From positions 2,424,501 through 2,488,500 of the forward strand of contig NZ_CP097329.1 in assembly GCF_030323025.1 (NCBI RefSeq): a stretch of 64,000 bases of DNA, in the 5' to 3' direction. The notes beneath the pieces were generated by a model, which saw only the letters and a program-made list of their open reading frames with translations, had not been told where the DNA came from and did not search any database. Numbering within the stretch: position 1 is the first letter of the stretch; the number at the start of each line of letters is the position of its first letter. Shown here one piece after another: positions 1 to 64,000 of the stretch. The DNA comes from Pseudanabaena mucicola str. Chao 1806 (GTDB taxonomy: Bacteria > Cyanobacteriota > Cyanobacteriia > Pseudanabaenales > Pseudanabaenaceae). The position numbers and the translations under genes were made by a program.

Positions 1-96
1 GTGGAAATCTATCAAGGGAAATTTTCAATTTCTAGTGTCTATGGTCAAGGAACTACAGTTAACATTGAATTACCCTTGGTTTCTCGTATTCTCTGA
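1..96 (+). CDS. Sensor histidine kinase, C-terminal end (partial)
   Basis: The window opens inside a plus-strand reading frame that ends with TGA at 94-96. The 31 visible residues contain GQGTTVNIELPL, which resembles the G-x-G-T and final beta strand of the HATPase_c ATP-binding domain of histidine kinases. The rest lies upstream of the window, so sensor domain, partner regulator and start are unknown. Any GHKL ATPase could end this way, but a two-component kinase is the commonest source in cyanobacteria. Confidence 0.6.
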   Translation: MEIYQGKFSISSVYGQGTTVNIELPLVSRIL

Positions 97-216
97 ATAG
101 GTAGCTTTTCAAGCAAGGTACAGGATTGCTTCATAGTGAATTACTGAGAAGCACTGTTACATTAATTTTGGGTTTATGTCCTAAGCAACTTTTGCGGTGC
201 TATAAAAAGAAAAAAA

Positions 217-320
217 GTAAGTAAACCAACTTAATTAAAATCTAAAACCAGAGTTTGTTCCCCCCGCTACGCGGGGGGAACAAACTTCTCGGTTTTTAGT
301 TTACTTATGTCTGGCTACTT
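217..320. repeat. Miniature inverted-repeat element, family E copy 1
   Basis: About 104 bp that recurs in inverted orientation at 27206-27307. Both copies share an AACTTAATTAAAA block, a central palindrome (here 253-285, GTTTGTTCC arms around a C/G-rich core with CTAC at the tip) and a block reading TTACTTATGTCTxGCTACTT. The outer ends carry AGCTACTT-like inverted repeats, poorly kept on the left here. No coding capacity. Confidence 0.6.
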
Positions 321-402
321 GAGAATTGTGAATTTCTTTTTTCTGAGACAAAATGGAAGTTGCAATAAAATCTCTACTTTATGTGGATCTTACCTATTTA
401 GA

Positions 403-508
403 ACTGATGTTACGTGGAACAAATATCACCCTCACCCCCCTGCCCCCTCTCCCTTGATGGGAGAGGGGGCAGGGGTGAGGGTCTTAGAAACTTCCACGTA
501 ACATCAGT
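403..508. mobile_element. MITE family A, copy 1 (106 bp)
   Basis: Terminal inverted repeats ACTGATGTTACGTGGAA / TTCCACGTAACATCAGT enclose a CCCTCACCCCCCTGCCCCCTC-type palindromic core. A TAGA direct repeat flanks it (399-402 and 509-512), consistent with a 4-bp target duplication. It is non-coding and shorter than copies at 22072 and 51409 because it lacks their extra internal segment. Its right end supplies the stop codon of the adjacent minus-strand egtB gene. Confidence 0.8.
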
Positions 509-1835
509 TAGAAGTGTTTGCGGCAATCCGAAACCCAGCATGTTGGTAGAAGTTCGGGCGGAACCAGTTGCGATAATAAGGATAAGCTTCTGTTCCATTA
601 GTAATCCATGAACCACCTGCCATCATATTATGCTTAGTATCAAAATATAGTGCAGAATAGTTCTCATAAAGGTAATGGGTTTGATAGCCATTGAGAGGGG
701 TTAAGTTGTCGTTCAGCCATTCCCAAACATTGCCTCTTAGGTCGTATAGTCCTGATGGACTTATTGCTGATTCGAGATAGCCTACGGGACTAGGCGAGGC
801 AAATTTTATGTTGAGATTAAATCTAGAACTATCGTCAGCTTGTGGTGAAACTCTATCAGTACCGTAAGTTGCCAAGTGATATTCAGCTTCAGTCATCAAT
901 CGAGTATAATTTCCTTTCCAGCGACAATAGGCGATCGCTTCATGGTGATTGACCTCCACAGGAAAATCAAAGGGCATTGCGATTTCATCAAACATGGCAC
1001 GATATTTGTAGCCATCAGCATCAGGAATCCAGAACCTAGGATGCTGGACATCATGCTGAACTTTCCAAGCCCAAGCTGAATCTGACCAATAGTTTTGATT
1101 TGCATAGCCGCCATCTTTGACAAAATCAAGAAATTCGGCGTTAGTAATTAGGTATTTACTCGCTTGAAAAGTTGCCACATCGACAGTGCGATCGCCATAT
1201 TCGATATCCCAGCCATAGATATTGGAGTCTTGGGGCTTACCAAAGCGCACCGATCCCCCTGCAATTTCGATCATTTCATTGGGTTTGGTATAGCCATTTG
1301 CAGGCGCATATTCCCAACCTTGAGGACGTTGCAGCTTATCCACAGGTAATTGGCGAATCAACATGGATGAGGTTTCAATATGAATATACTGATGCTCGAT
1401 CGCCATCATTAGCGCCCAAAGTGGATGCTCTTGATTAATGGGTAAAGCGATCACTAAATTGTGGATTAGTTCGCTAATTCTGTCATAGGCTTGCTGCCGA
1501 TATGCCCACACTTCTATCACATCCGCTTGTCGTAGATTATCAAAAATGCTTTCAATTTCATCGGGCTTTTCAGGATCGACTCCAATCTCAAAGAGTCTTT
1601 CAAAATGGGGATTGATGCGATCGGTAACTAATCCAACTCTGACTAATTTGTTGATGTAAAAAACTGCTGAATGTCCTAGATAGAAGATTAGCAAATTGCG
1701 TAAAGGGTCAGGATTGAGATAGAAAGTTTCAGGACTAATTAAGCTCTTCCATAAAGTATCTTCGATTTGCCAAGCACGTTGATAATAGGCAAAAATATCT
1801 TGGCGATCGCAATGATGTAAATTAGGAGGCTGCAT
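504..1835 (-). CDS. egtB: OvoA-like sulfoxide synthase for ergothioneine synthesis (EgtB, cyanobacterial type)
   Basis: 443 residues. Non-haem iron enzyme expected to join a sulfur donor (cysteine or gamma-glutamylcysteine) to trimethylhistidine. An N-terminal DinB-like domain supplies the iron ligands: H55 in YLGHSAVF and H148/H152 in EHQYIHIE (HX3HXE). The C-terminal half is a formylglycine-generating-enzyme-type fold (GLYDLRGNVWEW, GGSW, HAGFRIA). The stretches DPLRNLLIFYLGH and RINPHFERLFEIGVD are closer, from memory, to OvoA (ovothiol) than to mycobacterial EgtB, but the C-terminal methyltransferase domain of OvoA is absent and egtD is the upstream gene, 69 bp away. This fits cyanobacterial ergothioneine producers that adopted an OvoA-type synthase. 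The TGA stop lies inside a MITE end; the empty site would have ended one lysine then TAG, so the protein is essentially unchanged. Confidence 0.85.
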   Translation of the reverse strand: MQPPNLHHCDRQDIFAYYQRAWQIEDTLWKSLISPETFYLNPDPLRNLLIFYLGHSAVFYINKLVRVGLVTDRINPHFERLFEIGVDPEKPDEIESIFDNLRQADVIEVWAYRQQAYDRISELIHNLVIALPINQEHPLWALMMAIEHQYIHIETSSMLIRQLPVDKLQRPQGWEYAPANGYTKPNEMIEIAGGSVRFGKPQDSNIYGWDIEYGDRTVDVATFQASKYLITNAEFLDFVKDGGYANQNYWSDSAWAWKVQHDVQHPRFWIPDADGYKYRAMFDEIAMPFDFPVEVNHHEAIAYCRWKGNYTRLMTEAEYHLATYGTDRVSPQADDSSRFNLNIKFASPSPVGYLESAISPSGLYDLRGNVWEWLNDNLTPLNGYQTHYLYENYSALYFDTKHNMMAGGSWITNGTEAYPYYRNWFRPNFYQHAGFRIAANTSN

Positions 1836-1904
1836 TGGTTTTTCTAATTAAATTCTAAGTAAAATATTTTATAAAGTGCTACGAAATAACTCTTTCAAGG
1901 AATT

Positions 1905-2918
1905 TTAGATCGATTGGCAAAGCACTAAACCAAACCATTGTTGCGGATCTGTCCAGATTTTGATGGTTGCTAAACCTTGCGATCGCAATTGTGCTTGGAC
2001 TTTCTCTAAGTTAAACTTCCGCGAAATTTCCGTAAGAATACTTTCACTTGATTGGAAATGGATATTGAGATCGAGAATATGGAGAGATACTTGATGTTCT
2101 ACTTGAGCGTGCAAATACATTTCAATTTGATGGTCAACTTCGTTGTAAATGGCTTGATGTTTAAATAGATTTAAATCAAAATTACCTTGAAATCGCCAGT
2201 TTAAATGGGCAAGCATATTCAAATTAAAGGCAGCCGTTATTTCCTGACTATCATTATAAGCAGCTTCGAGAATGTCTTTTGGCTTTTGCAAATCAATTCC
2301 TAAGAGAAAATAATCACCTTGAGTGAGCGCATGGGAAACCTTATTTAAAAATTCACTCGATTCTACTTCGTTAAAGTTGCCAATGGAACTACCTAAAAAG
2401 AAAATCATACGCGATCGCGCATGATTTTTACCGAGATAAAGCAAGGCTTCGTCATATGTACCAATTAAGCCTTCAAGGGAGAGATCTGGATACTTCTCTT
2501 GTAAAGCCAAGACTGTCGTTTTGAGGATGCCACCACTGACATCAATGGGAATATAACTGAAGCCATCAGAATTAGGTGCGGTGAGAGAATTTGCAATTTT
2601 TTGATAAGCGCTTAGTAAGTAATGAGTCTTAGTAGAACTACCGCTACCTAATTCCACTAATTCACAGGAACCTGTAATATCAGCGATTTCATCGGCATAT
2701 TGATTTAAGATCCATGCTTCGGTACGGGTTGGGTAATATTCAGGAAGTTCGCAAATTTGCTCAAATAGGTCTGAGCCGCGATCATCATAGAAGTATTTGG
2801 GCGGAAGAGTTTTAGGATTTGAGGTTAATCCCTGAATAACATCATGACCATCTTTTTCAAAGGTTTGGTGAATATTTGGTTTATGTTGATGCAGAATCTT
2901 TAAATGTTTAACTGTCAT
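1905..2918 (-). CDS. egtD: L-histidine N-alpha-methyltransferase EgtD
   Basis: 337 residues. Trimethylates histidine to hercynine using S-adenosylmethionine, the first step of ergothioneine synthesis. Seen: PPKYFYDDRGSDLFEQI near the N-terminus, EYYPTRTEAWIL, the SAM-binding glycine motif LVELGSGSSTKTHYLL and FFLGSSIGNF, all typical of the EgtD/DUF2260 family at its usual length of about 320-340. It is first in a two-gene minus-strand operon with the sulfoxide synthase. The starting ATG gives MTVKHLKIL; no strong alternative is seen. Confidence 0.92.
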   Translation of the reverse strand: MTVKHLKILHQHKPNIHQTFEKDGHDVIQGLTSNPKTLPPKYFYDDRGSDLFEQICELPEYYPTRTEAWILNQYADEIADITGSCELVELGSGSSTKTHYLLSAYQKIANSLTAPNSDGFSYIPIDVSGGILKTTVLALQEKYPDLSLEGLIGTYDEALLYLGKNHARSRMIFFLGSSIGNFNEVESSEFLNKVSHALTQGDYFLLGIDLQKPKDILEAAYNDSQEITAAFNLNMLAHLNWRFQGNFDLNLFKHQAIYNEVDHQIEMYLHAQVEHQVSLHILDLNIHFQSSESILTEISRKFNLEKVQAQLRSQGLATIKIWTDPQQWFGLVLCQSI

Positions 2919-2984
2919 ACTCGGCTTAATTCCTATGGTTGATGTATATACGATAAATAAACTTACTTGTTTAGATGAGCATGG

Positions 2985-3458
2985 TTATATCTCAGGTGGG
3001 TTAAGCCTTGCCATCACCCATGTTACATAAGTACCTACAGGACTCCACAGCAAATATGGCACAAGGAGCCATCCTGCCAAGCCCGAAACTTGCCAAACCT
3101 GAGCCGTTAAAACTAATCCCAATATAAAACCGATCGCCCCCACGATCGCGCCAACCCTGACATTTCGTAAACGGGTCATAACTGGGGTATAGGCTAGCAC
3201 CGCAATCTCGACGATCGCATAGCCAGTCATCAGTAGCCATGTGCTAAAAGTTGCGGGTTGCACTTCCCAAATGACCGCAGCAGAGGTAATTCCACAAATA
3301 AAAATGGAGATCCAAATAAAAGGAATTGCACCTTCAAAGGTCAGCCATCGCGGACGACGCAGGCGCATAAACCATTTGTAGTCCGCAGGAAATACCCTAT
3401 TTAGAGCAAAGCCAATCACAAAACAGATGACCGCGATCGCTAACCAAGCAATAATCAT
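2985..3458 (-). CDS. tspO: TspO/MBR family membrane protein
   Basis: 157 residues with five hydrophobic segments, the size and topology of TspO/translocator proteins, which bind porphyrins and affect tetrapyrrole and stress responses. The family patterns appear in degenerate form: RRPRWLTFEGAIPFIW near residue 33 corresponds to the KPPWxPPxWVFxPVW loop, and the end LLVPYLLWSPVGTYV matches the LLPYLxWxxxATYLN helix. The start ATG overlaps the stop of the preceding DCC-family gene by four bases, so the two are probably translationally coupled. Divergence from classical TspO leaves the ligand uncertain. Confidence 0.7.
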   Translation of the reverse strand: MIIAWLAIAVICFVIGFALNRVFPADYKWFMRLRRPRWLTFEGAIPFIWISIFICGITSAAVIWEVQPATFSTWLLMTGYAIVEIAVLAYTPVMTRLRNVRVGAIVGAIGFILGLVLTAQVWQVSGLAGWLLVPYLLWSPVGTYVTWVMARLNPPEI

Positions 3459-3916
3459 GGTGTTTCCCTATTCGCGATCGCACTATTGGGGATTGCACAA
3501 CGTTCATCACAGGCTTTGAGGCGTTGCTCCCGTTCGGTAACAATCGTTTTTAAATCAGCACGACCTGTCAACAAGAGTCGATAGTCTGCCCAAATGCCAT
3601 AGAGATTATCCGCAAACCATCCCACTAATGGCAACTTGGTAATTGCATAAATCCAACCAATGCCAAGGATGTCATAGGTTTGGCGAAATACTTCCACATT
3701 TTGGATAATTTCCCCATTGGGTAAGATGGCATGGATGCGTCCCATTGCCGTCTCAAATTCAATACCTGCATTGTTCTTGGGGTCATATTCATCGGCGGCG
3801 ATATCCACAAATTTCACCAAACCGCGATCGCCATCTTTTCGTCTTAGGAAGTTGACTTCGCGTACACAGAGAGGACAAGCGCCATCGTAGAGCAATTTAA
3901 TTTTCCATGATGTCAT
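3455..3916 (-). CDS. DCC-family thiol-disulfide oxidoreductase (DUF393)
   Basis: 153 residues. The N-terminal motif YDGACPLCVREVNFL with a CxxC pair, followed by FVDIAADEYDP, defines the DCC (DUF393) family, a small thioredoxin-like group whose substrates are mostly unknown. Its stop overlaps the tspO start (ATGA), suggesting a joint function in redox or membrane tetrapyrrole handling; that is inference from context. A second, more distant DCC gene lies at 32494-32919. Confidence 0.85.
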   Translation of the reverse strand: MTSWKIKLLYDGACPLCVREVNFLRRKDGDRGLVKFVDIAADEYDPKNNAGIEFETAMGRIHAILPNGEIIQNVEVFRQTYDILGIGWIYAITKLPLVGWFADNLYGIWADYRLLLTGRADLKTIVTEREQRLKACDERCAIPNSAIANRETP

Positions 3917-3983
3917 GGGTATAGTTTTTATCTATAGTAAAGTTACTTCAATTGTAACTAATCACCTCAACGTTTATATAGTG

Positions 3984-5546
3984 CTATATAGTGTTTGGAT
4001 TCTTACCGCAGGCAGAAATACAAAAGTCACTCTCTAAATATTCACGAATCTTTTGGCGTAATAATTTACCTGAAGCGGTTTTGGGTAAAGATTCCCAAAT
4101 ATGCATAGATTTTGGCAATTTAAAGCGAGCTAGCGATCTTTGTTCACAAAAGCTTCTCACATCATCTAGTGATAACTCTAATCTAGTTACTATTATTGCT
4201 GTCACGGTCTCGCCCCATTCGCGATCGCTAATACCCACCACACAAACCTCCAAAATTGCAGGATGCTCTAATAAAACTGATTCGATTTCCGCAGGATAAA
4301 TATTTTCACCACCACTGATAATCAAGTCTGATCGGCGACCGACTACATAGAGATAACCATCACGATCACGATAGCCTAAATCACCTGTATACAACCAACC
4401 ATCCTGAACTGCATAATTCTCTAACTGATGGAGATAGCCACTCATCACACTTGCCCCTTGCACAAGGATTTGCCCAACTTCACCAATGGGAACTTCTTGT
4501 TCAGGATTCTCTAGATCCACAATCCGCAATCTATTACCAAATAGAGGTAAACCTGAAGAACCTTGTTTGAGAGCGACCTCATGGGGTAATAATGTCACAA
4601 CCTGTGAAGCAGTTTCAGTCATGCCATAGGTAGGCATAATCGGTAAATTTAATTGCTGACATTGCTCAATTAATTCCCTACTAGCTGGTGCACCACCTAA
4701 AAGAATTGCCCGTAAATTTTGTAGGTTTTGCCAATAGGGATGTTTTAATAAGCGAGTCAGCATAGTTGGCACAAGGGAAATGATCGACACTTTTTCACAG
4801 GTGATCGCTTCTAATACTTCCTGCTCATCAAACTTAGGTAACAGTGTAATCGTAGTTCCATTAATCACACTCCGCCATGCGATCGCTAGTCCTCCCACAT
4901 GAAACAGAGGCATACATAATAACCAGTTATCACTTGCATAAGTACCTAAATTTAAAGTTGAAGCGATCGCACTATAAAAATGATTACTATAGGTTAAGGG
5001 AACTGCCTTTGGCTTTCCAGTTGTTCCTGAAGTATAAAAAATTCCCTGTATATTCTCTAAACTAATTAAGCTATCCCTTCCACCTATGATCTCAGATGGC
5101 ATTTCTTCAGTCCTAACTCTACCATCGTGAGAGGCTAAGAAGTGAGGGCAATTCTCAACGATTAAATCCTCTATCTCACCTCCCAAATCATCAGCAATTA
5201 ACTGGGTAAATTCATCACAGATTAGATATTTCGTTCGACTATCTTCCAATTGCCACCGTAATTCATCAGCAGTCAGGCGAATATTCAAAAAGACCGCAAT
5301 CGCTTCACATTTCACCAATGCATGAACTAACATGATGTACTGAGGCTTATTTGTTAGCAAAACACCAACGCGATTGCCTGATTTTATCCCCAAAGATTGT
5401 AAATGATCTACCCAAAGATTAACTTCACTTTCTAATTGGGCATATGTCCAATATATTGATGTTGATTGATTAGGAGATCTGAGTATAAGAGCGATCGCTG
5501 ATTTTTTTTGAACGGCTCTTTGCGATAGCCAATTAGGAAATTGCAT
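3984..5546 (-). CDS. menE: 2-succinylbenzoate-CoA ligase (MenE-like)
   Basis: 520 residues, ANL-superfamily adenylate-forming enzyme. Visible core motifs: phosphate loop YTSGTTGKPKAVPLTY, YGMTETAS, YTGDLGYRDRDGYLYVVGR with the hinge SDLIISGGENIYPAEIE, and the catalytic-lysine motif PKTASGKLLRQK near the C-terminus. Such proteins in cyanobacteria are usually the o-succinylbenzoyl-CoA synthetase of phylloquinone synthesis, which supplies photosystem I. The gene stands alone here and is divergent from the phasin-like gene, so another acyl-CoA ligase specificity is possible. Start chosen at MQFPNWLSQRA. Confidence 0.8.
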   Translation of the reverse strand: MQFPNWLSQRAVQKKSAIALILRSPNQSTSIYWTYAQLESEVNLWVDHLQSLGIKSGNRVGVLLTNKPQYIMLVHALVKCEAIAVFLNIRLTADELRWQLEDSRTKYLICDEFTQLIADDLGGEIEDLIVENCPHFLASHDGRVRTEEMPSEIIGGRDSLISLENIQGIFYTSGTTGKPKAVPLTYSNHFYSAIASTLNLGTYASDNWLLCMPLFHVGGLAIAWRSVINGTTITLLPKFDEQEVLEAITCEKVSIISLVPTMLTRLLKHPYWQNLQNLRAILLGGAPASRELIEQCQQLNLPIMPTYGMTETASQVVTLLPHEVALKQGSSGLPLFGNRLRIVDLENPEQEVPIGEVGQILVQGASVMSGYLHQLENYAVQDGWLYTGDLGYRDRDGYLYVVGRRSDLIISGGENIYPAEIESVLLEHPAILEVCVVGISDREWGETVTAIIVTRLELSLDDVRSFCEQRSLARFKLPKSMHIWESLPKTASGKLLRQKIREYLESDFCISACGKNPNTI

Positions 5547-5641
5547 GATTTCAGATTGATCGCGATATAATGTAATAAATTCAAATTTGAGTAGTGTTTG
5601 GTACTACCCATACTAAATTTATTACAATAGGAGTAATGGCT

Positions 5642-6004
5642 ATGAATCCATTTGGTGGCATCGTCCAAAAAGCATTTTATCTAGGTCTAGGCTTGGCGAC
5701 GGTCGCAGGTGAAAAAGCAGGCGAGACACTCAATGAACTTCGTACTCAGGCAAGTAAACTAGCTGATGAATTAGTAGAAAAAGGTGAAATGACCACTGAG
5801 GAGGCTAGAAAATTTGTAGATGACCTTGTAAAAAATTCTCAAAAGCCAATCAGTGAAAGTATTCCAAATCCTACGGGTAAAGATGAACCCCGCACGATTT
5901 CCATTGATGATGAAGAGGAAGGAAATGCTCAGCCCAATGACGTTGATCAACTAAAAAGCAAAGTGCAAGCTCTACAGGATGAACTCAGACGATTGCAAAA
6001 ATAG
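5642..6004 (+). CDS. Phasin-like cyanobacterial coiled-coil protein
   Basis: About 120 residues: MNPFGG start, one hydrophobic or amphipathic stretch (IVQKAFYLGLGLATVAGEKAG), then a charged helical region with MTTEEARKFVDDLV and a C-terminal coiled coil (VDQLKSKVQALQDELRRLQ). This matches small cyanobacterial proteins related to phasins or poly-hydroxyalkanoate granule regulators; the function is unproven. AGGAG at 5629-5633 lies 8 bases before ATG 5642, which is preferred over ATG 5636 (2 bases) and the upstream 5594. The last base of the TAG stop (6004) is also the first base of the neighbouring IS1 element, so the insertion may have trimmed the C-terminus. Confidence 0.65.
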   Translation: MNPFGGIVQKAFYLGLGLATVAGEKAGETLNELRTQASKLADELVEKGEMTTEEARKFVDDLVKNSQKPISESIPNPTGKDEPRTISIDDEEEGNAQPNDVDQLKSKVQALQDELRRLQK

Positions 6005-6780
6005 GTAGTCCTAAACAAGTAAGGATGAGTTGTAGTGATGAATAAAAAACCAGATAGCCCCAATGTGATTTTCTAGTTTTTTAGAGAAGGAGAGAGTTTT
6101 ACGAACTAATCGGGAAACACGTTGCCGCATCGTACAGTTAAACCGCTCAATATAATTGGTTTTACCAGATTCCTTTCCCACAGGTTTGTGACGGGGTGTA
6201 GGAAATACAAGAGCGTAAGCTCTCCGAAAATCTGTATAAGCGACCGCACACTGACGGTAGACACTGGGTAAAGAGTCCCAGAGTTTTTTGGCTCCTTGTT
6301 CGGAGCGATCGCCGATATGAACCCCAATAATTTCGCGGGTTTCGATATCAAGAGCAAGCCAAATCCACTGTTTGTTGCCTTTATTACCAACAAATGACCA
6401 CATCTCATCACACTGAATCGTTAGTCTTCCTTTTTTTTTAGCGGATACATTCACTTTTTGAGGAATCACCTCGTATTTACGATTGACATAATCCTGCAAC
6501 CAAGTTTCAGAAACGTCACAAACTCTGGCAATACCTGCAAGAGGAATCTTCTCAAGTAAGAGTTTGTCAATCAAGGCTTTGGTTTCTTCAGAGATTAGTT
6601 TTTGCCTTGGTGCTTCCACAAACTGGCGACCACAGGCTTTGCATTTATGGTTTTGATTTCCGTTATGAATAAATCCATTTTTGACAACATCTTTTGAGTT
6701 ACAGTTTGGACAATCTGGCATCGATAATTACGTGACTAAAGTTTCTTTTGTAATCTTATCCTTACATCTGGTGGACTACC
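6004..6780. mobile_element. IS1-family insertion sequence, apparently complete
   Basis: 777 bp bounded by inverted ends GGTAGTCC...AAGTAAGGATGAG (left) and, read from the right, GGTAGTCC...TGTAAGGATAAG. The size is close to classical IS1 (768 bp). The flanks are CAAAAATA (left) and CAACAATA (right), 7 of 8 identical, which may be an aged target duplication. It lies between the phasin-like gene and an older IS30 remnant. Confidence 0.85.
6011..6721 (-). CDS. IS1-family transposase (single-ORF form)
   Basis: 236 residues in one uninterrupted frame. The N-terminus has a zinc finger (CPNCNSKDVVKNG ... HKCKACGRQF) and helix-turn-helix region as in InsA; the rest carries the catalytic domain with ECDEMWSFVG-like sequence (here QCDEMWSFVGNKGNK), YTDFRRAY and NYIERFNCTMRQRVSRLVR, matching the IS1 DDE nuclease. 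It is full length and could be active. Cyanobacterial IS1 relatives often encode one continuous protein rather than the frameshifted InsAB' of E. coli. Confidence 0.92.
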   Translation of the reverse strand: MPDCPNCNSKDVVKNGFIHNGNQNHKCKACGRQFVEAPRQKLISEETKALIDKLLLEKIPLAGIARVCDVSETWLQDYVNRKYEVIPQKVNVSAKKKGRLTIQCDEMWSFVGNKGNKQWIWLALDIETREIIGVHIGDRSEQGAKKLWDSLPSVYRQCAVAYTDFRRAYALVFPTPRHKPVGKESGKTNYIERFNCTMRQRVSRLVRKTLSFSKKLENHIGAIWFFIHHYNSSLLV

Positions 6781-6781
6781 T

Positions 6782-7379
6782 CAACAATATCTGAGGCAAA
6801 AACAGAAGCAACGGCGACGCAAGAGTCGGAATCAGAAACGAGGAGGAATTCCCAATCGAATTGGAATTGAGCATCGTCCCAAAGTCGCAGATTTAAAGAC
6901 AGAGATTGGGCATTGGGAAAGTGATACCATGATTGGCAAGAACCATAGGGGGATAGTAGTTACCCATGTTGACAAAACATCGAAGTACCTACTGGCAGGT
7001 CTGGCAAAAAACAAAACGATGGAAGAAATAAATAGAGTGACACTAAAACTATTTGCGCCTATAAAACCAGACTTCCCTAAGACGATGACCTTTGATAATG
7101 GAAGAGAATTCTGTGGACAAGAGAAACTATCTGAAAGCTTGAAGCTAGATACTTTCTTTGCCAATCTATATCATTCATGGGAGCATGGATTGAATGAACA
7201 TACAAATGGATTGATGAGAAAGTTCTATCCTAAAATTACTAACTTAGGATTTACGCATTGGGTAGATGTGGTGCGGGCGAAGTCCGCACCACATCTACCC
7301 AATGCGTAATAAATTCGTTCGGTTTGCGTAAGTCCTATAACTTTAAAATTGTGAAAGAACAAGACTTTCAGATTACTTG
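6782..7379 (+). pseudogene. IS30-family transposase remnant 1
   Basis: An open frame from 6782 encodes the middle of an IS30 transposase: RRRKSRNQKRGG, GHWESDTMIGKNHRG (first catalytic Asp), TMTFDNGREFCG (second Asp) and YHSWEHGLNEHTNGLMRKF (Glu). The N-terminal DNA-binding part is missing, cut off at the IS1 junction. At 7246 a miniature element interrupts the frame; homology resumes at about 7338 with FKIVKE. Clearly dead. A related remnant lies at 58626-59058. Confidence 0.88.
7246..7337. mobile_element. MITE family B, copy 1
   Basis: 92 bp with imperfect inverted ends AGGATTTACGCA / TGCGTAAGTCCT and an inner perfect palindrome built on GGTAGATGTGGTGCGG. TAACTT flanks both sides (7240-7245, 7338-7343), a target duplication inside the IS30 remnant, which proves insertion after the transposase was already there. 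Copy 3 at 31438 is nearly identical internally. Confidence 0.8.
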
Positions 7380-7640
7380 ATTGATGCTCGACTTCGGTCA
7401 TCGCTTCTACCCATCAATATGACTCTTTATCTTTGAATAACCTTTGTCGAATTGCTTTTCTGGCAATCGCCTGTCGTAGTTTTTTTGCTTCTGCGGTTTC
7501 ATCTTGCGGTGGCTTTGCTTTCGGTTCTCGGTTCCACAGTTTCAGCCATGACTACCCAATTACTTGTCCTTGTTCGGAGGCGATCGCTAAGGCACTGTGC
7601 AAAATTAATCCGTTCCCACCATTTCCTGAAAGTCAGATCG
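7376..7640 (-). pseudogene. IS4/Tn5-type transposase fragment, degenerate
   Basis: Reading the minus strand gives GNGLILHSALAIASEQGQVIG, a stop, then LKLWNREPKAKPP...RLFKDKESY, a stop, then WVEAMTEVE. In Tn5-like IS4-family transposases a run of the kind GxxLHSxLAVxxExGQxLG, then LWxREP, then KESYxWVEAL occurs in this order, so this is a short internal piece with at least two in-frame stops. The apparent plus-strand ORF over the same bases is a shadow. Attribution is from remembered family patterns and is moderately secure. Confidence 0.6.
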
Positions 7641-7790
7641 AGTTAATCTTGCAAATTTCACAGATAATTCAAATAAAAACTACAGATTAGACCTTCCTCA
7701 GCCCTCGGTGAAAGCTAGCTGAGCGAAGTCAAAGCTAGATAACTTTGCTGGAACAATTTTTATCCGCAAGAGCATTAAAACAACTATATA

Positions 7791-7900
7791 AGCCATAAAT
7801 CAAAAGCTTTGCATAGCAAAGCTTTTGATTTATGGCTTTGAGAGAGGATTTATGTAGCAAACTATCTCTTAAAGCAAGTTTTAAATTATCCCTAACTCAC
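7791..7900. repeat. Double-hairpin repeat, family D copy 1
   Basis: A perfect 21-bp stem (GCCATAAATCAAAAGCTTTGC, loop ATA) followed by a weaker hairpin containing GAGAGAGGATTT and then AAGTTTTAAATTATCCCTAACTC. Copies at 9147-9290 and 50378-50485 keep the same order: a variable first hairpin, a GAGAGAGGGTTTGC second hairpin, and the TTTAAATwrTCCCGAACT tail. Here the second hairpin has decayed. Confidence 0.6.
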
Positions 7901-7905
7901 TTTAT

Positions 7906-8826
7906 TTAGGAGAAAATTTGTGTTAAGGCTGAATTAATATCGGGATATTGAAATGCAAATTTATTAATTTGAGCCTTATGGGGTACAACGCGCTGACCAT
8001 CAAGTAGTACCGTTGCCGCTTCTCCAAACAACAAAATTAGTGCTGCCGCAGGTACATTTACAAAGGCAGGGCGTTGAATTGCCTTAGCAAGGGCAACGGT
8101 AAAATCGGCATTGGTTATAGGATTGGGTGCAGTCGCATTAATTGCCCCCGTAACCCCTGGATTCTTGATGGCATAGATAATCAGCGCAACTAGATCATCG
8201 AGGTGAATCCACGAAAACCATTGCTTACCACTACCCAATTTGCCGCCGCCACCAACTTGAAAAATTGGTAACATTTTGGCGATCACCCCACCCATGCCCA
8301 AGACAATGCCTATTCTGAGTTTGACTAGGCGCACACCCAAACCCTTTACAGACTCAGCAGTATCTTCCCAGTATTTGCAAATATTGGCTAAAAAGTCATC
8401 CCCTGCATCGCTATACTCATCAAAGGTTTTATTAAGACTTGTTCCGTAGTAACCGATCGCTGAACCACTGATCAAAACTTGAGGTTTGACATCGGCTTGT
8501 GCGATCGCATCTACTAAAACCTTAGTTGTTAACACTCGACTATTGCGAATTTCCTGCTTGCGTTTATCCGTCCAGCGCACACCCGCGAGCGGTTCACCCG
8601 CTAGGTTAACCACAGCATCGCTCCCAGAAATCACCATTGCCCAATCTCCCAATTCAAAAGGATTGTAGCCAACTACTTCCACATTGGGAAAAGATACTTT
8701 GGGAAATAAGCTATTTGCTTTTTTGGGATCACGAGCCAAAATAACAATGTGATCGTCAGAGGCTTGTAAACATTCAACTAATTTAGTGCCGACAAATCCC
8801 GTAGCACCCGTAACTACAATTTTCAT
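7906..8826 (-). CDS. TIGR01777-family NAD(P)-dependent epimerase (SDR39U1/YfcH type)
   Basis: 306 residues, extended short-chain dehydrogenase fold. The Rossmann motif VVTGATGFVGTKLVE is at the extreme N-terminus; later LAGEPLAGVRWT, SGSAIGYYGT, LRIGIVLGMGG and WIHLDDLV, then INATAPNPITNADF, are the signature blocks of the TIGR01777 family. Length matches the family (about 300). Plant and cyanobacterial members have been tied to cell-division or plastid functions, but the substrate is not known. A repeat-laden spacer of 660 bp lies upstream. Confidence 0.85.
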   Translation of the reverse strand: MKIVVTGATGFVGTKLVECLQASDDHIVILARDPKKANSLFPKVSFPNVEVVGYNPFELGDWAMVISGSDAVVNLAGEPLAGVRWTDKRKQEIRNSRVLTTKVLVDAIAQADVKPQVLISGSAIGYYGTSLNKTFDEYSDAGDDFLANICKYWEDTAESVKGLGVRLVKLRIGIVLGMGGVIAKMLPIFQVGGGGKLGSGKQWFSWIHLDDLVALIIYAIKNPGVTGAINATAPNPITNADFTVALAKAIQRPAFVNVPAAALILLFGEAATVLLDGQRVVPHKAQINKFAFQYPDINSALTQIFS

Positions 8827-8968
8827 AATCTTTTTTGCTTAAATCAATGTTGTTAAGTTTTTAATTGCAGAACTTTGCTATCAAACAAACCATAGTAAAT
8901 GTTTTGAAAGTGTTACTTTGAACTACTTTCCAATAGCATAAGCGAAAACCTGAGTGCAGCAAATATTA

Positions 8969-9022
8969 AGACTTACGTCATGCTAACGAATTTACCGAGA
9001 TTTGAGTGGTTGTGTAAGTCCT
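8969..9022. repeat. MITE family B, copy 2 (short, degenerate)
   Basis: Ends AGACTTACGTCA and TGTGTAAGTCCT are imperfect versions of the family B inverted repeats; only about 54 bp remain and the inner palindrome of copies 1 and 3 is missing. No target duplication could be recognised. Confidence 0.5.
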
Positions 9023-9038
9023 AGAATATAGTTATGGC

Positions 9039-9145
9039 TACAGCGCTTTGCGCTTACTTAAAACCCAAAAATATTTTTGAGAGTGGAGCTTCGAGCCACT
9101 TTCAAAAATATTTCTGTACTACTCAAAGCCTCAATATGCTATATC
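9039..9145. repeat. Miniature repeat family C, copy 1
   Basis: About 107 bp shared, in opposite orientation, with 24121-24229. Common blocks are ACAGCxCTTTGCGCTTACTT, AAAACCCA(A/G)AAATATTTTTG, a hairpin on GAGAGTGG/CCACTTTC, and TGTACTACTCAAAGCCTC. Non-coding, with a strong stem in the middle. Confidence 0.6.
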
Positions 9146-9146
9146 G

Positions 9147-9290
9147 TCGGTTCGAGTTAAACTTGCAAATTTTATAATTGAGAAATTAAAAGCCTTGCTT
9201 ATAAAGGCTTTTGATTTCCTAGACTTGAGAGAGGGTTTGCTAAGCAAACCCTCTCTCAAGTCCAAGTTTAAATAGTCCCGAACTGTCGTT
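9147..9290. repeat. Double-hairpin repeat, family D copy 2
   Basis: Order: GGTTCGAGTTAAACTTGC, first hairpin (AAAAGCC...GGCTTTT), second hairpin with perfect arms ACTTGAGAGAGGGTTTGC / GCAAACCCTCTCTCAAGT, then AAGTTTAAATAGTCCCGAACT. The outer GAGTTAAACTTG and AAGTTTAAATAGTC ends are loosely inverted. Confidence 0.65.
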
Positions 9291-9340
9291 AGATAAATTT
9301 TTGAAAGCTTTGCTAAGCAAAGCTTTCAAAAATTTATCTA
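9290..9340. repeat. Perfect 51-bp palindrome
   Basis: Arms TAGATAAATTTTTGAAAGCTTTGC and its exact complement surround TAA. It directly abuts the family D repeat. It could act as a bidirectional terminator between the convergent-free intergenic DNA and lpxA, but there is no gene ending into it from the left, so a mobile-repeat origin is as likely. Confidence 0.6.
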
Positions 9341-9417
9341 TTCACATCTTGGTGATATTGTTTTGGGGCTACTTGCAATCAATGATTGCTACACTATTGC
9401 AATAGACTAATGCTTAC

Positions 9418-9455
9418 TTTGTTTGCTTGTTTTGTTTGCTTGTTTTGTTTGCTTA
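9418..9455. repeat. Tandem repeat of a 13-bp unit, three copies
   Basis: Three consecutive copies of (T)TTTGTTTGCTT(G/A) lie 34 bases before the lpxA start. The unit number may vary between strains by slippage and could alter the spacing of an lpxA promoter; that is inference. Confidence 0.7.
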
Positions 9456-9488
9456 GTTTTGCGCCCCAGATTCTAGACCGAAATTTCA

Positions 9489-10313
9489 ATGCCAAATACT
9501 AATATTACGATTCATCCCCGCGCCATCGTCCATCCCCATGCCAAAATCGGCGAAGGTACAACTATAGGAGCCGATGCTATTGTTGACGAATTTGTGCAGA
9601 TCGGTGATCGTTGCGAAATTAGGGCTAGAGCAATCATTACAGGACATACCCAAATTGGTCATGACAACCAAATTGGGTATGGTGCAATTATTGGTTCAGA
9701 GCCGCAGGATATTTCCTATCAAGGGGAAGTAAGCTTTGTCGAGATTGGCGATCGCAATATATTGCGTGAATATGTCACCGTCAATCGTGGTACTAAGGAA
9801 GGCTCTAAAACCAGAATTGGCAATGATAATTTGCTGCTGACAGGTGCTCATGTTGCTCACAATTGTCAAGTTAGCGATCGCGTGGTTTTAGTAAATAACG
9901 TCTTGTTAGCGGGCTATGTGGAGGTGGCAAACAATGCCTTTATGGGAGGTGACTCAGTAGTGCATCAGTTTACGCGCATTGGAGCCTACGCAATGGTGCG
10001 AGGTCAAACTCGCCTTAGCGTGGATGTCCCACCCTACTGTATGGCTGTGGATACCAATATGCTATTGGGGCTTAATCGCCTTGGTCTACGTCGGAACGGG
10101 TTTAGCCCAGAGCGTCGCCGTGCTATCCTCAATGCCTATAAGGTGGTTTACCTTTCCAATCGCAATCGTAGCCAAGCGCTCGAATTTCTTAGTACCACTC
10201 CCGAATTTAGCAATAATCCTGACATTCAACTATTCTGCGAGTTCATTAAATCCAGTCGTCGTGGTATTTGCAAGCATTACGAGCGCGGCACAAGTTGTAT
10301 TGAAGATGATTAA
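9489..10313 (+). CDS. lpxA: Acyl-[ACP]-UDP-N-acetylglucosamine O-acyltransferase LpxA
   Basis: 274 residues. First enzyme of lipid A synthesis; transfers a 3-hydroxyacyl chain from ACP to UDP-GlcNAc in the cytoplasm. The protein is built of hexapeptide repeats (IHPRAIVHPHAKIGEGT onwards) forming a left-handed beta helix. The catalytic histidine is H124 in TGAHVAHNCQ, and the C-terminal helical part has LNRLGLRRNGFSPERRRAI. Length is in the normal 260-280 range. It is not next to lpxC/fabZ, and the 660-bp upstream spacer is filled with repeats. Confidence 0.95.
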   Translation: MPNTNITIHPRAIVHPHAKIGEGTTIGADAIVDEFVQIGDRCEIRARAIITGHTQIGHDNQIGYGAIIGSEPQDISYQGEVSFVEIGDRNILREYVTVNRGTKEGSKTRIGNDNLLLTGAHVAHNCQVSDRVVLVNNVLLAGYVEVANNAFMGGDSVVHQFTRIGAYAMVRGQTRLSVDVPPYCMAVDTNMLLGLNRLGLRRNGFSPERRRAILNAYKVVYLSNRNRSQALEFLSTTPEFSNNPDIQLFCEFIKSSRRGICKHYERGTSCIEDD

Positions 10314-10355
10314 GATTCTGAAAATTATATTGAAGGTATAACTTTCAGAATCTTA
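10311..10355 (+). terminator. Hairpin after lpxA
   Basis: Inverted arms TAAGATTCTGAAA and TTTCAGAATCTTA start at the lpxA stop codon and are separated by 19 bases. Followed by AATTTTAAAATT rather than a clean T tract, so termination is plausible but not certain. Confidence 0.5.
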
Positions 10356-10387
10356 AATTTTAAAATTGCCTTACCGCGCTGCTCGTC

Positions 10388-11044
10388 ATGGGAATTATTA
10401 CTAAACGTTCATCTAAAAAAGTTCGAGCTAATGAAATCCTCATTCGTCTCAAGCGGCTATATCCCAATGCAACCTGTTCACTAGATTACGAAACCCCTGT
10501 GCAGCTCTTGGTGGCGGTAATTTTGTCGGCACAATGCACCGATGAGCGCGTGAATATGGTCACTCCTAAATTGTTTGCGCGATTCCCCGATGCGATCGCC
10601 TTGGCAAATGCCAATCTTGATGAACTCATGGAATTAGTGCATTCCACAGGCTTTTATCGCAACAAAGCCAAGAATATTCGTGGTGCTTGCGAAATGATCG
10701 TTCAAGATTTTGATGGTCAAGTCCCTAATACGATGGAAAAGCTTTTAAAACTACCAGGCGTTGCGCGCAAAACTGCCAATGTGGTCTTAGCCCATGCTTA
10801 TGGAATTAATGCAGGTGTTACCGTTGACACTCATGTTAAGCGCTTAACAAAAAAATTGGGGCTAACTAAATTTGATGAACCTCTCAAGGTAGAGCGAGAT
10901 CTGATGTCGCTATTGCCCCAAAGGGATTGGGAAAATTGGTCGATTAGAATTATTTACCACGGTCGTGCGGTCTGTAATGCGCGTAAGCCCGCCTGCGATC
11001 GCTGTGAATTAGCTGATTTATGTCCATCGGCATCTGCGACCTAA
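10388..11044 (+). CDS. nth: Endonuclease III (DNA glycosylase/AP lyase)
   Basis: 218 residues. Removes oxidised pyrimidines in base-excision repair. Seen: helix-hairpin-helix LPGVARKTANVVLAHAYG with the catalytic lysine K128, VDTHVKR with the catalytic aspartate D147, and the C-terminal [4Fe-4S] ligands in the pattern C-x6-C-x2-C-x5-C (CNARKPACDRCELADLC). Size matches the family (about 210). The ATG at 10388 gives a short basic N-terminal extension; a start further downstream would remove family sequence. Confidence 0.96.
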   Translation: MGIITKRSSKKVRANEILIRLKRLYPNATCSLDYETPVQLLVAVILSAQCTDERVNMVTPKLFARFPDAIALANANLDELMELVHSTGFYRNKAKNIRGACEMIVQDFDGQVPNTMEKLLKLPGVARKTANVVLAHAYGINAGVTVDTHVKRLTKKLGLTKFDEPLKVERDLMSLLPQRDWENWSIRIIYHGRAVCNARKPACDRCELADLCPSASAT

Positions 11045-11182
11045 GCAAGTATCTTTGCCACTTTCTTAGGTTGGTGGTTGTGAAGTTTTCTAAAGATACT
11101 CACGCTTTATGCTGTGACATCAGCGCTTATTCCCTAAAATGAAGACAAAATTCTACCTGCAATCTTTACTTAATAAAGACTT

Positions 11183-11656
11183 ATGACAGATTTTGTAAAG
11201 CCTTTCAAAAATGATCCCCAACTAGGGAATTTATCAACTCCTATCAGCGATTCAGCAGTTGTGAGAGCTTTTATCGGCAATCTTCCTGCTTATCGCAAAG
11301 GCTTGTCAGCTAGCCGTCGTGGTTTAGAAGTTGGCTTAGCTCATGGCTATTTCATCTATGGACCTTTTGCCTATTTTGGCCCGCTTAGAGACACTGAGTT
11401 AGGTGGTCTAGCTGGTTTGTTTGCTGCCGCAGCTCTAGTTTTAATCTTGAGCATTGGCTTGTCCTTGCATGGTCAAAGCGTAACCACACTTCAGTCTAGC
11501 TCTGCTGTTGATGCTCCTGCTGATTTGGGTACACCTGCTGGTTGGAGTGAATTTGCTAGCAGTTTCTTGGTTGGTGGTGCTGGTAGTGTTGCCTTTGCTT
11601 ACTTCCTCAACTACCTAGAGCCATTCCAAAAGTTTATTCCTTTAATTTGGTCTTAA
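11183..11656 (+). CDS. psaL: Photosystem I reaction centre subunit XI
   Basis: 157 residues. Thylakoid membrane subunit that holds the PSI trimer together. N-terminal FVKPFKNDPQLGNLSTPISDS, then LPAYRKGLSASRRGLEVGLAHGYF and GPFAYFGPLRDTE are textbook PsaL; two long hydrophobic segments follow (AGLFAAAALVLILSIGLSL and FLVGGAGSVAFAYFL). It precedes psaI by 95 bases and the two share a terminator, so they are probably cotranscribed. Confidence 0.98.
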   Translation: MTDFVKPFKNDPQLGNLSTPISDSAVVRAFIGNLPAYRKGLSASRRGLEVGLAHGYFIYGPFAYFGPLRDTELGGLAGLFAAAALVLILSIGLSLHGQSVTTLQSSSAVDAPADLGTPAGWSEFASSFLVGGAGSVAFAYFLNYLEPFQKFIPLIWS

Positions 11657-11751
11657 TCTGTCTGAGGTGTTGTTAACTGCATCACTAAGATTAATTTCAC
11701 GCCAAATTAATTTCTAAAATAACTCATATTTACTCAAGGAACCTCATAACC

Positions 11752-11862
11752 ATGACTGGATACTACGCTCACTTCTATATCTCTTACATCTTCGTCCCCC
11801 TCTTTGGTGTAATTTTGCCGATCGCTGCGATGGGCTTACTCTTCAACTACGTTGAAAATTAA
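11752..11862 (+). CDS. psaI: Photosystem I reaction centre subunit VIII
   Basis: 36 residues, a single transmembrane helix ending in MGLLFNYVEN, the conserved C-terminal PsaI pattern (MGLLFxYIE). The N-terminus MTGYYAHFYISYIF differs from model strains, which is usual for this short subunit. AAGGAACC lies about 10 bases before the ATG. Its position right behind psaL supports the call, since PsaI contacts PsaL in the trimer core. Confidence 0.85.
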   Translation: MTGYYAHFYISYIFVPLFGVILPIAAMGLLFNYVEN

Positions 11863-11944
11863 CTAATCTTTAGTGTTATTTTTCTAAACTGTCCTTTGTA
11901 ATTTATTCTTTCATTTTTGCTAAGGCGATCAATTTACAGCCAAA

Positions 11945-11977
11945 AGAGAGCTAGTACTCAGTACTAGCTCTCTTTTT
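11945..11977 (+). terminator. Rho-independent terminator after psaL-psaI
   Basis: AGAGAGCTAGTACT / AGTACTAGCTCTCT forms a 14-bp stem with a very short loop and runs into TTTTT, a classic intrinsic terminator 80 bases past psaI. Confidence 0.9.
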
Positions 11978-12108
11978 ATTAATTTATTTTTATTAATTTA
12001 TTAATGTCTCGATGAAGTCAAGATACCAAAAATTTGAATTTGCTTCTTTTTTAAATCGTAGAAACATTAAGATAGGGACATCCCTCCTGCGTCTTAATAT
12101 TTTTATAT

Positions 12109-12594
12109 ATGTCATATCTACGCTTGGCAATTACGACCATTTTCGCGATCGCCTGTTTGCTGGTTTCTCCGATGAATGCCCAATCAGAAACACTCTCCTT
12201 TAGCCATGCTCAGTTAAAAGGCAGAGATTTTTCAGGGAGGGTATTAGCAGGTTCAGGCTTTGCTAATGCCAATATGGAGGGAGCAAATTTTGAAAATGCG
12301 GATTTACGTGGATCTGTATTTAGTGCCTCGATTTTACGCAATGCCAATTTACGAGGAGCAGATTTTTCAGGAGGATTACTAGATCAAGCGGATTTTGCAA
12401 AAGCTGATCTGAGTAATGCGGTGCTAGTAGGAACAATTCTATTACGCAGCACCTTTGATTTTGTAAATATTGATGGAGCAGACTTTACCGATGCAATTAT
12501 TGATGGTGGACAGCGCAAGTGGTTATGCACTAAAGCAAAGGGTATCAATTCTAAAACTGGAATTAGCACTAGAGAATCTCTAGAATGTGACTAA
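12109..12594 (+). CDS. Secreted pentapeptide-repeat protein (thylakoid-lumen type)
   Basis: 161 residues. A signal peptide is evident (residues 1-24, hydrophobic LAITTIFAIACLLVS ending PMNAQS). The mature part is a run of A(N/D)LxX repeats: ANMEGANFENADLRGSVF, ILRNANLRGADFSGG, ADFAKADLSNAVL. The end has two cysteines (WLCTKAKG and SLECD) that could form a disulfide. Length and layout resemble plant and cyanobacterial lumenal pentapeptide proteins of 15-17 kDa; molecular role unknown. Confidence 0.8.
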   Translation: MSYLRLAITTIFAIACLLVSPMNAQSETLSFSHAQLKGRDFSGRVLAGSGFANANMEGANFENADLRGSVFSASILRNANLRGADFSGGLLDQADFAKADLSNAVLVGTILLRSTFDFVNIDGADFTDAIIDGGQRKWLCTKAKGINSKTGISTRESLECD

Positions 12595-12673
12595 CCCACT
12601 GACAGCATGGCTTCACCATGCTGTCAAATTTATCGACGCAGTATAGCTATAGTCACCTGTATCAGAACAAATC

Positions 12674-12728
12674 AAAACCCAAATAGTGTAAGACGGCGCT
12701 TCGCGCCGTCTTACACTATTTGGGTTTT
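12674..12728. repeat. Long perfect hairpin in the ftsY upstream spacer
   Basis: A 55-bp inverted repeat (AAAACCCAAATAGTGTAAGACGGC stem, tip GCTTCGC). It is the only notable structure in the 348-bp gap 12595-12942. It could terminate transcription of the pentapeptide gene, but its length and perfect pairing resemble the mobile palindromes elsewhere in the window. Confidence 0.6.
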
Positions 12729-12942
12729 ATGGCTTAATAAGAATGGCGACAGCTATAATTACTGAGCGATCGCCTAAAATCTAAGATTTCGGGAAACCGT
12801 CTAGATTTGACCCATGACTACATAACGCATACACCTTAAACTATCCTAGTAAACTGACAGTATCGATATTGCCAATCAAGTTTGTCTTGGTTGAACATAT
12901 TGAAATCTGGTGTAGATTGAGGCATTGCGCGAGGGTATTTGT

Positions 12943-14658
12943 ATGGTGTTTAACTGGTTTCGGCGAAAGTTTGATGATGACAAAGATGCACAAAATCAAC
13001 CTTTAGAGCCAGCCCAAACAGAAGAAAAAGCGCCAGAAGTTGCAACCGTAGAATCTAGCCCTGCCACTTCCCCCGCATCCCAAGATTTACTCAATTGGGC
13101 AAAGGCTGCCTATGCCAATGTGCAACAACAGGCAGAAGTTGCTGAGAATAAAGCCCCTGAAGCTATTGAATCAGAAACTGCTGAGCCAGAGGAACAGGCT
13201 AAGGAACCAGAGATTGCTGAATCTATACCAGAAAATATCGCGCTAGAAGCTAAGTCCGAAGAGCAGTTTGCTGATCCAGAAATTACTCAACATGAAGTCG
13301 CTAAAGCAGTTGAACCAGAAAGTCCTGAGTCTGAAATTCTTGAGCCTGAAGCAAAGGTTGAAGAGCTTGAAATTGTCGAAACTCCATCAGAAAGCCCTGA
13401 GCCATCTTTAGAAATAGCACCCGAAGCAGAATCAATACCTGAAGCTTCTACTCCTGTCCCATCCAATTCCACTATTACCCAAGAAATCACCACAGAATCT
13501 GAATCTGTACCTTTTTGGATGCAGTCTGAAAGCGATCGCCTTGCGCGGATCGCTGCTCTTGAAGCCACGGCAATCATTGAGCCAGAGCCAGAAGTCAAAC
13601 CCGAAATTAAGGTCAGACGTAAACCCACCATCGAATTTGATGAGAATTTCATTTGGTCAGCCGAAGTACTTGCCTCTCAAGGTCGCCGACCTGAAGAAAT
13701 CTCTGTCGAAGAAATTACATGGCTCAATCGTCTGCGTCAAGGTTTAGATAAGACTCGTCTATCACTGGTCAATCAACTAAAAGCGATCGTTGGCCAAGGT
13801 CCCCTCAGTGCTGATTCCGTTGATGATATTGAGGCGTTGCTTCTGCAAGCAGATGTGGGTGTCAAGGCAACCGATCAAATCATCTCAAAGCTGCAAGACA
13901 AACTGCGGCAGGAAGTATTGCCCCCCGAAGAAGCGATCGCCTATCTCAAACAAATTTTGCGCGATATGCTTGATGTCACTGCACAGACTGGTGCATCCAA
14001 TAAAGGCGATGCAATCCCCATGTTAATCCCTGAAAAAAATCAACTTAATATTTGGTTGATTACGGGCGTAAATGGTGCAGGGAAAACCACAACCATCGGC
14101 AAGCTCTCCCATCTCAGTGTCAAGTCTGGTTACAAAACCCTGATCGCTGCCGCCGATACTTTCCGTGCTGCTGCCGTCGAGCAGGTCAAGAGTTGGGGAA
14201 AGCGATCGAATGTTGACGTAATTTCCAATCCTGCTCAAAATGCTGATCCTGCTGCCGTCGTCTTTGATGCGATTAGTGCTGCTCAAGCTAGAGGTACGGA
14301 ATTATTACTTGTCGATACCGCAGGGCGATTACAAAACAAGAAAAACTTGATGGAAGAACTCAGCAAAATTCGTCGCATTGTCGATAAAAAATCTGCTGAG
14401 GCAAAAATTGAATCTTTGCTAGTCCTAGACTCTACCCTCGGTCAAAATGGACTTAAACAAGCCGAGGTCTTCGCCCAATCAGCAGGAATCACTGGCGTGA
14501 TTCTCACAAAACTTGATGGTACTGCTAAGGGTGGTGTGGCGATCGCCGTAGTCCAACAGCTTGGTTTACCAATTCGTTTTATTGGTGCAGGTGAGGGAAT
14601 TGAAGATTTGCGCCCATTTTCAAGTTACGAATTTGTTGAGGCTTTATTAAGTAATTAA
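12943..14658 (+). CDS. ftsY: Signal recognition particle receptor FtsY
   Basis: 571 residues. GTPase that docks the SRP-ribosome complex at the membrane. The first ~205 residues are an acidic, Glu/Pro/Ala-rich A domain; the NG domain follows with GVNGAGKTTTIGKLS (G1, ~residue 375), DTFRAAAVEQVKSW, LLVDTAGRLQNKKNLMEEL and TKLDGTAKGG. ATG 12943 (MVFNWFRRKF) has GAGGG 7 bases upstream and is preferred over an in-frame TTG at 12925. The stop overlaps the start of a terminator stem. Confidence 0.95.
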   Translation: MVFNWFRRKFDDDKDAQNQPLEPAQTEEKAPEVATVESSPATSPASQDLLNWAKAAYANVQQQAEVAENKAPEAIESETAEPEEQAKEPEIAESIPENIALEAKSEEQFADPEITQHEVAKAVEPESPESEILEPEAKVEELEIVETPSESPEPSLEIAPEAESIPEASTPVPSNSTITQEITTESESVPFWMQSESDRLARIAALEATAIIEPEPEVKPEIKVRRKPTIEFDENFIWSAEVLASQGRRPEEISVEEITWLNRLRQGLDKTRLSLVNQLKAIVGQGPLSADSVDDIEALLLQADVGVKATDQIISKLQDKLRQEVLPPEEAIAYLKQILRDMLDVTAQTGASNKGDAIPMLIPEKNQLNIWLITGVNGAGKTTTIGKLSHLSVKSGYKTLIAAADTFRAAAVEQVKSWGKRSNVDVISNPAQNADPAAVVFDAISAAQARGTELLLVDTAGRLQNKKNLMEELSKIRRIVDKKSAEAKIESLLVLDSTLGQNGLKQAEVFAQSAGITGVILTKLDGTAKGGVAIAVVQQLGLPIRFIGAGEGIEDLRPFSSYEFVEALLSN

Positions 14659-14706
14659 TTTTTAAAAATCGAGTTCTGCTTAGCGCTACTTGATTTTTAA
14701 AAATTA
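14656..14706 (+). terminator. Terminator hairpin after ftsY
   Basis: Arms TAATTTTTAAAAATC and GATTTTTAAAAATTA are exact complements separated by 21 bases, beginning at the ftsY stop codon. AT-rich, T-containing on both strands. Confidence 0.6.
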
Positions 14707-14799
14707 GTCGTATTTTTTGCTCAACTAAGGCTAAACTGTTTGACTAAATTAGCTTTTCTAATTCGCATCCTTATAGCCACCTAGCGTTGCCGCATTGGT

Positions 14800-16188
14800 A
14801 TGTCTCTATCATTGCCACCTAGAAATAGATCCATCCCACCTCAGCCAGATTTAGACAATGCGTCTGTAATGGTGATGAAGGATCTCAAAGATCTGCTCAG
14901 ACGAATGAGTCAGGATCAAAATAAAATCCATGAGCTACTTAGCTTTTTGGGTTACGCTCTCCGCAGCTTTAGTAATCTCAATCAATTTCTAGAATTAATT
15001 CCCCTTATTGCCAGTCGTGTAACTGACTCTGATGGCGGAGCACTTATTTTGTTTAAAGCAAGCGGGCAAATGAGTCTAGAGTCCTTGCATTGTCCAGAGC
15101 GCAATCAAGGTGGCATGAAAGCGCAACAGGTACGCATGGCGATCGAGCGAGCAATTCAACAGGTTTTAACAGGTAGTCCTACCGCCCTCGATGAAATGGT
15201 TAGTCGCTATTTGGGAGCAGATGTACATTTATTTGGCACATCGGTATTAGTCAAAAACTCGGTACGTGGTCGTCTTTATATATTTAGTCGCAAGCCTGAT
15301 TATGTCTGGACGGATAACAAACGGACTCTGATGCGCCTTGTTGCCGATCAAACTTCTGTAGGATTAGAAAACCATGAACTCACAACCGAGTTAATTAAAA
15401 AAGAGCGTCAAGATAGGGAGATGGAGATTGGCGCAGAAATTCAGCGACAACTCTTACCACGCAATTGTCCTAAAATCCAAGGCATTGAGATCGCCGCACG
15501 ATGTTCGCCCGCTAGTCGTGTTGGGGGAGACTATTACGACTTTATCCCGATGCAAAAGGGCGATCGCTGGAGTTTTGTAGTCGGTGATGTCATGGGCAAG
15601 GGTGTCCCCGCAGGGCTAATCATGACTATGACAAGAGGAATGTTACGTGCCGAAGTATTAAATAATCACTCTCCCAGCAAAATTTTGGAACATCTCAATG
15701 AAGTGATGTATGAGGATCTCGAAAAATCCCATCGCTTCGTGACCATGTTTTATTCAGAGTACGAACCCGCAACGCAGATGCTCTCCTTCAGTAATGCCGC
15801 CCATACGCCTGCATTACATTGGCGCTCGAAAACTCGGAGTGTCCATGCCCTTGATACGATGGGTGCTCTAATTGGGCTTGAAGCAGGGTCTAAATATGAA
15901 GAACGGAGTACTCATCTCAATGCTGGTGATGTAGTTATTTATTACACCGATGGCTTCACCGAAGCCGCAAGCCCTGAAGGCGATCGCTTTGACGAAGAAA
16001 ATCTCCGCAAGGCGCTAGACTGGGCTTGCCAGAATTGTTTCCCTCTTTCTGAGGATGTCACACGCCCTCAGATGATTCTTGACTACATCTTCCAAGAAGT
16101 GCAAAACTTTATCGGAGAAGGGCATACTCACACAGATGATATGACCCTATTAGTTTTGCATATCAAAGACAAGGTTACCGTAAATTAA
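14800..16188 (+). CDS. GAF-SpoIIE serine phosphatase (RsbU/IcfG-like)
   Basis: 462 residues. A GAF-type sensor region (about 45-195, VTDSDGGALILF to LVADQTSVGLENHEL) is joined by a coiled linker (KKERQDREMEIGAEIQRQLLP) to a PP2C/SpoIIE catalytic domain. Metal-site motifs are visible: VGGDYYDFI, VVGDVMGKGVPAGL, YTDGFTEAAS and HTDDMTLLVL. Such phosphatases act on anti-sigma-factor antagonists in partner-switching cascades. No anti-sigma kinase is adjacent; a small membrane protein follows 17 bases later and is probably cotranscribed. Confidence 0.88.
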   Translation: MSLSLPPRNRSIPPQPDLDNASVMVMKDLKDLLRRMSQDQNKIHELLSFLGYALRSFSNLNQFLELIPLIASRVTDSDGGALILFKASGQMSLESLHCPERNQGGMKAQQVRMAIERAIQQVLTGSPTALDEMVSRYLGADVHLFGTSVLVKNSVRGRLYIFSRKPDYVWTDNKRTLMRLVADQTSVGLENHELTTELIKKERQDREMEIGAEIQRQLLPRNCPKIQGIEIAARCSPASRVGGDYYDFIPMQKGDRWSFVVGDVMGKGVPAGLIMTMTRGMLRAEVLNNHSPSKILEHLNEVMYEDLEKSHRFVTMFYSEYEPATQMLSFSNAAHTPALHWRSKTRSVHALDTMGALIGLEAGSKYEERSTHLNAGDVVIYYTDGFTEAASPEGDRFDEENLRKALDWACQNCFPLSEDVTRPQMILDYIFQEVQNFIGEGHTHTDDMTLLVLHIKDKVTVN

Positions 16189-16205
16189 ATTAATCCCCAA
16201 ATATT

Positions 16206-16448
16206 ATGCTTGACTTGGCTCAACATCTAGTGACAAACACTGACCTATCAGTGATTACCCCCTCTTCAATAAATTTTATGGATCTACATTCATTGATCAA
16301 TATGGATTTGATAGCCCAACAGTTTAGGCAAGATGTCTTAGGGGACATCGGTAAAGGTTGGGATGGTTTTGTGAAATCTGGTCAGATTTGGGCACTTTTG
16401 ATTGGTACTGTAATTGGCTACCTATTTAGAAGTATTACTTACTCATAA
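16206..16448 (+). CDS. Small protein with C-terminal membrane helix, unknown
   Basis: 80 residues. The first 50 are polar with QQFRQDVLGDIGKGWDGFVKSGQ, the last ~20 are hydrophobic (IWALLIGTVIGYLFRSITY), giving a tail-anchored topology. It starts 17 bases after the SpoIIE phosphatase and is followed by a strong terminator, so the pair looks like an operon. I do not recognise the family. A role in placing the phosphatase at a membrane is a guess from context. Confidence 0.6.
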   Translation: MLDLAQHLVTNTDLSVITPSSINFMDLHSLINMDLIAQQFRQDVLGDIGKGWDGFVKSGQIWALLIGTVIGYLFRSITYS

Positions 16449-16505
16449 AGGTATGAGGGTAGTCATGCAACACAATTACATTGCATGACTACCCTCATAC
16501 CTTTA
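16446..16505 (+). terminator. Strong terminator after the phosphatase operon
   Basis: A near-perfect stem AAAGGTATGAGGGTAGTCATGCAA / TTGCATGACTACCCTCATACCTTT starts at the stop codon of the small membrane protein. Confidence 0.75.
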
Positions 16506-16526
16506 TAGAATATGTATAGAATATGT

Positions 16527-16564
16527 AAAAAAAGCCACTAGTTACTAAATAACTAGTGGCTTTT
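16527..16564. terminator. Terminator downstream of the initiator tRNA
   Basis: AAAAAGCCACTAGTTA / TAACTAGTGGCTTTT with an A tract before and T tract after, so it can work on both strands. It lies 12 bases past the 3' end of the minus-strand tRNA, the expected place for its terminator. Confidence 0.8.
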
Positions 16565-16575
16565 ATCTGTAAGAA

Positions 16576-16649
<74 letters not shown>

Positions 16650-16721
16650 ACGTTTTCGCTTAGCAAGCATAACATAATTTTAGCCAAATGCAAGCAAATT
16701 TTGAAAATCATTTGAATTTGT

Positions 16722-16860
16722 AGAAGTGCCCCTCCGCAACGCCGTCTTACCTCAGTTGTTTGACCCGGTAAAACCAGGTGGAGCCGAAGCGCTGCGCCTA
16801 ACTTAAAGTTCCCAGATGCAAGTCTGGTTTACTGCGGCGAAGACTGCGAGGACTCCTTAA
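16722..16860 (+). ncRNA. Structured RNA candidate, possibly 6S RNA
   Basis: A gene-free stretch with unusually high GC that folds into one long interrupted hairpin: CCTCCGCA pairs with TGCGAGG, GTCTT with AAGAC, CAGT with ACTG, and further in AACCAG with CTGGTT. Segmented rod pairing with a bubble, plus the 3' CTGCGGCG block, recalls bacterial 6S RNA. About 140 nt are accounted for, shorter than the ~180 nt of known cyanobacterial 6S, and the complementary strand folds too, so both identity and strand are uncertain. Confidence 0.4.
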
Positions 16861-16970
16861 AAACGATTATCGATCAAGACACATTATCGGTAGTCACGCA
16901 CGCCACAGAGGAGCTTATTAAAAGTATACATTACTAAGTAGTGAGAAAGTAGTGAGAGCGATTACTAACT

Positions 16971-17711
16971 CTACTTAATGTTGTTGGCTAGCCAATAGAC
17001 TAAAGGTGCGATCGCTAAAGCAGGTAAAAAAGAAGCAACACGAACTTTAGCTAGCTCTAATAAATTTAATCCGAGTCCCAACAGCATCAAGCCGCCAACG
17101 CCTGTAATGATCAGTACTGGTTGAGCATTGGCAGGATCGGGTAAGCTTTGGGCTAAGCTGCCCGCAAGAACTGACATGATGCCTTGATACAATCCCACAG
17201 GCAAAGCGGAAAAACCAACACCTATTCCATAGGTGCTGGCAAATACGATTGAAATAAACCCATCAAGGGCTGATTTTAAGGCTAGCAAGTTGTTATCACC
17301 AATAAGTCCATTATTAAGACTGCCAATGATTGCCATTGGTCCGATACAAAACAATAAACTCGCCGCTACAAATCCTTCAGTAAATTTTCCCTTACCCTTA
17401 AATTTTGCTTTTAACCAATCGCCAATATTTTCTAAATGCTTCTCAATCTGGATGAGTTCGCCGATCACGCCCCCAATGACTAAGGCAATCAGTGACAGGA
17501 TTACGCCATCTAAAGCCCCAGCTTTAACTTTGAGTAAGCTATTTGCCATGTTGATGCTGACAAACATTGTGATTAACCCGATCGCCTGTTTGAGAATTGG
17601 TAAAACTTGAGCTAGAAATCGCCCATGTAGGATCAGTCCTAAACTTGTGCCACAAGCGATCGCAAGTATATTAATCCAAGTACCACTAGTCTTTGTCCAA
17701 AAATCTAGCAT
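16971..17711 (-). CDS. DUF554 family membrane protein
   Basis: 246 residues with six or seven hydrophobic segments. GTSLGLILHGR near the start, the loop GGVIGELIQIEKHLENIGDWLKAKF, FIGPMAI-type LLFCIGPMAIIGSLNNGL and LKSALDGFISIVFASTYGIGVGFSALP are the conserved blocks of DUF554 (YdfK-like), a family of unassigned inner-membrane proteins, possibly transporters. Normal family length. Sequence is compatible with a single-gene transcript. Confidence 0.85.
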   Translation of the reverse strand: MLDFWTKTSGTWINILAIACGTSLGLILHGRFLAQVLPILKQAIGLITMFVSINMANSLLKVKAGALDGVILSLIALVIGGVIGELIQIEKHLENIGDWLKAKFKGKGKFTEGFVAASLLFCIGPMAIIGSLNNGLIGDNNLLALKSALDGFISIVFASTYGIGVGFSALPVGLYQGIMSVLAGSLAQSLPDPANAQPVLIITGVGGLMLLGLGLNLLELAKVRVASFLPALAIAPLVYWLANNIK

Positions 17712-19373
<1,662 letters not shown>

Positions 19374-19422
19374 GTAGAGTGTGAAGCAGTCTACTTAAAC
19401 ATATTTTTTATTGATATAACCT

Positions 19423-21105
19423 ATGGAACTAACTCTCTGGACTTACGAAGGTCCTCCCCATGTGGGAGCGATGCGAATTGCAACTGGTATGGAAGGAGTA
19501 CATTATGTACTTCATGCGCCGCAGGGCGATACCTATGCCGATCTGCTATTTACGATGATCGAACGACGTGATCGCCGTCCACCTGTCACCTATACCACTT
19601 TCCAAGCTCGCGATCTTGGTGGTGACACTGCCGAGATGGTCAAGACATCGGTACGCGATGCATACGAGCGCTTTCTGCCGCAGGTCATGCTCGTTGGTGA
19701 AAGTTGCACAGCCGAACTGATTCAAGATCAACCAGGTTCGTTAGCGAAAGGGATGAAGTTACCAATTCCCATTGTTAGCTTGGAATTGCCAGCTTATTCC
19801 AAAAAAGAAAATTGGGGTGCAAGTGAAACCCTCTATCACCTAGTTCGCACTTTACTTTTACCCCTTGTGCCACCACCGAATACGCATAAACCTAAACGTG
19901 AAGCCCATATTCGCCCGAAAGCAAATATCATCGGTCCTACGGCTCTAGGTTTTCGGTGTCGTGATGATATTCGGGAGGTAGTTAAGTTATTGGCGGAAAT
20001 CGGTGTCGATGTAAATGTAATCGCACCAATGGGCGCAACTCCCGATGACTTGTTACGGATTCCCGATGCCGATTTTAATATTTGTCTCTATCCTGAAATT
20101 GCGCTTACTACTTGCAATTGGCTCCATCGCAGTTTCGGACAGCCTACAATTAAGACTGTACCGATTGGCGTAGGTGCAACCCGTGACTTTATTGCTGAAA
20201 TTGGTAAGGTTGCAGAAATTGATGTCAGTGAAGCGCTGAAGCGATCGCAGTCTGACACATTGGGCAATTGGGATGTATCGCGCCTATCGTCAGCCAATAA
20301 TCCTAATGCTTCACGATTGCCTTGGTACTCGAGATCGGTGGATTCCACTTATTTAACTGGTAAGCGGGTATTCATTTTTGGTGATGCGACCCATGCCCTC
20401 GCCGCCGCAAGAATTGCCACCGAGGAGTTAGGATTTACCCTCGTAGGCATTGGCACATATAGCCGTGAATTTGCACGTGAAGTGCGTGAAGTTGCTAAAA
20501 AGCATGGACTTGAAGCCGTGATTAGTGATGACTATTTAGCTGTGGAAGCCAAGGTTGCGGAAGCGGCTCCAGAACTAGTGCTGGGTACTCAAATGGAACG
20601 CCATATTGCCAAACGTTTGGGTATCCCTTGTGCGGTAATTTCTGCGCCAATCCATGTACAAGACGTTCCCGCCCGTTACTCACCGCAAATGGGTTGGGAA
20701 GGTGCGAATGTCATTTTTGATAGCTGGGTACATCCTCTGATGATGGGGCTTGAGGAGCATTTAATTGGCATGTTCCGTGAAGACTTTGAGTTTGCGGAAG
20801 GTCATATGAGCCATCTGCATACTGCCCCATCTCAGGATGCACGACGCGAATCATTAGTGACATCACAGGTGATCGCCACAACAGGTAGCTCTAACCAAGC
20901 TGTCCTCGCACCTGTTGATCAAGCCGTTGTCCAAGCGGTTGATGGCATTACTTGGAGTGCGGATGGTGAAGCTGAGTTAAAGAAGATTCCCTTCTTTGTC
21001 CGCGGCAAAATCAAGCGCAATACTGAGAAGTTTGCGAGCGATCGCGGCATCAGCACGATCACTCTCGAAACTCTCTATGAAGCAAAAGCAGCGATCGGCA
21101 AATAA
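19423..21105 (+). CDS. chlB: Light-independent protochlorophyllide reductase subunit B, BchB type
   Basis: 560 residues. Partner of ChlN in the NB component; supplies the aspartate ligand of the NB cluster, D36 in [12 protein letters not shown], at the same position as in Rhodobacter BchB. The N-terminus [23 protein letters not shown] and [24 protein letters not shown] follow the proteobacterial type, not the cyanobacterial one (MKLAYWMYAGPAHIGTLRV). The C-terminal [18 protein letters not shown] region is the substrate-closing tail. The gene lies 49 bases after chlN with a small hairpin between. Length exceeds the ~508-525 of either group by about 40 residues, mainly in the segment [14 protein letters not shown] before the tail. 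Confidence 0.92.
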
Positions 21106-21157
21106 CTTCATTGAGGCGCTATGCGCCTCAATGAATAAAAAATTATTTTTACATTAG

Positions 21158-22069
<912 letters not shown>

Positions 22070-22071
22070 TC

Positions 22072-22223
22072 ACTGATGTTACGTGGAACAAATATCACCC
22101 TCACCCCCCTGCCCCCTCTCCCATCAAGGGAGAGGGGGAGCTAGACTAATTTCTTGTTCCCCTCTCCATTAATGGGAGAGGGGCTAGGGGTGAGGGTCTT
22201 AGAAACTTCCACGTAACATCAGT
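22072..22223. mobile_element. MITE family A, copy 2 (152 bp)
   Basis: Same terminal inverted repeats as copy 1, with an extra internal segment (GAGCTAGACTAATTTCTTG plus a second CCCTCTCC palindrome). Flanked by AATC on both sides (22068-22071 and 22224-22227). The left AATC overlaps the chlL stop codon, so the element separates chlL from its terminator. Confidence 0.88.
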
Positions 22224-22229
22224 AATCAT

Positions 22230-22262
22230 CAACAAAGCCCTCGCTCAGCGAGGGCTTTGTTG
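22230..22262 (+). terminator. Terminator of the chlNBL operon
   Basis: CAACAAAGCCCTCGCT / AGCGAGGGCTTTGTTG forms a GC-rich 15-16-bp stem. Before the MITE entered it would have begun only a few bases after the chlL stop; it is now 160 bp away. Confidence 0.8.
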
Positions 22263-22295
22263 GGAGAGGATTTTAGAAAATGGGAAACGCTATAT

Positions 22296-24026
22296 TTAGA
22301 CCATTAATTGATACTTGACCTGAGCTAACCGATACAGTGGTCTCCAAACTAAGCGATTGGTGGTGACAACTAGTAATGACATCACAATCGTTGAAGCCAG
22401 TAGTAAGGGAAAATCTCCAATATCTGAAGCTTGAGTAATTGTTGAGCCTAAGCCTGTTGCAGTCATCAATTTTCCCTGAAATTTAATATATTCACCTGCA
22501 ATACTAGCGTTCCATGCGCCACCAACTGCGGTAATAATACCTGTGACAAGATAGGGGAAAATCCCAGGTAAAATCAAAGTACGCCAGCGCTCTAGGGATG
22601 AGAGTTTATAAACCCTTGCTGCTTCAAAAAGCTCTGATGGAATTGCTTGTGCACCTGCAATTACATTAAAGAGAATGTACCACATACTCCCTAAGGTCAT
22701 CAGAATTACTGCGCCAATATCTAATCCGCCACCGATATTGGCTAAACCTAACAATAGAATTGGGAAGAGCGCAGTAGCTGGCACAGAAGCCGCAATTTGT
22801 ACTATTGGCTGTAGAATTTGAGCTAACTTTGGATGCCGTCCAATTGTGACACCAATGGGAACAGTAATTAGCAATGACAAAATCAGAACAGCTAAAACTC
22901 TTAGCGAAGTATATAGTGAGCCAATTATTACCTTTTGCCAAGAAGCTAAAGGCATCTGACTTAGTAATAAAGCGGCTTTAATAGTTCCACCTAAAACAAT
23001 GAATCCGACCAAACCAATGAGTATCCAGTTTAGCCAATTAATCCATTTAGAGACTTTATGTTGATTTTCAAGAGAATCTTGAGGTTTGCTGCTAAATCCT
23101 CGGTTAACTGCTTCGGCTAATGGTGTAAATAGGCGATCGCTAATAATCCGCATAGTTGGCGATCGCCTTAAAAAGTCTAATACCCGTGATTCAGGTACTT
23201 GAGTGGCTTCAACCGTTTCATGTTTAAATTTCTCAGCCCAAGCAATCAGTGGTCGCCAAATTAAATAATCAATAATCGTAATAATCCCAATTAAAACAAT
23301 GATTCCACAGAGAATGGCGATATTATCTCCTTTATCGGCGGCGGCTTTCAGAAATGAGCCCAGCCCTGGTAATGTAAAATTGTGATTAGAAAGGGTAAAG
23401 GATTCAGTTTGCATCAAAAAGAACCATCCTCCAGCTACAGACATCACGCTATTCCAAACTAAACCGACGACCCCCGATGGCAGTTCTAACGTCCAAAATC
23501 TTTGCCAAGAGCTAAGGCGATATACTTGACTAGCTTCAACTAACTCATTAGGAATGCTACTTAAAGATTGATAAAAACTAAAAGTCATATTCCAAGTCAT
23601 ACCCGTAAAGATCAGCAAAATTGAAGCTAATTCAATGCCCAAACGCTGTCCAGGGAACAAGCCTACTAAAGCTAATACCACTGCAGGTAAAAATGAGAGC
23701 ACGGGAATTGATTGTAAAATATCTAATAAAGGAATGAGCACCTTTGCCCAAGTAGCAGAACGATAAGCAATGTAAGAATAGGTAAGGCTAAATAGAAGCG
23801 ATAATGCATAGGCAGCGAGCATTCGGACTAAGGTCTGCAAAGCATAATTAGGTAATAAGCTCAAGGATAGATTAATAACATATTCACTGTCATAGGTCCC
23901 CGTGAATTTACTTGCAGTCTGCACGATGATGAAAATCAGGGAAATGATCGCTAAAGGCAATAACACATCGCCAATACTCCATCTGGTGCGAAACTCTGAC
24001 TTAGGATCGATAGTGGGCTGAAACAT
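22296..24026 (-). CDS. ABC transporter permease with two fused permease domains (NitT/TauT-like)
   Basis: 576 residues and about twelve hydrophobic segments: two BPD_transp_1 domains in tandem (roughly 70-270 and 350-565). Each contains the cytoplasmic coupling motif: ELVEASQVYRLSSWQRFWTLELP in the first half and ELFEAARVYKLSSLERWRTLILP in the second. Half-permeases of this group import nitrate, sulfonates, bicarbonate or similar anions; the substrate cannot be told because no binding-protein gene is near. Encoded on the same strand downstream of its ATPase, separated by 230 bp that includes a family C repeat. Confidence 0.85.
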   Translation of the reverse strand: MFQPTIDPKSEFRTRWSIGDVLLPLAIISLIFIIVQTASKFTGTYDSEYVINLSLSLLPNYALQTLVRMLAAYALSLLFSLTYSYIAYRSATWAKVLIPLLDILQSIPVLSFLPAVVLALVGLFPGQRLGIELASILLIFTGMTWNMTFSFYQSLSSIPNELVEASQVYRLSSWQRFWTLELPSGVVGLVWNSVMSVAGGWFFLMQTESFTLSNHNFTLPGLGSFLKAAADKGDNIAILCGIIVLIGIITIIDYLIWRPLIAWAEKFKHETVEATQVPESRVLDFLRRSPTMRIISDRLFTPLAEAVNRGFSSKPQDSLENQHKVSKWINWLNWILIGLVGFIVLGGTIKAALLLSQMPLASWQKVIIGSLYTSLRVLAVLILSLLITVPIGVTIGRHPKLAQILQPIVQIAASVPATALFPILLLGLANIGGGLDIGAVILMTLGSMWYILFNVIAGAQAIPSELFEAARVYKLSSLERWRTLILPGIFPYLVTGIITAVGGAWNASIAGEYIKFQGKLMTATGLGSTITQASDIGDFPLLLASTIVMSLLVVTTNRLVWRPLYRLAQVKYQLMV

Positions 24027-24120
24027 AAGTAATCCAAACTAAACCTTAGAATAAAAATACGTATAGGCAAAAGATGCAGGTGATTCTTTGAAAGCATTCA
24101 AAGGCAGATATCTTAGAGAA

Positions 24121-24229
24121 ATACAGCTTATTGAGGCTTTGAGTAGTACAGAATTTTGAAAGTGGTGCAGGTGAAAAGCAGCACTTTCAAAAATATTTCT
24201 GGGTTTTAAGTAAGCGCAAAGTGCTGTAT
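24121..24229. repeat. Miniature repeat family C, copy 2 (inverted)
   Basis: Reverse complement of the element at 9039-9145, with the same CTTTGAGTAGTACA, GAAAGTGG...CACTTTC hairpin, AAATATTTCTGGGTTTTAAG and AAGCGCAAAG blocks. It separates the ATPase and permease genes of the ABC transporter. Confidence 0.6.
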
Positions 24230-24256
24230 CTAAAGCTGTATCTAAATATAAGGAAA

Positions 24257-25666
24257 CTAAGGGTGATCATCTTCAACCTGAGGGTCGCTCTCATCAGTAA
24301 AAATGGAAATCGAGGAATCACGATAGTTCAATAATTCAACTGTACTATCTTCAAGAAAGATTTCTCCTGAAGGTTCATCGTAACTAAATAGTTCAGCGTA
24401 TCGACCCCAATCCATAGCAGTCCTGAGTTGTCGTTGTGCCTCTTTGCTAGTGAAATAATTCTCTAAAATATCCAGAACTAGTTCCTCAGAAATGCGATGA
24501 TTGCGTTTAGCTAATAGAAGCTGACAAATTTGTTGGACTAAGCGAATGTTTTGTTGCAACAAATCGCGAATAATTGCTTTGCGTTCATCAATATTACTGT
24601 TGATGAACTTCTCACCATTCGTTGAGAGTTGAATATCCCCCTCTGTAATCGCGACTAGTTCCATTAATTTACTCGCATCAACAATTGGCAATAAATCATC
24701 AACTTCTAATAACAATTCTTGGGCAATGCGATAAATATCCTTTTCTTGACGACCTTCTAGTAGTTCTAATAAACCAGCCACTGAACCAATTCGTACATGG
24801 GGTAAAGATTGATATTTCGGTTGAGAATGTGGTTTGGTTTCGGTGATAGAAGTGGTGGGGGTTGGTTGGCTAGAAATATCGGGCAGATCGGGATTAGTGA
24901 GGATTTTATAAACTTGGTCAACTAAAGCTTGGAATTCAGAACTCTTACGATCGCGGTAATGGGATAACATGATTGGCAAATCAGCCCGAATCCGTCCAGG
25001 GTTGCGACCTAAGACAATCACGCGATCGGCTAATGTCACCGCTTCTTCGATCCCGTGAGTTACGATTAAAATCGATTTAGTAGGAATTCTTTTTTCCAGC
25101 CATAGGTCAAGTAATTCAAAGCGCAAGTTCTCCGCCGTCAGTACATCTAAAGCCGAAAATGGTTCATCCATGCACAGTAGCTCAGGTTCAACCGCCAAGG
25201 CTCTTGCAAACCCAACACGTTGTCGCATCCCGCCTGAAAGTTCTTTTGGATAGGCATTTTCAAAGCCATCTAAGCCAATGATATCGATCATACGGAGTGC
25301 TTTTTGCAACCTTGTGTCTTTGGGCTCTCCCTTTGCTTTCAATCCTAGTTCCACATTTTCGAGAACTGTGAGCCAAGGATAAAGTGCAAAATTTTGAAAG
25401 ACGATCGCCACTCCAGGATTTAAACCTACTAAAGGACGATTGTAATACAATACCCTGCCATGAGAAGGTGGAATCAAACCTGCAATCATACGCATAATTG
25501 TTGACTTACCAGATCCTGAAGGACCCAACAATGCAATAATTTCACCTACTTGCAACTGACAATTAATATTTTCAATGATTGAGATCGTCTGTCCATTTGG
25601 TTGTAGGTAAGACTTCCCAATATTCTCTAAAGCAATAAAACTGGCTTTTGCGGCGTTTTGAAACAT
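24257..25666 (-). CDS. ABC transporter ATPase with C-terminal AAA-associated domain
   Basis: 469 residues. Nucleotide-binding domain in the first ~260: Walker A LLGPSGSGKSTIMR, signature ELSGGMRQRVGFARAL, Walker B LLCMDEPFSALD, H-loop VTHGIEEA. The remaining ~200 residues are the AAA-associated helical domain seen in some nitrate/sulfonate/bicarbonate-type ATPases (GSVAGLLELLEGRQ, DWGRYAELFSYD). It partners the double permease downstream. ATG 25666 (MFQNAAKA) is preferred to the TTG at 25723, which has no recognisable ribosome site. Confidence 0.85.
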   Translation of the reverse strand: MFQNAAKASFIALENIGKSYLQPNGQTISIIENINCQLQVGEIIALLGPSGSGKSTIMRMIAGLIPPSHGRVLYYNRPLVGLNPGVAIVFQNFALYPWLTVLENVELGLKAKGEPKDTRLQKALRMIDIIGLDGFENAYPKELSGGMRQRVGFARALAVEPELLCMDEPFSALDVLTAENLRFELLDLWLEKRIPTKSILIVTHGIEEAVTLADRVIVLGRNPGRIRADLPIMLSHYRDRKSSEFQALVDQVYKILTNPDLPDISSQPTPTTSITETKPHSQPKYQSLPHVRIGSVAGLLELLEGRQEKDIYRIAQELLLEVDDLLPIVDASKLMELVAITEGDIQLSTNGEKFINSNIDERKAIIRDLLQQNIRLVQQICQLLLAKRNHRISEELVLDILENYFTSKEAQRQLRTAMDWGRYAELFSYDEPSGEIFLEDSTVELLNYRDSSISIFTDESDPQVEDDHP

Positions 25667-25961
25667 AATGTTATCTGTGCAGGTATTGTGAGCTACAGAG
25701 ATAGGGAAGTTTTCGCTACCCAACCCAATACATTATCAGCTAAGAGTGCCCAGAATTTGTACTACACCAAGGAGTATGGAGAAATTCTAGAAAGTGCAGT
25801 TGTACCGCACCATAAAAATCACTTCTGTAGTAAAGCTAAACTTCGTAGAAGAAGGTTAAGTTTTAAATCGATCTGAAGGCTAGAATAATAAGTAATTTGG
25901 TTTAACTGCATTGACCATTTACTTTTAGTTACTTTTAGTCCACTGATATCTTTAGACCTTA

Positions 25962-27200
25962 ATGTCCTACTCTCTTGTCCCTGTCCCTCTTGGCTCCTTG
26001 CAAATTAATGAACTGATCTACACTGATGATTCAATAGGGACAAGTTCCACTAAACCAGTTACTTTCTCTTTAATTATTCCTACCTATAATGAGAGTAAAA
26101 ATTTAGAGAAGTTAGTCGAAGTTCTTAGTCAGATTTTAAATAGCTATTGGAAAGGAGACTATGAGCTAATTATTGTTGATGATGATAGTCCAGATCGGAC
26201 GTGGCAAGTGGGATTGGAATTGATGCCGCACTATCCTCAGTTGCGAGTGATGCGTCGGCAGCAGGAAAAGGGTTTGTCAACAGCCGTAATTCGGGGCTGG
26301 CAGGCTTCTCAGGGCGAAATCTTGGGTGTAATCGATGGCGATTTACAACATCCACCTGAAACCCTGATTAATATGCTCAATGAGATGCAAAATGGAATGG
26401 ATTTAGTAGTTGCTAGTCGTCATATCGAAGGTGGTGGAGTTAGTGATTGGGGCTTCATCCGTCGATTGCTCTCACGGGGAGCACAGATGCTGGGGTTAAT
26501 CATTTTACCAAATGTGATTGGTCGGGTTTCTGATCCGATGAGTGGCTATTTTATGGTTAGGCGCAGTGCGATCGCCAATTGCTTGATGAATCCATTGGGA
26601 TACAAAATTTTGATTGAAGTTTTAGGACGCGGCAGTGTTGGTAAAGTTGCAGAAGTTGGTTATGTATTTCAGGAACGCAAAGAGGGGGAGAGCAAAGTTA
26701 CTTGGAGGCAGTATGTAGATTACATTATGCATTTATTAAGGCTGCGATCAAGGGGCAGAATTAGTCGAATCCGCGAAAGGCTGAGAGTTCCCATTAATCG
26801 TTTTTTGAAATTTGGCATCGTTGGCTTTAGTGGAGTATTTGTAGATATGGCAATTTTATATTTGCTAAGCGATGCCTCAACGCTACATTGGGGATTGACA
26901 CGCAGTAAAATCATTTCTTCAGAAGTGGCGGTAATTAATAATTTCTTATGGAATGATCTGTGGACATTTAGCGATATTTCCAGTCATCAAAAGGGATGGC
27001 AAAAGCGGATTAAGCGGTTTTTGAAATTCAATTTTATTTGCCTATTTGGAATGGGCTTGAATCTGATTATTCTGAATGTACTCTACAACTACGCACATAT
27101 CAATCAATATATCGCTAATCTAATTGCGATCGCGATTGTCACTATATGGAACTTCTGGTTTAATCTGAAACTGAGTTGGCGAGTTACTCAAATAAAGTAA
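25962..27200 (+). CDS. Family 2 glycosyltransferase fused to GtrA-like membrane domain
   Basis: 412 residues. The first ~250 form a dolichol-/polyprenyl-phosphate mannosyltransferase-like GT2 domain: FSLIIPTYNESKNLEKL, DDDSPDRTW, GVIDGDLQHPPETL and VSDPMSGYFMVRR. A GtrA-like region with four hydrophobic segments follows (FLKFGIVGFSGVFVDMAILYLL onward, with NNFLWNDLWTFSD). Such fusions make polyprenyl-phosphate sugar donors for modification of lipids, polysaccharides or proteins outside the cytoplasm. Acceptor unknown; gene stands alone. Confidence 0.88.
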   Translation: MSYSLVPVPLGSLQINELIYTDDSIGTSSTKPVTFSLIIPTYNESKNLEKLVEVLSQILNSYWKGDYELIIVDDDSPDRTWQVGLELMPHYPQLRVMRRQQEKGLSTAVIRGWQASQGEILGVIDGDLQHPPETLINMLNEMQNGMDLVVASRHIEGGGVSDWGFIRRLLSRGAQMLGLIILPNVIGRVSDPMSGYFMVRRSAIANCLMNPLGYKILIEVLGRGSVGKVAEVGYVFQERKEGESKVTWRQYVDYIMHLLRLRSRGRISRIRERLRVPINRFLKFGIVGFSGVFVDMAILYLLSDASTLHWGLTRSKIISSEVAVINNFLWNDLWTFSDISSHQKGWQKRIKRFLKFNFICLFGMGLNLIILNVLYNYAHINQYIANLIAIAIVTIWNFWFNLKLSWRVTQIK

Positions 27201-27205
27201 GGGAT

Positions 27206-27307
27206 AAGTAGCTAGACATAAGTAAGCTAAATACCTAGAGTTTTGTTCCGCCCGCGTAGCGGGTGGAACAAAACTCTAGTTTGGGTTTTAATTAAGTTGA
27301 GCTACTT
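27206..27307. repeat. Miniature inverted-repeat element, family E copy 2
   Basis: 102 bp, inverted relative to copy 1 at 217-320. Ends AAGTAGCTAGACATAAGTAA and GAGCTACTT are inverted repeats; the centre (27234-27279) is a palindrome with CTAGAGTTTTGTTCC arms. It lies six bases behind the GT2-GtrA stop codon and may also serve as its terminator. Confidence 0.65.
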
Positions 27308-27416
27308 ATTCAAGAAGTTTTTGAAAAGTGTTACTTCGTGACACTTTTTAAAGTTAGATCAAAGCAAGGTAAAGTGTTGCTATAAGTGCCATTTTATCAA
27401 CTGAAGTTTAAGTTTT

Positions 27417-27953
27417 ATGACTTTCTCCACAATAACTTTACCAACTTGGGTCACGCTATCACGTTTGATTGCAATTCCGATCATCTTTGGGCTATTCATC
27501 TGGCAAGATAGTGAACTCACTCGTCTTATTGCCCTTACCGTATTTCTGATTGCGGCGATTACAGATTGGTTAGATGGATATTTAGCAAGAAAACTTAATC
27601 AAATTACGGAATTGGGAAAATTTCTTGATCCCCTTGTAGATAAAGTCCTCACGATCGCTTTATTTCTTTTGTTTATTGAATTGAGAGAAGTTCCAGCTTG
27701 GGCTGTATTTATGATTGTTACCCGCGAGTTATTGATTACGGCATGGCGTGGTGCTCCCAGCAGGGTCAGCGATACAGGCTCATCACCAATTATCGCTGCC
27801 AATTTTTGGGGAAAAGCAAAAACAGTGATGCAAATTGTGGCGATCGCTGTGTTATTAATCAAAATCCCCTATGCGATCGTCTTTTTCTGGATTGCAGTAG
27901 CACTCACGTTAATTTCTGGCATTCTCTATGTTGTGCCAACCTCAAAGAGCTAG
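27417..27953 (+). CDS. pgsA: CDP-diacylglycerol-glycerol-3-phosphate 3-phosphatidyltransferase
   Basis: 178 residues, membrane enzyme making phosphatidylglycerol phosphate, essential for thylakoid phosphatidylglycerol. The CDP-alcohol phosphatidyltransferase signature DGx2ARx8Gx3Dx3D is complete (DGYLARKLNQITELGKFLDP then LVD). N-terminal LPTWVTLSRLIAIPIIF is typical of PgsA, and length matches (about 180). Confidence 0.95.
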   Translation: MTFSTITLPTWVTLSRLIAIPIIFGLFIWQDSELTRLIALTVFLIAAITDWLDGYLARKLNQITELGKFLDPLVDKVLTIALFLLFIELREVPAWAVFMIVTRELLITAWRGAPSRVSDTGSSPIIAANFWGKAKTVMQIVAIAVLLIKIPYAIVFFWIAVALTLISGILYVVPTSKS

Positions 27954-28039
27954 TTATAATTGGTGAATTGTTTCTTACACTGAGTAAGAGAGTATTAGAC
28001 TATAATCAAATATAGAGTTGCGGTTGGAGTAAGTTTCTC

Positions 28040-29986
28040 ATGGCGACATCACAAACACTCAGCAAAGCGTTTGGTAATCTGTTAGGTGGACGCTTTCGAG
28101 TCGTACAGGCAGTCGCTGAAGATAACCATACGCAGACCTACTTAGTTGAAGATACGATTGCGGCAGAGATGCCCCGTTGGATTGCTAAAAGTTTCTGTCT
28201 CATCAATAAAACTAACTTACAATTGGATTGGGCGCGATCACTATTTCGGAGTGAAGTTCCTAAACTCCAGCAGCTAAGCGATCGCAGTAATGACTTTCCG
28301 AAAATTACTACCTATTTTGAGCAAGAGGAAGAATTCTATATCGTTGAAGAAGCTATTGATGGAACTCGACTCAGTGATGAACTAGTCAAAGGCAGACTAT
28401 ATAATGAGTCAGAAGTTATTAATTTTTTGCAGCAACTGCTCACAAGTCTGCATATTGCCCATAGTGCCAATATGGTACATGGCGATATTAATCCCCGCAA
28501 TCTCATCCGCCGTAAACATGATGCGATCAGCAATCATCACTTTGTACTGACGAATTTTGCTGTTCTCAAAGGAATTTATGCAACGGCGGCGCAAAAGGGG
28601 GTGGTATTGGGAACGCCTAGCTATATGCCCTTTGAACAAGCCCTTGGTCACTTTACACCTAGTTGTGATATCTATGCCCTCGGATTAACTGCTATTCAAT
28701 TGCTTACAGGCTTGCACCCTAGTCAAATAGTACATCGTGAAGACCTCAATCTCTTAAATTGGCAAATGGGAGTGATGATTCGTCCTGAACTGGCGGAGAT
28801 TCTAAATCGCATGGTCAAACGTCATCCTGAAGACCGCTATCAATCTGCTCAAGAGATTCTCTATGATCTGGATAATTTACCCCTAAGCCAAGATTTTCAA
28901 GAGTTTCAGATGCCCAAATTATTTTTTAGTGAAGGCTTTGGCGAAAACATGGGACGTTGGGCGATCGCACTTATCTGTCTCGCAGGTGTAGCTTGGGGCG
29001 TAGTCACTTTTCTAAATCTTCCCAAATTAGTAATAAATCCTAGCTCCACGCCTACGCTCACACCAACGGCTGTGCCACCTCAAGCATTAGCAACAAACTA
29101 TCAGTTACGGCAAACCCTGAAGGGGCACAATGGCTGGGTCAGGGCAGTAGCTTTTTTCCCTAATGGATTTAGTTTTGCCAGTGGCAGTTATGATCGCACC
29201 TTACGGCTATGGAATATTCGTGATAATCAGCCATTTGAGACTTTATCTAAACACTTTGGCTCAATTTCTGGCATTAATGCGATCGCGGTGCATCCTAATG
29301 GGAACACATTTGCTACAGCCTGCATTGATAAATCGGTCAAGTTATGGAACTTCCGTAGTGGACAACCGATTAATAATCTTGAAGGTCATGAGGGACAGGT
29401 TTACAGTGTAGCCTATAGTCCTAATGGTAAAACCTTAGTGAGTGCTAGTGCTGATAAAACCATTAAATTATGGAATTGGCGCAAAGCAGAAGTATGGCAG
29501 ACCTTTGAAGGACATCAAGATAAAGTTGTTGCGGTGGTATTCCATCCCGATGGTAAGAAAATTGCGAGTGCAAGTTTTGATAGAACCATCAAAATTTGGG
29601 ATGTCAATACTGGTAAAGAAATTCTTACGATTAACGGACATAGTGCGCCTATAAATGCGATCGCATTTAGTCCCAATGGCAATTTCCTCGCAAGTGGCAG
29701 TCAAGATCAAACCGTCAAAATTTGGGATGCCAACACGGGTAAGCTATTACAAACCCTCTCGGGGCATACGGGTAATGTATTGGCGGTTGCCATTAGTCGT
29801 GATGCCAATATGATAGCTTCGGGTGGTGCAGACAAAACTATTCGCCTATGGGATGTCAAAAAGGGGCAGTTGTTACAAATCCTCGATAATCATGAAGCGC
29901 AGATTCTCTCCTTAAGCTTTAGTCCTAAGGATCAAACTCTCGTTAGTGGTAGTGCTGATCGTACGGTCAAGGTCTGGCAACTATAA
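28040..29986 (+). CDS. Ser/Thr kinase-like WD40 protein, probable pseudokinase
   Basis: 648 residues: kinase-like domain (about 15-290), transmembrane helix (~304-327, WAIALICLAGVAWGVVTFL), then seven WD40 repeats (~355-648), enough for one beta propeller. The kinase retains K50, E72 and HGDINPRN (D149, N154), but the DFG magnesium site reads TNFA (N172 for Asp), and the glycine loop is degenerate (VAEDNHTQTYLV). APE is PFE. Catalysis is therefore doubtful, and a scaffold or nucleotide-sensing role is possible. Cyanobacterial kinases of this architecture usually keep DFG. The propeller would be on the opposite side of the membrane from the kinase if there is one pass. Confidence 0.85.
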   Translation: MATSQTLSKAFGNLLGGRFRVVQAVAEDNHTQTYLVEDTIAAEMPRWIAKSFCLINKTNLQLDWARSLFRSEVPKLQQLSDRSNDFPKITTYFEQEEEFYIVEEAIDGTRLSDELVKGRLYNESEVINFLQQLLTSLHIAHSANMVHGDINPRNLIRRKHDAISNHHFVLTNFAVLKGIYATAAQKGVVLGTPSYMPFEQALGHFTPSCDIYALGLTAIQLLTGLHPSQIVHREDLNLLNWQMGVMIRPELAEILNRMVKRHPEDRYQSAQEILYDLDNLPLSQDFQEFQMPKLFFSEGFGENMGRWAIALICLAGVAWGVVTFLNLPKLVINPSSTPTLTPTAVPPQALATNYQLRQTLKGHNGWVRAVAFFPNGFSFASGSYDRTLRLWNIRDNQPFETLSKHFGSISGINAIAVHPNGNTFATACIDKSVKLWNFRSGQPINNLEGHEGQVYSVAYSPNGKTLVSASADKTIKLWNWRKAEVWQTFEGHQDKVVAVVFHPDGKKIASASFDRTIKIWDVNTGKEILTINGHSAPINAIAFSPNGNFLASGSQDQTVKIWDANTGKLLQTLSGHTGNVLAVAISRDANMIASGGADKTIRLWDVKKGQLLQILDNHEAQILSLSFSPKDQTLVSGSADRTVKVWQL

Positions 29987-30185
29987 CATTGCTCTACACT
30001 AGATATAGTTGAACTTACTCATCTTCTCAAAACTCAGTAAATTCGTTAACATTGAGTAAGTTCTATACTGTTTCAAGCCACAAATTACGATTCTTTTGAT
30101 GATTTTGGTTATCATATCTGACATTCAGATATGAATTACAAAGCCTTAGCCTAGGTGATTTGTACACTTGATTTTAGATTATTTT

Positions 30186-31397
30186 ATGAAATTAGCTGAA
30201 TTTCTTTTACAGGGACGGCAATTACGCCAACAAGACCGCACATCAGCGATCGCTTATTTTGAGCAATGTCTTCAAAATATAGCTACTGATGCAAATTCTG
30301 TTGAGTATATGGACACAAAGGCAAGAGTTTTACTAGATTTGGCTTTAGAACTAATTGCTACGCAGCAAACTGATCAGATCCAGAGAGCAAAGGTGCTAGT
30401 CCAACAGTCAAGAGATATTTTAAATCAAAGCTTAGAAACCAGTAGAGAGCAAACAGCTTATTTACTATATGTTCGAGCAATTTTGGCAATGGAATTGGGG
30501 GATTTGCGAGATGTTTTGCCAACTTTGCAAGCTGCCTATGAAGCATATGGCAATAATAAGGAAGGACAAGCCTTAACCGATGATGCGATAGGTCACTACT
30601 ACATCAAAATCAGTGATTATTCTTCAGCAATAGCTAGTTTTGAGAGATCACTGTCCATTCGCATTGAGTCTAATGATGAATCAGCGATCGGTAAAAGCTA
30701 TGCTCATTTAGGGCAATTTTATTTGTTGTCTGGTGAACTTAACCAAGCCAATAGCCTTTTTCAAAATTCCCTCGATCTAGCTATTCATCAATCAGACAAT
30801 TTTTTGCGATTGCAAGCCCTTAAAGGTTTAGTTAAGGTTACAATTGCTGACTCTCAATGGCAAAATGCGATCACTTTAATTAAAGATACGATTACTTTAC
30901 TTAAAGAGCCTGTAGATAGTGTCGAAATTGGCTATTTATATTGTGATCTCGCTGAAGCTTTGCTAGGCAATCGCCAGACTGAAGAAAGCCTGATCTGTAT
31001 CAGGATCAATGTCTTACCAAGGTTTCGGGATCTTCAATATAGTAGAGGGCTTGCCGTTGCCAAGCATTTGCGAGGACGTATTTATGTACATCGCTTACTC
31101 GAAGGCTTAGACAGCTTGAATGAAGATGAGATCGAAACTGCCGAAGACTCTTTACTCGAAGCTTCGATGGCTTTTGAGCAATTTGGCATGATGTATGACT
31201 ATGCAAAAACTCTGTATAACTTAGCTTGTCTCTACCAGTTATGCAGTAGTTCGTATTTGAAATATCAATACCAGAGTAAATCATTGCGATCGCTTGAATT
31301 ATCTCTGAGTGTTCTCGAACAACTAGGACTAGGAAATAGTCAATTTGCCTCACAGGTTGAGGAGCTACTTAATCAAGCCATGCGAGGCAATTTTTAA
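30186..31397 (+). CDS. Tetratricopeptide-repeat protein
   Basis: 403 residues, mostly alpha helical. Recognisable TPR units include AIGHYYIKISDYSSAIASFERSL, GKSYAHLGQFYLLSGELNQANSL and a DLAEALLGNRQTEESL unit, with further weaker ones on both sides. No enzymatic domain or signal peptide, so a cytoplasmic protein-interaction role is expected. ATG 30186 (MKLAEFLLQ) is chosen over the TTG at 30168. Its partner is unknown; a family B MITE lies 40 bases downstream. Confidence 0.75.
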   Translation: MKLAEFLLQGRQLRQQDRTSAIAYFEQCLQNIATDANSVEYMDTKARVLLDLALELIATQQTDQIQRAKVLVQQSRDILNQSLETSREQTAYLLYVRAILAMELGDLRDVLPTLQAAYEAYGNNKEGQALTDDAIGHYYIKISDYSSAIASFERSLSIRIESNDESAIGKSYAHLGQFYLLSGELNQANSLFQNSLDLAIHQSDNFLRLQALKGLVKVTIADSQWQNAITLIKDTITLLKEPVDSVEIGYLYCDLAEALLGNRQTEESLICIRINVLPRFRDLQYSRGLAVAKHLRGRIYVHRLLEGLDSLNEDEIETAEDSLLEASMAFEQFGMMYDYAKTLYNLACLYQLCSSSYLKYQYQSKSLRSLELSLSVLEQLGLGNSQFASQVEELLNQAMRGNF

Positions 31398-31437
31398 AGG
31401 AAGAGTCGATGCTTTGCACCGCATTTTCTTTTAATTA

Positions 31438-31528
31438 TGACTTACGCATTGGGTAGATGTGGTGCGGGCTTCGCCCGCACCACATCTACCTCAATCCTAA
31501 GAAATTCGTTCGGTTTGCGTAAGTCCTA
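31438..31528. mobile_element. MITE family B, copy 3
   Basis: 91 bp with ends TGACTTACGCA / TGCGTAAGTCCTA and a perfect inner palindrome GGTAGATGTGGTGCGGGC. A perfect 7-bp duplication TTAATTA flanks it (31431-31437 and 31529-31535). It lies between the convergent TPR and aldose-epimerase genes. Confidence 0.85.
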
Positions 31529-31544
31529 TTAATTAGAAAAATAA

Positions 31545-32414
31545 TTAGAAAAAGTTAGCCGTAATTTTCATTACTGCCTTATGGGTAACGTTTGGCTCCA
31601 GCACAGTCAGGTATTCTTTAGTATTTAGAGAATTTCGTGTGGCGCTCCAAGGCTCTAGGCAATAGAATTCCTTGCCCTTGACTGTCCAAAATACAAGATA
31701 GGTATAAAAGTCGTCGTAATCAATTTCAATCTTGAGCTGACGATCGCGATCAACTACAGAAGTCGAACGCCGCAAGAGATTACCAAATACCGCATCAATC
31801 TCATCTTGGTCAAAATTAAACTTGCCATCAAACGCAAAGTTTTCTTTGGTGCGATTGTCTTCGTAGTTAGTTGCAGGAATATCTACTATAAGCTGATTTT
31901 TATCACCACAAAGGAAATAAGGATGGAATCCCGCAGAAAATGGCATGGGAATGGGAGAGAGATTCTGGTATGTTTGATGAATCTCTAAGGTATTACCGCG
32001 CAACTCGTAGGTAAAAGCTAAATGGAAATCAAAGGGATATACAAGCTTCGTTTGATCATTGCTATCTAGCTCAACGGTGAGACTTGCTTTCCCTTCATCA
32101 TTTGAGTTTGTAGCTGTCCAAGGCAATTCACGGGCAAAACCATGTTGTTTAATTTTGTATTCCTTGCCATCAATATTGTAGGTCTCATTGGGCAAATTGC
32201 CACAGAGTGGAAACAAAATAGGATTGCCGCCTCTAACGCTCAAATTACTATGGGTGAAGCGCTCCGTATCCAGATAAAAAACTTCTTTCCCATTAATCTG
32301 CCAACTGGTAATTATGCCACCACGCTCTGGCACAACTTCTATATGAGAGTTGTTAATATTGTCAGATAGAGTATAGGTATGATATTGCTTTTGCTGAGAA
32401 GAAACTTTATACAC
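31545..32414 (-). CDS. Aldose 1-epimerase family protein
   Basis: 289 residues, galactose-mutarotase-like beta sandwich. RGGNPILFPLCGNLP, KQHGFARELPW (first catalytic His), SAGFHPYFLCG (second His) and the C-terminal CLEPWSATRNSLN with the catalytic Glu are all in place, as in the aldose epimerases that act on glucose-6-phosphate or related hexoses. Length is normal. The exact sugar cannot be told from sequence. Confidence 0.88.
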   Translation of the reverse strand: MYKVSSQQKQYHTYTLSDNINNSHIEVVPERGGIITSWQINGKEVFYLDTERFTHSNLSVRGGNPILFPLCGNLPNETYNIDGKEYKIKQHGFARELPWTATNSNDEGKASLTVELDSNDQTKLVYPFDFHLAFTYELRGNTLEIHQTYQNLSPIPMPFSAGFHPYFLCGDKNQLIVDIPATNYEDNRTKENFAFDGKFNFDQDEIDAVFGNLLRRSTSVVDRDRQLKIEIDYDDFYTYLVFWTVKGKEFYCLEPWSATRNSLNTKEYLTVLEPNVTHKAVMKITANFF

Positions 32415-32493
32415 AAATTTAGTCCTGTAATGTTTTGGATAATGTTTTGAGAATGTTTAAGAAATGTTTAGGAAGCTTTTTTAGCGGCTTAAG

Positions 32494-32919
32494 TTAATTT
32501 TGGATATGTGTGCTATCGTCTCTTGATACGCAACCAACAGGATAAGCAGTGTGATAAGTGCGATCGCGCTTACCAAATAATTGATACCGACGATCACGAA
32601 TCTGGATATAAGCCGCATCTCCCATTGCCTTTAGAGGAAACAGTGATCGATAGGCCGCAATTAAGGATGCTCCCATTGGTAATCTTCGCACAATTTCTTC
32701 TGCCGCTTCACTCCCCTGCCATCTGGACATAGAATTAGCGCTATCAAGGAGGATCATTCCCATTTCACAATCCTTTGGTGTGACATTAAGTATATTTAAT
32801 TTCTCTTGGTCTTGCATAGGAATATAGCAAAATTGCCGACCACGATCATATTTCTCTAAAATGCTGACAAAATTAGCACAGAGATTGCAGTCACCATCAT
32901 AAATTACCGTATAGGACAT
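32494..32919 (-). CDS. DCC-family thiol-disulfide oxidoreductase (DUF393), second copy
   Basis: 141 residues. N-terminal VIYDGDCNLCANFVSIL has the DCC CxxC motif, followed by FCYIPMQDQEKL and GMILLDSANSMSRWQGSEAAEEIVRRLP, the family pattern with its typical WxGSxAxxEI. More divergent C-terminus than the 3455-3916 homologue, ending after a YHTAYPVGCVSRDDS tail. Lies 21 bases downstream of a very large unrelated gene and could be its cotranscribed neighbour. Confidence 0.82.
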   Translation of the reverse strand: MSYTVIYDGDCNLCANFVSILEKYDRGRQFCYIPMQDQEKLNILNVTPKDCEMGMILLDSANSMSRWQGSEAAEEIVRRLPMGASLIAAYRSLFPLKAMGDAAYIQIRDRRYQLFGKRDRTYHTAYPVGCVSRDDSTHIQN

Positions 32920-32940
32920 AGTGTTTTAAGTTAGAACTTA

Positions 32941-35900
32941 TTAGAACTTACAAGGACCTTTTTGGTTGTTAGGGCAAATCGTCTCCTCATCAGTTTTCGG
33001 TAATTTAGTTGGGTCAAAAGCCACATCAGTAAGATTAATACCTGTTAACTTAGCGCCCCTCAAGTTTGCGCCATTGATTTGACTGCCAGTTAAATTGGCT
33101 CCACGTAAATCTGTACCTGTTAGATCTGTGTAATTTAGCTTCGCATTAGAGAGATTAGCACGTTTGAGATTTGCGAAGCTCAAGTTTAAACCAGATAGGT
33201 CTTGTGAGGCAAGTTTACGCCCCTCACGTGGCTCATTAACAATTTGCCAAGCAAGAAGCACAGCAGCAGGAAACCTTGTTGCTTTTTCTGTCCCTTGAGC
33301 ACCAATTCTGGAACCTTTTAAGTTAGCTCCTTCCATTTTGGCACTAGCAAAATTAGAACGGGTTAAGTCTGCCCCTGCGAGATCAACCAGATTCATTTGA
33401 GTGTTATTAAACTCTGCCCAGATGACACTGGCATTAATTAATCTAGCGCGATTTAAATTAGCATTAGAGAATTTCACCCCATCAAGATTTGCCTCTTGAA
33501 AATTTGCCCCAACAAGGCTAGCATCTTGCATTTCTGCCCCAGTGAGGATGGCTTTACTGAAATCAACATTATCTAGCTTAACTCCTTTAAAGTTAGCCTT
33601 GGTAAAGTCCTTACCACTAGCATCCTTGAAAATGCCCCAGCGTAAACCAGTATCAAAAATTGGGCGATTGAGCAAACTATAAAGTCCAAATGCTGCTGCG
33701 ATCGCAAGTAAACCGATCGCAGGAATTTTGAGGTAGTTTTGCCATAAAGATTCTAGACTAATGCTAGGTATCCTTAGCTTGATCTGTTGTTTCGGCAATG
33801 CTGTCTGTAGTGCAGGGTGAGGTTCATGACCAGAGTCTACATTGTTAACTTCATTATCTTTAGTAAAGCGATTGAAATCAAAATGATCAAGATTTGCTGC
33901 CATGCGTGCTTGCGTAGCATCAAAACTGGTGACAGGTTTACGGTGATCGCGAGGGATTTCTCTAGTCTCTTTGATACCAGTCATTTCTGAACGTGGCAAA
34001 TCAATAGGATTAACTCTATCGCTTGAAGGAACTTGCACGTTACTGATAGAAGTGATGTTATCTGATAAATCAATACTCTCTAGTAAACCTGACCAATCTG
34101 TATTATCGTTAAGAATCTCTAGTCCACGATAATTTAAATCTGGCAATTCAGTATCCTTGGGTTTAGGGATACCAGAAGCATTTCTATCTCTACTTAAAGA
34201 AGATTCTCCTACACTAGAGCTTTCACTGATTCCAGATCGAGGAGGAGACGGAAGAGGAGGACTTATGCTTGGTTTTGAATATGGTGAACCTGCTGGCGAT
34301 CGCAATACACCAGAAATCACCGTATCCGCATCTAGCAACTCTGACCACTCATCATCAATTTGAAGTACAGGCTTACTATTTCTACTTTGCTCTGATGGTT
34401 CTTGATAACCAGCATTGGGAAAAGATGGAGAGGGAGATGTGGGCTGTGCTAGTGCAGAATTGCGTTTTGGTGGCAATGGTGGCAAAAATGGCGGTGGTGG
34501 TAGCGGTGGATTACTAGACGATTGGAAGGTTCCGTCTTGGTTAGCAGAAATCTGTGGCACAGGTGAAATCGCTGGAGAGGATGGTGTCGTGAGTCCAGTT
34601 GATTTAGCAGTAGATGCAAACCCAGAATCAAAATCATCCTCAGTTAGCTGTGCGTCTATAGTATCTACAATATCTAAATCAAAATCATCTAATAAAAAAT
34701 TGTGATCGCTAGATTCTATATCAAAATTGTCAAGTGATGATAAGTTTTGCGGTGATGTGGAGAGATTGGTTCTGTTTGAAGTGAGTTTATCAATAGGACT
34801 TTCATCATCAGATGTATATCCATTAAGAGATTCATTGGCTAAGACTTCTTCGTAAAGATTTACTGCTAAATCATAATCATTGTTGAGAATTTCATTACTT
34901 AAAGCTTCTTCAAAGGGATCATTGGCTGGATTAGGTGGAATTGAGTTTGTGCTAACCGATAGAGGAGAATCTTCTATCTTTGATGTATCAGGAGGAGGAG
35001 AAACTGAGACTGGTCGATTAGGTGTCAAGGTTGTGGAGATACCAGTATTTACTCTGGTTGATGGCATTTCTGGAAATACATCTTCGTCAAAAGAAGCAAG
35101 ATCAAAATTTTCATCAATCATATTATCGATATCTTGGAAATCGTCAACATTCTCAGCATAACTAGCAAAATCATCATCAAAATTGGAATCTGTAATTTGA
35201 CCAGCAAAGGCTTCGCTAAATTTTTCCGATTCTGGGGCTGGATCTAGAAATTCTTCAGGTAATGCAACTGCTTGGAAATTTGGCGTTGACTGATTACTAA
35301 TAGAGACACTAGATTGTTGCTCAATTTCCTCAAGCTCATTAAATTGATATTGTTCTAATTCTTGTTCAAGATCCCCAAAATCATCAGCATCAGGGTAGGT
35401 TTGCTCATCTTGAATAGATTCAAAACTGTCAAGTCCGACCTCATCTATTACATCATCAATAGGGTTGTTATCAATTAAATAGTTTGATTTATCAGCGATC
35501 AGCAAATCATCTTCTAGACTATCAACAAAGTCAAAATCATCATTAAGCACATCTTCAGTAAAATATTCGGCTAAATTGTTGTTAGCGACATCGGCAAAAT
35601 TTTGCTCTTGATCACTTGCTAATGCTTGCAAAGACTCTTCCGATAGTTCATTATGCTCATTCCAATCAATAGCTTTGTCAATTTCTGCTTCAAAAGCTGC
35701 GCTCCAAGCTAAGTCATCGTCAATTACTTCATTGACAACACTATTGATGATATTGCTTCCGTCATTATTATTAACGTCATCACCCATCAATGTCTCGGAT
35801 CCTGCAAAATCAGAATCGTTAAATGTATCAACAGCATCTACTGCTGCTTCTAAATTCCAGTCATTATTGATATTACCATTGATCTCAACTTCTAGTTCGT

Positions 35901-37383
35901 CATTCCAAGTTAAATCATCAGTTAAATCATTAGCTAAGTCATCATTGATAACAACATTTTTCATATCGCTAATTTCTTCTGCAAAATCTGCAAACGTAAA
36001 TGGTTCTGCTGATAGTGCGATCGCTGGATCGTCAAATGTTCCAAATGCATTATCAATAGATGTTGAAGAGAGAGCTTCTGATGCAATATTAGCAGAGCTA
36101 TCCCAAATAGAATCACCTATCACATCTCCAGAACTAGCATTGCTCTGCTCCCAATCACTTGTGAATATATTGTCTATATCACTGCTGCTCATATTGCTAA
36201 TATTAATTGAGTCAGTATTTAGATTAGGAACATCACTCCAAAATTTATCTTGATCTATACCTTGCGAATCTGAATGTTCATAAATTTGTAACTCACCAAC
36301 CCCATATTCTAATTGACTAGCTGCATTCTCTACTAATCTATAAATTTCTTCGTCAGTCATTGGATTTTGAAGCTCTTTAAGAAAATCCTCAAGCACATCA
36401 CTGGCAATAGGCTGAATGGGCAACTCATCCTGTAAATTATCATCTAGTTCCAAAGGCTGATCAAAAGATTCAACATTATTATCTGTATTATCTGTCAATA
36501 CATTGGCTTCTTGTAAATTAACCGATTCTAAATCCGCTTGTGCTAAATCATGGTTGAAAGTTTCTGTGGCAATATCTTCTTGAGAGATTGAGTCAGATAG
36601 CGGATTAGCTAATAGATGTAGATCTTCGTCGATATCATTATTTAAAATTCTATCCCAATCATCACTTATGGCTTTATCTGAACTCGGGTTGTCTTCAAAA
36701 AGATTTAATAATTCTAAGATTTTGCCTTCAGTAATGTCTATTTCATCCTGTAACTGATCGTCAGATATATCACTAGCAATACTAACCTGATTATCAAAGC
36801 TAAAAGCATCAAGTGACTCTATCTTAGAGAAATCAGCATCTTCTCCTTTAAATTCTTGTCTATCCAAGCCAATATCGTCTTCAATAGAGCTATCTAAATT
36901 ATTAGTACTTGTAAATGTTTGAGTCACTATATTTGATATAGGAGTATTTTGATCCAGAGAATCCGCAAAATCCTCCTCTGAATTATCAATTCTCGTATTG
37001 AAATCACTAATAATTAACCAATCAATATCACTAACAGGATTACTATTTTGGCTACTGTTTTGCCTACCTGATGTCGTATTTTTTTGATTGGAAAATCGAT
37101 CAATTGGCTCATCTAAATCTAGTGATTGCAACCATTCTAAATCCGCTAGATTATCGTCAAGACTTTGATTAGATGCTGACTGAGGCGCAGAATTTAATGA
37201 TAAATTTTGGGCTTGTTGTTCTTGTTTTGTTTGAGGAGATCCGCCAATTCGTGTACTAAGATCAGACATGATCATCCAATCAACTTTTGCAGCATCAGAT
37301 CTTGCTGATTGCTGATTCGGTTGTTTTTTATCTGGTTCATTAGCACCCTGACTTTTAGGGGAGATATTTCTATTAGAAGCCAT
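32941..37383 (-). CDS. Giant acidic protein with membrane helix and C-terminal pentapeptide repeats
   Basis: 1480 residues. About the first 1190 are low-complexity and very rich in Asp, Asn, Ser and Glu, with short recurring Trp motifs: DWMIMSDLSTRI (35-46), DWLIISDFNTRI (121-132), LEWLQSLDL, EWSELLDAD and DWSGLLESIDLSD. One transmembrane helix follows (about 1215-1235, IPAIGLLAIAAAFGLYSLL), then two blocks of pentapeptide repeats (about 1245-1340 and 1380-1450, ANLxGxxL type) with C-terminal cysteines (TICPNNQKGPCKF). A long disordered acidic arm and a rigid quadrilateral helix on either side of a membrane is an unusual layout. Function unknown. Confidence 0.7.
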   Translation of the reverse strand: MASNRNISPKSQGANEPDKKQPNQQSARSDAAKVDWMIMSDLSTRIGGSPQTKQEQQAQNLSLNSAPQSASNQSLDDNLADLEWLQSLDLDEPIDRFSNQKNTTSGRQNSSQNSNPVSDIDWLIISDFNTRIDNSEEDFADSLDQNTPISNIVTQTFTSTNNLDSSIEDDIGLDRQEFKGEDADFSKIESLDAFSFDNQVSIASDISDDQLQDEIDITEGKILELLNLFEDNPSSDKAISDDWDRILNNDIDEDLHLLANPLSDSISQEDIATETFNHDLAQADLESVNLQEANVLTDNTDNNVESFDQPLELDDNLQDELPIQPIASDVLEDFLKELQNPMTDEEIYRLVENAASQLEYGVGELQIYEHSDSQGIDQDKFWSDVPNLNTDSINISNMSSSDIDNIFTSDWEQSNASSGDVIGDSIWDSSANIASEALSSTSIDNAFGTFDDPAIALSAEPFTFADFAEEISDMKNVVINDDLANDLTDDLTWNDELEVEINGNINNDWNLEAAVDAVDTFNDSDFAGSETLMGDDVNNNDGSNIINSVVNEVIDDDLAWSAAFEAEIDKAIDWNEHNELSEESLQALASDQEQNFADVANNNLAEYFTEDVLNDDFDFVDSLEDDLLIADKSNYLIDNNPIDDVIDEVGLDSFESIQDEQTYPDADDFGDLEQELEQYQFNELEEIEQQSSVSISNQSTPNFQAVALPEEFLDPAPESEKFSEAFAGQITDSNFDDDFASYAENVDDFQDIDNMIDENFDLASFDEDVFPEMPSTRVNTGISTTLTPNRPVSVSPPPDTSKIEDSPLSVSTNSIPPNPANDPFEEALSNEILNNDYDLAVNLYEEVLANESLNGYTSDDESPIDKLTSNRTNLSTSPQNLSSLDNFDIESSDHNFLLDDFDLDIVDTIDAQLTEDDFDSGFASTAKSTGLTTPSSPAISPVPQISANQDGTFQSSSNPPLPPPPFLPPLPPKRNSALAQPTSPSPSFPNAGYQEPSEQSRNSKPVLQIDDEWSELLDADTVISGVLRSPAGSPYSKPSISPPLPSPPRSGISESSSVGESSLSRDRNASGIPKPKDTELPDLNYRGLEILNDNTDWSGLLESIDLSDNITSISNVQVPSSDRVNPIDLPRSEMTGIKETREIPRDHRKPVTSFDATQARMAANLDHFDFNRFTKDNEVNNVDSGHEPHPALQTALPKQQIKLRIPSISLESLWQNYLKIPAIGLLAIAAAFGLYSLLNRPIFDTGLRWGIFKDASGKDFTKANFKGVKLDNVDFSKAILTGAEMQDASLVGANFQEANLDGVKFSNANLNRARLINASVIWAEFNNTQMNLVDLAGADLTRSNFASAKMEGANLKGSRIGAQGTEKATRFPAAVLLAWQIVNEPREGRKLASQDLSGLNLSFANLKRANLSNAKLNYTDLTGTDLRGANLTGSQINGANLRGAKLTGINLTDVAFDPTKLPKTDEETICPNNQKGPCKF

Positions 37384-37757
37384 GAATCGATCCTCAGCAT
37401 TATTTTCGGATTTGTACCGTTAGGTGTTTTTTGTTTTTGCTTTAGCTCACAAGTTTTAGCCCAAAAATTGCTAGCTACGCTTATTGCATCAAACTATAGC
37501 TTATCAACAACATTAATAGTATTTTAACAAACTTAATATGTTTGGCTGGTCAAAATAGTTACAGCTTCTTGGCAGGTTAAGCATCACAGTAGCAGCACTT
37601 TGTAAACCAATTTTTGAAGAAAGAGTTTTACAACACAAAAGTGAAAATAAGAACATGAGATATCAAGTAACATTAGTTAGTTCTGTATAAGTAAAATAAT
37701 TGCCCCGTTACCCTGTGACAAGAGAATAGACATGTTGATTAGAGCTATTTTCTCAAG
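37384..37757. other. Intergenic region upstream of the giant acidic gene
   Basis: 374 bp between the giant gene and the end of the hydrolase gene. AT-rich; presumably holds the promoter for the giant gene. I see no coding frame, tRNA, or copy of the repeat families found elsewhere. Confidence 0.5.
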
Positions 37758-38432
37758 CTACAAATACTTTGCCCAAATATCAACCACTTCTTGAGAGCCA
37801 TACCATTTACCCGATCGCGGTGAATGATAAACACCATCGATCGCTATATTCTTAGCTCCATCCAAATAAGCAGCTTCAATGGGAATTATCCCATCACCCC
37901 ATACATCGCCTTGACCGATTGTAAGTTCATAACTACTATAAGCAAGCCAATTTTTGGGCATCGATTTTGCACCCTGTACAGCATTGCCTGCGATGCAGAT
38001 ATATTCAATATCATCATAAAAAGCATCAGGATAATTATCATTAACAAAGCCTAAATTTGGCAGCGACCAAGGTTCAAGGCTACGTTGGGGTGTTCCCAGA
38101 CAAACGAGTTTGGCAACTTTAGAGCGTGCATTCCAAACTTTGCCGTAGTACGGGCGATCTCCTAGATAAATTCGTGAAAGCCATCCCCCTGCTGAATGAG
38201 CAATGATATTTACCTTTGATGCACCTGTTTTGGCTAATTCTTGATTTACGGTTTGGTCAAGTTTTTCTAAGATCGGCGCAATTGATCTTCCACCCACCGT
38301 TGGAACCCAGTCCCACCACTTCAAGGGCACGACTGTAGCTGCTAAATTTTTATATTCTAGTTGCTTGGCAATGGGTATGTAATCAGATGCGCCCGCAAGA
38401 TATCCCGCTAGAATGATATTGATATTAGTCAT
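37758..38432 (-). CDS. Lipase-like alpha/beta hydrolase
   Basis: 224 residues. The nucleophile elbow is IAHSAGGWLSRIYLG (GxSxG variant A-H-S-A-G) and a late VYHSPRSG supplies a candidate catalytic histidine; GDGIIPIEAAYL lies before it. This is the layout of cyanobacterial and plant lipase-like esterases (PGAP1-type or lecithin acyltransferase-like). ATG 38432 (MTNINIILAGYLAG) places the oxyanion-side strand at the N-terminus; the TTG at 38456 is less likely. Downstream of a small zinc-ribbon gene but separated from it by a terminator. Confidence 0.75.
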   Translation of the reverse strand: MTNINIILAGYLAGASDYIPIAKQLEYKNLAATVVPLKWWDWVPTVGGRSIAPILEKLDQTVNQELAKTGASKVNIIAHSAGGWLSRIYLGDRPYYGKVWNARSKVAKLVCLGTPQRSLEPWSLPNLGFVNDNYPDAFYDDIEYICIAGNAVQGAKSMPKNWLAYSSYELTIGQGDVWGDGIIPIEAAYLDGAKNIAIDGVYHSPRSGKWYGSQEVVDIWAKYL

Positions 38433-38457
38433 ATAGATCTCAGAATGTATAACCAAA

Positions 38458-38487
38458 TATATAAAAAGGGCGAAGCCCTTTTTATAT
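38458..38487. terminator. Terminator after the zinc-ribbon gene
   Basis: ATATAAAAAGGGC / GCCCTTTTTATAT with a four-base loop, T-rich on both strands, located immediately past the stop of the 38489-38692 gene. Confidence 0.75.
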
Positions 38488-38488
38488 A

Positions 38489-38692
38489 TTACTTTTCGTC
38501 AGGGCGTTGACTCAGACAACTACCACCGCGAGCCGCATTGCGAAAAGTTTGCACAACTTCGACAGTATTCATATGACCACAATAGGGACAGTAAACCTGT
38601 TCACCAATTTCTGGCTCGATGTCCGCACGGCTCCACCATTTATAACAGCGATCGCAATGAAAGTGATAAAGAAACTCAAGGGAAACTTTCAT
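38489..38692 (-). CDS. Small zinc-ribbon protein
   Basis: 67 residues. Two CxxC pairs, FHCDRCYKWWSRAD and VYCPYCGHMNTVEV, form a single zinc ribbon; the C-terminal tail is polar. Similar short proteins are conserved in cyanobacteria without a defined role. The start ATG is followed by a hydrophobic-aromatic segment (LEFLYHF) that belongs to the ribbon fold. Confidence 0.7.
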   Translation of the reverse strand: MKVSLEFLYHFHCDRCYKWWSRADIEPEIGEQVYCPYCGHMNTVEVVQTFRNAARGGSCLSQRPDEK

Positions 38693-38697
38693 AGGCT

Positions 38698-38952
38698 TTA
38701 GCAGAATGTTTGCCGAAATATCTTCAAAGCTTCAAGGGGGGATGCACTTAGAATACAGCGCTGTAATGTTGCGACATCGAGATTCGGCGACACAATCTCT
38801 AAAATTCCCTCGTAGTAGGCTAGACGAATTCCCTTGGCACTTGCAAAACCACGTTGAATCAGCTTGAACTGTTCCCATGTGATTAAGGATTGTTCAATGC
38901 TGACTTCAGGATTAGGTTTGGATTGAGTTATTAGCATCTCGATAGGCGGCAT
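38698..38952 (-). pseudogene. Truncated Uma2-family endonuclease
   Basis: Only the N-terminal ~60 residues match Uma2 proteins (TWEQFKLIQRGFASAKGIRLAYYEGILEIVSPN); the PD-(D/E)xK catalytic half is missing and the frame ends in unrelated sequence (LQRCILSASPLEALK). The start overlaps the end of the upstream glycosyltransferase gene. A deletion or frameshift derivative of a Uma2 gene such as the one at 48877. Confidence 0.7.
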
Positions 38953-39823
38953 ATACGCCCTTGACGTTGTACCAGTTTAAGAAAATTCTAGCGATTTCGA
39001 GGGCGAGGTTGGGTTTACCTTGATTAATTAGCCATACGAGTAATGGACGGAGCGATCGCTCATTGAGCAAACCACCTAAGGACAATACACCCCATAACAC
39101 CACATGAATCCATGTCATCTGGATCATCATCTTCACTTCCCATGTGGGATGCTTTTGATAAAAGACTACGCCCATGCGTCCACGCTGAGCTTCCACATCG
39201 ACAAGGCGCGGTAATTGCTCGATCGTAAAGGCTGGATGCCAATGGTAGCCAACTGCATCGGGACATTTAATCAGTTTTAAACCTAAATTTTTCAGGCGCA
39301 CACCCAGTTCTAAATCTTCCCATCCATACTGACGGAAACTCGTATCAAACTTGCCTGCTTCGATCAACCAATGTTTGGCGATCGCCACATTTCCCGTTGC
39401 AAAGAAAGCATTGGATAAATCTGTAACCTTAAGCGGCTCAGAGGTTGGATCTTCAAAGTTAGAAGTATTAATTACTCGTCCATAAGTAAAGGCGCGATCG
39501 CTACCTGCCAGAGCTTTGGCATGGGATGCTAAAAATACAGGTGTGACTACAAGATCACTATCAATAAATACAATTATGTCGCCCGAGGCGACATCGATGC
39601 CTGTATTCCTCGCGATCGCCGCACCCTCGTGGTTTTGCTGAAACAAGCGCACATGGGGAAACTTAGTTCTGCGGCTCTGCAAAAATTCCACCGTGCCGTC
39701 CGTAGAGCCATCATCGACGACGACGATTTCGTAAGGCTCTATAAAATCTTGTGCTTCCATGGCTTGCAAACACTTTTGCAAGATTGGTAAGCGGTTATAA
39801 GTTGGGATAATAATTGACCACAT
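38912..39823 (-). CDS. Family 2 glycosyltransferase
   Basis: 303 residues. GT-A fold at the N-terminus: WSIIIPTYNRLPILQKCL, VVDDGSTDGTVEFL and the DxD motif FIDSDLVV; then GWEDLELGVRL (the ED acid of the active site) and YHWHPAFT. C-terminal segment is weakly hydrophobic. No transmembrane helices are obvious. It is 43 bases downstream of a membrane GT2, with a terminator between, so the two may act on one glycan but are separate transcripts or weakly coupled. Confidence 0.88.
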   Translation of the reverse strand: MWSIIIPTYNRLPILQKCLQAMEAQDFIEPYEIVVVDDGSTDGTVEFLQSRRTKFPHVRLFQQNHEGAAIARNTGIDVASGDIIVFIDSDLVVTPVFLASHAKALAGSDRAFTYGRVINTSNFEDPTSEPLKVTDLSNAFFATGNVAIAKHWLIEAGKFDTSFRQYGWEDLELGVRLKNLGLKLIKCPDAVGYHWHPAFTIEQLPRLVDVEAQRGRMGVVFYQKHPTWEVKMMIQMTWIHVVLWGVLSLGGLLNERSLRPLLVWLINQGKPNLALEIARIFLNWYNVKGVYAAYRDANNSIQT

Positions 39824-39835
39824 ATTAACTATTAT

Positions 39836-39868
39836 AAAAAAATAGGGCGCTTTGCGCCCTATTTTTTA
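39836..39868 (-). terminator. Terminator after the membrane glycosyltransferase
   Basis: AAAAAATAGGGCGC / GCGCCCTATTTTTT stem with TTT tip starts at the stop codon of the 39866-41494 gene and has T tracts on both strands. Confidence 0.8.
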
Positions 39869-41494
39869 ATTCCGTGATTGTTGCCAAGATTGCCAGAGGG
39901 TCAAACCACCGACATAGCCATAGCTCACGGCATACAACACCATAAATGGTAGCGTCATGTATAGACCCTTATATAGAGCGATCGCACAGGCGATCACACT
40001 ATAAGTACACAATCCCAGTTCGATCCAGGCTGTTGCATCAAGGGGAATTTTATAAGCTTTATTTTCCCAGCGATCGCTCTTGTGTTTGATGTCAAACTTA
40101 GGAGTACGGCGGAAATTTGCTCCAGTATTCGACAAGCCTGCAAATACAGCGCGACTATTGCTCCAAGAAATACCTGTACCCAAAATTGCTAAGAGGAAAA
40201 TCCGACCAATACGTCGATACCAAGATTTTGGATAGAGATCCTTTTGAGCATGGAAATATAAAAATGGGGGACCAAAAATTGCTGGCCACATAAATATTGA
40301 CCAAGCACTCTCAAGGGATATTCTCAAAGCATTCGTCTCTGGAGTCGTCACCAACATTAGAGGGATCGAGATCAAAATCAAGATCAACATCAAGGGATGC
40401 GCTGAATATCCTGTTAGGTGCATCATTGCTTGAAATTTCACTACAGGACTAAGATCAGCTTTCCAGATTTGACCAATTAATTTTTTGGCACATTGGATAC
40501 TGCCCTTAGCCCAACGGAACTGCTGCAACTTAAATGCGAGCATCGCTACAGGCAATTCCGCAGGTGCGACGATATTATTGTCATAAATGACTTTCCAACC
40601 TTTGAGTTGAGCGCGATAGCTCAAGTCCATATCTTCAGCAAGCGTATCAGATTGCCAACCACCTGCGTCAATAATTGCTTGGCGGTTCCAAATACCCGCA
40701 GTGCCGTTGAAATTGAGGAAATAATTATTATTGCAACGCGCCTGTTGCTCGATCGCAAAGTGACCATCAATGCCCGTTGATTGCAACTTAGTCAGCAATG
40801 AATACTCAGAGTTGACATGTCCCCAACGGGTTTGCACAACCGCAACCTTTGCCTCTGGATGATTGACATAATGACGAATAGTATCCTTGAGCCAGTTTGT
40901 GGATGGGATAAAATCAGCATCAAAAATCGCAATGTAATTTCCCTGAACCAAAGGCATTGCATCTTGCAAAGCCCCTGCTTTAAAGCCAGAACGGTTGACG
41001 CGATGAATATATTCAATCCAAAAGCCTTTATTTTGATACTCTTGGACGGTTTCACGAAGAAGTGCTTGAGTGTCGTCAGTGGAGTCATCCAGTACTTGAA
41101 TTTGCATCCGATCACGTGGATAGTCCAGCTTACAAACTGCATCTACTAATCGGCGCGAAACATAGCGCTCATTAAAAATTGGTAGCTGTATTGTGACAAT
41201 AGGCAAGTCTTCTGTCGCAACTACATAATGCTCAGAGGTATCGACTGCCAACAGGTAATTAGAAAAATTGCTGGCAAAGCTTTTGTCGAGGCGAAATTGA
41301 TCAAAGTTATCGAAATTATTGACAGCGATCGCCCCTGAACTCGATGACGACGCTGTAACTTGAGCTGTTTGGTATTCTCTGGCAGGGCTGAGCTTCGGCA
41401 AAACAAGCTGTTTCCGCAGAGAACGTCTAGGCTTATGGACAGCAGTGAGCCAATAAGCATTTAGCCCATAAAATAGTAGCCACACTGCTGCCAC
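39866..41494 (-). CDS. Membrane glycosyltransferase, cellulose-synthase-like GT2
   Basis: 542 residues from GTG 41494. Cytoplasmic GT2 domain: VTIQLPIFNERYV, DDSTDDTQALL, DADFIPSTNWL, GWQSDTLAEDMDLSYR and the QxxRW motif KLQQFRWAKGS, followed by four or more C-terminal membrane helices. Similar enzymes make beta-glucans or transfer glucose to lipids. No ribosome site precedes the GTG. The frame is open further up and encodes a hydrophobic stretch (VILILIAILAVLN); AAGGAG at 41543-41548 lies 9 bases before an ATT codon (41531-41533), so translation may begin there. Length with that start would be 555. Confidence 0.85.
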   Translation of the reverse strand: MAAVWLLFYGLNAYWLTAVHKPRRSLRKQLVLPKLSPAREYQTAQVTASSSSSGAIAVNNFDNFDQFRLDKSFASNFSNYLLAVDTSEHYVVATEDLPIVTIQLPIFNERYVSRRLVDAVCKLDYPRDRMQIQVLDDSTDDTQALLRETVQEYQNKGFWIEYIHRVNRSGFKAGALQDAMPLVQGNYIAIFDADFIPSTNWLKDTIRHYVNHPEAKVAVVQTRWGHVNSEYSLLTKLQSTGIDGHFAIEQQARCNNNYFLNFNGTAGIWNRQAIIDAGGWQSDTLAEDMDLSYRAQLKGWKVIYDNNIVAPAELPVAMLAFKLQQFRWAKGSIQCAKKLIGQIWKADLSPVVKFQAMMHLTGYSAHPLMLILILISIPLMLVTTPETNALRISLESAWSIFMWPAIFGPPFLYFHAQKDLYPKSWYRRIGRIFLLAILGTGISWSNSRAVFAGLSNTGANFRRTPKFDIKHKSDRWENKAYKIPLDATAWIELGLCTYSVIACAIALYKGLYMTLPFMVLYAVSYGYVGGLTLWQSWQQSRN

Positions 41495-41779
41495 AGTGTT
41501 TAGGACGGCTAGGATCGCTATTAGTATCAGAATGACTCTTGACTCCTTCTTACCACACGAAACACCAATCTTAAGGATTGATTAAACAAATTAAAGTAGC
41601 ATACTAAGAAATATTACGATGCTTACTCTGTATTTGTAGAAAAATTTACGATTTAGCGCTAAGTATTTATACACCTACCTACGAATCTTAATAAATAGTT
41701 TGGGAATTTACCAAATATCCAAAGAGAGAAAAAATAAAAAAGTAGGTTTTTGGTAGCTTGGCTGAGTCACTTTGCAAAA

Positions 41780-42505
41780 TTAGGTCTCTAATTTCACTAT
41801 TTCATGGAGGGCGATCGCGGCGGCTTCCTGTTGGGCTGCCTTAATACTTTTGCCCTGTCCCTTGCCCCAACAGCGCTCATCAAACCATACCTCCACAGAA
41901 AACACATTATTATCTGATGGCACATTACGATATTCAGGCAAGCGTTTCCATCGTCCCTGCGTTAATTCCTGTAACGCAACTTTGTAATTACCCAATGCAG
42001 GAATAGCAAGTAACGCTTCTGCAAATTTCTGCATGTGAGGGTCAAGCCATTTACGAATAAAAGCTAAATCTTGGGTATTGATATATAGTGAAGCCATTAA
42101 AGCTTCAAGGGCATCAGCAAGTAGTGATCGCAAAGCCTGCGAATCATTACGAGCAGCATTAGAAACGACAACATATCTTTGTAATTCGTAGCTACTAGCA
42201 ATTTCTGCTAAAGTCTTGTCACTGACTAAATGCGATCGTAAAGCTGCCAAATCTCCTACTGAGCGATCGCTATAACGTTCTTGCAAAAATAAACTCACCG
42301 ATAGGCGCAAAACACTATCACCAACAAACTCTAATTGATCGTTGTTATAACTAGTCGAAAAGCTAGGATGTACTAAAGCGCGATCAATTAATAACCAGTC
42401 AAAACCATAAGGTTTGACCTGTTCTAATTTTGCTTGCTCTAATCCCATTTGTGCTAATAATCGAACTAATTCTCTTTGGCGGCGTGGATCAATGGTGGAT
42501 GACAT
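41780..42505 (-). CDS. rnc: Ribonuclease III
   Basis: 241 residues. Double-strand-specific endoribonuclease of rRNA and mRNA processing. The signature NDQLEFVGDSVLRL (about 55-68) and the second acidic site LLADALEALMASLYI (metal ligands) are intact; the double-stranded-RNA-binding domain is at the C-terminus (NYKVALQELTQGRWKRLPEY ... GKGQGKSIKAAQQEAAAIAL). ATG 42505 (MSSTIDPRRQ) is taken because longer in-frame starts run into the divergent lipoprotein gene and add non-family sequence. Confidence 0.93.
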   Translation of the reverse strand: MSSTIDPRRQRELVRLLAQMGLEQAKLEQVKPYGFDWLLIDRALVHPSFSTSYNNDQLEFVGDSVLRLSVSLFLQERYSDRSVGDLAALRSHLVSDKTLAEIASSYELQRYVVVSNAARNDSQALRSLLADALEALMASLYINTQDLAFIRKWLDPHMQKFAEALLAIPALGNYKVALQELTQGRWKRLPEYRNVPSDNNVFSVEVWFDERCWGKGQGKSIKAAQQEAAAIALHEIVKLET

Positions 42506-42563
42506 GAGCTTTGCAGATACAATTACAGCAACTTTATCAACATGATCGTAGTTCATCGTAACC

Positions 42564-43895
42564 ATGACTAAAAGGTTTTTCTCACTACTTTGTATGGCTT
42601 TACTCGCTACCGTAACCATGATTTGGATCGTAGCTTGTCAACCTAGCACCCCACCAACTACAAATAGTAACAGTCCAACTACAAACTCCACAGCTACAAC
42701 TACCACAGGTTCAGGAGGTGGAGGCGTAAAAGATAATCTTCGTTTAGGAGCATTATTACCTGCTACAGGTGATCTCTCATCGATTGGTGCACCGATGATC
42801 AAATCCATCGATTTCCTTGTTGACACAGTGAATAAATGCGGTGGTGTTCTTGGTAAGCCGATCACTTATTTTAAAGAAGATGATCGCACTGATCCCCCCG
42901 CAGGTGCAGAGGCAACCACCAAATTAGTGAAGGTTGATAATGTTGGTGGTATCGTTGGCGCGTTTGCCAGCAGTGTATCGACCGCAGCCTTGGCGATCGC
43001 TGTCCCCAATAAAGTCGTAATGGTTTCTCCTGGCAGCACCAGCCCTGTATTTACCGAACGCGCCAAGAAAGGCGAATTTAATAGTTATTGGTATCGCACT
43101 GCCCCACCCGACACCTACCAAGCGGTCGCCCTTGCCAATCTTGCTTACAAAAAAGGTGCACGCAAAGTTGCTACTCTCGTAATCAACAATGACTATGGCG
43201 TGGGTTTTGAGAAGTCCTTCGTGGCAGCATTTGAAAAGATCGGCGGCACAATTGTGAATAAAAACAAGCCCACTCGCTACGATCCCAAAGCAACTACCTT
43301 TGAGGCGGAAGCGAAGTCAGCCTTTGGTAGCAAACCAGATGCAGTTGCAGCAATTCTCTATCCCGATTCTGGTGGTGCAGTAATTAAGGCAGCTTTTGAG
43401 CAAGGTTTAACAAAAGATGTCAAAATCTTGTTGACAGATGGTGTAAAAACTGAAGACTTTCCTAAACTGATCGGCAATACTCCTGAAGGTAAACTCATCC
43501 TCGCAGGTGCACTTGGTACTGTACCTGGAGCTGACGGCAAGTCCCTTGACAACTTTACTAAAGCCTTCAAGGAAAAGACTGGTCAAGAACTCGGCGCATT
43601 TGTTCCCCATTCCTATGATGCGGCGGCTTTAATTGCGATCGCGGCTGAGGCGGCTAAGGATGGCACTGGTGAAGGTATTAAGAGTAAAATCCGTGAAGTG
43701 GCTAATGCTCCTGGTCAGGAAGTTAGTGATGTTTGCGAAGCCATCAAGCTAGTCAAAGATGGCAAAGACATTGACTATCAAGGTGCAAGTGGCAATGTCG
43801 ATCTCGATGAATATGGCGATGTCAAAGGTAGTTATGACGTATGGGAAGTGCAACCCGACGGCAAAATTAAAGTAATTGATCGCGTTTCCCCATAA
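42564..43895 (+). CDS. Branched-chain amino-acid-type ABC transporter substrate-binding lipoprotein
   Basis: 443 residues. Lipoprotein signal with lipobox WIVAC (C25), then a Thr/Ser/Asn-rich linker to about residue 55. The rest is a type I periplasmic-binding fold: LRLGALLPATGDLSSIGAPM, INKCGGVLGKPI-like DTVNKCGGVLGKPITYFKEDD, and LVINNDYGVGFEKSF. This resembles LivJ/NatB amino-acid and urea receptors. No permease or ATPase genes accompany it. Divergent from rnc across a 58-bp gap. Confidence 0.88.
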   Translation: MTKRFFSLLCMALLATVTMIWIVACQPSTPPTTNSNSPTTNSTATTTTGSGGGGVKDNLRLGALLPATGDLSSIGAPMIKSIDFLVDTVNKCGGVLGKPITYFKEDDRTDPPAGAEATTKLVKVDNVGGIVGAFASSVSTAALAIAVPNKVVMVSPGSTSPVFTERAKKGEFNSYWYRTAPPDTYQAVALANLAYKKGARKVATLVINNDYGVGFEKSFVAAFEKIGGTIVNKNKPTRYDPKATTFEAEAKSAFGSKPDAVAAILYPDSGGAVIKAAFEQGLTKDVKILLTDGVKTEDFPKLIGNTPEGKLILAGALGTVPGADGKSLDNFTKAFKEKTGQELGAFVPHSYDAAALIAIAAEAAKDGTGEGIKSKIREVANAPGQEVSDVCEAIKLVKDGKDIDYQGASGNVDLDEYGDVKGSYDVWEVQPDGKIKVIDRVSP

Positions 43896-43937
43896 TTAAT
43901 TGTTTAACCCACTTTAAGTGGGTTAAACAATTAATTA
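43893..43937 (+). terminator. Terminator after the lipoprotein gene
   Basis: TAATTAATTGTTTAACCCACTT / AAGTGGGTTAAACAATTAATTA, a 22-bp perfect stem beginning at the stop codon. Confidence 0.85.
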
Positions 43938-44000
43938 ATTAAAATCTGCTACTCTTTGTTGTAAAAATTTAGGCATACCTCATATAGAGACTCAACGTCT

Positions 44001-44390
44001 ATGGCGATCGAACTCAAAGCTGCTCCTCCGCAAGAAGTTTCCATCTACATGCCCTATTACCGAGAGCCCAATAAGCGCCAAGCTCTCCCCTATGCGATTT
44101 CTTTATATAGACAGGGTGAAATTACAGGCGAACGTCATGTTGAGGGTAGCACTGCAATTTCTTTTATGGCTGTGTGGCGAGTGGCAAACCTACCCGCAGA
44201 TATCACAATATGTCGAGTTACCTTTGAAGGTGATGCTGACATGAGCTATGAAATAATCTTAGAAAATACAGAATTTGTTGGCTATTTAATTGATGTTGTT
44301 TCTAGTATTAGTGATAAAGGCTATGTTGATTTTCCCCAAATCTTCTATAGCAAGCTGTTTCGGATTAAATTATCTGGAGCTGAAGGCTAA
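44001..44390 (+). CDS. Unrecognised cyanobacterial protein
   Basis: 129 residues, soluble, no signal or membrane segment. Contains IYMPYYREPNKRQALPYAISLYRQG and a predicted beta-rich second half (ICRVTFEGDADMSYEIILENTEFVGYLIDVV). No catalytic motif is apparent. It is the first of a run of same-strand genes (44001-47438) without known families. Start ATG has no clear Shine-Dalgarno sequence. I do not recognise it. Confidence 0.6.
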   Translation: MAIELKAAPPQEVSIYMPYYREPNKRQALPYAISLYRQGEITGERHVEGSTAISFMAVWRVANLPADITICRVTFEGDADMSYEIILENTEFVGYLIDVVSSISDKGYVDFPQIFYSKLFRIKLSGAEG

Positions 44391-44572
44391 TTTATGGAGC
44401 AATTAAATTTTGCCAATAAATTTTGCCAATTTTAAAATAAATGGCAGATCAAAAATTATCAATTAATGTATAATCCTAAGCTCAAATATTGCCAAAAAAA
44501 ACAAATTCAGCTACAGTCCTGATGCAGCTTTTCCAAAGGCAAAATAACAGTCAATTTTAAGGGGACTACATT

Positions 44573-44836
44573 GTGACATATGCCGCCCAACGCCTTGAGC
44601 AACCTGAGCGCCAGCCTGAAACTGTCGCTAAAAAAGTCGATCCAATGATTGTCAGAGCCGCTAAACAAATTTATCGCTATTATGCTGATTCCTATGCTGC
44701 CCAACTGCCGCGACCTATGGGAATTGCTATTAACCGCATAGATATGAGTGGCAAACTCATTTATTCACAATTAATTTTGCTACCACAGGAAAGTTTTGTG
44801 CCGATGGAGTTAATTGAGCTATCTGATTATCATTAA
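44573..44836 (+). CDS. Unrecognised small protein, GTG start
   Basis: 87 residues. GTG 44573 is preceded by AAGGGGAC about 9 bases upstream. N-terminal TYAAQRLEQPERQPETVAKKVDP is polar, the centre IVRAAKQIYRYYADSYAAQ is helical, and the end is beta-like (KLIYSQLILLPQESFVPMELIEL). The first ten bases after the start codon (ACATATGCC run) equal those of the 45028 gene, though the proteins otherwise differ. Function unknown. Confidence 0.55.
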   Translation: MTYAAQRLEQPERQPETVAKKVDPMIVRAAKQIYRYYADSYAAQLPRPMGIAINRIDMSGKLIYSQLILLPQESFVPMELIELSDYH

Positions 44837-45027
44837 AAATTACTTAAAGATTACTTAAATTCGTCCAATTATATTTAATTGGTAGAAAATTAATTTATAA
44901 GGTTTTGACTATAAGTTTTGTATTGTGAGCAATTGCACTACTAGGCGATTAAAAGAAAATTAATCCTATGGCTTAGTCTGTGCAACTGGCTTAAGATTTA
45001 GCTTTCTTCATATATCGGTTATTAATT

Positions 45028-45468
45028 ATGACATATGCCAATTCTTCCGTAACGGTTACAGCAAATGCGAGTACCTCTGTGCGTTTTCAGAGCAAACTTA
45101 AGGATTCAAAAAACTTTGGCGATGCTTTGATGGAAGTGTTCTCAGATTTGGTGAAATTAGAAATTGTAACTTGGGTTGCCCATGAAGGAGATACAACCCA
45201 TACCCCTGGTAATCGTTTAAAAACAGCAATTAATTTGATTGATGGTGACATTGAGAATGAAATTGGTGCAGATTTTTTGCAGGGTTCTCCCTATGCTGAG
45301 CTACGTGAATTTCATGAAACCCAAGTCGAGAAAGGCGCGGAGACGATCGCCAATAACCTCAAGACTTTAGTAGAGATTGGTCATCAGGTGACAGAGCTAT
45401 TGACAAGTGAACATGAGTCTGAGCCTGAGACCAGTTTGAGTAGCGATCGCTTACCTAGCTACGTCTAG
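45028..45468 (+). CDS. Unrecognised protein sharing an N-terminal motif with its neighbour
   Basis: 146 residues, acidic, no membrane segment. Residues ~29-48 (NFGDALMEVFSDLVKLEIVTWV) follow the same pattern as the next gene product (NFRETLKDVLEEITSLEVNTIIV): N-F-x3-L-x2-V-x6-L-E-[IV]-x-T-x-[VI]-V. The rest is predicted helical with a charged, Ser-rich C-terminal tail. Thirty bases separate the two genes, so they are likely one operon and perhaps form a complex through this shared region. No known family recognised. Confidence 0.6.
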   Translation: MTYANSSVTVTANASTSVRFQSKLKDSKNFGDALMEVFSDLVKLEIVTWVAHEGDTTHTPGNRLKTAINLIDGDIENEIGADFLQGSPYAELREFHETQVEKGAETIANNLKTLVEIGHQVTELLTSEHESEPETSLSSDRLPSYV

Positions 45469-45498
45469 TTTGGCGCTTAGGAGCGCTTAGGAATCTGT

Positions 45499-46428
45499 AT
45501 GCAAGTTGATAGGGCGATAAGCAATTCCAAAAATGATGAAGATGCTGTAAATCAGATCAAGTCTAGGCGAGACAAATCTGCGAATAGTTCTGCATCGAAT
45601 TTAGCAGTCAATCAAGACAATAAAGCTGCATCATCCAAAGACGGTAAGGGACAAAGTACATCCCTTAACAACTTTCGTGAAACTCTTAAGGATGTTTTAG
45701 AGGAGATTACTTCCTTAGAAGTCAATACAATAATCGTTGGTAAGATCCCAATGACTAAGTTTGATGCGAAAGATTTTTATCGAGAACTAAATCACAATAT
45801 CAAGTACAAAACTGAAGCAGGGCTACAGGATGTTAAAGAGTCTCTGCTTGAGCGAAGTTCCCAACTAAAGCAAAAGGGTTTTGCCTTACCACAGCAAACA
45901 TCAACTCCTTTGCTGCCTAAGGAAACAGCCATGATTGATAAGTACCGAGCTGAATTAACTCGCTATAATGATGATTTAGAGATTTACAGGGAAGCTGAAC
46001 GGATTTTTCAAGATCACCAGAATACTCTCGATCCCGCCGAAAAAGAAAAATTTGACTTAGAGCAAAGTTGTTTCTCTAATTTAGCTAGACAGTTGATGAA
46101 GTTAAATATTAAAACAGATGCTAATGGTGAAGTAATTGTTGATGCGCCAATGATTCGCTATTTCAGAAAATTGTGGGAATTTGAACAATCGGTGTTAAAT
46201 GGTGATCGCATTTATGCTCAGACAAAGTTTCATCTTGACGGAGATTTAACTAATCGCTTTGTTGAAGACTTATTCACACCCAGCAAGGGCAGGTTCGATC
46301 CCAAAATGACGCAGCTTATTTTTGATTTACATCGCCAAGGTGTAGAAAATGCTCAAAAACAATGGTCAGGGTTGATTGAGACCTGTGTAAATCTCGTAAA
46401 GAGTTTGATGCCATTTCGGGCTAAATAG
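45499..46428 (+). CDS. Unrecognised helical protein with the shared N-terminal motif
   Basis: 309 residues. A basic, Ser/Asn-rich disordered arm (1-50) precedes the motif region (about 54-77), then long charged helices likely to form coiled coils (GLQDVKESLLERSSQLKQKG, YRAELTRYNDDLEIYREAERIFQDHQ) and a C-terminal helical domain. No enzymatic motif, signal or membrane segment. AGGA precedes the start. It overlaps in theme with its upstream partner and sits 59 bp before a membrane protein gene on the same strand. Function unknown. Confidence 0.6.
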   Translation: MQVDRAISNSKNDEDAVNQIKSRRDKSANSSASNLAVNQDNKAASSKDGKGQSTSLNNFRETLKDVLEEITSLEVNTIIVGKIPMTKFDAKDFYRELNHNIKYKTEAGLQDVKESLLERSSQLKQKGFALPQQTSTPLLPKETAMIDKYRAELTRYNDDLEIYREAERIFQDHQNTLDPAEKEKFDLEQSCFSNLARQLMKLNIKTDANGEVIVDAPMIRYFRKLWEFEQSVLNGDRIYAQTKFHLDGDLTNRFVEDLFTPSKGRFDPKMTQLIFDLHRQGVENAQKQWSGLIETCVNLVKSLMPFRAK

Positions 46429-46487
46429 GATTGAGTGAACAAGATACGCTCAATCGAAGAAAATCCTATCGATAATGTGGAGTTACG

Positions 46488-47438
46488 GTGGCTGCGCCTG
46501 AGTGGTTGGCTATTGTCCAAGAAGAGATTATTGTGCGTCTTAACCCCGAAGTTTTATCTCAAATTGAGGAGGGGGCTTTAGGGTTTAGTGATCGCCATAA
46601 TCGAGATAGGTATATTATCTATAAACTCAATAATCAGGAATTATTGCAAGTCTTAGCTTCTAGTGTGGGCATGACACCTTCAAGTCAAGGGGCAATTACC
46701 ATTTGGACTTATTACAATGATTTACCTCACAAGCCTAGGAATGAAGGTCAGGAGCAATTAGATCAAGTATTAGATGCAAAGCCATCGCCAATATTAAGGA
46801 CATTAATGAATGTCGATGGTGATTTCAGTCAAAAGGTTTGTCAAGATATTTTGCAGCACCCTCTCAGCGATCGCATTTTACAAGCCCACAGTTTTATCGT
46901 TGGACAAATTTCTCGCCAATTAATTACGGCGATCGAGAATTACGTCGAAGCAAAATTACGCCCCTTTGCGATCGCGATGATCTCAATGACGGCAGTATTT
47001 GCATGGTGTGAACCCATACGTCAACATTTACATTTGCCAGATGTTCTGAGTGATTGTTGGAGCATGATCATCGCGGCTCCGCTTGCAGTTTTAATCATTT
47101 GGTGGCTGATTTCTAAGTTGCCATTTCAATTACCTGATTTGCCTAAGTCGGTGCTAGATATCAGTAACCGACTAGTGATGATTTTAGATAGTCGTGCTCT
47201 CCAAATTGTGGCGCTCATAGTTGTTAACACTTTATTTTCTAGTTGGCTAGCAGTGAAGTTCATCTTGCCGCACAATGCCATACTCAATAGCATCATTCAG
47301 AGCATCCAAAATTTTGCAGAGCCATATTTACCCTTTGCAATCATCAGTTTACGCAAATTAATTGTGAGCGTCCTTGGCAAAATTTTCTTCCGTTATTCTT
47401 TTTTCATAAAATTGGTTTTTGGGCGTTTTCTCAAATAA
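46488..47438 (+). CDS. Unrecognised membrane protein, GTG start
   Basis: 316 residues. Soluble N-terminal half (about 1-160, with VRLNPEVLSQIEEGALGFSDRHNRDR) and a C-terminal half containing three or four hydrophobic segments (FAIAMISMTAVFAW, MIIAAPLAVLIIWWLISKL, IVALIVVNTLFSSWLAV, YLPFAIISLRKLIVSVLGKIFF). GTG 46488 has GGAG 7-8 bases upstream. It ends the run that begins with the two motif-sharing soluble proteins; a hairpin at 47527 lies downstream. A soluble-pair-plus-membrane-protein layout is seen, but no function can be assigned. Confidence 0.6.
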   Translation: MAAPEWLAIVQEEIIVRLNPEVLSQIEEGALGFSDRHNRDRYIIYKLNNQELLQVLASSVGMTPSSQGAITIWTYYNDLPHKPRNEGQEQLDQVLDAKPSPILRTLMNVDGDFSQKVCQDILQHPLSDRILQAHSFIVGQISRQLITAIENYVEAKLRPFAIAMISMTAVFAWCEPIRQHLHLPDVLSDCWSMIIAAPLAVLIIWWLISKLPFQLPDLPKSVLDISNRLVMILDSRALQIVALIVVNTLFSSWLAVKFILPHNAILNSIIQSIQNFAEPYLPFAIISLRKLIVSVLGKIFFRYSFFIKLVFGRFLK

Positions 47439-47526
47439 ATACCATTTGTTGCCATGACTTCGGTATGGTAACAAACCTAAGTAACTTGCTTGCGTGAAAG
47501 CGCTATATCAAAATCATATTAAATAA

Positions 47527-47564
47527 TGATGTAATAGAGACAGATGTAAATCTCTATTACATCA
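47527..47564 (+). terminator. Hairpin between the unknown cluster and the GH19 gene
   Basis: A 14-bp perfect stem TGATGTAATAGAGA / TCTCTATTACATCA with a ten-base loop. Probably terminates the upstream cluster. There is no T tract directly after it. Confidence 0.55.
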
Positions 47565-47682
47565 CCCTAAATCGATAAAACAAGTTGAGATTTGGCGATC
47601 GCAAGCTGCGGCAACTCTTGCCTTTCTGGTTCCCAAAATTACTGGTAATGCTCCAACGGCGAATGATGGACTAGTCGATGAT

Positions 47683-48825
47683 TTGGTGAGAGCGCTGAAT
47701 AATTTACCAGCTCGTCCCGAAGCACGACAGCCCTATGCAGGGATTTTTCCTGCGGCAGATCTTTTGACTTGGCGCAATCGAGCCGCAGTGACTCTGCAAA
47801 CTTTAGTGCCAAAAATTCAGAATGTTGAAGGTAGCATCTATGATGGCGCGATCGATGACTTAATTCGGTTTATTCGTCAATTACCACCACGTCCTACAGG
47901 TCGTGCCCCCTACTTAGGACTATTCGCACCCGCCGACCTTGCCACATGGCGCAAGCAAGCATCCCAAACATTAGTTGCCGCGATCGCCAAGATTACCGAT
48001 CCCAAGTACATTGATGCTGATAATAAAATTGATGACTTAGTGCGAGCTATGAGTGGATTGCCACTGCGACCAGTTCTTCGCAAACCCTATGAAGGTCTTT
48101 ATCCTGCGCCGAATCTAGTGGCATCTCGTCAACTAGTTGCCAAGCGTTTACAACAATTAATTGATGTTCTCAAAGATGATTTCAATCCCAAAGATGTCCT
48201 AGTCGATAGTACGATTCGAGCTTTAAATAATTTGCCCCCACGCCCGACTGATCAAGAACCCTACGCAGGTTTATATCCTAAAGCCGAAGTTAATAGTCCT
48301 GTAATTACCCTAGATCAATTAACCGCGATCGCTCCCTATTCCGATCCCACGCGTCTGACTCAATTGCTACCAAATCTAAATACAACCATGCAGCGCTATG
48401 GCATCACCACTCCATTACGCAAGGCACATTTCATTGCCCAGATCGCCCATGAAAGTGATGCCTTTAACACTAACGAAGAATATGCCTCTGGTGCAGACTA
48501 TGAAGGACGCAGAGATCTTGGAAATACCAAAGCAGGTGATGGTGTGAGATTTAAAGGTCGTGGCTTAATTCATGTGACGGGGCGTTCTAACTATGCTGCC
48601 TGTGGTCAAGCGCTTGGTGTGGACTTGATCAATAATCCTCAACGTTTAGCCAATTTTGACCTCGCTTGTTTTAGTGCGGGGTGGTATTGGGATACGCGAT
48701 CGCTCAATGACTATGCCGACAATGATGATGTCATCCAAATTACACGCATTATCAATGGTGGGCTTAATGGTTTAGGCGATCGCCAAGCCTATCTTGCCAG
48801 AGCCAAGCAAGTATTCAGGATTTAG
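47683..48825 (+). CDS. Repeat-containing GH19 chitinase/lysozyme-like protein, 5' truncated
   Basis: 380 residues from TTG. The C-terminal ~170 residues are a family GH19 domain (AHFIAQIAHESDAFNTNEEYASG with the catalytic glutamates, GVRFKGRGLIHVTGRSNY, FSAGWYW). Before it stand repeats of about 60 residues reading RALNNLPARPxxRxPYxGxxPAxxLxxxR. The frame is open back to 47530 and already encodes another repeat half (EIWRSQAAATLAFLVPKIT), but there is no ATG, GTG or TTG there. The start shown falls inside a repeat, so the gene has probably lost its real beginning, or uses an ATT/ATA codon. Repeats may bind cell-wall or phage-like structures. Confidence 0.65.
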   Translation: MVRALNNLPARPEARQPYAGIFPAADLLTWRNRAAVTLQTLVPKIQNVEGSIYDGAIDDLIRFIRQLPPRPTGRAPYLGLFAPADLATWRKQASQTLVAAIAKITDPKYIDADNKIDDLVRAMSGLPLRPVLRKPYEGLYPAPNLVASRQLVAKRLQQLIDVLKDDFNPKDVLVDSTIRALNNLPPRPTDQEPYAGLYPKAEVNSPVITLDQLTAIAPYSDPTRLTQLLPNLNTTMQRYGITTPLRKAHFIAQIAHESDAFNTNEEYASGADYEGRRDLGNTKAGDGVRFKGRGLIHVTGRSNYAACGQALGVDLINNPQRLANFDLACFSAGWYWDTRSLNDYADNDDVIQITRIINGGLNGLGDRQAYLARAKQVFRI

Positions 48826-48876
48826 AGTGGATGTAGAATGGATTGAATATTTACAGGTTTTGGCGAGGGCAAATCT

Positions 48877-49731
48877 ATGACTCTGCAACCTTTAACCCCT
48901 GAAGCGGCGATTCCCGATGGGATGAGTACCGCCGCGTCAAATACACTTCCAGAAATCGACTATCCCGACAGTGATGGCAATCCCATGTCTGACAACACCG
49001 AACAATATCGCTGGATCGTAATTATTAAAGAAAATCTAGAGATCATGTTTGCCGATGATCCAAATGTGTTTATTGCAGGGGATTTGTTGTGGTATCCCGT
49101 AAGGTATACACAAAAAAGGTTTGCCCCAGATGTAATGGTGGCGATTGGTAGACCCAAGGGGCGGCGAGGCTCCTATAAGCAATGGTTAGAAGATAATATT
49201 GCTCCCCAAGTCGTATTTGAGATTTTATCGCCTAGCAATAAAGATCGCCGAGGGATGGATTCTCTTGAAGAAAAATTTGATTTTTATGAAACCTATGGCG
49301 TTAAAGAATATTACATTTACGATCCAGACGATCTGCTCTTAGAAGGTTGGCAAAGGGTGGGCGATCGCCTAGTCAAAATACCATCGATGATGGATTGGGT
49401 CAGCCCACTTTTGGGAATTAGATTTGATTGGGCAACAGGGCAAGAATTAGTGTTATCTCGCCCCGATGGTCAGAGATTTCTATCTTCTATAGAGCTAGAT
49501 CACCGTTTACAGCAATCAAAAATTCAGGTTTGGCAAGAGCAACAACGCGCTGAGCAAGAACGCAAACGCGCCGAAATTCAGCGTCAACGCGCCGAACAAG
49601 AAAGCCAACGTGCTGAACAAGAAAGCCAACGTGCCGAACAAGAAAGCCAACGTGCTGAACAAGAAAGCCAACGTGCTAATCGCCTTGCTGCTCGTTTACG
49701 AGAATTAGGTATAGATCCAGACGATGTTTAA
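48877..49731 (+). CDS. Uma2-family endonuclease with heptad-repeat tail
   Basis: 284 residues. The PD-(D/E)xK nuclease core is complete: APDVMVAIG, QVVFEILSPSNKDRRGMDSLEEKFDFYETYGVKEYYIYDPD. Residues ~225-275 are a coiled coil with four exact AEQESQR heptads encoded by a 21-bp tandem repeat (49591-49674). Uma2 genes are highly multiplied in cyanobacteria and have no firmly known role. The stop overlaps the next start by eight bases. Confidence 0.88.
   Translation: MTLQPLTPEAAIPDGMSTAASNTLPEIDYPDSDGNPMSDNTEQYRWIVIIKENLEIMFADDPNVFIAGDLLWYPVRYTQKRFAPDVMVAIGRPKGRRGSYKQWLEDNIAPQVVFEILSPSNKDRRGMDSLEEKFDFYETYGVKEYYIYDPDDLLLEGWQRVGDRLVKIPSMMDWVSPLLGIRFDWATGQELVLSRPDGQRFLSSIELDHRLQQSKIQVWQEQQRAEQERKRAEIQRQRAEQESQRAEQESQRAEQESQRAEQESQRANRLAARLRELGIDPDDV
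49591..49674 (+). repeat. 21-bp tandem repeat inside the Uma2 gene
   Basis: Four in-frame copies of GCYGAACAAGAAAGCCAACG+T encode AEQESQR each. The units differ only at one silent position, suggesting recent slippage expansion; the preceding diverged RAEIQRQ units extend the series. Confidence 0.9.
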
Positions 49732-50314
49732 GCTTAATGGCAATCTGGGACTCTGTGGGGCGCATCGCACTGGTAAAACCACATTAGCGATCGCCCTAGC
49801 CGATCGCCTTAATATGCCCTTTGTGCGTACTACTACTAGTCAAGTTTTTGCTCAACTAGGTTTAGATCCTGCGGAGCCAATGGATTTTCAAACAAGGCTA
49901 TTTGTACAAAATCATGTTCTAGATGCTGCTCAACAAGTCTGGCAAAATTCTGCAACACCTTTTATTAGCGATCGCACCCCCATCGATATGATCGCCTATA
50001 CCCTCGGTGATATCCAAGGCAAAACCGAGGTGGACTTTGACTTGCTCAATCAATATATAGATCGTTGTTTTTCTAGTACTAATCAATTTTTTCAAAATCT
50101 AGCAATCATTCAACCTGGAATCCCCCTCATCTACGAGGAAGGCAAAGCTGCGCTAAACGCCGCCTATATCGAGCATATTAATATCTTAGTAATCGGACTC
50201 TGTAGCGATCGCCGTCTCGTCGCTAATGTATTTTGTAACGCCAGAGAAGCGATCGACCTCGAAATAAGAGTACTTAATATTTGGGAGCGCTGGAAATTAC
50301 TAAAAATTGGGTAA
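49724..50314 (+). CDS. P-loop NTPase, kinase-like (AAA_28/NadR type)
   Basis: 196 residues. Walker A GLCGAHRTGKTTLA near residue 9-22; ISDRTPIDMIAYTLGD later is the DxxP-type region of NadR/Ttd14-like nucleoside or ribosylnicotinamide kinases, and GIPLIYEEGKAALNAAYIEHIN follows. No second domain. ATG 49724 lies inside the final codons of the Uma2 gene (eight-base overlap), so the proteins are probably translated together. The substrate is unknown. Confidence 0.75.
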   Translation: MFKLNGNLGLCGAHRTGKTTLAIALADRLNMPFVRTTTSQVFAQLGLDPAEPMDFQTRLFVQNHVLDAAQQVWQNSATPFISDRTPIDMIAYTLGDIQGKTEVDFDLLNQYIDRCFSSTNQFFQNLAIIQPGIPLIYEEGKAALNAAYIEHINILVIGLCSDRRLVANVFCNAREAIDLEIRVLNIWERWKLLKIG

Positions 50315-50377
50315 CTTGATCCTTAGAACAAGGGGGCAAAGTTTGCCGTAGGTAATGGAAAGTGTTATTCAATTCAT

Positions 50378-50485
50378 AAAAGTAAGAGCCTTGCTAAGCA
50401 AGGCTCTTACTTTTGGACGTTGAGAGAGGGTTTGCGTAGCAAAACCTCTCTCAACGTCCGTTTTAAATTATCCCGAACTCGCGTT
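50378..50485. repeat. Double-hairpin repeat, family D copy 3
   Basis: Two adjacent long stems: AAAAGTAAGAGCCTTGC with its complement around TAA, then GGACGTTGAGAGAGGTTT-type arms around GCGTAGC, then TTTTAAATTATCCCGAACTCGCGTT. Same order as copies at 7791 and 9147, but the first stem has a different sequence that is still perfectly paired. Confidence 0.7.
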
Positions 50486-50598
50486 AAAAAACTTTGCAAA
50501 AAAATTTTTTCTCTGAGTGATAGCTTTTTATTTTTTTGAGGGTAAGTTAATTGCACAATCAAAAAGTTAACCTTACTGACTTACGGAACTGAAAAAGT

Positions 50599-51183
50599 AT
50601 GAAATCTGAATTCAAGACCAAGCTCATTCAACACATCCTCAACAAAAAAGATTCTGAAAAAGGCTTCACTCTGATTGAACTTCTCGTTGTTATCATCATC
50701 ATCGGTATTCTTGCAGCGATCGCCCTTCCTTCCTTCCTCAACCAAGCAGCTAAAGCTCGTCAATCAGAAGCTAAGACCTATGTTGGGTCTGCAAACCGTA
50801 CTCAGCAAGCTTACTACCTAGAAAAGCAGCAGTTTGCTACAGACCTTCCTAGCTTAGCTCTAGGTATTCCTGCAACTACTGAGAACTACGATTATGCAAC
50901 TACTGGTTCTACCAAAGGTGCAACTGGTACCACTGCCAACTCTCTTAGCCGTGCTATACCTAGAGCTACCAACTTGAAAGCCTATGCTGGTGCTGTTAAT
51001 ATAGCTACTCCAGCAGGTAGCAACGAAGCTACAACATTGTCAGCTGTCGCTGAAGGCACTCTAGCTCCAATTAATGGCGGTAATGCTGGTACTAACACTG
51101 GAGTAACGCAATATTTTAATCTTTCAACTAACGCTGCTCCAACAGTTGTTAGTGGTAACACTGGTTTCGTTGCTGTTAACTAG
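50599..51183 (+). CDS. pilA: Type IV major pilin-like protein (PilA)
   Basis: 194 residues. Prepilin leader of 22 residues ending KG, cleaved before FTLIELLVVIIIIGILAAIALP; the glutamate at +5 of the mature protein (E27) is present. A small soluble head follows, rich in Thr, Ala and Asn (ATTGSTKGATGTTANSLS), with no obvious C-terminal disulfide pair. Pilins drive twitching motility and DNA uptake. The many Ser/Thr residues are possible glycosylation sites, and the next gene encodes GT41-type transferases. A terminator follows at 51272. Confidence 0.93.
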   Translation: MKSEFKTKLIQHILNKKDSEKGFTLIELLVVIIIIGILAAIALPSFLNQAAKARQSEAKTYVGSANRTQQAYYLEKQQFATDLPSLALGIPATTENYDYATTGSTKGATGTTANSLSRAIPRATNLKAYAGAVNIATPAGSNEATTLSAVAEGTLAPINGGNAGTNTGVTQYFNLSTNAAPTVVSGNTGFVAVN

Positions 51184-51271
51184 TCAATTTGGACTTGTTT
51201 CTTAGAATGTTTAGTAATTTGTTCTCTTTCAATAGACTTTTACTAATTGCATACAATATTAAATAGCAAGC

Positions 51272-51300
51272 AGAGGGTAGGTCATGAACCTGCCCTCTTT
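51272..51300 (+). terminator. Terminator after pilA
   Basis: AGAGGGTAGG / CCTGCCCTCT (one G-T pair) with a seven-base loop and a TTT tail, 90 bases past the pilA stop. Confidence 0.8.
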
Positions 51301-51340
51301 ACCATTTGTAGTAAGGGACTTGCGATTAATTAAATTACCT

Positions 51341-51390
51341 ATGGCTTCGACTGCGCTCAGCCAACGTTGACTGAGCGCAGTTGAAGCCAT
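51341..51390. repeat. Palindrome of about 50 bp
   Basis: ATGGCTTCGACTGCGCTCAG / CTGAGCGCAGTTGAAGCCAT with a CCAACGTTGA tip. No T tract on the far side. A similar GCTGAGCGAAGTC motif is at about 7718-7738. Likely a mobile palindrome in the pilA-GT41 spacer. Confidence 0.6.
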
Positions 51391-51408
51391 ACAAAGGTTA
51401 AATAACTA

Positions 51409-51562
51409 ACTGATGTTACGTGGAAGTTTCTAAGACCCTCACCCCCCTAGCCCCTCTCCCATTAAGGGAGAGGGGAACAAGAAATTAGTCTAGCTCCCCC
51501 TCTCCCTTGTTGGGAGAGGGGGCAGGGGGGTGAGGGTGATATTTGTTCCACGTAACATCAGT
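51409..51562. mobile_element. MITE family A, copy 3 (154 bp, inverted)
   Basis: Same inverted ends as the copies at 403 and 22072, in the opposite direction, and nearly the same internal sequence as copy 2. Flanked by AACTA on each side (51404-51408, 51563-51567). Confidence 0.88.
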
Positions 51563-51595
51563 AACTAATATTTACAACTCATTTACTTAATTTTC

Positions 51596-54500
51596 ATGAT
51601 CGAGACTTCTTCTTCTTTAGACTTAATCAATCAATCTGAACTAACAAAGCAAGCTCACAATCATTATCTTGAAAGTCAATATGACTTAGCAGAGAAGCTA
51701 TACCAAGATTCTCTCACCTCAGAAAATATAAGCAAAATAAGTTATTGGTATCTTGGGCTATCACAATTATTACAGGGTAAAGAAAGTGATGCTCAAATGA
51801 CTTGGCTATTGGCTGTAGAAGATGAAGAAGTAGAACAAATTGATCAATATACAGAAGAACTGAGTCAAGTTTTGGATGCCGAAGCCAATAGATTTGCAGC
51901 GTTAGAATGCCATCAGGAGTCTCTAACTATTCGCAATAGTTTGCGAGAGATAAATCCCTACGATCTTGCAAATCTTGTTTCCATGATCTTAATCTCGATT
52001 AAACTTAAAACCTTTACTCCCGAAGAATTAATTAATATAGGTATTCTAGATTTACTTGACTCAGATGAGTTTACCCCTATCACATCAGAACTTCTTCTAG
52101 ATCTGATACGAGAAGTACTCACTTTTAAAATACCTGAGCCAATCATTTTACAATTTGTGGAAAAAATCTGTCTTGCCCACATTCAGTATAAAGAAGAAAT
52201 CATCGAATATTTGCTTAGGATTAGTGCTCATTTTGCAAATTATCCAAATGTTGCCGTAGACATTTTAGAAAATTGTTTATTACGCATCGATCCAAACAAT
52301 GCAGAAGCAAAGCTCTACGCTATAGATTTTAACTATCAAGGTGACAATGAAAAAAGTATAGCAACTGCCAAAGAATTTTATGCTTTGATGCTCGAAAATA
52401 ATGGGAAAGCTATTTATAAGGTTCTCGCTAATCAATGGCTAATTAAGGCTTTGATATACAATTGCAATCACTGGGAAGAAGCTGCTAAAGTGCATCAACA
52501 ATGCGAACAACACTTTGCTGAACTTGTTAATGAAGGTTCTCAGAATTTATCTCTTAAAGAAGCTGCATATTATTTACAGGTCACAGGTTATTATTATCCT
52601 TATTTTAGTGATCATCCCAAAGAGGCTCATCGGATCAGGCAAGCAGTTAGGCAATTAGCCTATCAAAGAATCTATGCTGGTGAAAGAGAAAATATTGAGA
52701 ATTACAAAAAGCGTCTGTCAATTAGGAAAAAAGTCTATATACCTAACCGCCCACTTAGGATTGGTTATATATCCTATTTTTTAAAGAGGCATTCTGTAGG
52801 ATTCTTAGCAAGATGGTTAATTCAATATCATGATCGTGAGCGCTTTGAACTCTATGGATATTTGGGAAATTACCAAGAAAATGATGTTCTACAAGTATGG
52901 TTTGAGAAACAATTCCTGAAAACCTATCATGAAAAGTCCTACAACCCAGTAGATATCGCTAATCAAATTATTCAAGATAGTATTGATATTCTTATCGATT
53001 TAGACAGTTGCACACATGCCATGTCTTCTGGGGTTCTCGCTCTTAAGCCTGCGCCTATACAAGTAACTTGGCTAGGTTGGGATGCAGCAGGACAACCAAC
53101 AGTTGACTATTTTATTGCTGATCCCTATGTCTTACCCGAATCAGCGCAAGACTACTATACTGAGAAAATCTGGCGATTGCCATATACCTATCTAGCTGTT
53201 GACGGGTTTGAGGTGTCAGCCCCAACTATCCGCCGAGACTTACTAAATATTCCTAAGGATGCAGTTGTCTATTACAGCTCACAAGCATCAATGAAACGGC
53301 ATCCAGATACAATTCGCTTACAAATGCGGATTATTAAGCGAGTTGCCAATAGTTACTTATTACTTAAAGGATTTGGAGATAAAAGTTCTCTACAGGAATT
53401 TTTTTATCGTATCGCCGAACTAGAAGGTGTAAGTAAAGATCGATTAATATTCTTGCCCTATACCAATGGGGAAAGAGAACATCGTGCCAATATGGGCATA
53501 GCCGACATTGTTTTAGATACCTATCCCTACAATGGTGCAACACACACGATGGAAACTCTATGGATGGGTATTCCAATTGTAACAAGGGTTGGAGAGCAAT
53601 TTGTAGCTCGCAATAGTTATACCATGATGATTAATGCGGGTATAACTGAAGGAATTGCTTGGACTGATGATGAATATGTAGATTGGGGAGTCAGACTAGG
53701 AACTGATACAGAACTTCGTCAGCAAGTTACATGGAAACTCCGACAAGGCCGCCAAACAGCACCTCTTTGGAATTCTAGACAGTTTACAAAGGATCTAGAA
53801 GAATCCTATGAGCAAATGTGGTTACATTATTTAGACTCAGACGATCAAACGGTAGATGTAGATCCAGAGCGAGATCGCGCTCTATTCATTGCAGAGTCAG
53901 AAATTCAAAATACTCAAGGCATTGTATTTGCTCAAAAAGATAAATTACCAGATGCAATTCTATCTTTCCAAAGAGCGATTTCATTAAATCCTGAACATGC
54001 TGATGCTTATTACAACTTAGGTATTGCTTTTAGTAATGTAGGAGATCTAGAGCAAGCAATAGTTAACTTTCAAACAACCATTGCTTTAAATCCTAATCAT
54101 GCCAATGCTCTTTATAATTTAGGACTTACTTACAGTCGTCAAGGTAAATTAGCGGAAGCTATTGCTTACTTGTCCCAAGCTCTCACCTTGACACCTGAAG
54201 ATATCGAGACACACCTTGCTTTGGGTAATGTTTTCTTTGAGCAAAATAAATTCTCTGAAGCACTTAAATGCTATCAGTCTGCACTAGAGATTGATCCTAA
54301 TAGTTCATCAGCACTTTGCTCTATTGGCGCAACTTTAGATGAGCAAGGAAAGTACCAAGAAGCCATTACGACTTTACATGAAGCGATCGCGATCGATCCT
54401 GATAATGCTCAAGTTTATTGCAATCTCGGTCATGTCTTTAGCCAAACTAAGCAATTGCAAGAGGCTAGCGAATGCTATAGAAGAGCTTTACAAATAAAAC

Positions 54501-56092
54501 CTGATTTTGGGGATGCCTTCTGGAATTTCAACAATGACGTTTTATCAAATTCAGAAAGTCCTTTACATCACAACTATAAATTGCGTCGAGAGATAGCTGA
54601 TCAATTTGTTGAAGCCTGTCATAAAAATGATAAGGTGAGATCGTTAGTTAATTACATTATGAACTACACTCCATCAGGACTTGGTGATATTGCTAAAGTC
54701 AAGCTTTATGAGTTAGAAAATTATGTATTAGAACATAGAAATGTTTTAACAAAAATTGAGATTGAAGTTCTTTATAATAGTTTTCTATTTTTTATTTCAA
54801 GTATTAGAGATGATATTAGTCTTAATACAAATCTGTATAAATTTATTGGTAATTTGTATTCAGAAAAAATAATAGTCCAAACAAAGACTGATTATCAACC
54901 TGTTAACCAACAATCTCGCAATTATCAACCGAAGTTTTCCAGTCAGGAAAAATCTTCGCTCAAGATAGGATTTCTATCACCTCATTTTGCTAGACATCCA
55001 GTTGGCTGGTGTAGTTTGGACGTGATCCGCGAGTTATCTCATCTAACACCACATATTTATCTTTACAATACTGGCAAAATCGAACCTGATGATCGCACAC
55101 AGATGTTTGAAAGGGTTGCTAAAAAGTATTACTGGTACGATAACCAAGATTTACATTTCCAGCCTAATAACACTTTTGCTTCGAGGTTTGAGAGAGTAGT
55201 AACCGATATTTTGCAGGATGAGCTAGATATCTTAATAGATTTAGACTCTGTAACGATTCCATTAAACACTCATATTTTATATCGTAAGCTTGCTCCAGTT
55301 TGTATTTCTTGGCTGGGATTTGACGCACCATTTGTCTCTTCTAATAACTATACTCTTTGCGATCATTACACACATCCTTCTACATCCGATCAATATTATT
55401 TAGAGAATCTTGTCAGACTGCCTGACTCACACATGGCGATCGCAGGATTTGAATATGTGCCCATAAATAGAGATGAACAAAGATCAAGTTTAGGCATCCT
55501 ACCCGAGCAGATTGCCTATCTTTTTGCTGCTCCTGGACGTAAGTTTAACCATGATGGGGCAAAAGCCTGTATTAGCATTCTCAATCAAGTACCTAATTCT
55601 GTACTAATGCACAAAGGATCTGGAGATCATGAGGTTATTCGAGCCATTTATCATCAAGAATGTAATGATCAAGGTGTAGATTGCGATCGTGTTAAATTCC
55701 TCCCAAGCTATAAAACCGAAGAAGAGCATCGATCAGCTTACTTACTAGCAGACATTTATCTTGATTCTTACCCCTACAATGGTGGTAGTCATAATCTTGA
55801 AGCACTTTGGCTAAACTTACCAGTAGTCACTAGGGTCGGACACCAATCTTTTTCTAGAATGGGGTACTCATTCTTACAAGCTCTAAACATCTATGAGGGT
55901 ATTGCTCATAGTTGGGAAGAGTACATTAATTGCGGTGTCAAGTACGGCTTAGAATCAAATTTGAGAAATTCTGTTAAGCAAAAGCTAATCGATTCAAAAA
56001 AGCCTGATCATCTAGCGCCTCTCTGGAATCCTCAGATATTGGCACAAAATATGTATAATTTATTGCAAAATTTAATGATGAACAAAAGCTAG
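51596..56092 (+). CDS. Dual-GT41 TPR glycosyltransferase (OGT/SPINDLY family)
   Basis: 1498 residues. Layout: N-terminal TPR-like helices (1-~370), first GT41 catalytic module (~385-740, RPLRIGYISYFLKRHSVGF to APLWNSRQFTKDLEESYEQMW), about six classical TPR units (~775-985, ADAYYNLGIAFSNVGDLEQAI type), linker, and a second GT41 module (~1115-1490, SLKIGFLSPHFARHPVGW). Both modules keep the family blocks VxWLGxDAxxxxxxY, DxYPYNGxxHxxExLWxxxPVVTRVG. The enzymes use UDP-GlcNAc or GDP-fucose to modify Ser/Thr of proteins. Two catalytic modules in one chain are unusual. A terminator and a MITE separate it from pilA; the next gene follows at 14 bases. Confidence 0.92.
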   Translation: MIETSSSLDLINQSELTKQAHNHYLESQYDLAEKLYQDSLTSENISKISYWYLGLSQLLQGKESDAQMTWLLAVEDEEVEQIDQYTEELSQVLDAEANRFAALECHQESLTIRNSLREINPYDLANLVSMILISIKLKTFTPEELINIGILDLLDSDEFTPITSELLLDLIREVLTFKIPEPIILQFVEKICLAHIQYKEEIIEYLLRISAHFANYPNVAVDILENCLLRIDPNNAEAKLYAIDFNYQGDNEKSIATAKEFYALMLENNGKAIYKVLANQWLIKALIYNCNHWEEAAKVHQQCEQHFAELVNEGSQNLSLKEAAYYLQVTGYYYPYFSDHPKEAHRIRQAVRQLAYQRIYAGERENIENYKKRLSIRKKVYIPNRPLRIGYISYFLKRHSVGFLARWLIQYHDRERFELYGYLGNYQENDVLQVWFEKQFLKTYHEKSYNPVDIANQIIQDSIDILIDLDSCTHAMSSGVLALKPAPIQVTWLGWDAAGQPTVDYFIADPYVLPESAQDYYTEKIWRLPYTYLAVDGFEVSAPTIRRDLLNIPKDAVVYYSSQASMKRHPDTIRLQMRIIKRVANSYLLLKGFGDKSSLQEFFYRIAELEGVSKDRLIFLPYTNGEREHRANMGIADIVLDTYPYNGATHTMETLWMGIPIVTRVGEQFVARNSYTMMINAGITEGIAWTDDEYVDWGVRLGTDTELRQQVTWKLRQGRQTAPLWNSRQFTKDLEESYEQMWLHYLDSDDQTVDVDPERDRALFIAESEIQNTQGIVFAQKDKLPDAILSFQRAISLNPEHADAYYNLGIAFSNVGDLEQAIVNFQTTIALNPNHANALYNLGLTYSRQGKLAEAIAYLSQALTLTPEDIETHLALGNVFFEQNKFSEALKCYQSALEIDPNSSSALCSIGATLDEQGKYQEAITTLHEAIAIDPDNAQVYCNLGHVFSQTKQLQEASECYRRALQIKPDFGDAFWNFNNDVLSNSESPLHHNYKLRREIADQFVEACHKNDKVRSLVNYIMNYTPSGLGDIAKVKLYELENYVLEHRNVLTKIEIEVLYNSFLFFISSIRDDISLNTNLYKFIGNLYSEKIIVQTKTDYQPVNQQSRNYQPKFSSQEKSSLKIGFLSPHFARHPVGWCSLDVIRELSHLTPHIYLYNTGKIEPDDRTQMFERVAKKYYWYDNQDLHFQPNNTFASRFERVVTDILQDELDILIDLDSVTIPLNTHILYRKLAPVCISWLGFDAPFVSSNNYTLCDHYTHPSTSDQYYLENLVRLPDSHMAIAGFEYVPINRDEQRSSLGILPEQIAYLFAAPGRKFNHDGAKACISILNQVPNSVLMHKGSGDHEVIRAIYHQECNDQGVDCDRVKFLPSYKTEEEHRSAYLLADIYLDSYPYNGGSHNLEALWLNLPVVTRVGHQSFSRMGYSFLQALNIYEGIAHSWEEYINCGVKYGLESNLRNSVKQKLIDSKKPDHLAPLWNPQILAQNMYNLLQNLMMNKS

Positions 56093-56105
56093 GAAATTAC
56101 AAGTA

Positions 56106-57515
56106 ATGCTAGACAACTACCTATCAGTAATGGAAACTATGGATGAAGCCTTGATGTACTGTCAGTATGTCGAGTCTTGCTGCTTTGACATCAATTTTTT
56201 GGATAGCTTAGACATTGACATTGAAGGCACAAACTGGAATGAGCCACAATCAGCGCTAGATTTTAACAATGTTGCAGTTATGGCTTTGATTGCCGCAGAT
56301 AATAGTGATGACTCTAACGAGAAGCGGTTATATCTAGAGTATGCAATTGAAACGCTGAAAAAAGGAATAGACATTACAAACAGTCTTTTGTGCAAAGCCC
56401 ATCTTGCTATTGTTTGTGTGTTAACAGGAGAATTAGACAAAGCAAAAGATCTTGCCTATAGATACCTGTCAGAATCTTTTCAAAATTCAGATTTAAACAA
56501 TGACTTAGGATTAATTTACTTACCTACACATTCACAGATCTGGAAAAACTTTGCACAAACTAAATTGCCCGAAATACTGACATTAAGTGATGGTAATAAG
56601 CAAGCTTTATCAATCATGACAGGGATTTTGTATCAAATTCAATCTGACTTTAAACTCAATGACTATCGAATCCTATTGGTTGTATCAGGTGGATTAAAAG
56701 AATTTGTAGAGAATACAGTTGTAAGTATTAGAAATTGTAATATCGATCCTCAATATATAGAGATATTCACGCCATCATCTGTTATTGAGGAGCTATCAGA
56801 ACTGCGATCGCAATATGGTATCGGTAATATTACAGCGATCGAAGATATAGTTGAGAATATAGTTTTGAAGAATAATAATGCCTATCACAACTATGGCACT
56901 GGCGAATTTGGTAAATTCACACTCTCTAAATGGATCGCCATTAAGCATTTACTAAATCAAGGAGTGAAACAAGTAATCTATACAGATGTTGATATCGCAT
57001 GGCGGCAGAATCCACTTCCTATGTTGCAACAAATTGGTAACCATTATTCTTTATCAATCCAAACTGAGGGAACTGCTAACTTTCCTCCACACTTCTGCAC
57101 AGGATTTATGAGTTTTGTGAATAATGATTTTTCTCACAGATTGCTTGATTCTTTAATTAATCTTCACAGCCACTTCATTCAAACTAACCCTGAATACCAC
57201 GATCAAATAGTCATCAATCATCTTATTCAATCTAGCCCATATTTACTCACAAATATATTTTCTCTATCAGAACTTCTTTTTGCTAATGGAATGTCAGCAT
57301 GCTTACTGTCTGTATCTGATTCAGAGTTATCATCAATTCAGTCTGGGCGGCCAAATCCAATGATATTTCATGCGAATTGGACAGTGGGACTACAAAACAA
57401 AAAATATATGTTACAGAAAACTGGTAACTGGTTCTTAGAAGAAAAGCTATCTCAATCGCAAGCAAAAAAATATAAAGTTGCTAACCATGAGATTCTCTTA
57501 CCGATAGATCAATAG
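56106..57515 (+). CDS. Nucleotide-diphospho-sugar transferase-like protein
   Basis: 469 residues. The second half (about 190-460) is a GT-A-like fold of the nucleotide-diphospho-sugar transferase family: YRILLVVSGGLKEFVENTVVSIRNC, FGKFTLSKWIAIKHLLNQG and the DxD metal motif IYTDVDIAWRQNPLPML, then HFCTGFMSF and PEYHDQIVINHLI. The first ~160 residues are a helical, TPR-like region (ALDFNNVAVMALIAADN, LEYAIETLKKGIDI). It starts 14 bases after the dual-GT41 gene, so it belongs to the same transcript and probably extends the same glycan. Confidence 0.82.
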   Translation: MLDNYLSVMETMDEALMYCQYVESCCFDINFLDSLDIDIEGTNWNEPQSALDFNNVAVMALIAADNSDDSNEKRLYLEYAIETLKKGIDITNSLLCKAHLAIVCVLTGELDKAKDLAYRYLSESFQNSDLNNDLGLIYLPTHSQIWKNFAQTKLPEILTLSDGNKQALSIMTGILYQIQSDFKLNDYRILLVVSGGLKEFVENTVVSIRNCNIDPQYIEIFTPSSVIEELSELRSQYGIGNITAIEDIVENIVLKNNNAYHNYGTGEFGKFTLSKWIAIKHLLNQGVKQVIYTDVDIAWRQNPLPMLQQIGNHYSLSIQTEGTANFPPHFCTGFMSFVNNDFSHRLLDSLINLHSHFIQTNPEYHDQIVINHLIQSSPYLLTNIFSLSELLFANGMSACLLSVSDSELSSIQSGRPNPMIFHANWTVGLQNKKYMLQKTGNWFLEEKLSQSQAKKYKVANHEILLPIDQ

Positions 57516-58296
57516 ATATCAAAGTCGATGGAAGAGGTATGACACTGTATTAGGAAATATTTCTAAGATTGTATTTACTAAGTATCGCAACTCTACAGCT
57601 ATTGATATTGGTGCAAATGTCGGAGATAGTGCAGCCTTAATAAATCAGTATGTAAATGTTCCTATCTTGTGTATAGAGGGGCATCCTGACTTTATTCCAT
57701 TTCTAAAACACAACGCTTTGATTATTGGGAATATAGACATTGCTCCTTACTTTATTGGTGAAGATGATCAAACAGTTAGTTTGGATAACGTATCGAGTAA
57801 AGGAGGTACAGCATCCATAACAAATGCTACTACATCAAGAAATCCCGAAAAGAATATTCAGCTCAAGAGTTTGAAATCAATCTTAGATGCATATCCTCAA
57901 TTCCGTCAGCCCAAGTTAATCAAGATAGATTGTGACGGTTTTGATTTTGAAATCATCTTAAATTCTATAGTAACAATAAGAAGCATTCGACCTGTAATAT
58001 GTTTTGAATATGATATCAGCTTCAGATCAAATGGCATAAATGAAGCCGTCAGTACTATAGACAAGTTAGTAGAATCTGACTATTCACACTTTCTAGTCTA
58101 TGATAACTTTGGCAATTATCTAATCAGTATTGACTATAATCTTCGTGATAGATTTGATGATCTAAATCATTGTTTAAAATGCAATCGCTATCAAAGCGGC
58201 GAGGTTACAATCTATTACCTTGATGTCTATGCTTTTCACCGATATGATTACGACTTGTTTATTGAAGCAAGAAAAACGGAGTTGTTACCTTGCTAA
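57508..58296 (+). pseudogene. FkbM-family methyltransferase, start codon missing
   Basis: The frame opens after TAG at 57505 and reads YDTVLGNISKIV ... AIDIGANVGDSAAL (SAM-binding), CIEGHPDFIPFL, the usual FkbM pattern LIKIDCDGFDFEII and IRPVICFEYD. No ATG, GTG or TTG occurs before the conserved core; the first is a TTG at 57667, which would remove the SAM site. About 20-60 residues usual at the N-terminus are missing. The gene is thus 5' truncated, fused imperfectly to the preceding operon end. FkbM proteins O-methylate sugars or small molecules, fitting this island. Confidence 0.7.
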
Positions 58297-58382
58297 GTTT
58301 GCTCATCTAGGTAAGCATGTGAAATGTAACATAGAGTAAGTCATATTGATTAATCGTCAGAGATACCATGATTAAATTTCGG

Positions 58383-58477
58383 CATTGGTCAGTTAATTAG
58401 GGATATGTTCTGAAACGCCTATTTCATGACAATAAGAAGGACGCAAATTCATCGATCACGCTTTAGCTAACCAGTGC
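58383..58477. repeat. Miniature repeat family F, copy 1
   Basis: 95 bp, ends CATTGGTCA / (T)AACCAGTGC; shares with 61239-61333 the blocks GGTCAGTTAATTA, CTGAAACxCC, ATTTCATGAC and GCAAATTC(A/G)TCGATCA. Same length in both copies. Confidence 0.65.
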
Positions 58478-58625
58478 CGTCGATTTGTTCTGTTCATCAA
58501 ATGTACGTTGCTTAATCGGATGAATCAGCTTGCTAAACATCTCTCCTCTCCTGTTGCTCGTTAATTATCTATCCTATATATACTCAACCTACTGTCTTCT
58601 TCTTATTCATGCAACAAATCCCCCC

Positions 58626-59058
58626 TCAAATTACTTACTTGCTGGGCTAGCGAAGAACAAGACGATGGAAGAGATAAATAGAGTAACGCTCAAGCTATTT
58701 AAGCCTGTGAAGTCAACACTCTAAAAGACAATGACTTTTGATAATGGCAGAGAATTCTGTGGACATGGGAATCTATCTGATAGCTTGAAACTAGAAACTT
58801 TCTTTGCAAATTCATATCATTCATGGGAGCGTGGATTGAATAAACACATGAATGGATTTATTAGAGAGTTCTATCCCAAAAGTACGAACTTCAAAATCGT
58901 GAAAGAAGATAAGAAGCTCAACTTAATTAAGTTGAGCTTCTTATCTTCTTTCAGAAAGTGGTACATTTCAACAACCATAGACCGAGAAAATCTCTTGACT
59001 ATCGTGCTCATTACGAAGTATTCTTTGATTCATTAGATACTGTTGCATTTCATCCTTG
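58626..59058 (+). pseudogene. IS30-family transposase remnant 2
   Basis: LLAGLAKNKTMEEINRVTLKLF, an in-frame stop (about 58722), TMTFDNGREFCG, YHSWERGLNKHMNGFIREFYPK, then a palindrome, then the C-terminal VHFNNHRPRKSLDYRAHYEVFF. It lacks its N-terminal half and the first catalytic Asp. About 85-90% similar at DNA level to remnant 1 at 6782 by eye. Its end merges with the start region of the methyltransferase gene at 59070. Confidence 0.88.
58904..58947. repeat. Perfect 44-bp palindrome in the IS30 remnant
   Basis: GAAGATAAGAAGCTCAACTT, AATT, and the exact complement, placed between the KIVKE and VHFNNH segments of the transposase. The other IS30 remnant is broken a few bases away from the corresponding point by a family B MITE. 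Confidence 0.75.
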
Positions 59059-59069
59059 AATTGGCGCTC

Positions 59070-59861
59070 ATGGATCTCATTCAAAAACATCAACAAACTT
59101 TTCCATTAAACCAAGGTATTAATACCCTCCAAGTTTGGCATACCTTCGATCAGTTACTTGGTCTACAAGTCCTTTCTGATATCCAAGGCGATATTTTAGA
59201 AATCGGAGTTCTTACAGGAGCAACTATTTCTTTCTTATGTTGCTCTTTACAAAAACAAGAACGAGCTTTTTTACTTGACCCTTACCAAGATATTGAAGCA
59301 GTGAAGCAAGTTGTTTCTAAATTTTCAGAGGTTGATGCAAGTCGAATCTTTACTTACCCAATCGATTCTAGAATCGTAGCCAAGAGGCATTCTCAACTAC
59401 TAGGAGATTATAATCCTTTCTTTAGGTTTGTCCATATTGATGGTGAGCATAGCTATGATGCCGTTTATTCAGATATAGACCTAGCATATAAATATCTTTC
59501 CAATGCTGGCGTGATAGTCCTTGATGACATATTCAACATCGCTTCCGCCTGCTGCACTCAAGCTATGTTTGACTATCTCAAGTCAAATCCAAATCTTCAA
59601 TGCGTGGCGATAGGCTTTAACAAAGCATATCTCTGTGAAAGCAAGTATGTTGGCATTTATAGAAAATTCTTTCTCAGTCTACCTTCTGTTTTAGAAGAAG
59701 AAGGCTTACATATTAGACTATGCTTCAATGACTGGGCTTTCGAAAGAGGCTATTTAACTTTTCATAGCGTTAATGAAGGGGAACCCAAATATCAAGCGAT
59801 AGATAGAGTGTGTTCATCGCTAAATGAAATTTATCACTATTTAGACATCGCCTATCCCTAG
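59070..59861 (+). CDS. TylF/macrocin-type O-methyltransferase-like protein
   Basis: 263 residues from ATG 59070 (MDLIQKHQQTF). Class I methyltransferase fold: DILEIGVLTGATISFLC (SAM loop, ExGxxxG), ERAFLLDPY, FRFVHIDGEHSYDAVYSDI (catalytic metal-binding region of Methyltransf_24/TylF) and GVIVLDDIF. Family members methylate sugar hydroxyls. The ORF could start earlier (59043) but those codons belong to the IS30 remnant. It completes the glycan-modification set at 51.6-59.9 kb. Confidence 0.78.
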   Translation: MDLIQKHQQTFPLNQGINTLQVWHTFDQLLGLQVLSDIQGDILEIGVLTGATISFLCCSLQKQERAFLLDPYQDIEAVKQVVSKFSEVDASRIFTYPIDSRIVAKRHSQLLGDYNPFFRFVHIDGEHSYDAVYSDIDLAYKYLSNAGVIVLDDIFNIASACCTQAMFDYLKSNPNLQCVAIGFNKAYLCESKYVGIYRKFFLSLPSVLEEEGLHIRLCFNDWAFERGYLTFHSVNEGEPKYQAIDRVCSSLNEIYHYLDIAYP

Positions 59862-59879
59862 TTCAATACTATGCCCATC

Positions 59880-61179
59880 CTGATTGACTGACAAAAGTCT
59901 AGGAAGAGTAGTCGAGAATAGAAGCATAGAACTCAATACGGAAGAATTTCTGGCGATGTTTTCGATGAGAAGCCATAGCAGGCTCAGAGTCAAGATAAGA
60001 AGTAAAAGGTTCAGAAGGGAAAAAAGTCCAGTTTTTAGTAAGAGCAGTGTGAATCCAGTTCCAGCCAATTTTAAGATAACTAAGCCCACGAAACCAATGA
60101 GGATCAACCAAACGACGATAGCCAGAATCAGCAACCGCTAGCCCTTGGGCAGTCAGAAACAAAGTAGTCATAGCAACAACAAAACAAAGGCGGGAAATAG
60201 CAGGAGCCGAACGTAAACGCGAAGATTCCAAGTCAAAGCCATTGGATTTGTCATCCAAGAAGTTTTCCTCAATATCGAACCTAAGCCCATACTCCCAGAA
60301 AGTCTTGATGGTGGTGGGTTCAGTGCTGAGAATATACCAATACTCGCGGCTATGAGATTCCCAAGCCGCCGCAATATGTACATTAGTAAGACGCTTAGAC
60401 TCAGTTTTATGGACTAGGACATTGTGGAGCAACTTGGCTTCACCAAGACGAAGATGTAATTGGTTGACAGTTTGCCAGCGATTCTTGGGATGATGTATCC
60501 AGAAATTTCCCTTGATCCTAATCCGACATTGCCACTTTAATTGACGGACATAGTGCACCAATTCTGGATTAGCAAATCCTCGGTCGGCTAATAAAATCAC
60601 TTTGATATTCATGGGTAATAGTTTCGATGCTCGTTGAAACATGTCCCGATAGCTACTCATCTCCACACTGCTACTGCGATGTTCGATGACACGCCAACAT
60701 AAGGGCAAAGCTCTTCCCCGATGCACTACACACAATCGAATGATGCAGTATTTTTTCCACAGTTGGCTCGTATCAAAGCTTAGATAGATTTCTCGCTCTT
60801 TCCAGTTTGACAATAACTCTTTGATCACTGGACTGTAGAGCTTGGCGGGATTGATCCTTGGATTATTTAGCCATCTTGACAGTTGCCTTTGGGTACTTTG
60901 GGCAATTAATGCTTTGGTGTTGATGTGGCTTAGCCATTTGGTTAAATTTACACTCCCTGTAGCGATCATTCCTACCATCATCCATACCATTACTCCTAAA
61001 TGGCGCACATCTGACCAGTCACTGTATTGACTCCCGAATTTTGTTAGTTCATTATAGATACGTGAGGCGTTTTGGGTCATTTGTCCTATGCTCCTTTTTC
61101 TTCAAAAAACAGCATACGCCTCTTTTTTACTCAAATTCAATCTCTGTATACTTTCTTGCTACTTTTGTCAGTCAATCAG
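59880..61179. mobile_element. Intact IS4-family element with 9-bp target duplication
   Basis: 1300 bp with perfect inverted ends CTGATTGACTGACAAAAGT. It is bounded by a perfect ATGCCCATC direct repeat (59871-59879 and 61180-61188), the 9-bp duplication normal for this family. One complete transposase gene fills it. The untouched duplication marks a recent insertion. Confidence 0.95.
59899..61080 (-). CDS. IS4-family transposase
   Basis: 393 residues, full length. DDE residues: D in YLSFDTSQLW, D in VILLADRGFA, and E in the YREK signature Y-x2-R-x3-E-x6-K (YGLRFDIEENFLDDK). The N-terminus (RIYNELTKFGSQYSD) contains the end-binding helices. No frameshift or internal stop, and the ends and target duplication are intact, so the element is probably still able to move. 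Confidence 0.93.
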   Translation of the reverse strand: MTQNASRIYNELTKFGSQYSDWSDVRHLGVMVWMMVGMIATGSVNLTKWLSHINTKALIAQSTQRQLSRWLNNPRINPAKLYSPVIKELLSNWKEREIYLSFDTSQLWKKYCIIRLCVVHRGRALPLCWRVIEHRSSSVEMSSYRDMFQRASKLLPMNIKVILLADRGFANPELVHYVRQLKWQCRIRIKGNFWIHHPKNRWQTVNQLHLRLGEAKLLHNVLVHKTESKRLTNVHIAAAWESHSREYWYILSTEPTTIKTFWEYGLRFDIEENFLDDKSNGFDLESSRLRSAPAISRLCFVVAMTTLFLTAQGLAVADSGYRRLVDPHWFRGLSYLKIGWNWIHTALTKNWTFFPSEPFTSYLDSEPAMASHRKHRQKFFRIEFYASILDYSS

Positions 61180-61238
61180 ATGCCCATCTCACGCAAACGC
61201 CTTTAAGAACTTCAAAATATCCCTGATCAAGAAATTGA

Positions 61239-61333
61239 CATTGGTCAGTTAATTATGGATAGGTGCTGAAACACCCATTTCATGACGGTAAAAATGATGC
61301 AAATTCGTCGATCATGATTTAAATGACCAGTGC
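61239..61333. repeat. Miniature repeat family F, copy 2
   Basis: 95 bp, same orientation as copy 1 at 58383, with ends CATTGGTCA / TGACCAGTG as near-perfect inverted repeats. About 75-80% identical by eye. Confidence 0.65.
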
Positions 61334-61473
61334 TATTTCTTACGATACAATGAGCCTGAAATACCTTGTCTCGGCGGTTAGAAACGTGATCCACTTAATC
61401 GCTTACTCTAGTGATAAACAACCTAAGAGAGTCATTTCGCAATTACTCGAGGTTCACTATTTAGTTGATGTCA

Positions 61474-61522
61474 GCTAAACCAAATCTAAAAATGGCATAG
61501 ACATTTTTAGATTTGGTTTAGC
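61474..61522 (-). terminator. Terminator after the DUF3593 gene
   Basis: GCTAAACCAAATCTAAAAATG / CATTTTTAGATTTGGTTTAGC-type arms, very strong stem. It directly abuts the stop of the minus-strand 61522-61803 gene. Confidence 0.8.
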
Positions 61523-61803
61523 TATTCTTTAGCTTTGAGGGCATTTTTAAATCCTAATACCAACAAAATATTGGTTATCGTCAAAAAAGATTCGGCACTA
61601 CCATGTAGCCAATCGACATTCGCTAATATATCGTGGTATTTAGTTTGAGCATAAATCCCTGCAGGGATGGTAATCGCCACAAACACTAATGTGCCATAAA
61701 AACCCCAGAGTCCCAGTTTAGGAAATTGCTTGGATTTGGTCGCAAACCAGAGAAAGGCAAGATAGGGAAATAGAGATAATCCGAATAGGGTTTCTTTTGA
61801 CAT
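61522..61803 (-). CDS. DUF3593 family membrane protein
   Basis: 93 residues with three hydrophobic segments: TLFGLSLFPYLAFLWF, LGLWGFYGTLVFVAITIPAGIYA and SFLTITNILLVLGF. The blocks SLFPYLAFLWF and DWLHGSAESFLTITN are characteristic of DUF3593, a family confined to cyanobacteria and plastid-bearing eukaryotes. It is paired with a DUF2499 gene seven bases upstream, a constant neighbour pair in such genomes. Role unknown. Confidence 0.85.
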   Translation of the reverse strand: MSKETLFGLSLFPYLAFLWFATKSKQFPKLGLWGFYGTLVFVAITIPAGIYAQTKYHDILANVDWLHGSAESFLTITNILLVLGFKNALKAKE

Positions 61804-61810
61804 AGATTTA

Positions 61811-62116
61811 TCAAGTTTCGACCGATCGCGAAATTTTCCAAATGAAATAGGTAGCGATCGCTAAAGTACAATTGCCCACTAAGGTCATAGCAGCTTGGAC
61901 GGTTACTAACCATTCTAAGGAATCAGCATTATCAAAAAAATGCCAAGTCACCGCGCACATAGCACTTACCAAAGCGGGAAACATTCCCCATGCTAAACCT
62001 CGCCATCCGCGATCTGGATTTTGTTTGTCATATTGCCAAATGAGCCAAATTGCTAAAACCCATTCGATCACGCTAGATACATGAATGATCCAAGTTGGCA
62101 AGGAGAGAGCGTGCAT
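61811..62116 (-). CDS. DUF2499 (Ycf49-like) membrane protein
   Basis: 101 residues, three hydrophobic segments. MHALSLPTWIIHVSSVIEWVLAIWLIWQY, GWRGLAWGMFPALVSAMCAVTWHFFDN and WLVTVQAAMTLVGNCTLAIATY match the DUF2499/Ycf49-like family found in algal plastid genomes and cyanobacteria. It is the first gene of a two-gene unit with DUF3593. Function undefined; possibly photosynthetic-membrane related. Confidence 0.87.
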   Translation of the reverse strand: MHALSLPTWIIHVSSVIEWVLAIWLIWQYDKQNPDRGWRGLAWGMFPALVSAMCAVTWHFFDNADSLEWLVTVQAAMTLVGNCTLAIATYFIWKISRSVET

Positions 62117-62136
62117 AGTAGTTTATGTTCCTGTTT

Positions 62137-62162
62137 ATAGGTGGTACGAAGCGCCACCTATA
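62137..62162. terminator. Small hairpin between PfkB and DUF2499 genes
   Basis: ATAGGTGG / CCACCTAT with a nine-base loop, placed just past the stop of the minus-strand PfkB gene. Weak T content; could terminate that gene. Confidence 0.45.
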
Positions 62163-62166
62163 AAAC

Positions 62167-63144
62167 TTAGTGTTTTGCTTCGCGCATAGCTAGAAATTCA
62201 CGAATTTGGCGATCATTGGGTTGTCCTGTGATCGCGCCGATATCTAGAGTCGATAGCGCACCTGCGGCACAGGCATAGGCAATAACCTCATCGGCAAACT
62301 GCGGATCTTGTAAGTGGGTAAGTGGTCGATGATAAATCTTGTGAATGAAGGCTGCTAAAAAGGCATCCCCCGCACCCGTTGTATCAATCGAATAGACAGG
62401 AAAAGCAGGATGTTTGCTCTGTTTCTCGCCTAAATAATAGCGACAGTCCTTATCGCCATTGGTAATAATAATGCCTTCAAGATGACTATAGGCTTGAGCG
62501 ATCGCCGCAGGACTAGTTAAACGAAACAGTAACTTAGCTTCATCTTCAGTTAGTTTTAAGAAATCAGTGTATCTTAGCAATACTGGCAACAACTTAGCCA
62601 CCTGTTGAGGGTTCTTCCAAAACATGGCTCTCCAGTTCACATCAACAATGACCTTCACAAAATTTTCTTCAGCAAGTTTGAGGGCCCGACCGATCACCCT
62701 TGAAGTTTGTGGATTAGCTAGCCCTAATGTACCTAGTACAAGGAACTTAGCATCGACAAATAAATGCGCTGGCAGATGCTCCGCCGATAGCAAAGTGTCG
62801 GCAAATACAGTTTGAGCATCACCATTGAAACGATTGAAGTGGCGATCGCCTTTAGTATCACGGGTGATATATACTTCACGGGTGACAGCTTCAGGATGCA
62901 CTTGTACCCCTGAAGTTTCTACACCAGCGACTCCCAATTGCTTCAGTAAGTCGGCTCCTGTGGCATCCTGTCCCACAGCACTAATTAAGCTAACGGGCGT
63001 TCCCAGCTTGGCTAAGCCACAGGCAACATTTGCAGGTGCTCCACCTAAATAGGGTTTCCAAGTACTCACTTGGTCATAGGGGACACCTGCATCTTCAGCA
63101 ATTTGATCGATTAAGACTTCGCCAAGGCAAATTACACGCGGCAT
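62167..63144 (-). CDS. PfkB-family carbohydrate kinase (fructokinase-like)
   Basis: 325 residues, ribokinase fold. ATP-dependent sugar phosphorylation at a C6/C1 hydroxyl. N-terminal VICLGEVLIDQI, substrate motif GGAPANVACGLAKLG, and the PfkB signature with the catalytic base DTTGAGDAFLAAFIH near residue 250 are intact. GGAPANVA and the general form resemble fructokinases (ScrK), but the exact sugar is not decided. Eighteen bases separate it from the cyanophycin synthetase stop upstream, suggesting cotranscription. Confidence 0.9.
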   Translation of the reverse strand: MPRVICLGEVLIDQIAEDAGVPYDQVSTWKPYLGGAPANVACGLAKLGTPVSLISAVGQDATGADLLKQLGVAGVETSGVQVHPEAVTREVYITRDTKGDRHFNRFNGDAQTVFADTLLSAEHLPAHLFVDAKFLVLGTLGLANPQTSRVIGRALKLAEENFVKVIVDVNWRAMFWKNPQQVAKLLPVLLRYTDFLKLTEDEAKLLFRLTSPAAIAQAYSHLEGIIITNGDKDCRYYLGEKQSKHPAFPVYSIDTTGAGDAFLAAFIHKIYHRPLTHLQDPQFADEVIAYACAAGALSTLDIGAITGQPNDRQIREFLAMREAKH

Positions 63145-63162
63145 AGGCGGATTTTATCGCAG

Positions 63163-64000
63163 TTATGATGGCAATTTAGACTTTCGCGCTTCAATGATAC
63201 CAATAGCTGCATCCACTTTATCGGGGAATACAACAACGAGACTGCTCTGAGGGGCGCTATCCAATGCGGCTGTGAGGGCTTCCGCTTCATCAAGAATTGT
63301 AATACAGGGAATATTGCTATTTACGTCCTCTACTCCTTGGCGCAGGAGATCGGCAACCGCACGAGGTTTACGTCCGCGTAAGTCTTTATCCTCTTTAATA
63401 AAAACGCGACTAAACATGCCTGCCGCTAGCTGCCCTAGTTCAATGATGTCCTCATCGCGGCGATCGCCTGGTGCACCGATCACACCGATCGCTTCACCTT
63501 CCCATTTTTGGATAAAATCAGCGATCGCCTTAAATCCTGCAGGGTTGTGAGCATAGTCCACTAAGGCGTGATATTTACCCAAGTTAAATAAATTCATCCG
63601 TCCAGGGGTTTGAGCGCTGGAGGCAACAAAGGTAGCTAAGCCCAGACGAATTTGTTCGATCTGCACATCTTGAGTAAAAGCAGCTAAACTGGCTGCAAGG
63701 GAATTTTGAATGTTAAAAGCAGCGCGACCACCGAGGGTTAAAGGCACATTTACTGCTTCTTCGATTCGCAATTTCCAGTCACCCTTGAGAATGGTAAGGT
63801 AGCCTTCTTCGTAAACCCCTGCAATTCCACCTTGGGCGACATGGGCGGTAATCAAAGGATTATCGGGATTCATGCTGAAGTAGGCAACCTTGGCTTTGAC
63901 TTCCTTCGCCATCGCGACGACGAGAGGATCATCGGCATTAAGCACCGCATAGCCACTGGGTAAAGCAGTTCTGGCTACGACACTCTTCAATCTTGCCAGA
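63163..64000 (-). CDS. cphA: Cyanophycin synthetase CphA, C-terminal portion (partial)
   Basis: About 279 residues, running off the right edge. This is the Mur-ligase-like half: SGYAVLNADDPLVVAMA, GGRAAFNIQNSLAASLAAF, RMNLFNLGKYHALVDYAHNPAGFKAI and GVIGAPGDRRDEDIIELGQLAAG. CphA polymerises Asp and Arg (nitrogen reserve); this half adds aspartate. The YHALVDYAHNPAGFKAI and RMNLF blocks separate it from MurE. The reading continues past the window edge at the codons LAR, so the TTG at 63990 is not the real start. Confidence 0.85.
   Translation of the reverse strand, partial: LARLKSVVARTALPSGYAVLNADDPLVVAMAKEVKAKVAYFSMNPDNPLITAHVAQGGIAGVYEEGYLTILKGDWKLRIEEAVNVPLTLGGRAAFNIQNSLAASLAAFTQDVQIEQIRLGLATFVASSAQTPGRMNLFNLGKYHALVDYAHNPAGFKAIADFIQKWEGEAIGVIGAPGDRRDEDIIELGQLAAGMFSRVFIKEDKDLRGRKPRAVADLLRQGVEDVNSNIPCITILDEAEALTAALDSAPQSSLVVVFPDKVDAAIGIIEARKSKLPS

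What the first reader, a model, noticed from the sequence alone, without database searches (positions are those of the whole stretch)
44001..47438. Uncharacterised accessory cluster with two motif-sharing soluble proteins and a membrane protein
Five same-strand genes have no family that I recognise. Two neighbours (45028 and 45499) share NFxxxLxxVxxxxxxLE[IV]xTx[VI]V, which suggests duplication and a heteromeric complex; a third gene encodes a protein with a soluble sensor-like half and several membrane helices. Small soluble pair plus membrane effector is a layout found in several defence and stress systems, but nothing here proves such a role.
Basis: partly seen in the sequence, partly recalled or inferred. 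Interest (0 to 1): 0.65.

Follow-up and report, generated by a model that had tools for sequence, protein, structure and literature searches.

The report
Unnamed three-gene cyanobacterial paralogue operon
Three neighbouring genes in this Pseudanabaena-like cyanobacterium encode two soluble proteins and one membrane protein that share one undescribed small domain; they keep the same order, as a unit, in many distant cyanobacteria, and probably make a membrane-tethered complex whose job is still unknown.

Summary
Of the five genes, 44001 is EbsA, a known type IV pilus protein, and 44573 is a small phylum-wide cyanobacterial protein; both stay in place when the rest is missing. The real unit is 45028 (A), 45499 (B) and 46488 (C).
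All three carry one undescribed domain, helix-strand-strand-strand-long helix, with a signature Thr (strand 1), Thr/Ser (strand 2), Gly of 'DGD' (turn), His (long helix). B has about 145 helical residues inserted in it; C adds 2-4 membrane helices. Predicted folds of A and B have the same topology, and profile comparisons link all three above every shuffled control.
No match in Pfam, NCBIfam, PHROGs, PADLOC or PDB (sequence or fold). A-B-C is complete, same order and strand, in 70 of 80 named cyanobacterial loci with different flanks. B and C were found in the same 26 of 292 genomes. One Pseudanabaena genome lacks exactly A-B-C. Many lineages add a second A copy with a 110-1800-residue acidic, probably disordered tail.
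Best reading: a membrane-anchored cytoplasmic complex of paralogous subunits, perhaps an adaptor or scaffold. Defence is not supported. Function is untested.

The parts
45028..45468 (+). Gene A, 146 aa: the minimal shared domain. Predicted helix 30-41, strands 43-50, 63-69, 74-79, long helix 91-130
   Evidence: AlphaFold model, mean pLDDT 75.8, pTM 0.60; syntenic in the genus and across cyanobacteria
45241..45249 (+). Codons of the D72-G73-D74 turn in A, between strands 2 and 3
   Evidence: Gly in 90 of 91 A-type sequences
45313..45315 (+). Codon of the invariant His96 in the long helix of A
   Evidence: His in 91/91 A, 56/57 B and 65/67 C sequences
45499..46428 (+). Gene B, 309 aa: same domain split by a helical insertion; first ~51 residues predicted disordered
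   Evidence: AlphaFold model, mean pLDDT 78.6, pTM 0.62: H54-69 E72-79 [helices 90-234] E237-245 E250-254 H268-306
45766..46200 (+). Helical insertion of B (residues 90-234) between strands 1 and 2 of the domain
46237..46245 (+). Codons of D247-G248-D249 in B
46488..47438 (+). Gene C, 316 aa: domain in the N-terminal half, then hydrophobic helices and a short basic C-terminus
   Evidence: hhalign C with B E 5e-6, with A E 6e-4, each above all of 100 shuffles; hydropathy
46815..46823 (+). Codons of D110-G111-D112 in C
   Evidence: Gly in 67/67 C sequences
46962..47390 (+). Region of the predicted membrane helices of C: residues 159-177, 190-208, 238-256, 283-301
   Evidence: Kyte-Doolittle, threshold 1.2; three segments pass threshold 1.6
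44001..44390 (+). EbsA, type IV pilus biogenesis; neighbour, not part of the module
   Evidence: NF045587; kept in the genome that lacks A-B-C
44573..44836 (+). 87-aa conserved cyanobacterial protein, GTG start; neighbour, not part of the module
   Evidence: found in 95 of 244 sampled genomes of the phylum; linked to A-B-C only in Pseudanabaenaceae

Best explanation
A, B and C are an operon of three paralogous subunits that arose by duplication of one small domain (helix-strand-strand-strand-long helix). They most likely assemble through that domain into one complex on the cytoplasmic face of a membrane: C is the anchor (domain inside, two or four membrane helices, basic C-terminus), B is a subunit enlarged by a helical bundle inserted between strands 1 and 2, and A is the minimal soluble subunit. 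In many lineages a second A copy (A') has a long acidic, probably disordered tail that would recruit partners. The complex would act as a membrane-tethered adaptor or scaffold. Shown here: the shared domain, the conserved operon-like order, joint presence and joint loss. Inferred: physical assembly, membrane side, adaptor role. The client process is unknown.
For: Shared domain: predicted A and B folds have the same topology; hhalign A with B minus its insertion E 3e-5 over 99 columns, 0 of 200 shuffles as good; B with C E 5e-6 and A with C E 6e-4, 0 of 100 shuffles each; four shared positions: Thr 91/91 A, 57/57 B, Thr or Ser 58/67 C; second Thr/Ser 91/91, 56/57, 67/67; Gly 90/91, 55/57, 67/67; His 91/91, 56/57, 65/67. 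Unit: order A(-A')-B-C, one strand, in 70 of 80 named loci and never reversed; flanks differ: ebsA in Pseudanabaena, ackA in Nostoc, Maf and PsbP-like in many others (the last three names from my reading of the sequences). B and C in the same 26 of 292 genomes, all of which also have A. Exact absence of A-B-C between intact neighbours in one Pseudanabaena genome. Genes 30 and 59 bases apart in the window, overlapping in some others. Purifying selection, dN/dS 0.06-0.25. Membrane helices in C and none in A or B; A' tails 17-38% D+E against 1-8% K+R.
Against: No physical interaction was tested, and no fusion of A, B or C was seen among the 80 named loci. Both models are only moderately confident (pTM about 0.6). 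The A-C and B-C alignments cover about 30-50 residues, C itself was not modelled, and with the unmodified profiles A-B alone is weak (E 0.009). A few genomes have A and A' but no B or C, and two loci of a sister lineage have A and B without C. Topology of C rests on hydropathy and loop charges. Co-transcription is not shown. Nothing identifies a client.
Confidence: 0.6

Rival explanations
1. Ligand-sensing membrane module: the conserved Thr, Thr/Ser, Gly, His positions form a binding site for a small molecule or metal in each subunit, and C passes the signal to the membrane.
For: Polar positions conserved in all three paralogues, His and Thr almost without exception; C has a cytoplasm-like domain joined to membrane helices.
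Against: The two Asp of 'DGD' vary freely in A' and in C, so there is no strict acidic site; no similarity to any known ligand-binding fold. The same residues could simply be structural.
Confidence: 0.15
2. Photosystem or thylakoid-biogenesis factor: in many lineages the operon follows a PsbP-like lipoprotein gene and Maf, and the complex sits on the thylakoid membrane.
For: The PsbP-like, Maf, A, A', B, C order recurs in distant lineages; all confirmed hits are in cyanobacteria.
Against: The context is absent in Pseudanabaena and Nostoc; many photosynthetic cyanobacteria lack the genes, so it cannot be a general factor. The link may only be a shared insertion place.
Confidence: 0.15
3. Type IV pilus accessory module working with EbsA.
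For: Directly downstream of ebsA in nearly all Pseudanabaena loci; a type IV pilin gene lies at 50599.
Against: No EbsA relative near A-B-C in any of the 60 loci outside Pseudanabaenaceae; ebsA stays when A-B-C is gone.
Confidence: 0.05
4. Anti-phage defence or toxin-antitoxin system with C as membrane effector.
For: Layout of small soluble proteins plus a membrane protein; patchy across the phylum.
Against: No PADLOC or PHROG hit at a meaningful level; no relative confirmed in viral contigs; nearly fixed in the genus at one locus; purifying selection; all three genes are paralogues, unlike the usual sensor-effector or toxin-antitoxin pair.
Confidence: 0.04

Closest known systems
EbsA (NF045587), cyanobacterial type IV pilus biogenesis protein
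   Same: Gene 44001 is a member and lies two genes upstream of A in Pseudanabaena
   Different: Not related to A, B or C in sequence, and unlinked to them elsewhere
Undescribed conserved cyanobacterial gene clusters in general
   Same: Fixed gene order, cyanobacteria only, no characterised member found
   Different: Here all three genes are paralogues of one domain, and one carries membrane helices
Membrane-anchored paralogue complexes as a general kind (an analogy from general knowledge, not a homologue)
   Same: Soluble and membrane-anchored copies of one domain in a single gene cluster
   Different: No sequence or fold similarity to any such complex was found in the libraries searched

Membership tests
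EbsA (44001 only) | NF045587 score above the curated cut-off | tested here: met
   159.8 bits against 33, residues 5-122
Known protein family for A, B or C | Hit above cut-off in Pfam, NCBIfam, PHROGs or PADLOC | tested here: not met
   Window proteins and ten distant relatives in Pfam and NCBIfam: none
Known fold | Significant PDB match by sequence or structure | tested here: not met
   Profiles of A, B, C: best E 0.33; Foldseek against PDB: no match at E <= 0.001 for A or B; viral library likewise for A. C was not modelled
One paralogous domain family (A, B, C) | Common topology and profile similarity above shuffled controls | tested here: met
   topology compared for A and B only
Type IV pilus machinery | Conserved linkage to pilus genes | tested here: not met
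   Linkage to ebsA only in Pseudanabaenaceae
Anti-phage defence system | Match to known defence proteins, or association with viral DNA | tested here: not met
   PADLOC none; viral contigs none confirmed
Anti-phage defence system | Protection against phage | not testable with these tools
   needs a bench assay
Membrane-anchored heteromeric complex | Physical association of A, B and C | not testable with these tools

The most novel reading that the evidence does not exclude
An undescribed cyanobacterial membrane-tethered complex built from three or four copies of a so far undescribed fold, in which A' carries a very long acidic disordered tail (up to ~1800 residues) that recruits client proteins to the membrane.
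Probability: 0.35. Interest if true: 0.7.

Novelty: categorically new. Interest (0 to 1): 0.55.

Why it matters
The domain and the operon are missing from Pfam, NCBIfam, PHROGs, PADLOC and PDB, yet occur with the same gene order in cyanobacteria as distant as Pseudanabaena, Nostoc, Moorena, Spirulina, Prochloron and Xenococcaceae. That marks a cellular function for which no study was found here, and it gives a clear handle: three linked genes in culturable strains, with a natural deletion genome as comparison. 'Categorically new' refers to family and fold; the general kind of machine may turn out to be familiar once a function is known.

Tried and rejected
Five-gene operon including ebsA and the 87-aa gene: rejected. 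Defence: not supported. Catalytic 'DGD' site: rejected as strict, because both Asp vary while the Gly and His do not. Weak family hits (phasin E 0.034, DUF4611 E 0.055, phrog_21810 E 0.022) treated as chance. First profile comparisons on the narrow genus alignments were inconclusive; wider alignments and removal of B's insertion settled it. Alignment A4 was too diverse for the contig scan and was replaced by A7. Literature: guessed Anabaena locus tags gave nothing; searches on Maf/PsbP neighbours and on acidic-tailed cyanobacterial proteins gave nothing on these genes; the EbsA paper PMC8092324 was searched for genome context only. Fold searches for A and B gave nothing usable. Promoter and terminator scan: promoter-like sites no more than in shuffles, 4 terminator-like against 2.8 expected, so transcription as one unit is not shown.

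Full report
What is there. The window lies in a Pseudanabaena-like cyanobacterium: it is G000:C1:2424501-2488500, and the A protein is identical to that of a Pseudanabaena MAG locus, L155. The five ORFs exist on the + strand. The first, 44001-44390, is EbsA, a known type IV pilus biogenesis protein (NF045587, E 2.9e-47), so 'five genes with no family' is wrong by one. The other four have no hit at cut-off in Pfam, NCBIfam, PHROGs or PADLOC.

The boundaries of the unit. In nearly every Pseudanabaena genome searched the order is ebsA, 87-aa gene, A (45028), B (45499), C (46488). One genome of the genus, G024, 99% complete, has the periplasmic binding protein, ebsA, the 87-aa gene, the GH19-type gene and the small ATPase gene in the same order, with 44 bases where A-B-C should be (L190). 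No relative of A, B or C was found elsewhere in it. So A-B-C comes or goes as a block, and ebsA and the 87-aa gene are not part of it. The 87-aa protein occurs across the phylum (95 of 244 genomes) and is linked to A-B-C only in Pseudanabaenaceae.

One domain, three genes. Predicted B is helix 54-69, strand 72-79, a helical insertion 90-234, strands 237-245 and 250-254, and a 39-residue helix 268-306 (pLDDT 78.6, pTM 0.62): the same order with an insertion between strands 1 and 2. With the insertion taken out, the profile of B aligns with that of A over 99 columns at E 3e-5, score 33.9 against at most 20.8 in 200 shuffles. C aligns with B at E 5e-6 and with A at E 6e-4 around the 'DGD' turn and the following helix, again above 100 of 100 shuffles. 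Four positions run through all three: Thr in strand 1, Thr or Ser in strand 2, Gly in the turn, His in the long helix. The two Asp of 'DGD' are common but replaceable, so the turn looks structural and a strict acidic site is unlikely.

Relatives. One scan of 84,980 species genomes gave 80 loci, every one of them titled as a cyanobacterium. With six-frame profile searches, 70 of 80 hold A, B and C in that order, 24 of them with two A copies; no locus has mixed strands or another order. Several of the incomplete loci run into contig ends, but L164 and L167 seem truly to lack C, and some lineages keep A and A' without B or C. Flanks differ by lineage: ebsA in Pseudanabaena, and by my reading of the sequences acetate kinase in Nostoc and Anabaena, PsbP-like and Maf in Symploca, Moorena, Spirulina and Xenococcaceae. 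Among 292 genomes of the phylum, B and C were found in the same 26, all of which also have A; the C matches in two of these, G148 and G160, contain stop codons and may be chance or decayed. No relative was confirmed in viral contigs.

The second A copy. In many lineages A' carries the A domain and then roughly 110 to 1800 further residues. In the named loci these tails hold 17-38% Asp+Glu and 1-8% Lys+Arg. That composition suggests disorder and recruitment of basic partners; this is inference.

C and the membrane. Window C has four hydrophobic stretches at a loose threshold and three at a strict one; shorter relatives have two. Only 8 of 67 have a hydrophobic stretch starting before residue 60, so most have no signal-peptide-like start, and the C-terminus is basic. 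The simplest topology is domain and C-terminus both in the cytoplasm.

How it most likely works. Three paralogous subunits, one membrane-bound, with fixed order, joint presence and joint loss, most simply form one complex on the cytoplasmic side of a membrane, C as anchor, B with an added helical bundle, A and A' as soluble members, A' as recruiter. My confidence by step: shared domain about 0.93, functional unit about 0.9, physical complex about 0.6, adaptor role about 0.4. What it serves is unknown. Purifying selection (dN/dS 0.06-0.13 in A, about 0.10 in B, 0.21-0.25 in C) shows the genes matter in this genus.

Compared with what is known. No family, profile or fold in the libraries searched covers A, B or C. 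Defence, pilus and ligand-site readings were considered and rank below (see rivals). The domain family is therefore new to those libraries; the general kind of machine may not be.

Noticed in passing
window 47575-47577: The GH19-type gene (listed as 47683-48825) has ATA where two near relatives (L155, L003) and two more distant ones (L160, L190) have an ATG start, so the window strain seems to have lost that start codon.
   Followed up: partly
window 47683-48825: Endolysin/chitinase-like C-terminal domain (Glyco_hydro_19, phrog_181) after several copies of an N-terminal repeat with the pattern LNNLPxRPxxRxPYxG, in a chromosomal, not obviously phage, setting.
   Followed up: no
window 41780-42619 and 42564-43895: Two divergent ORFs overlap at their 5' ends by 56 bases: an RNase III-like gene on the minus strand (name from my reading, not searched) and a periplasmic binding protein gene on the plus strand; one start is probably further in.
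   Followed up: no
L078 1832-7627: A' protein of 1931 residues, the longest full A' read here: one A domain followed by a tail of about 1800 residues with no domain found.
   Followed up: partly
L193 and L194 (G034): In this sister genome A and B lie on different contigs; a 206-aa ORF after B may be a diverged C.
   Followed up: no
window 44573-44836: 87-aa protein with a GTG start conserved in every Pseudanabaena copy extracted, found across cyanobacteria and in no Pfam, NCBIfam or PHROG family.
   Followed up: partly
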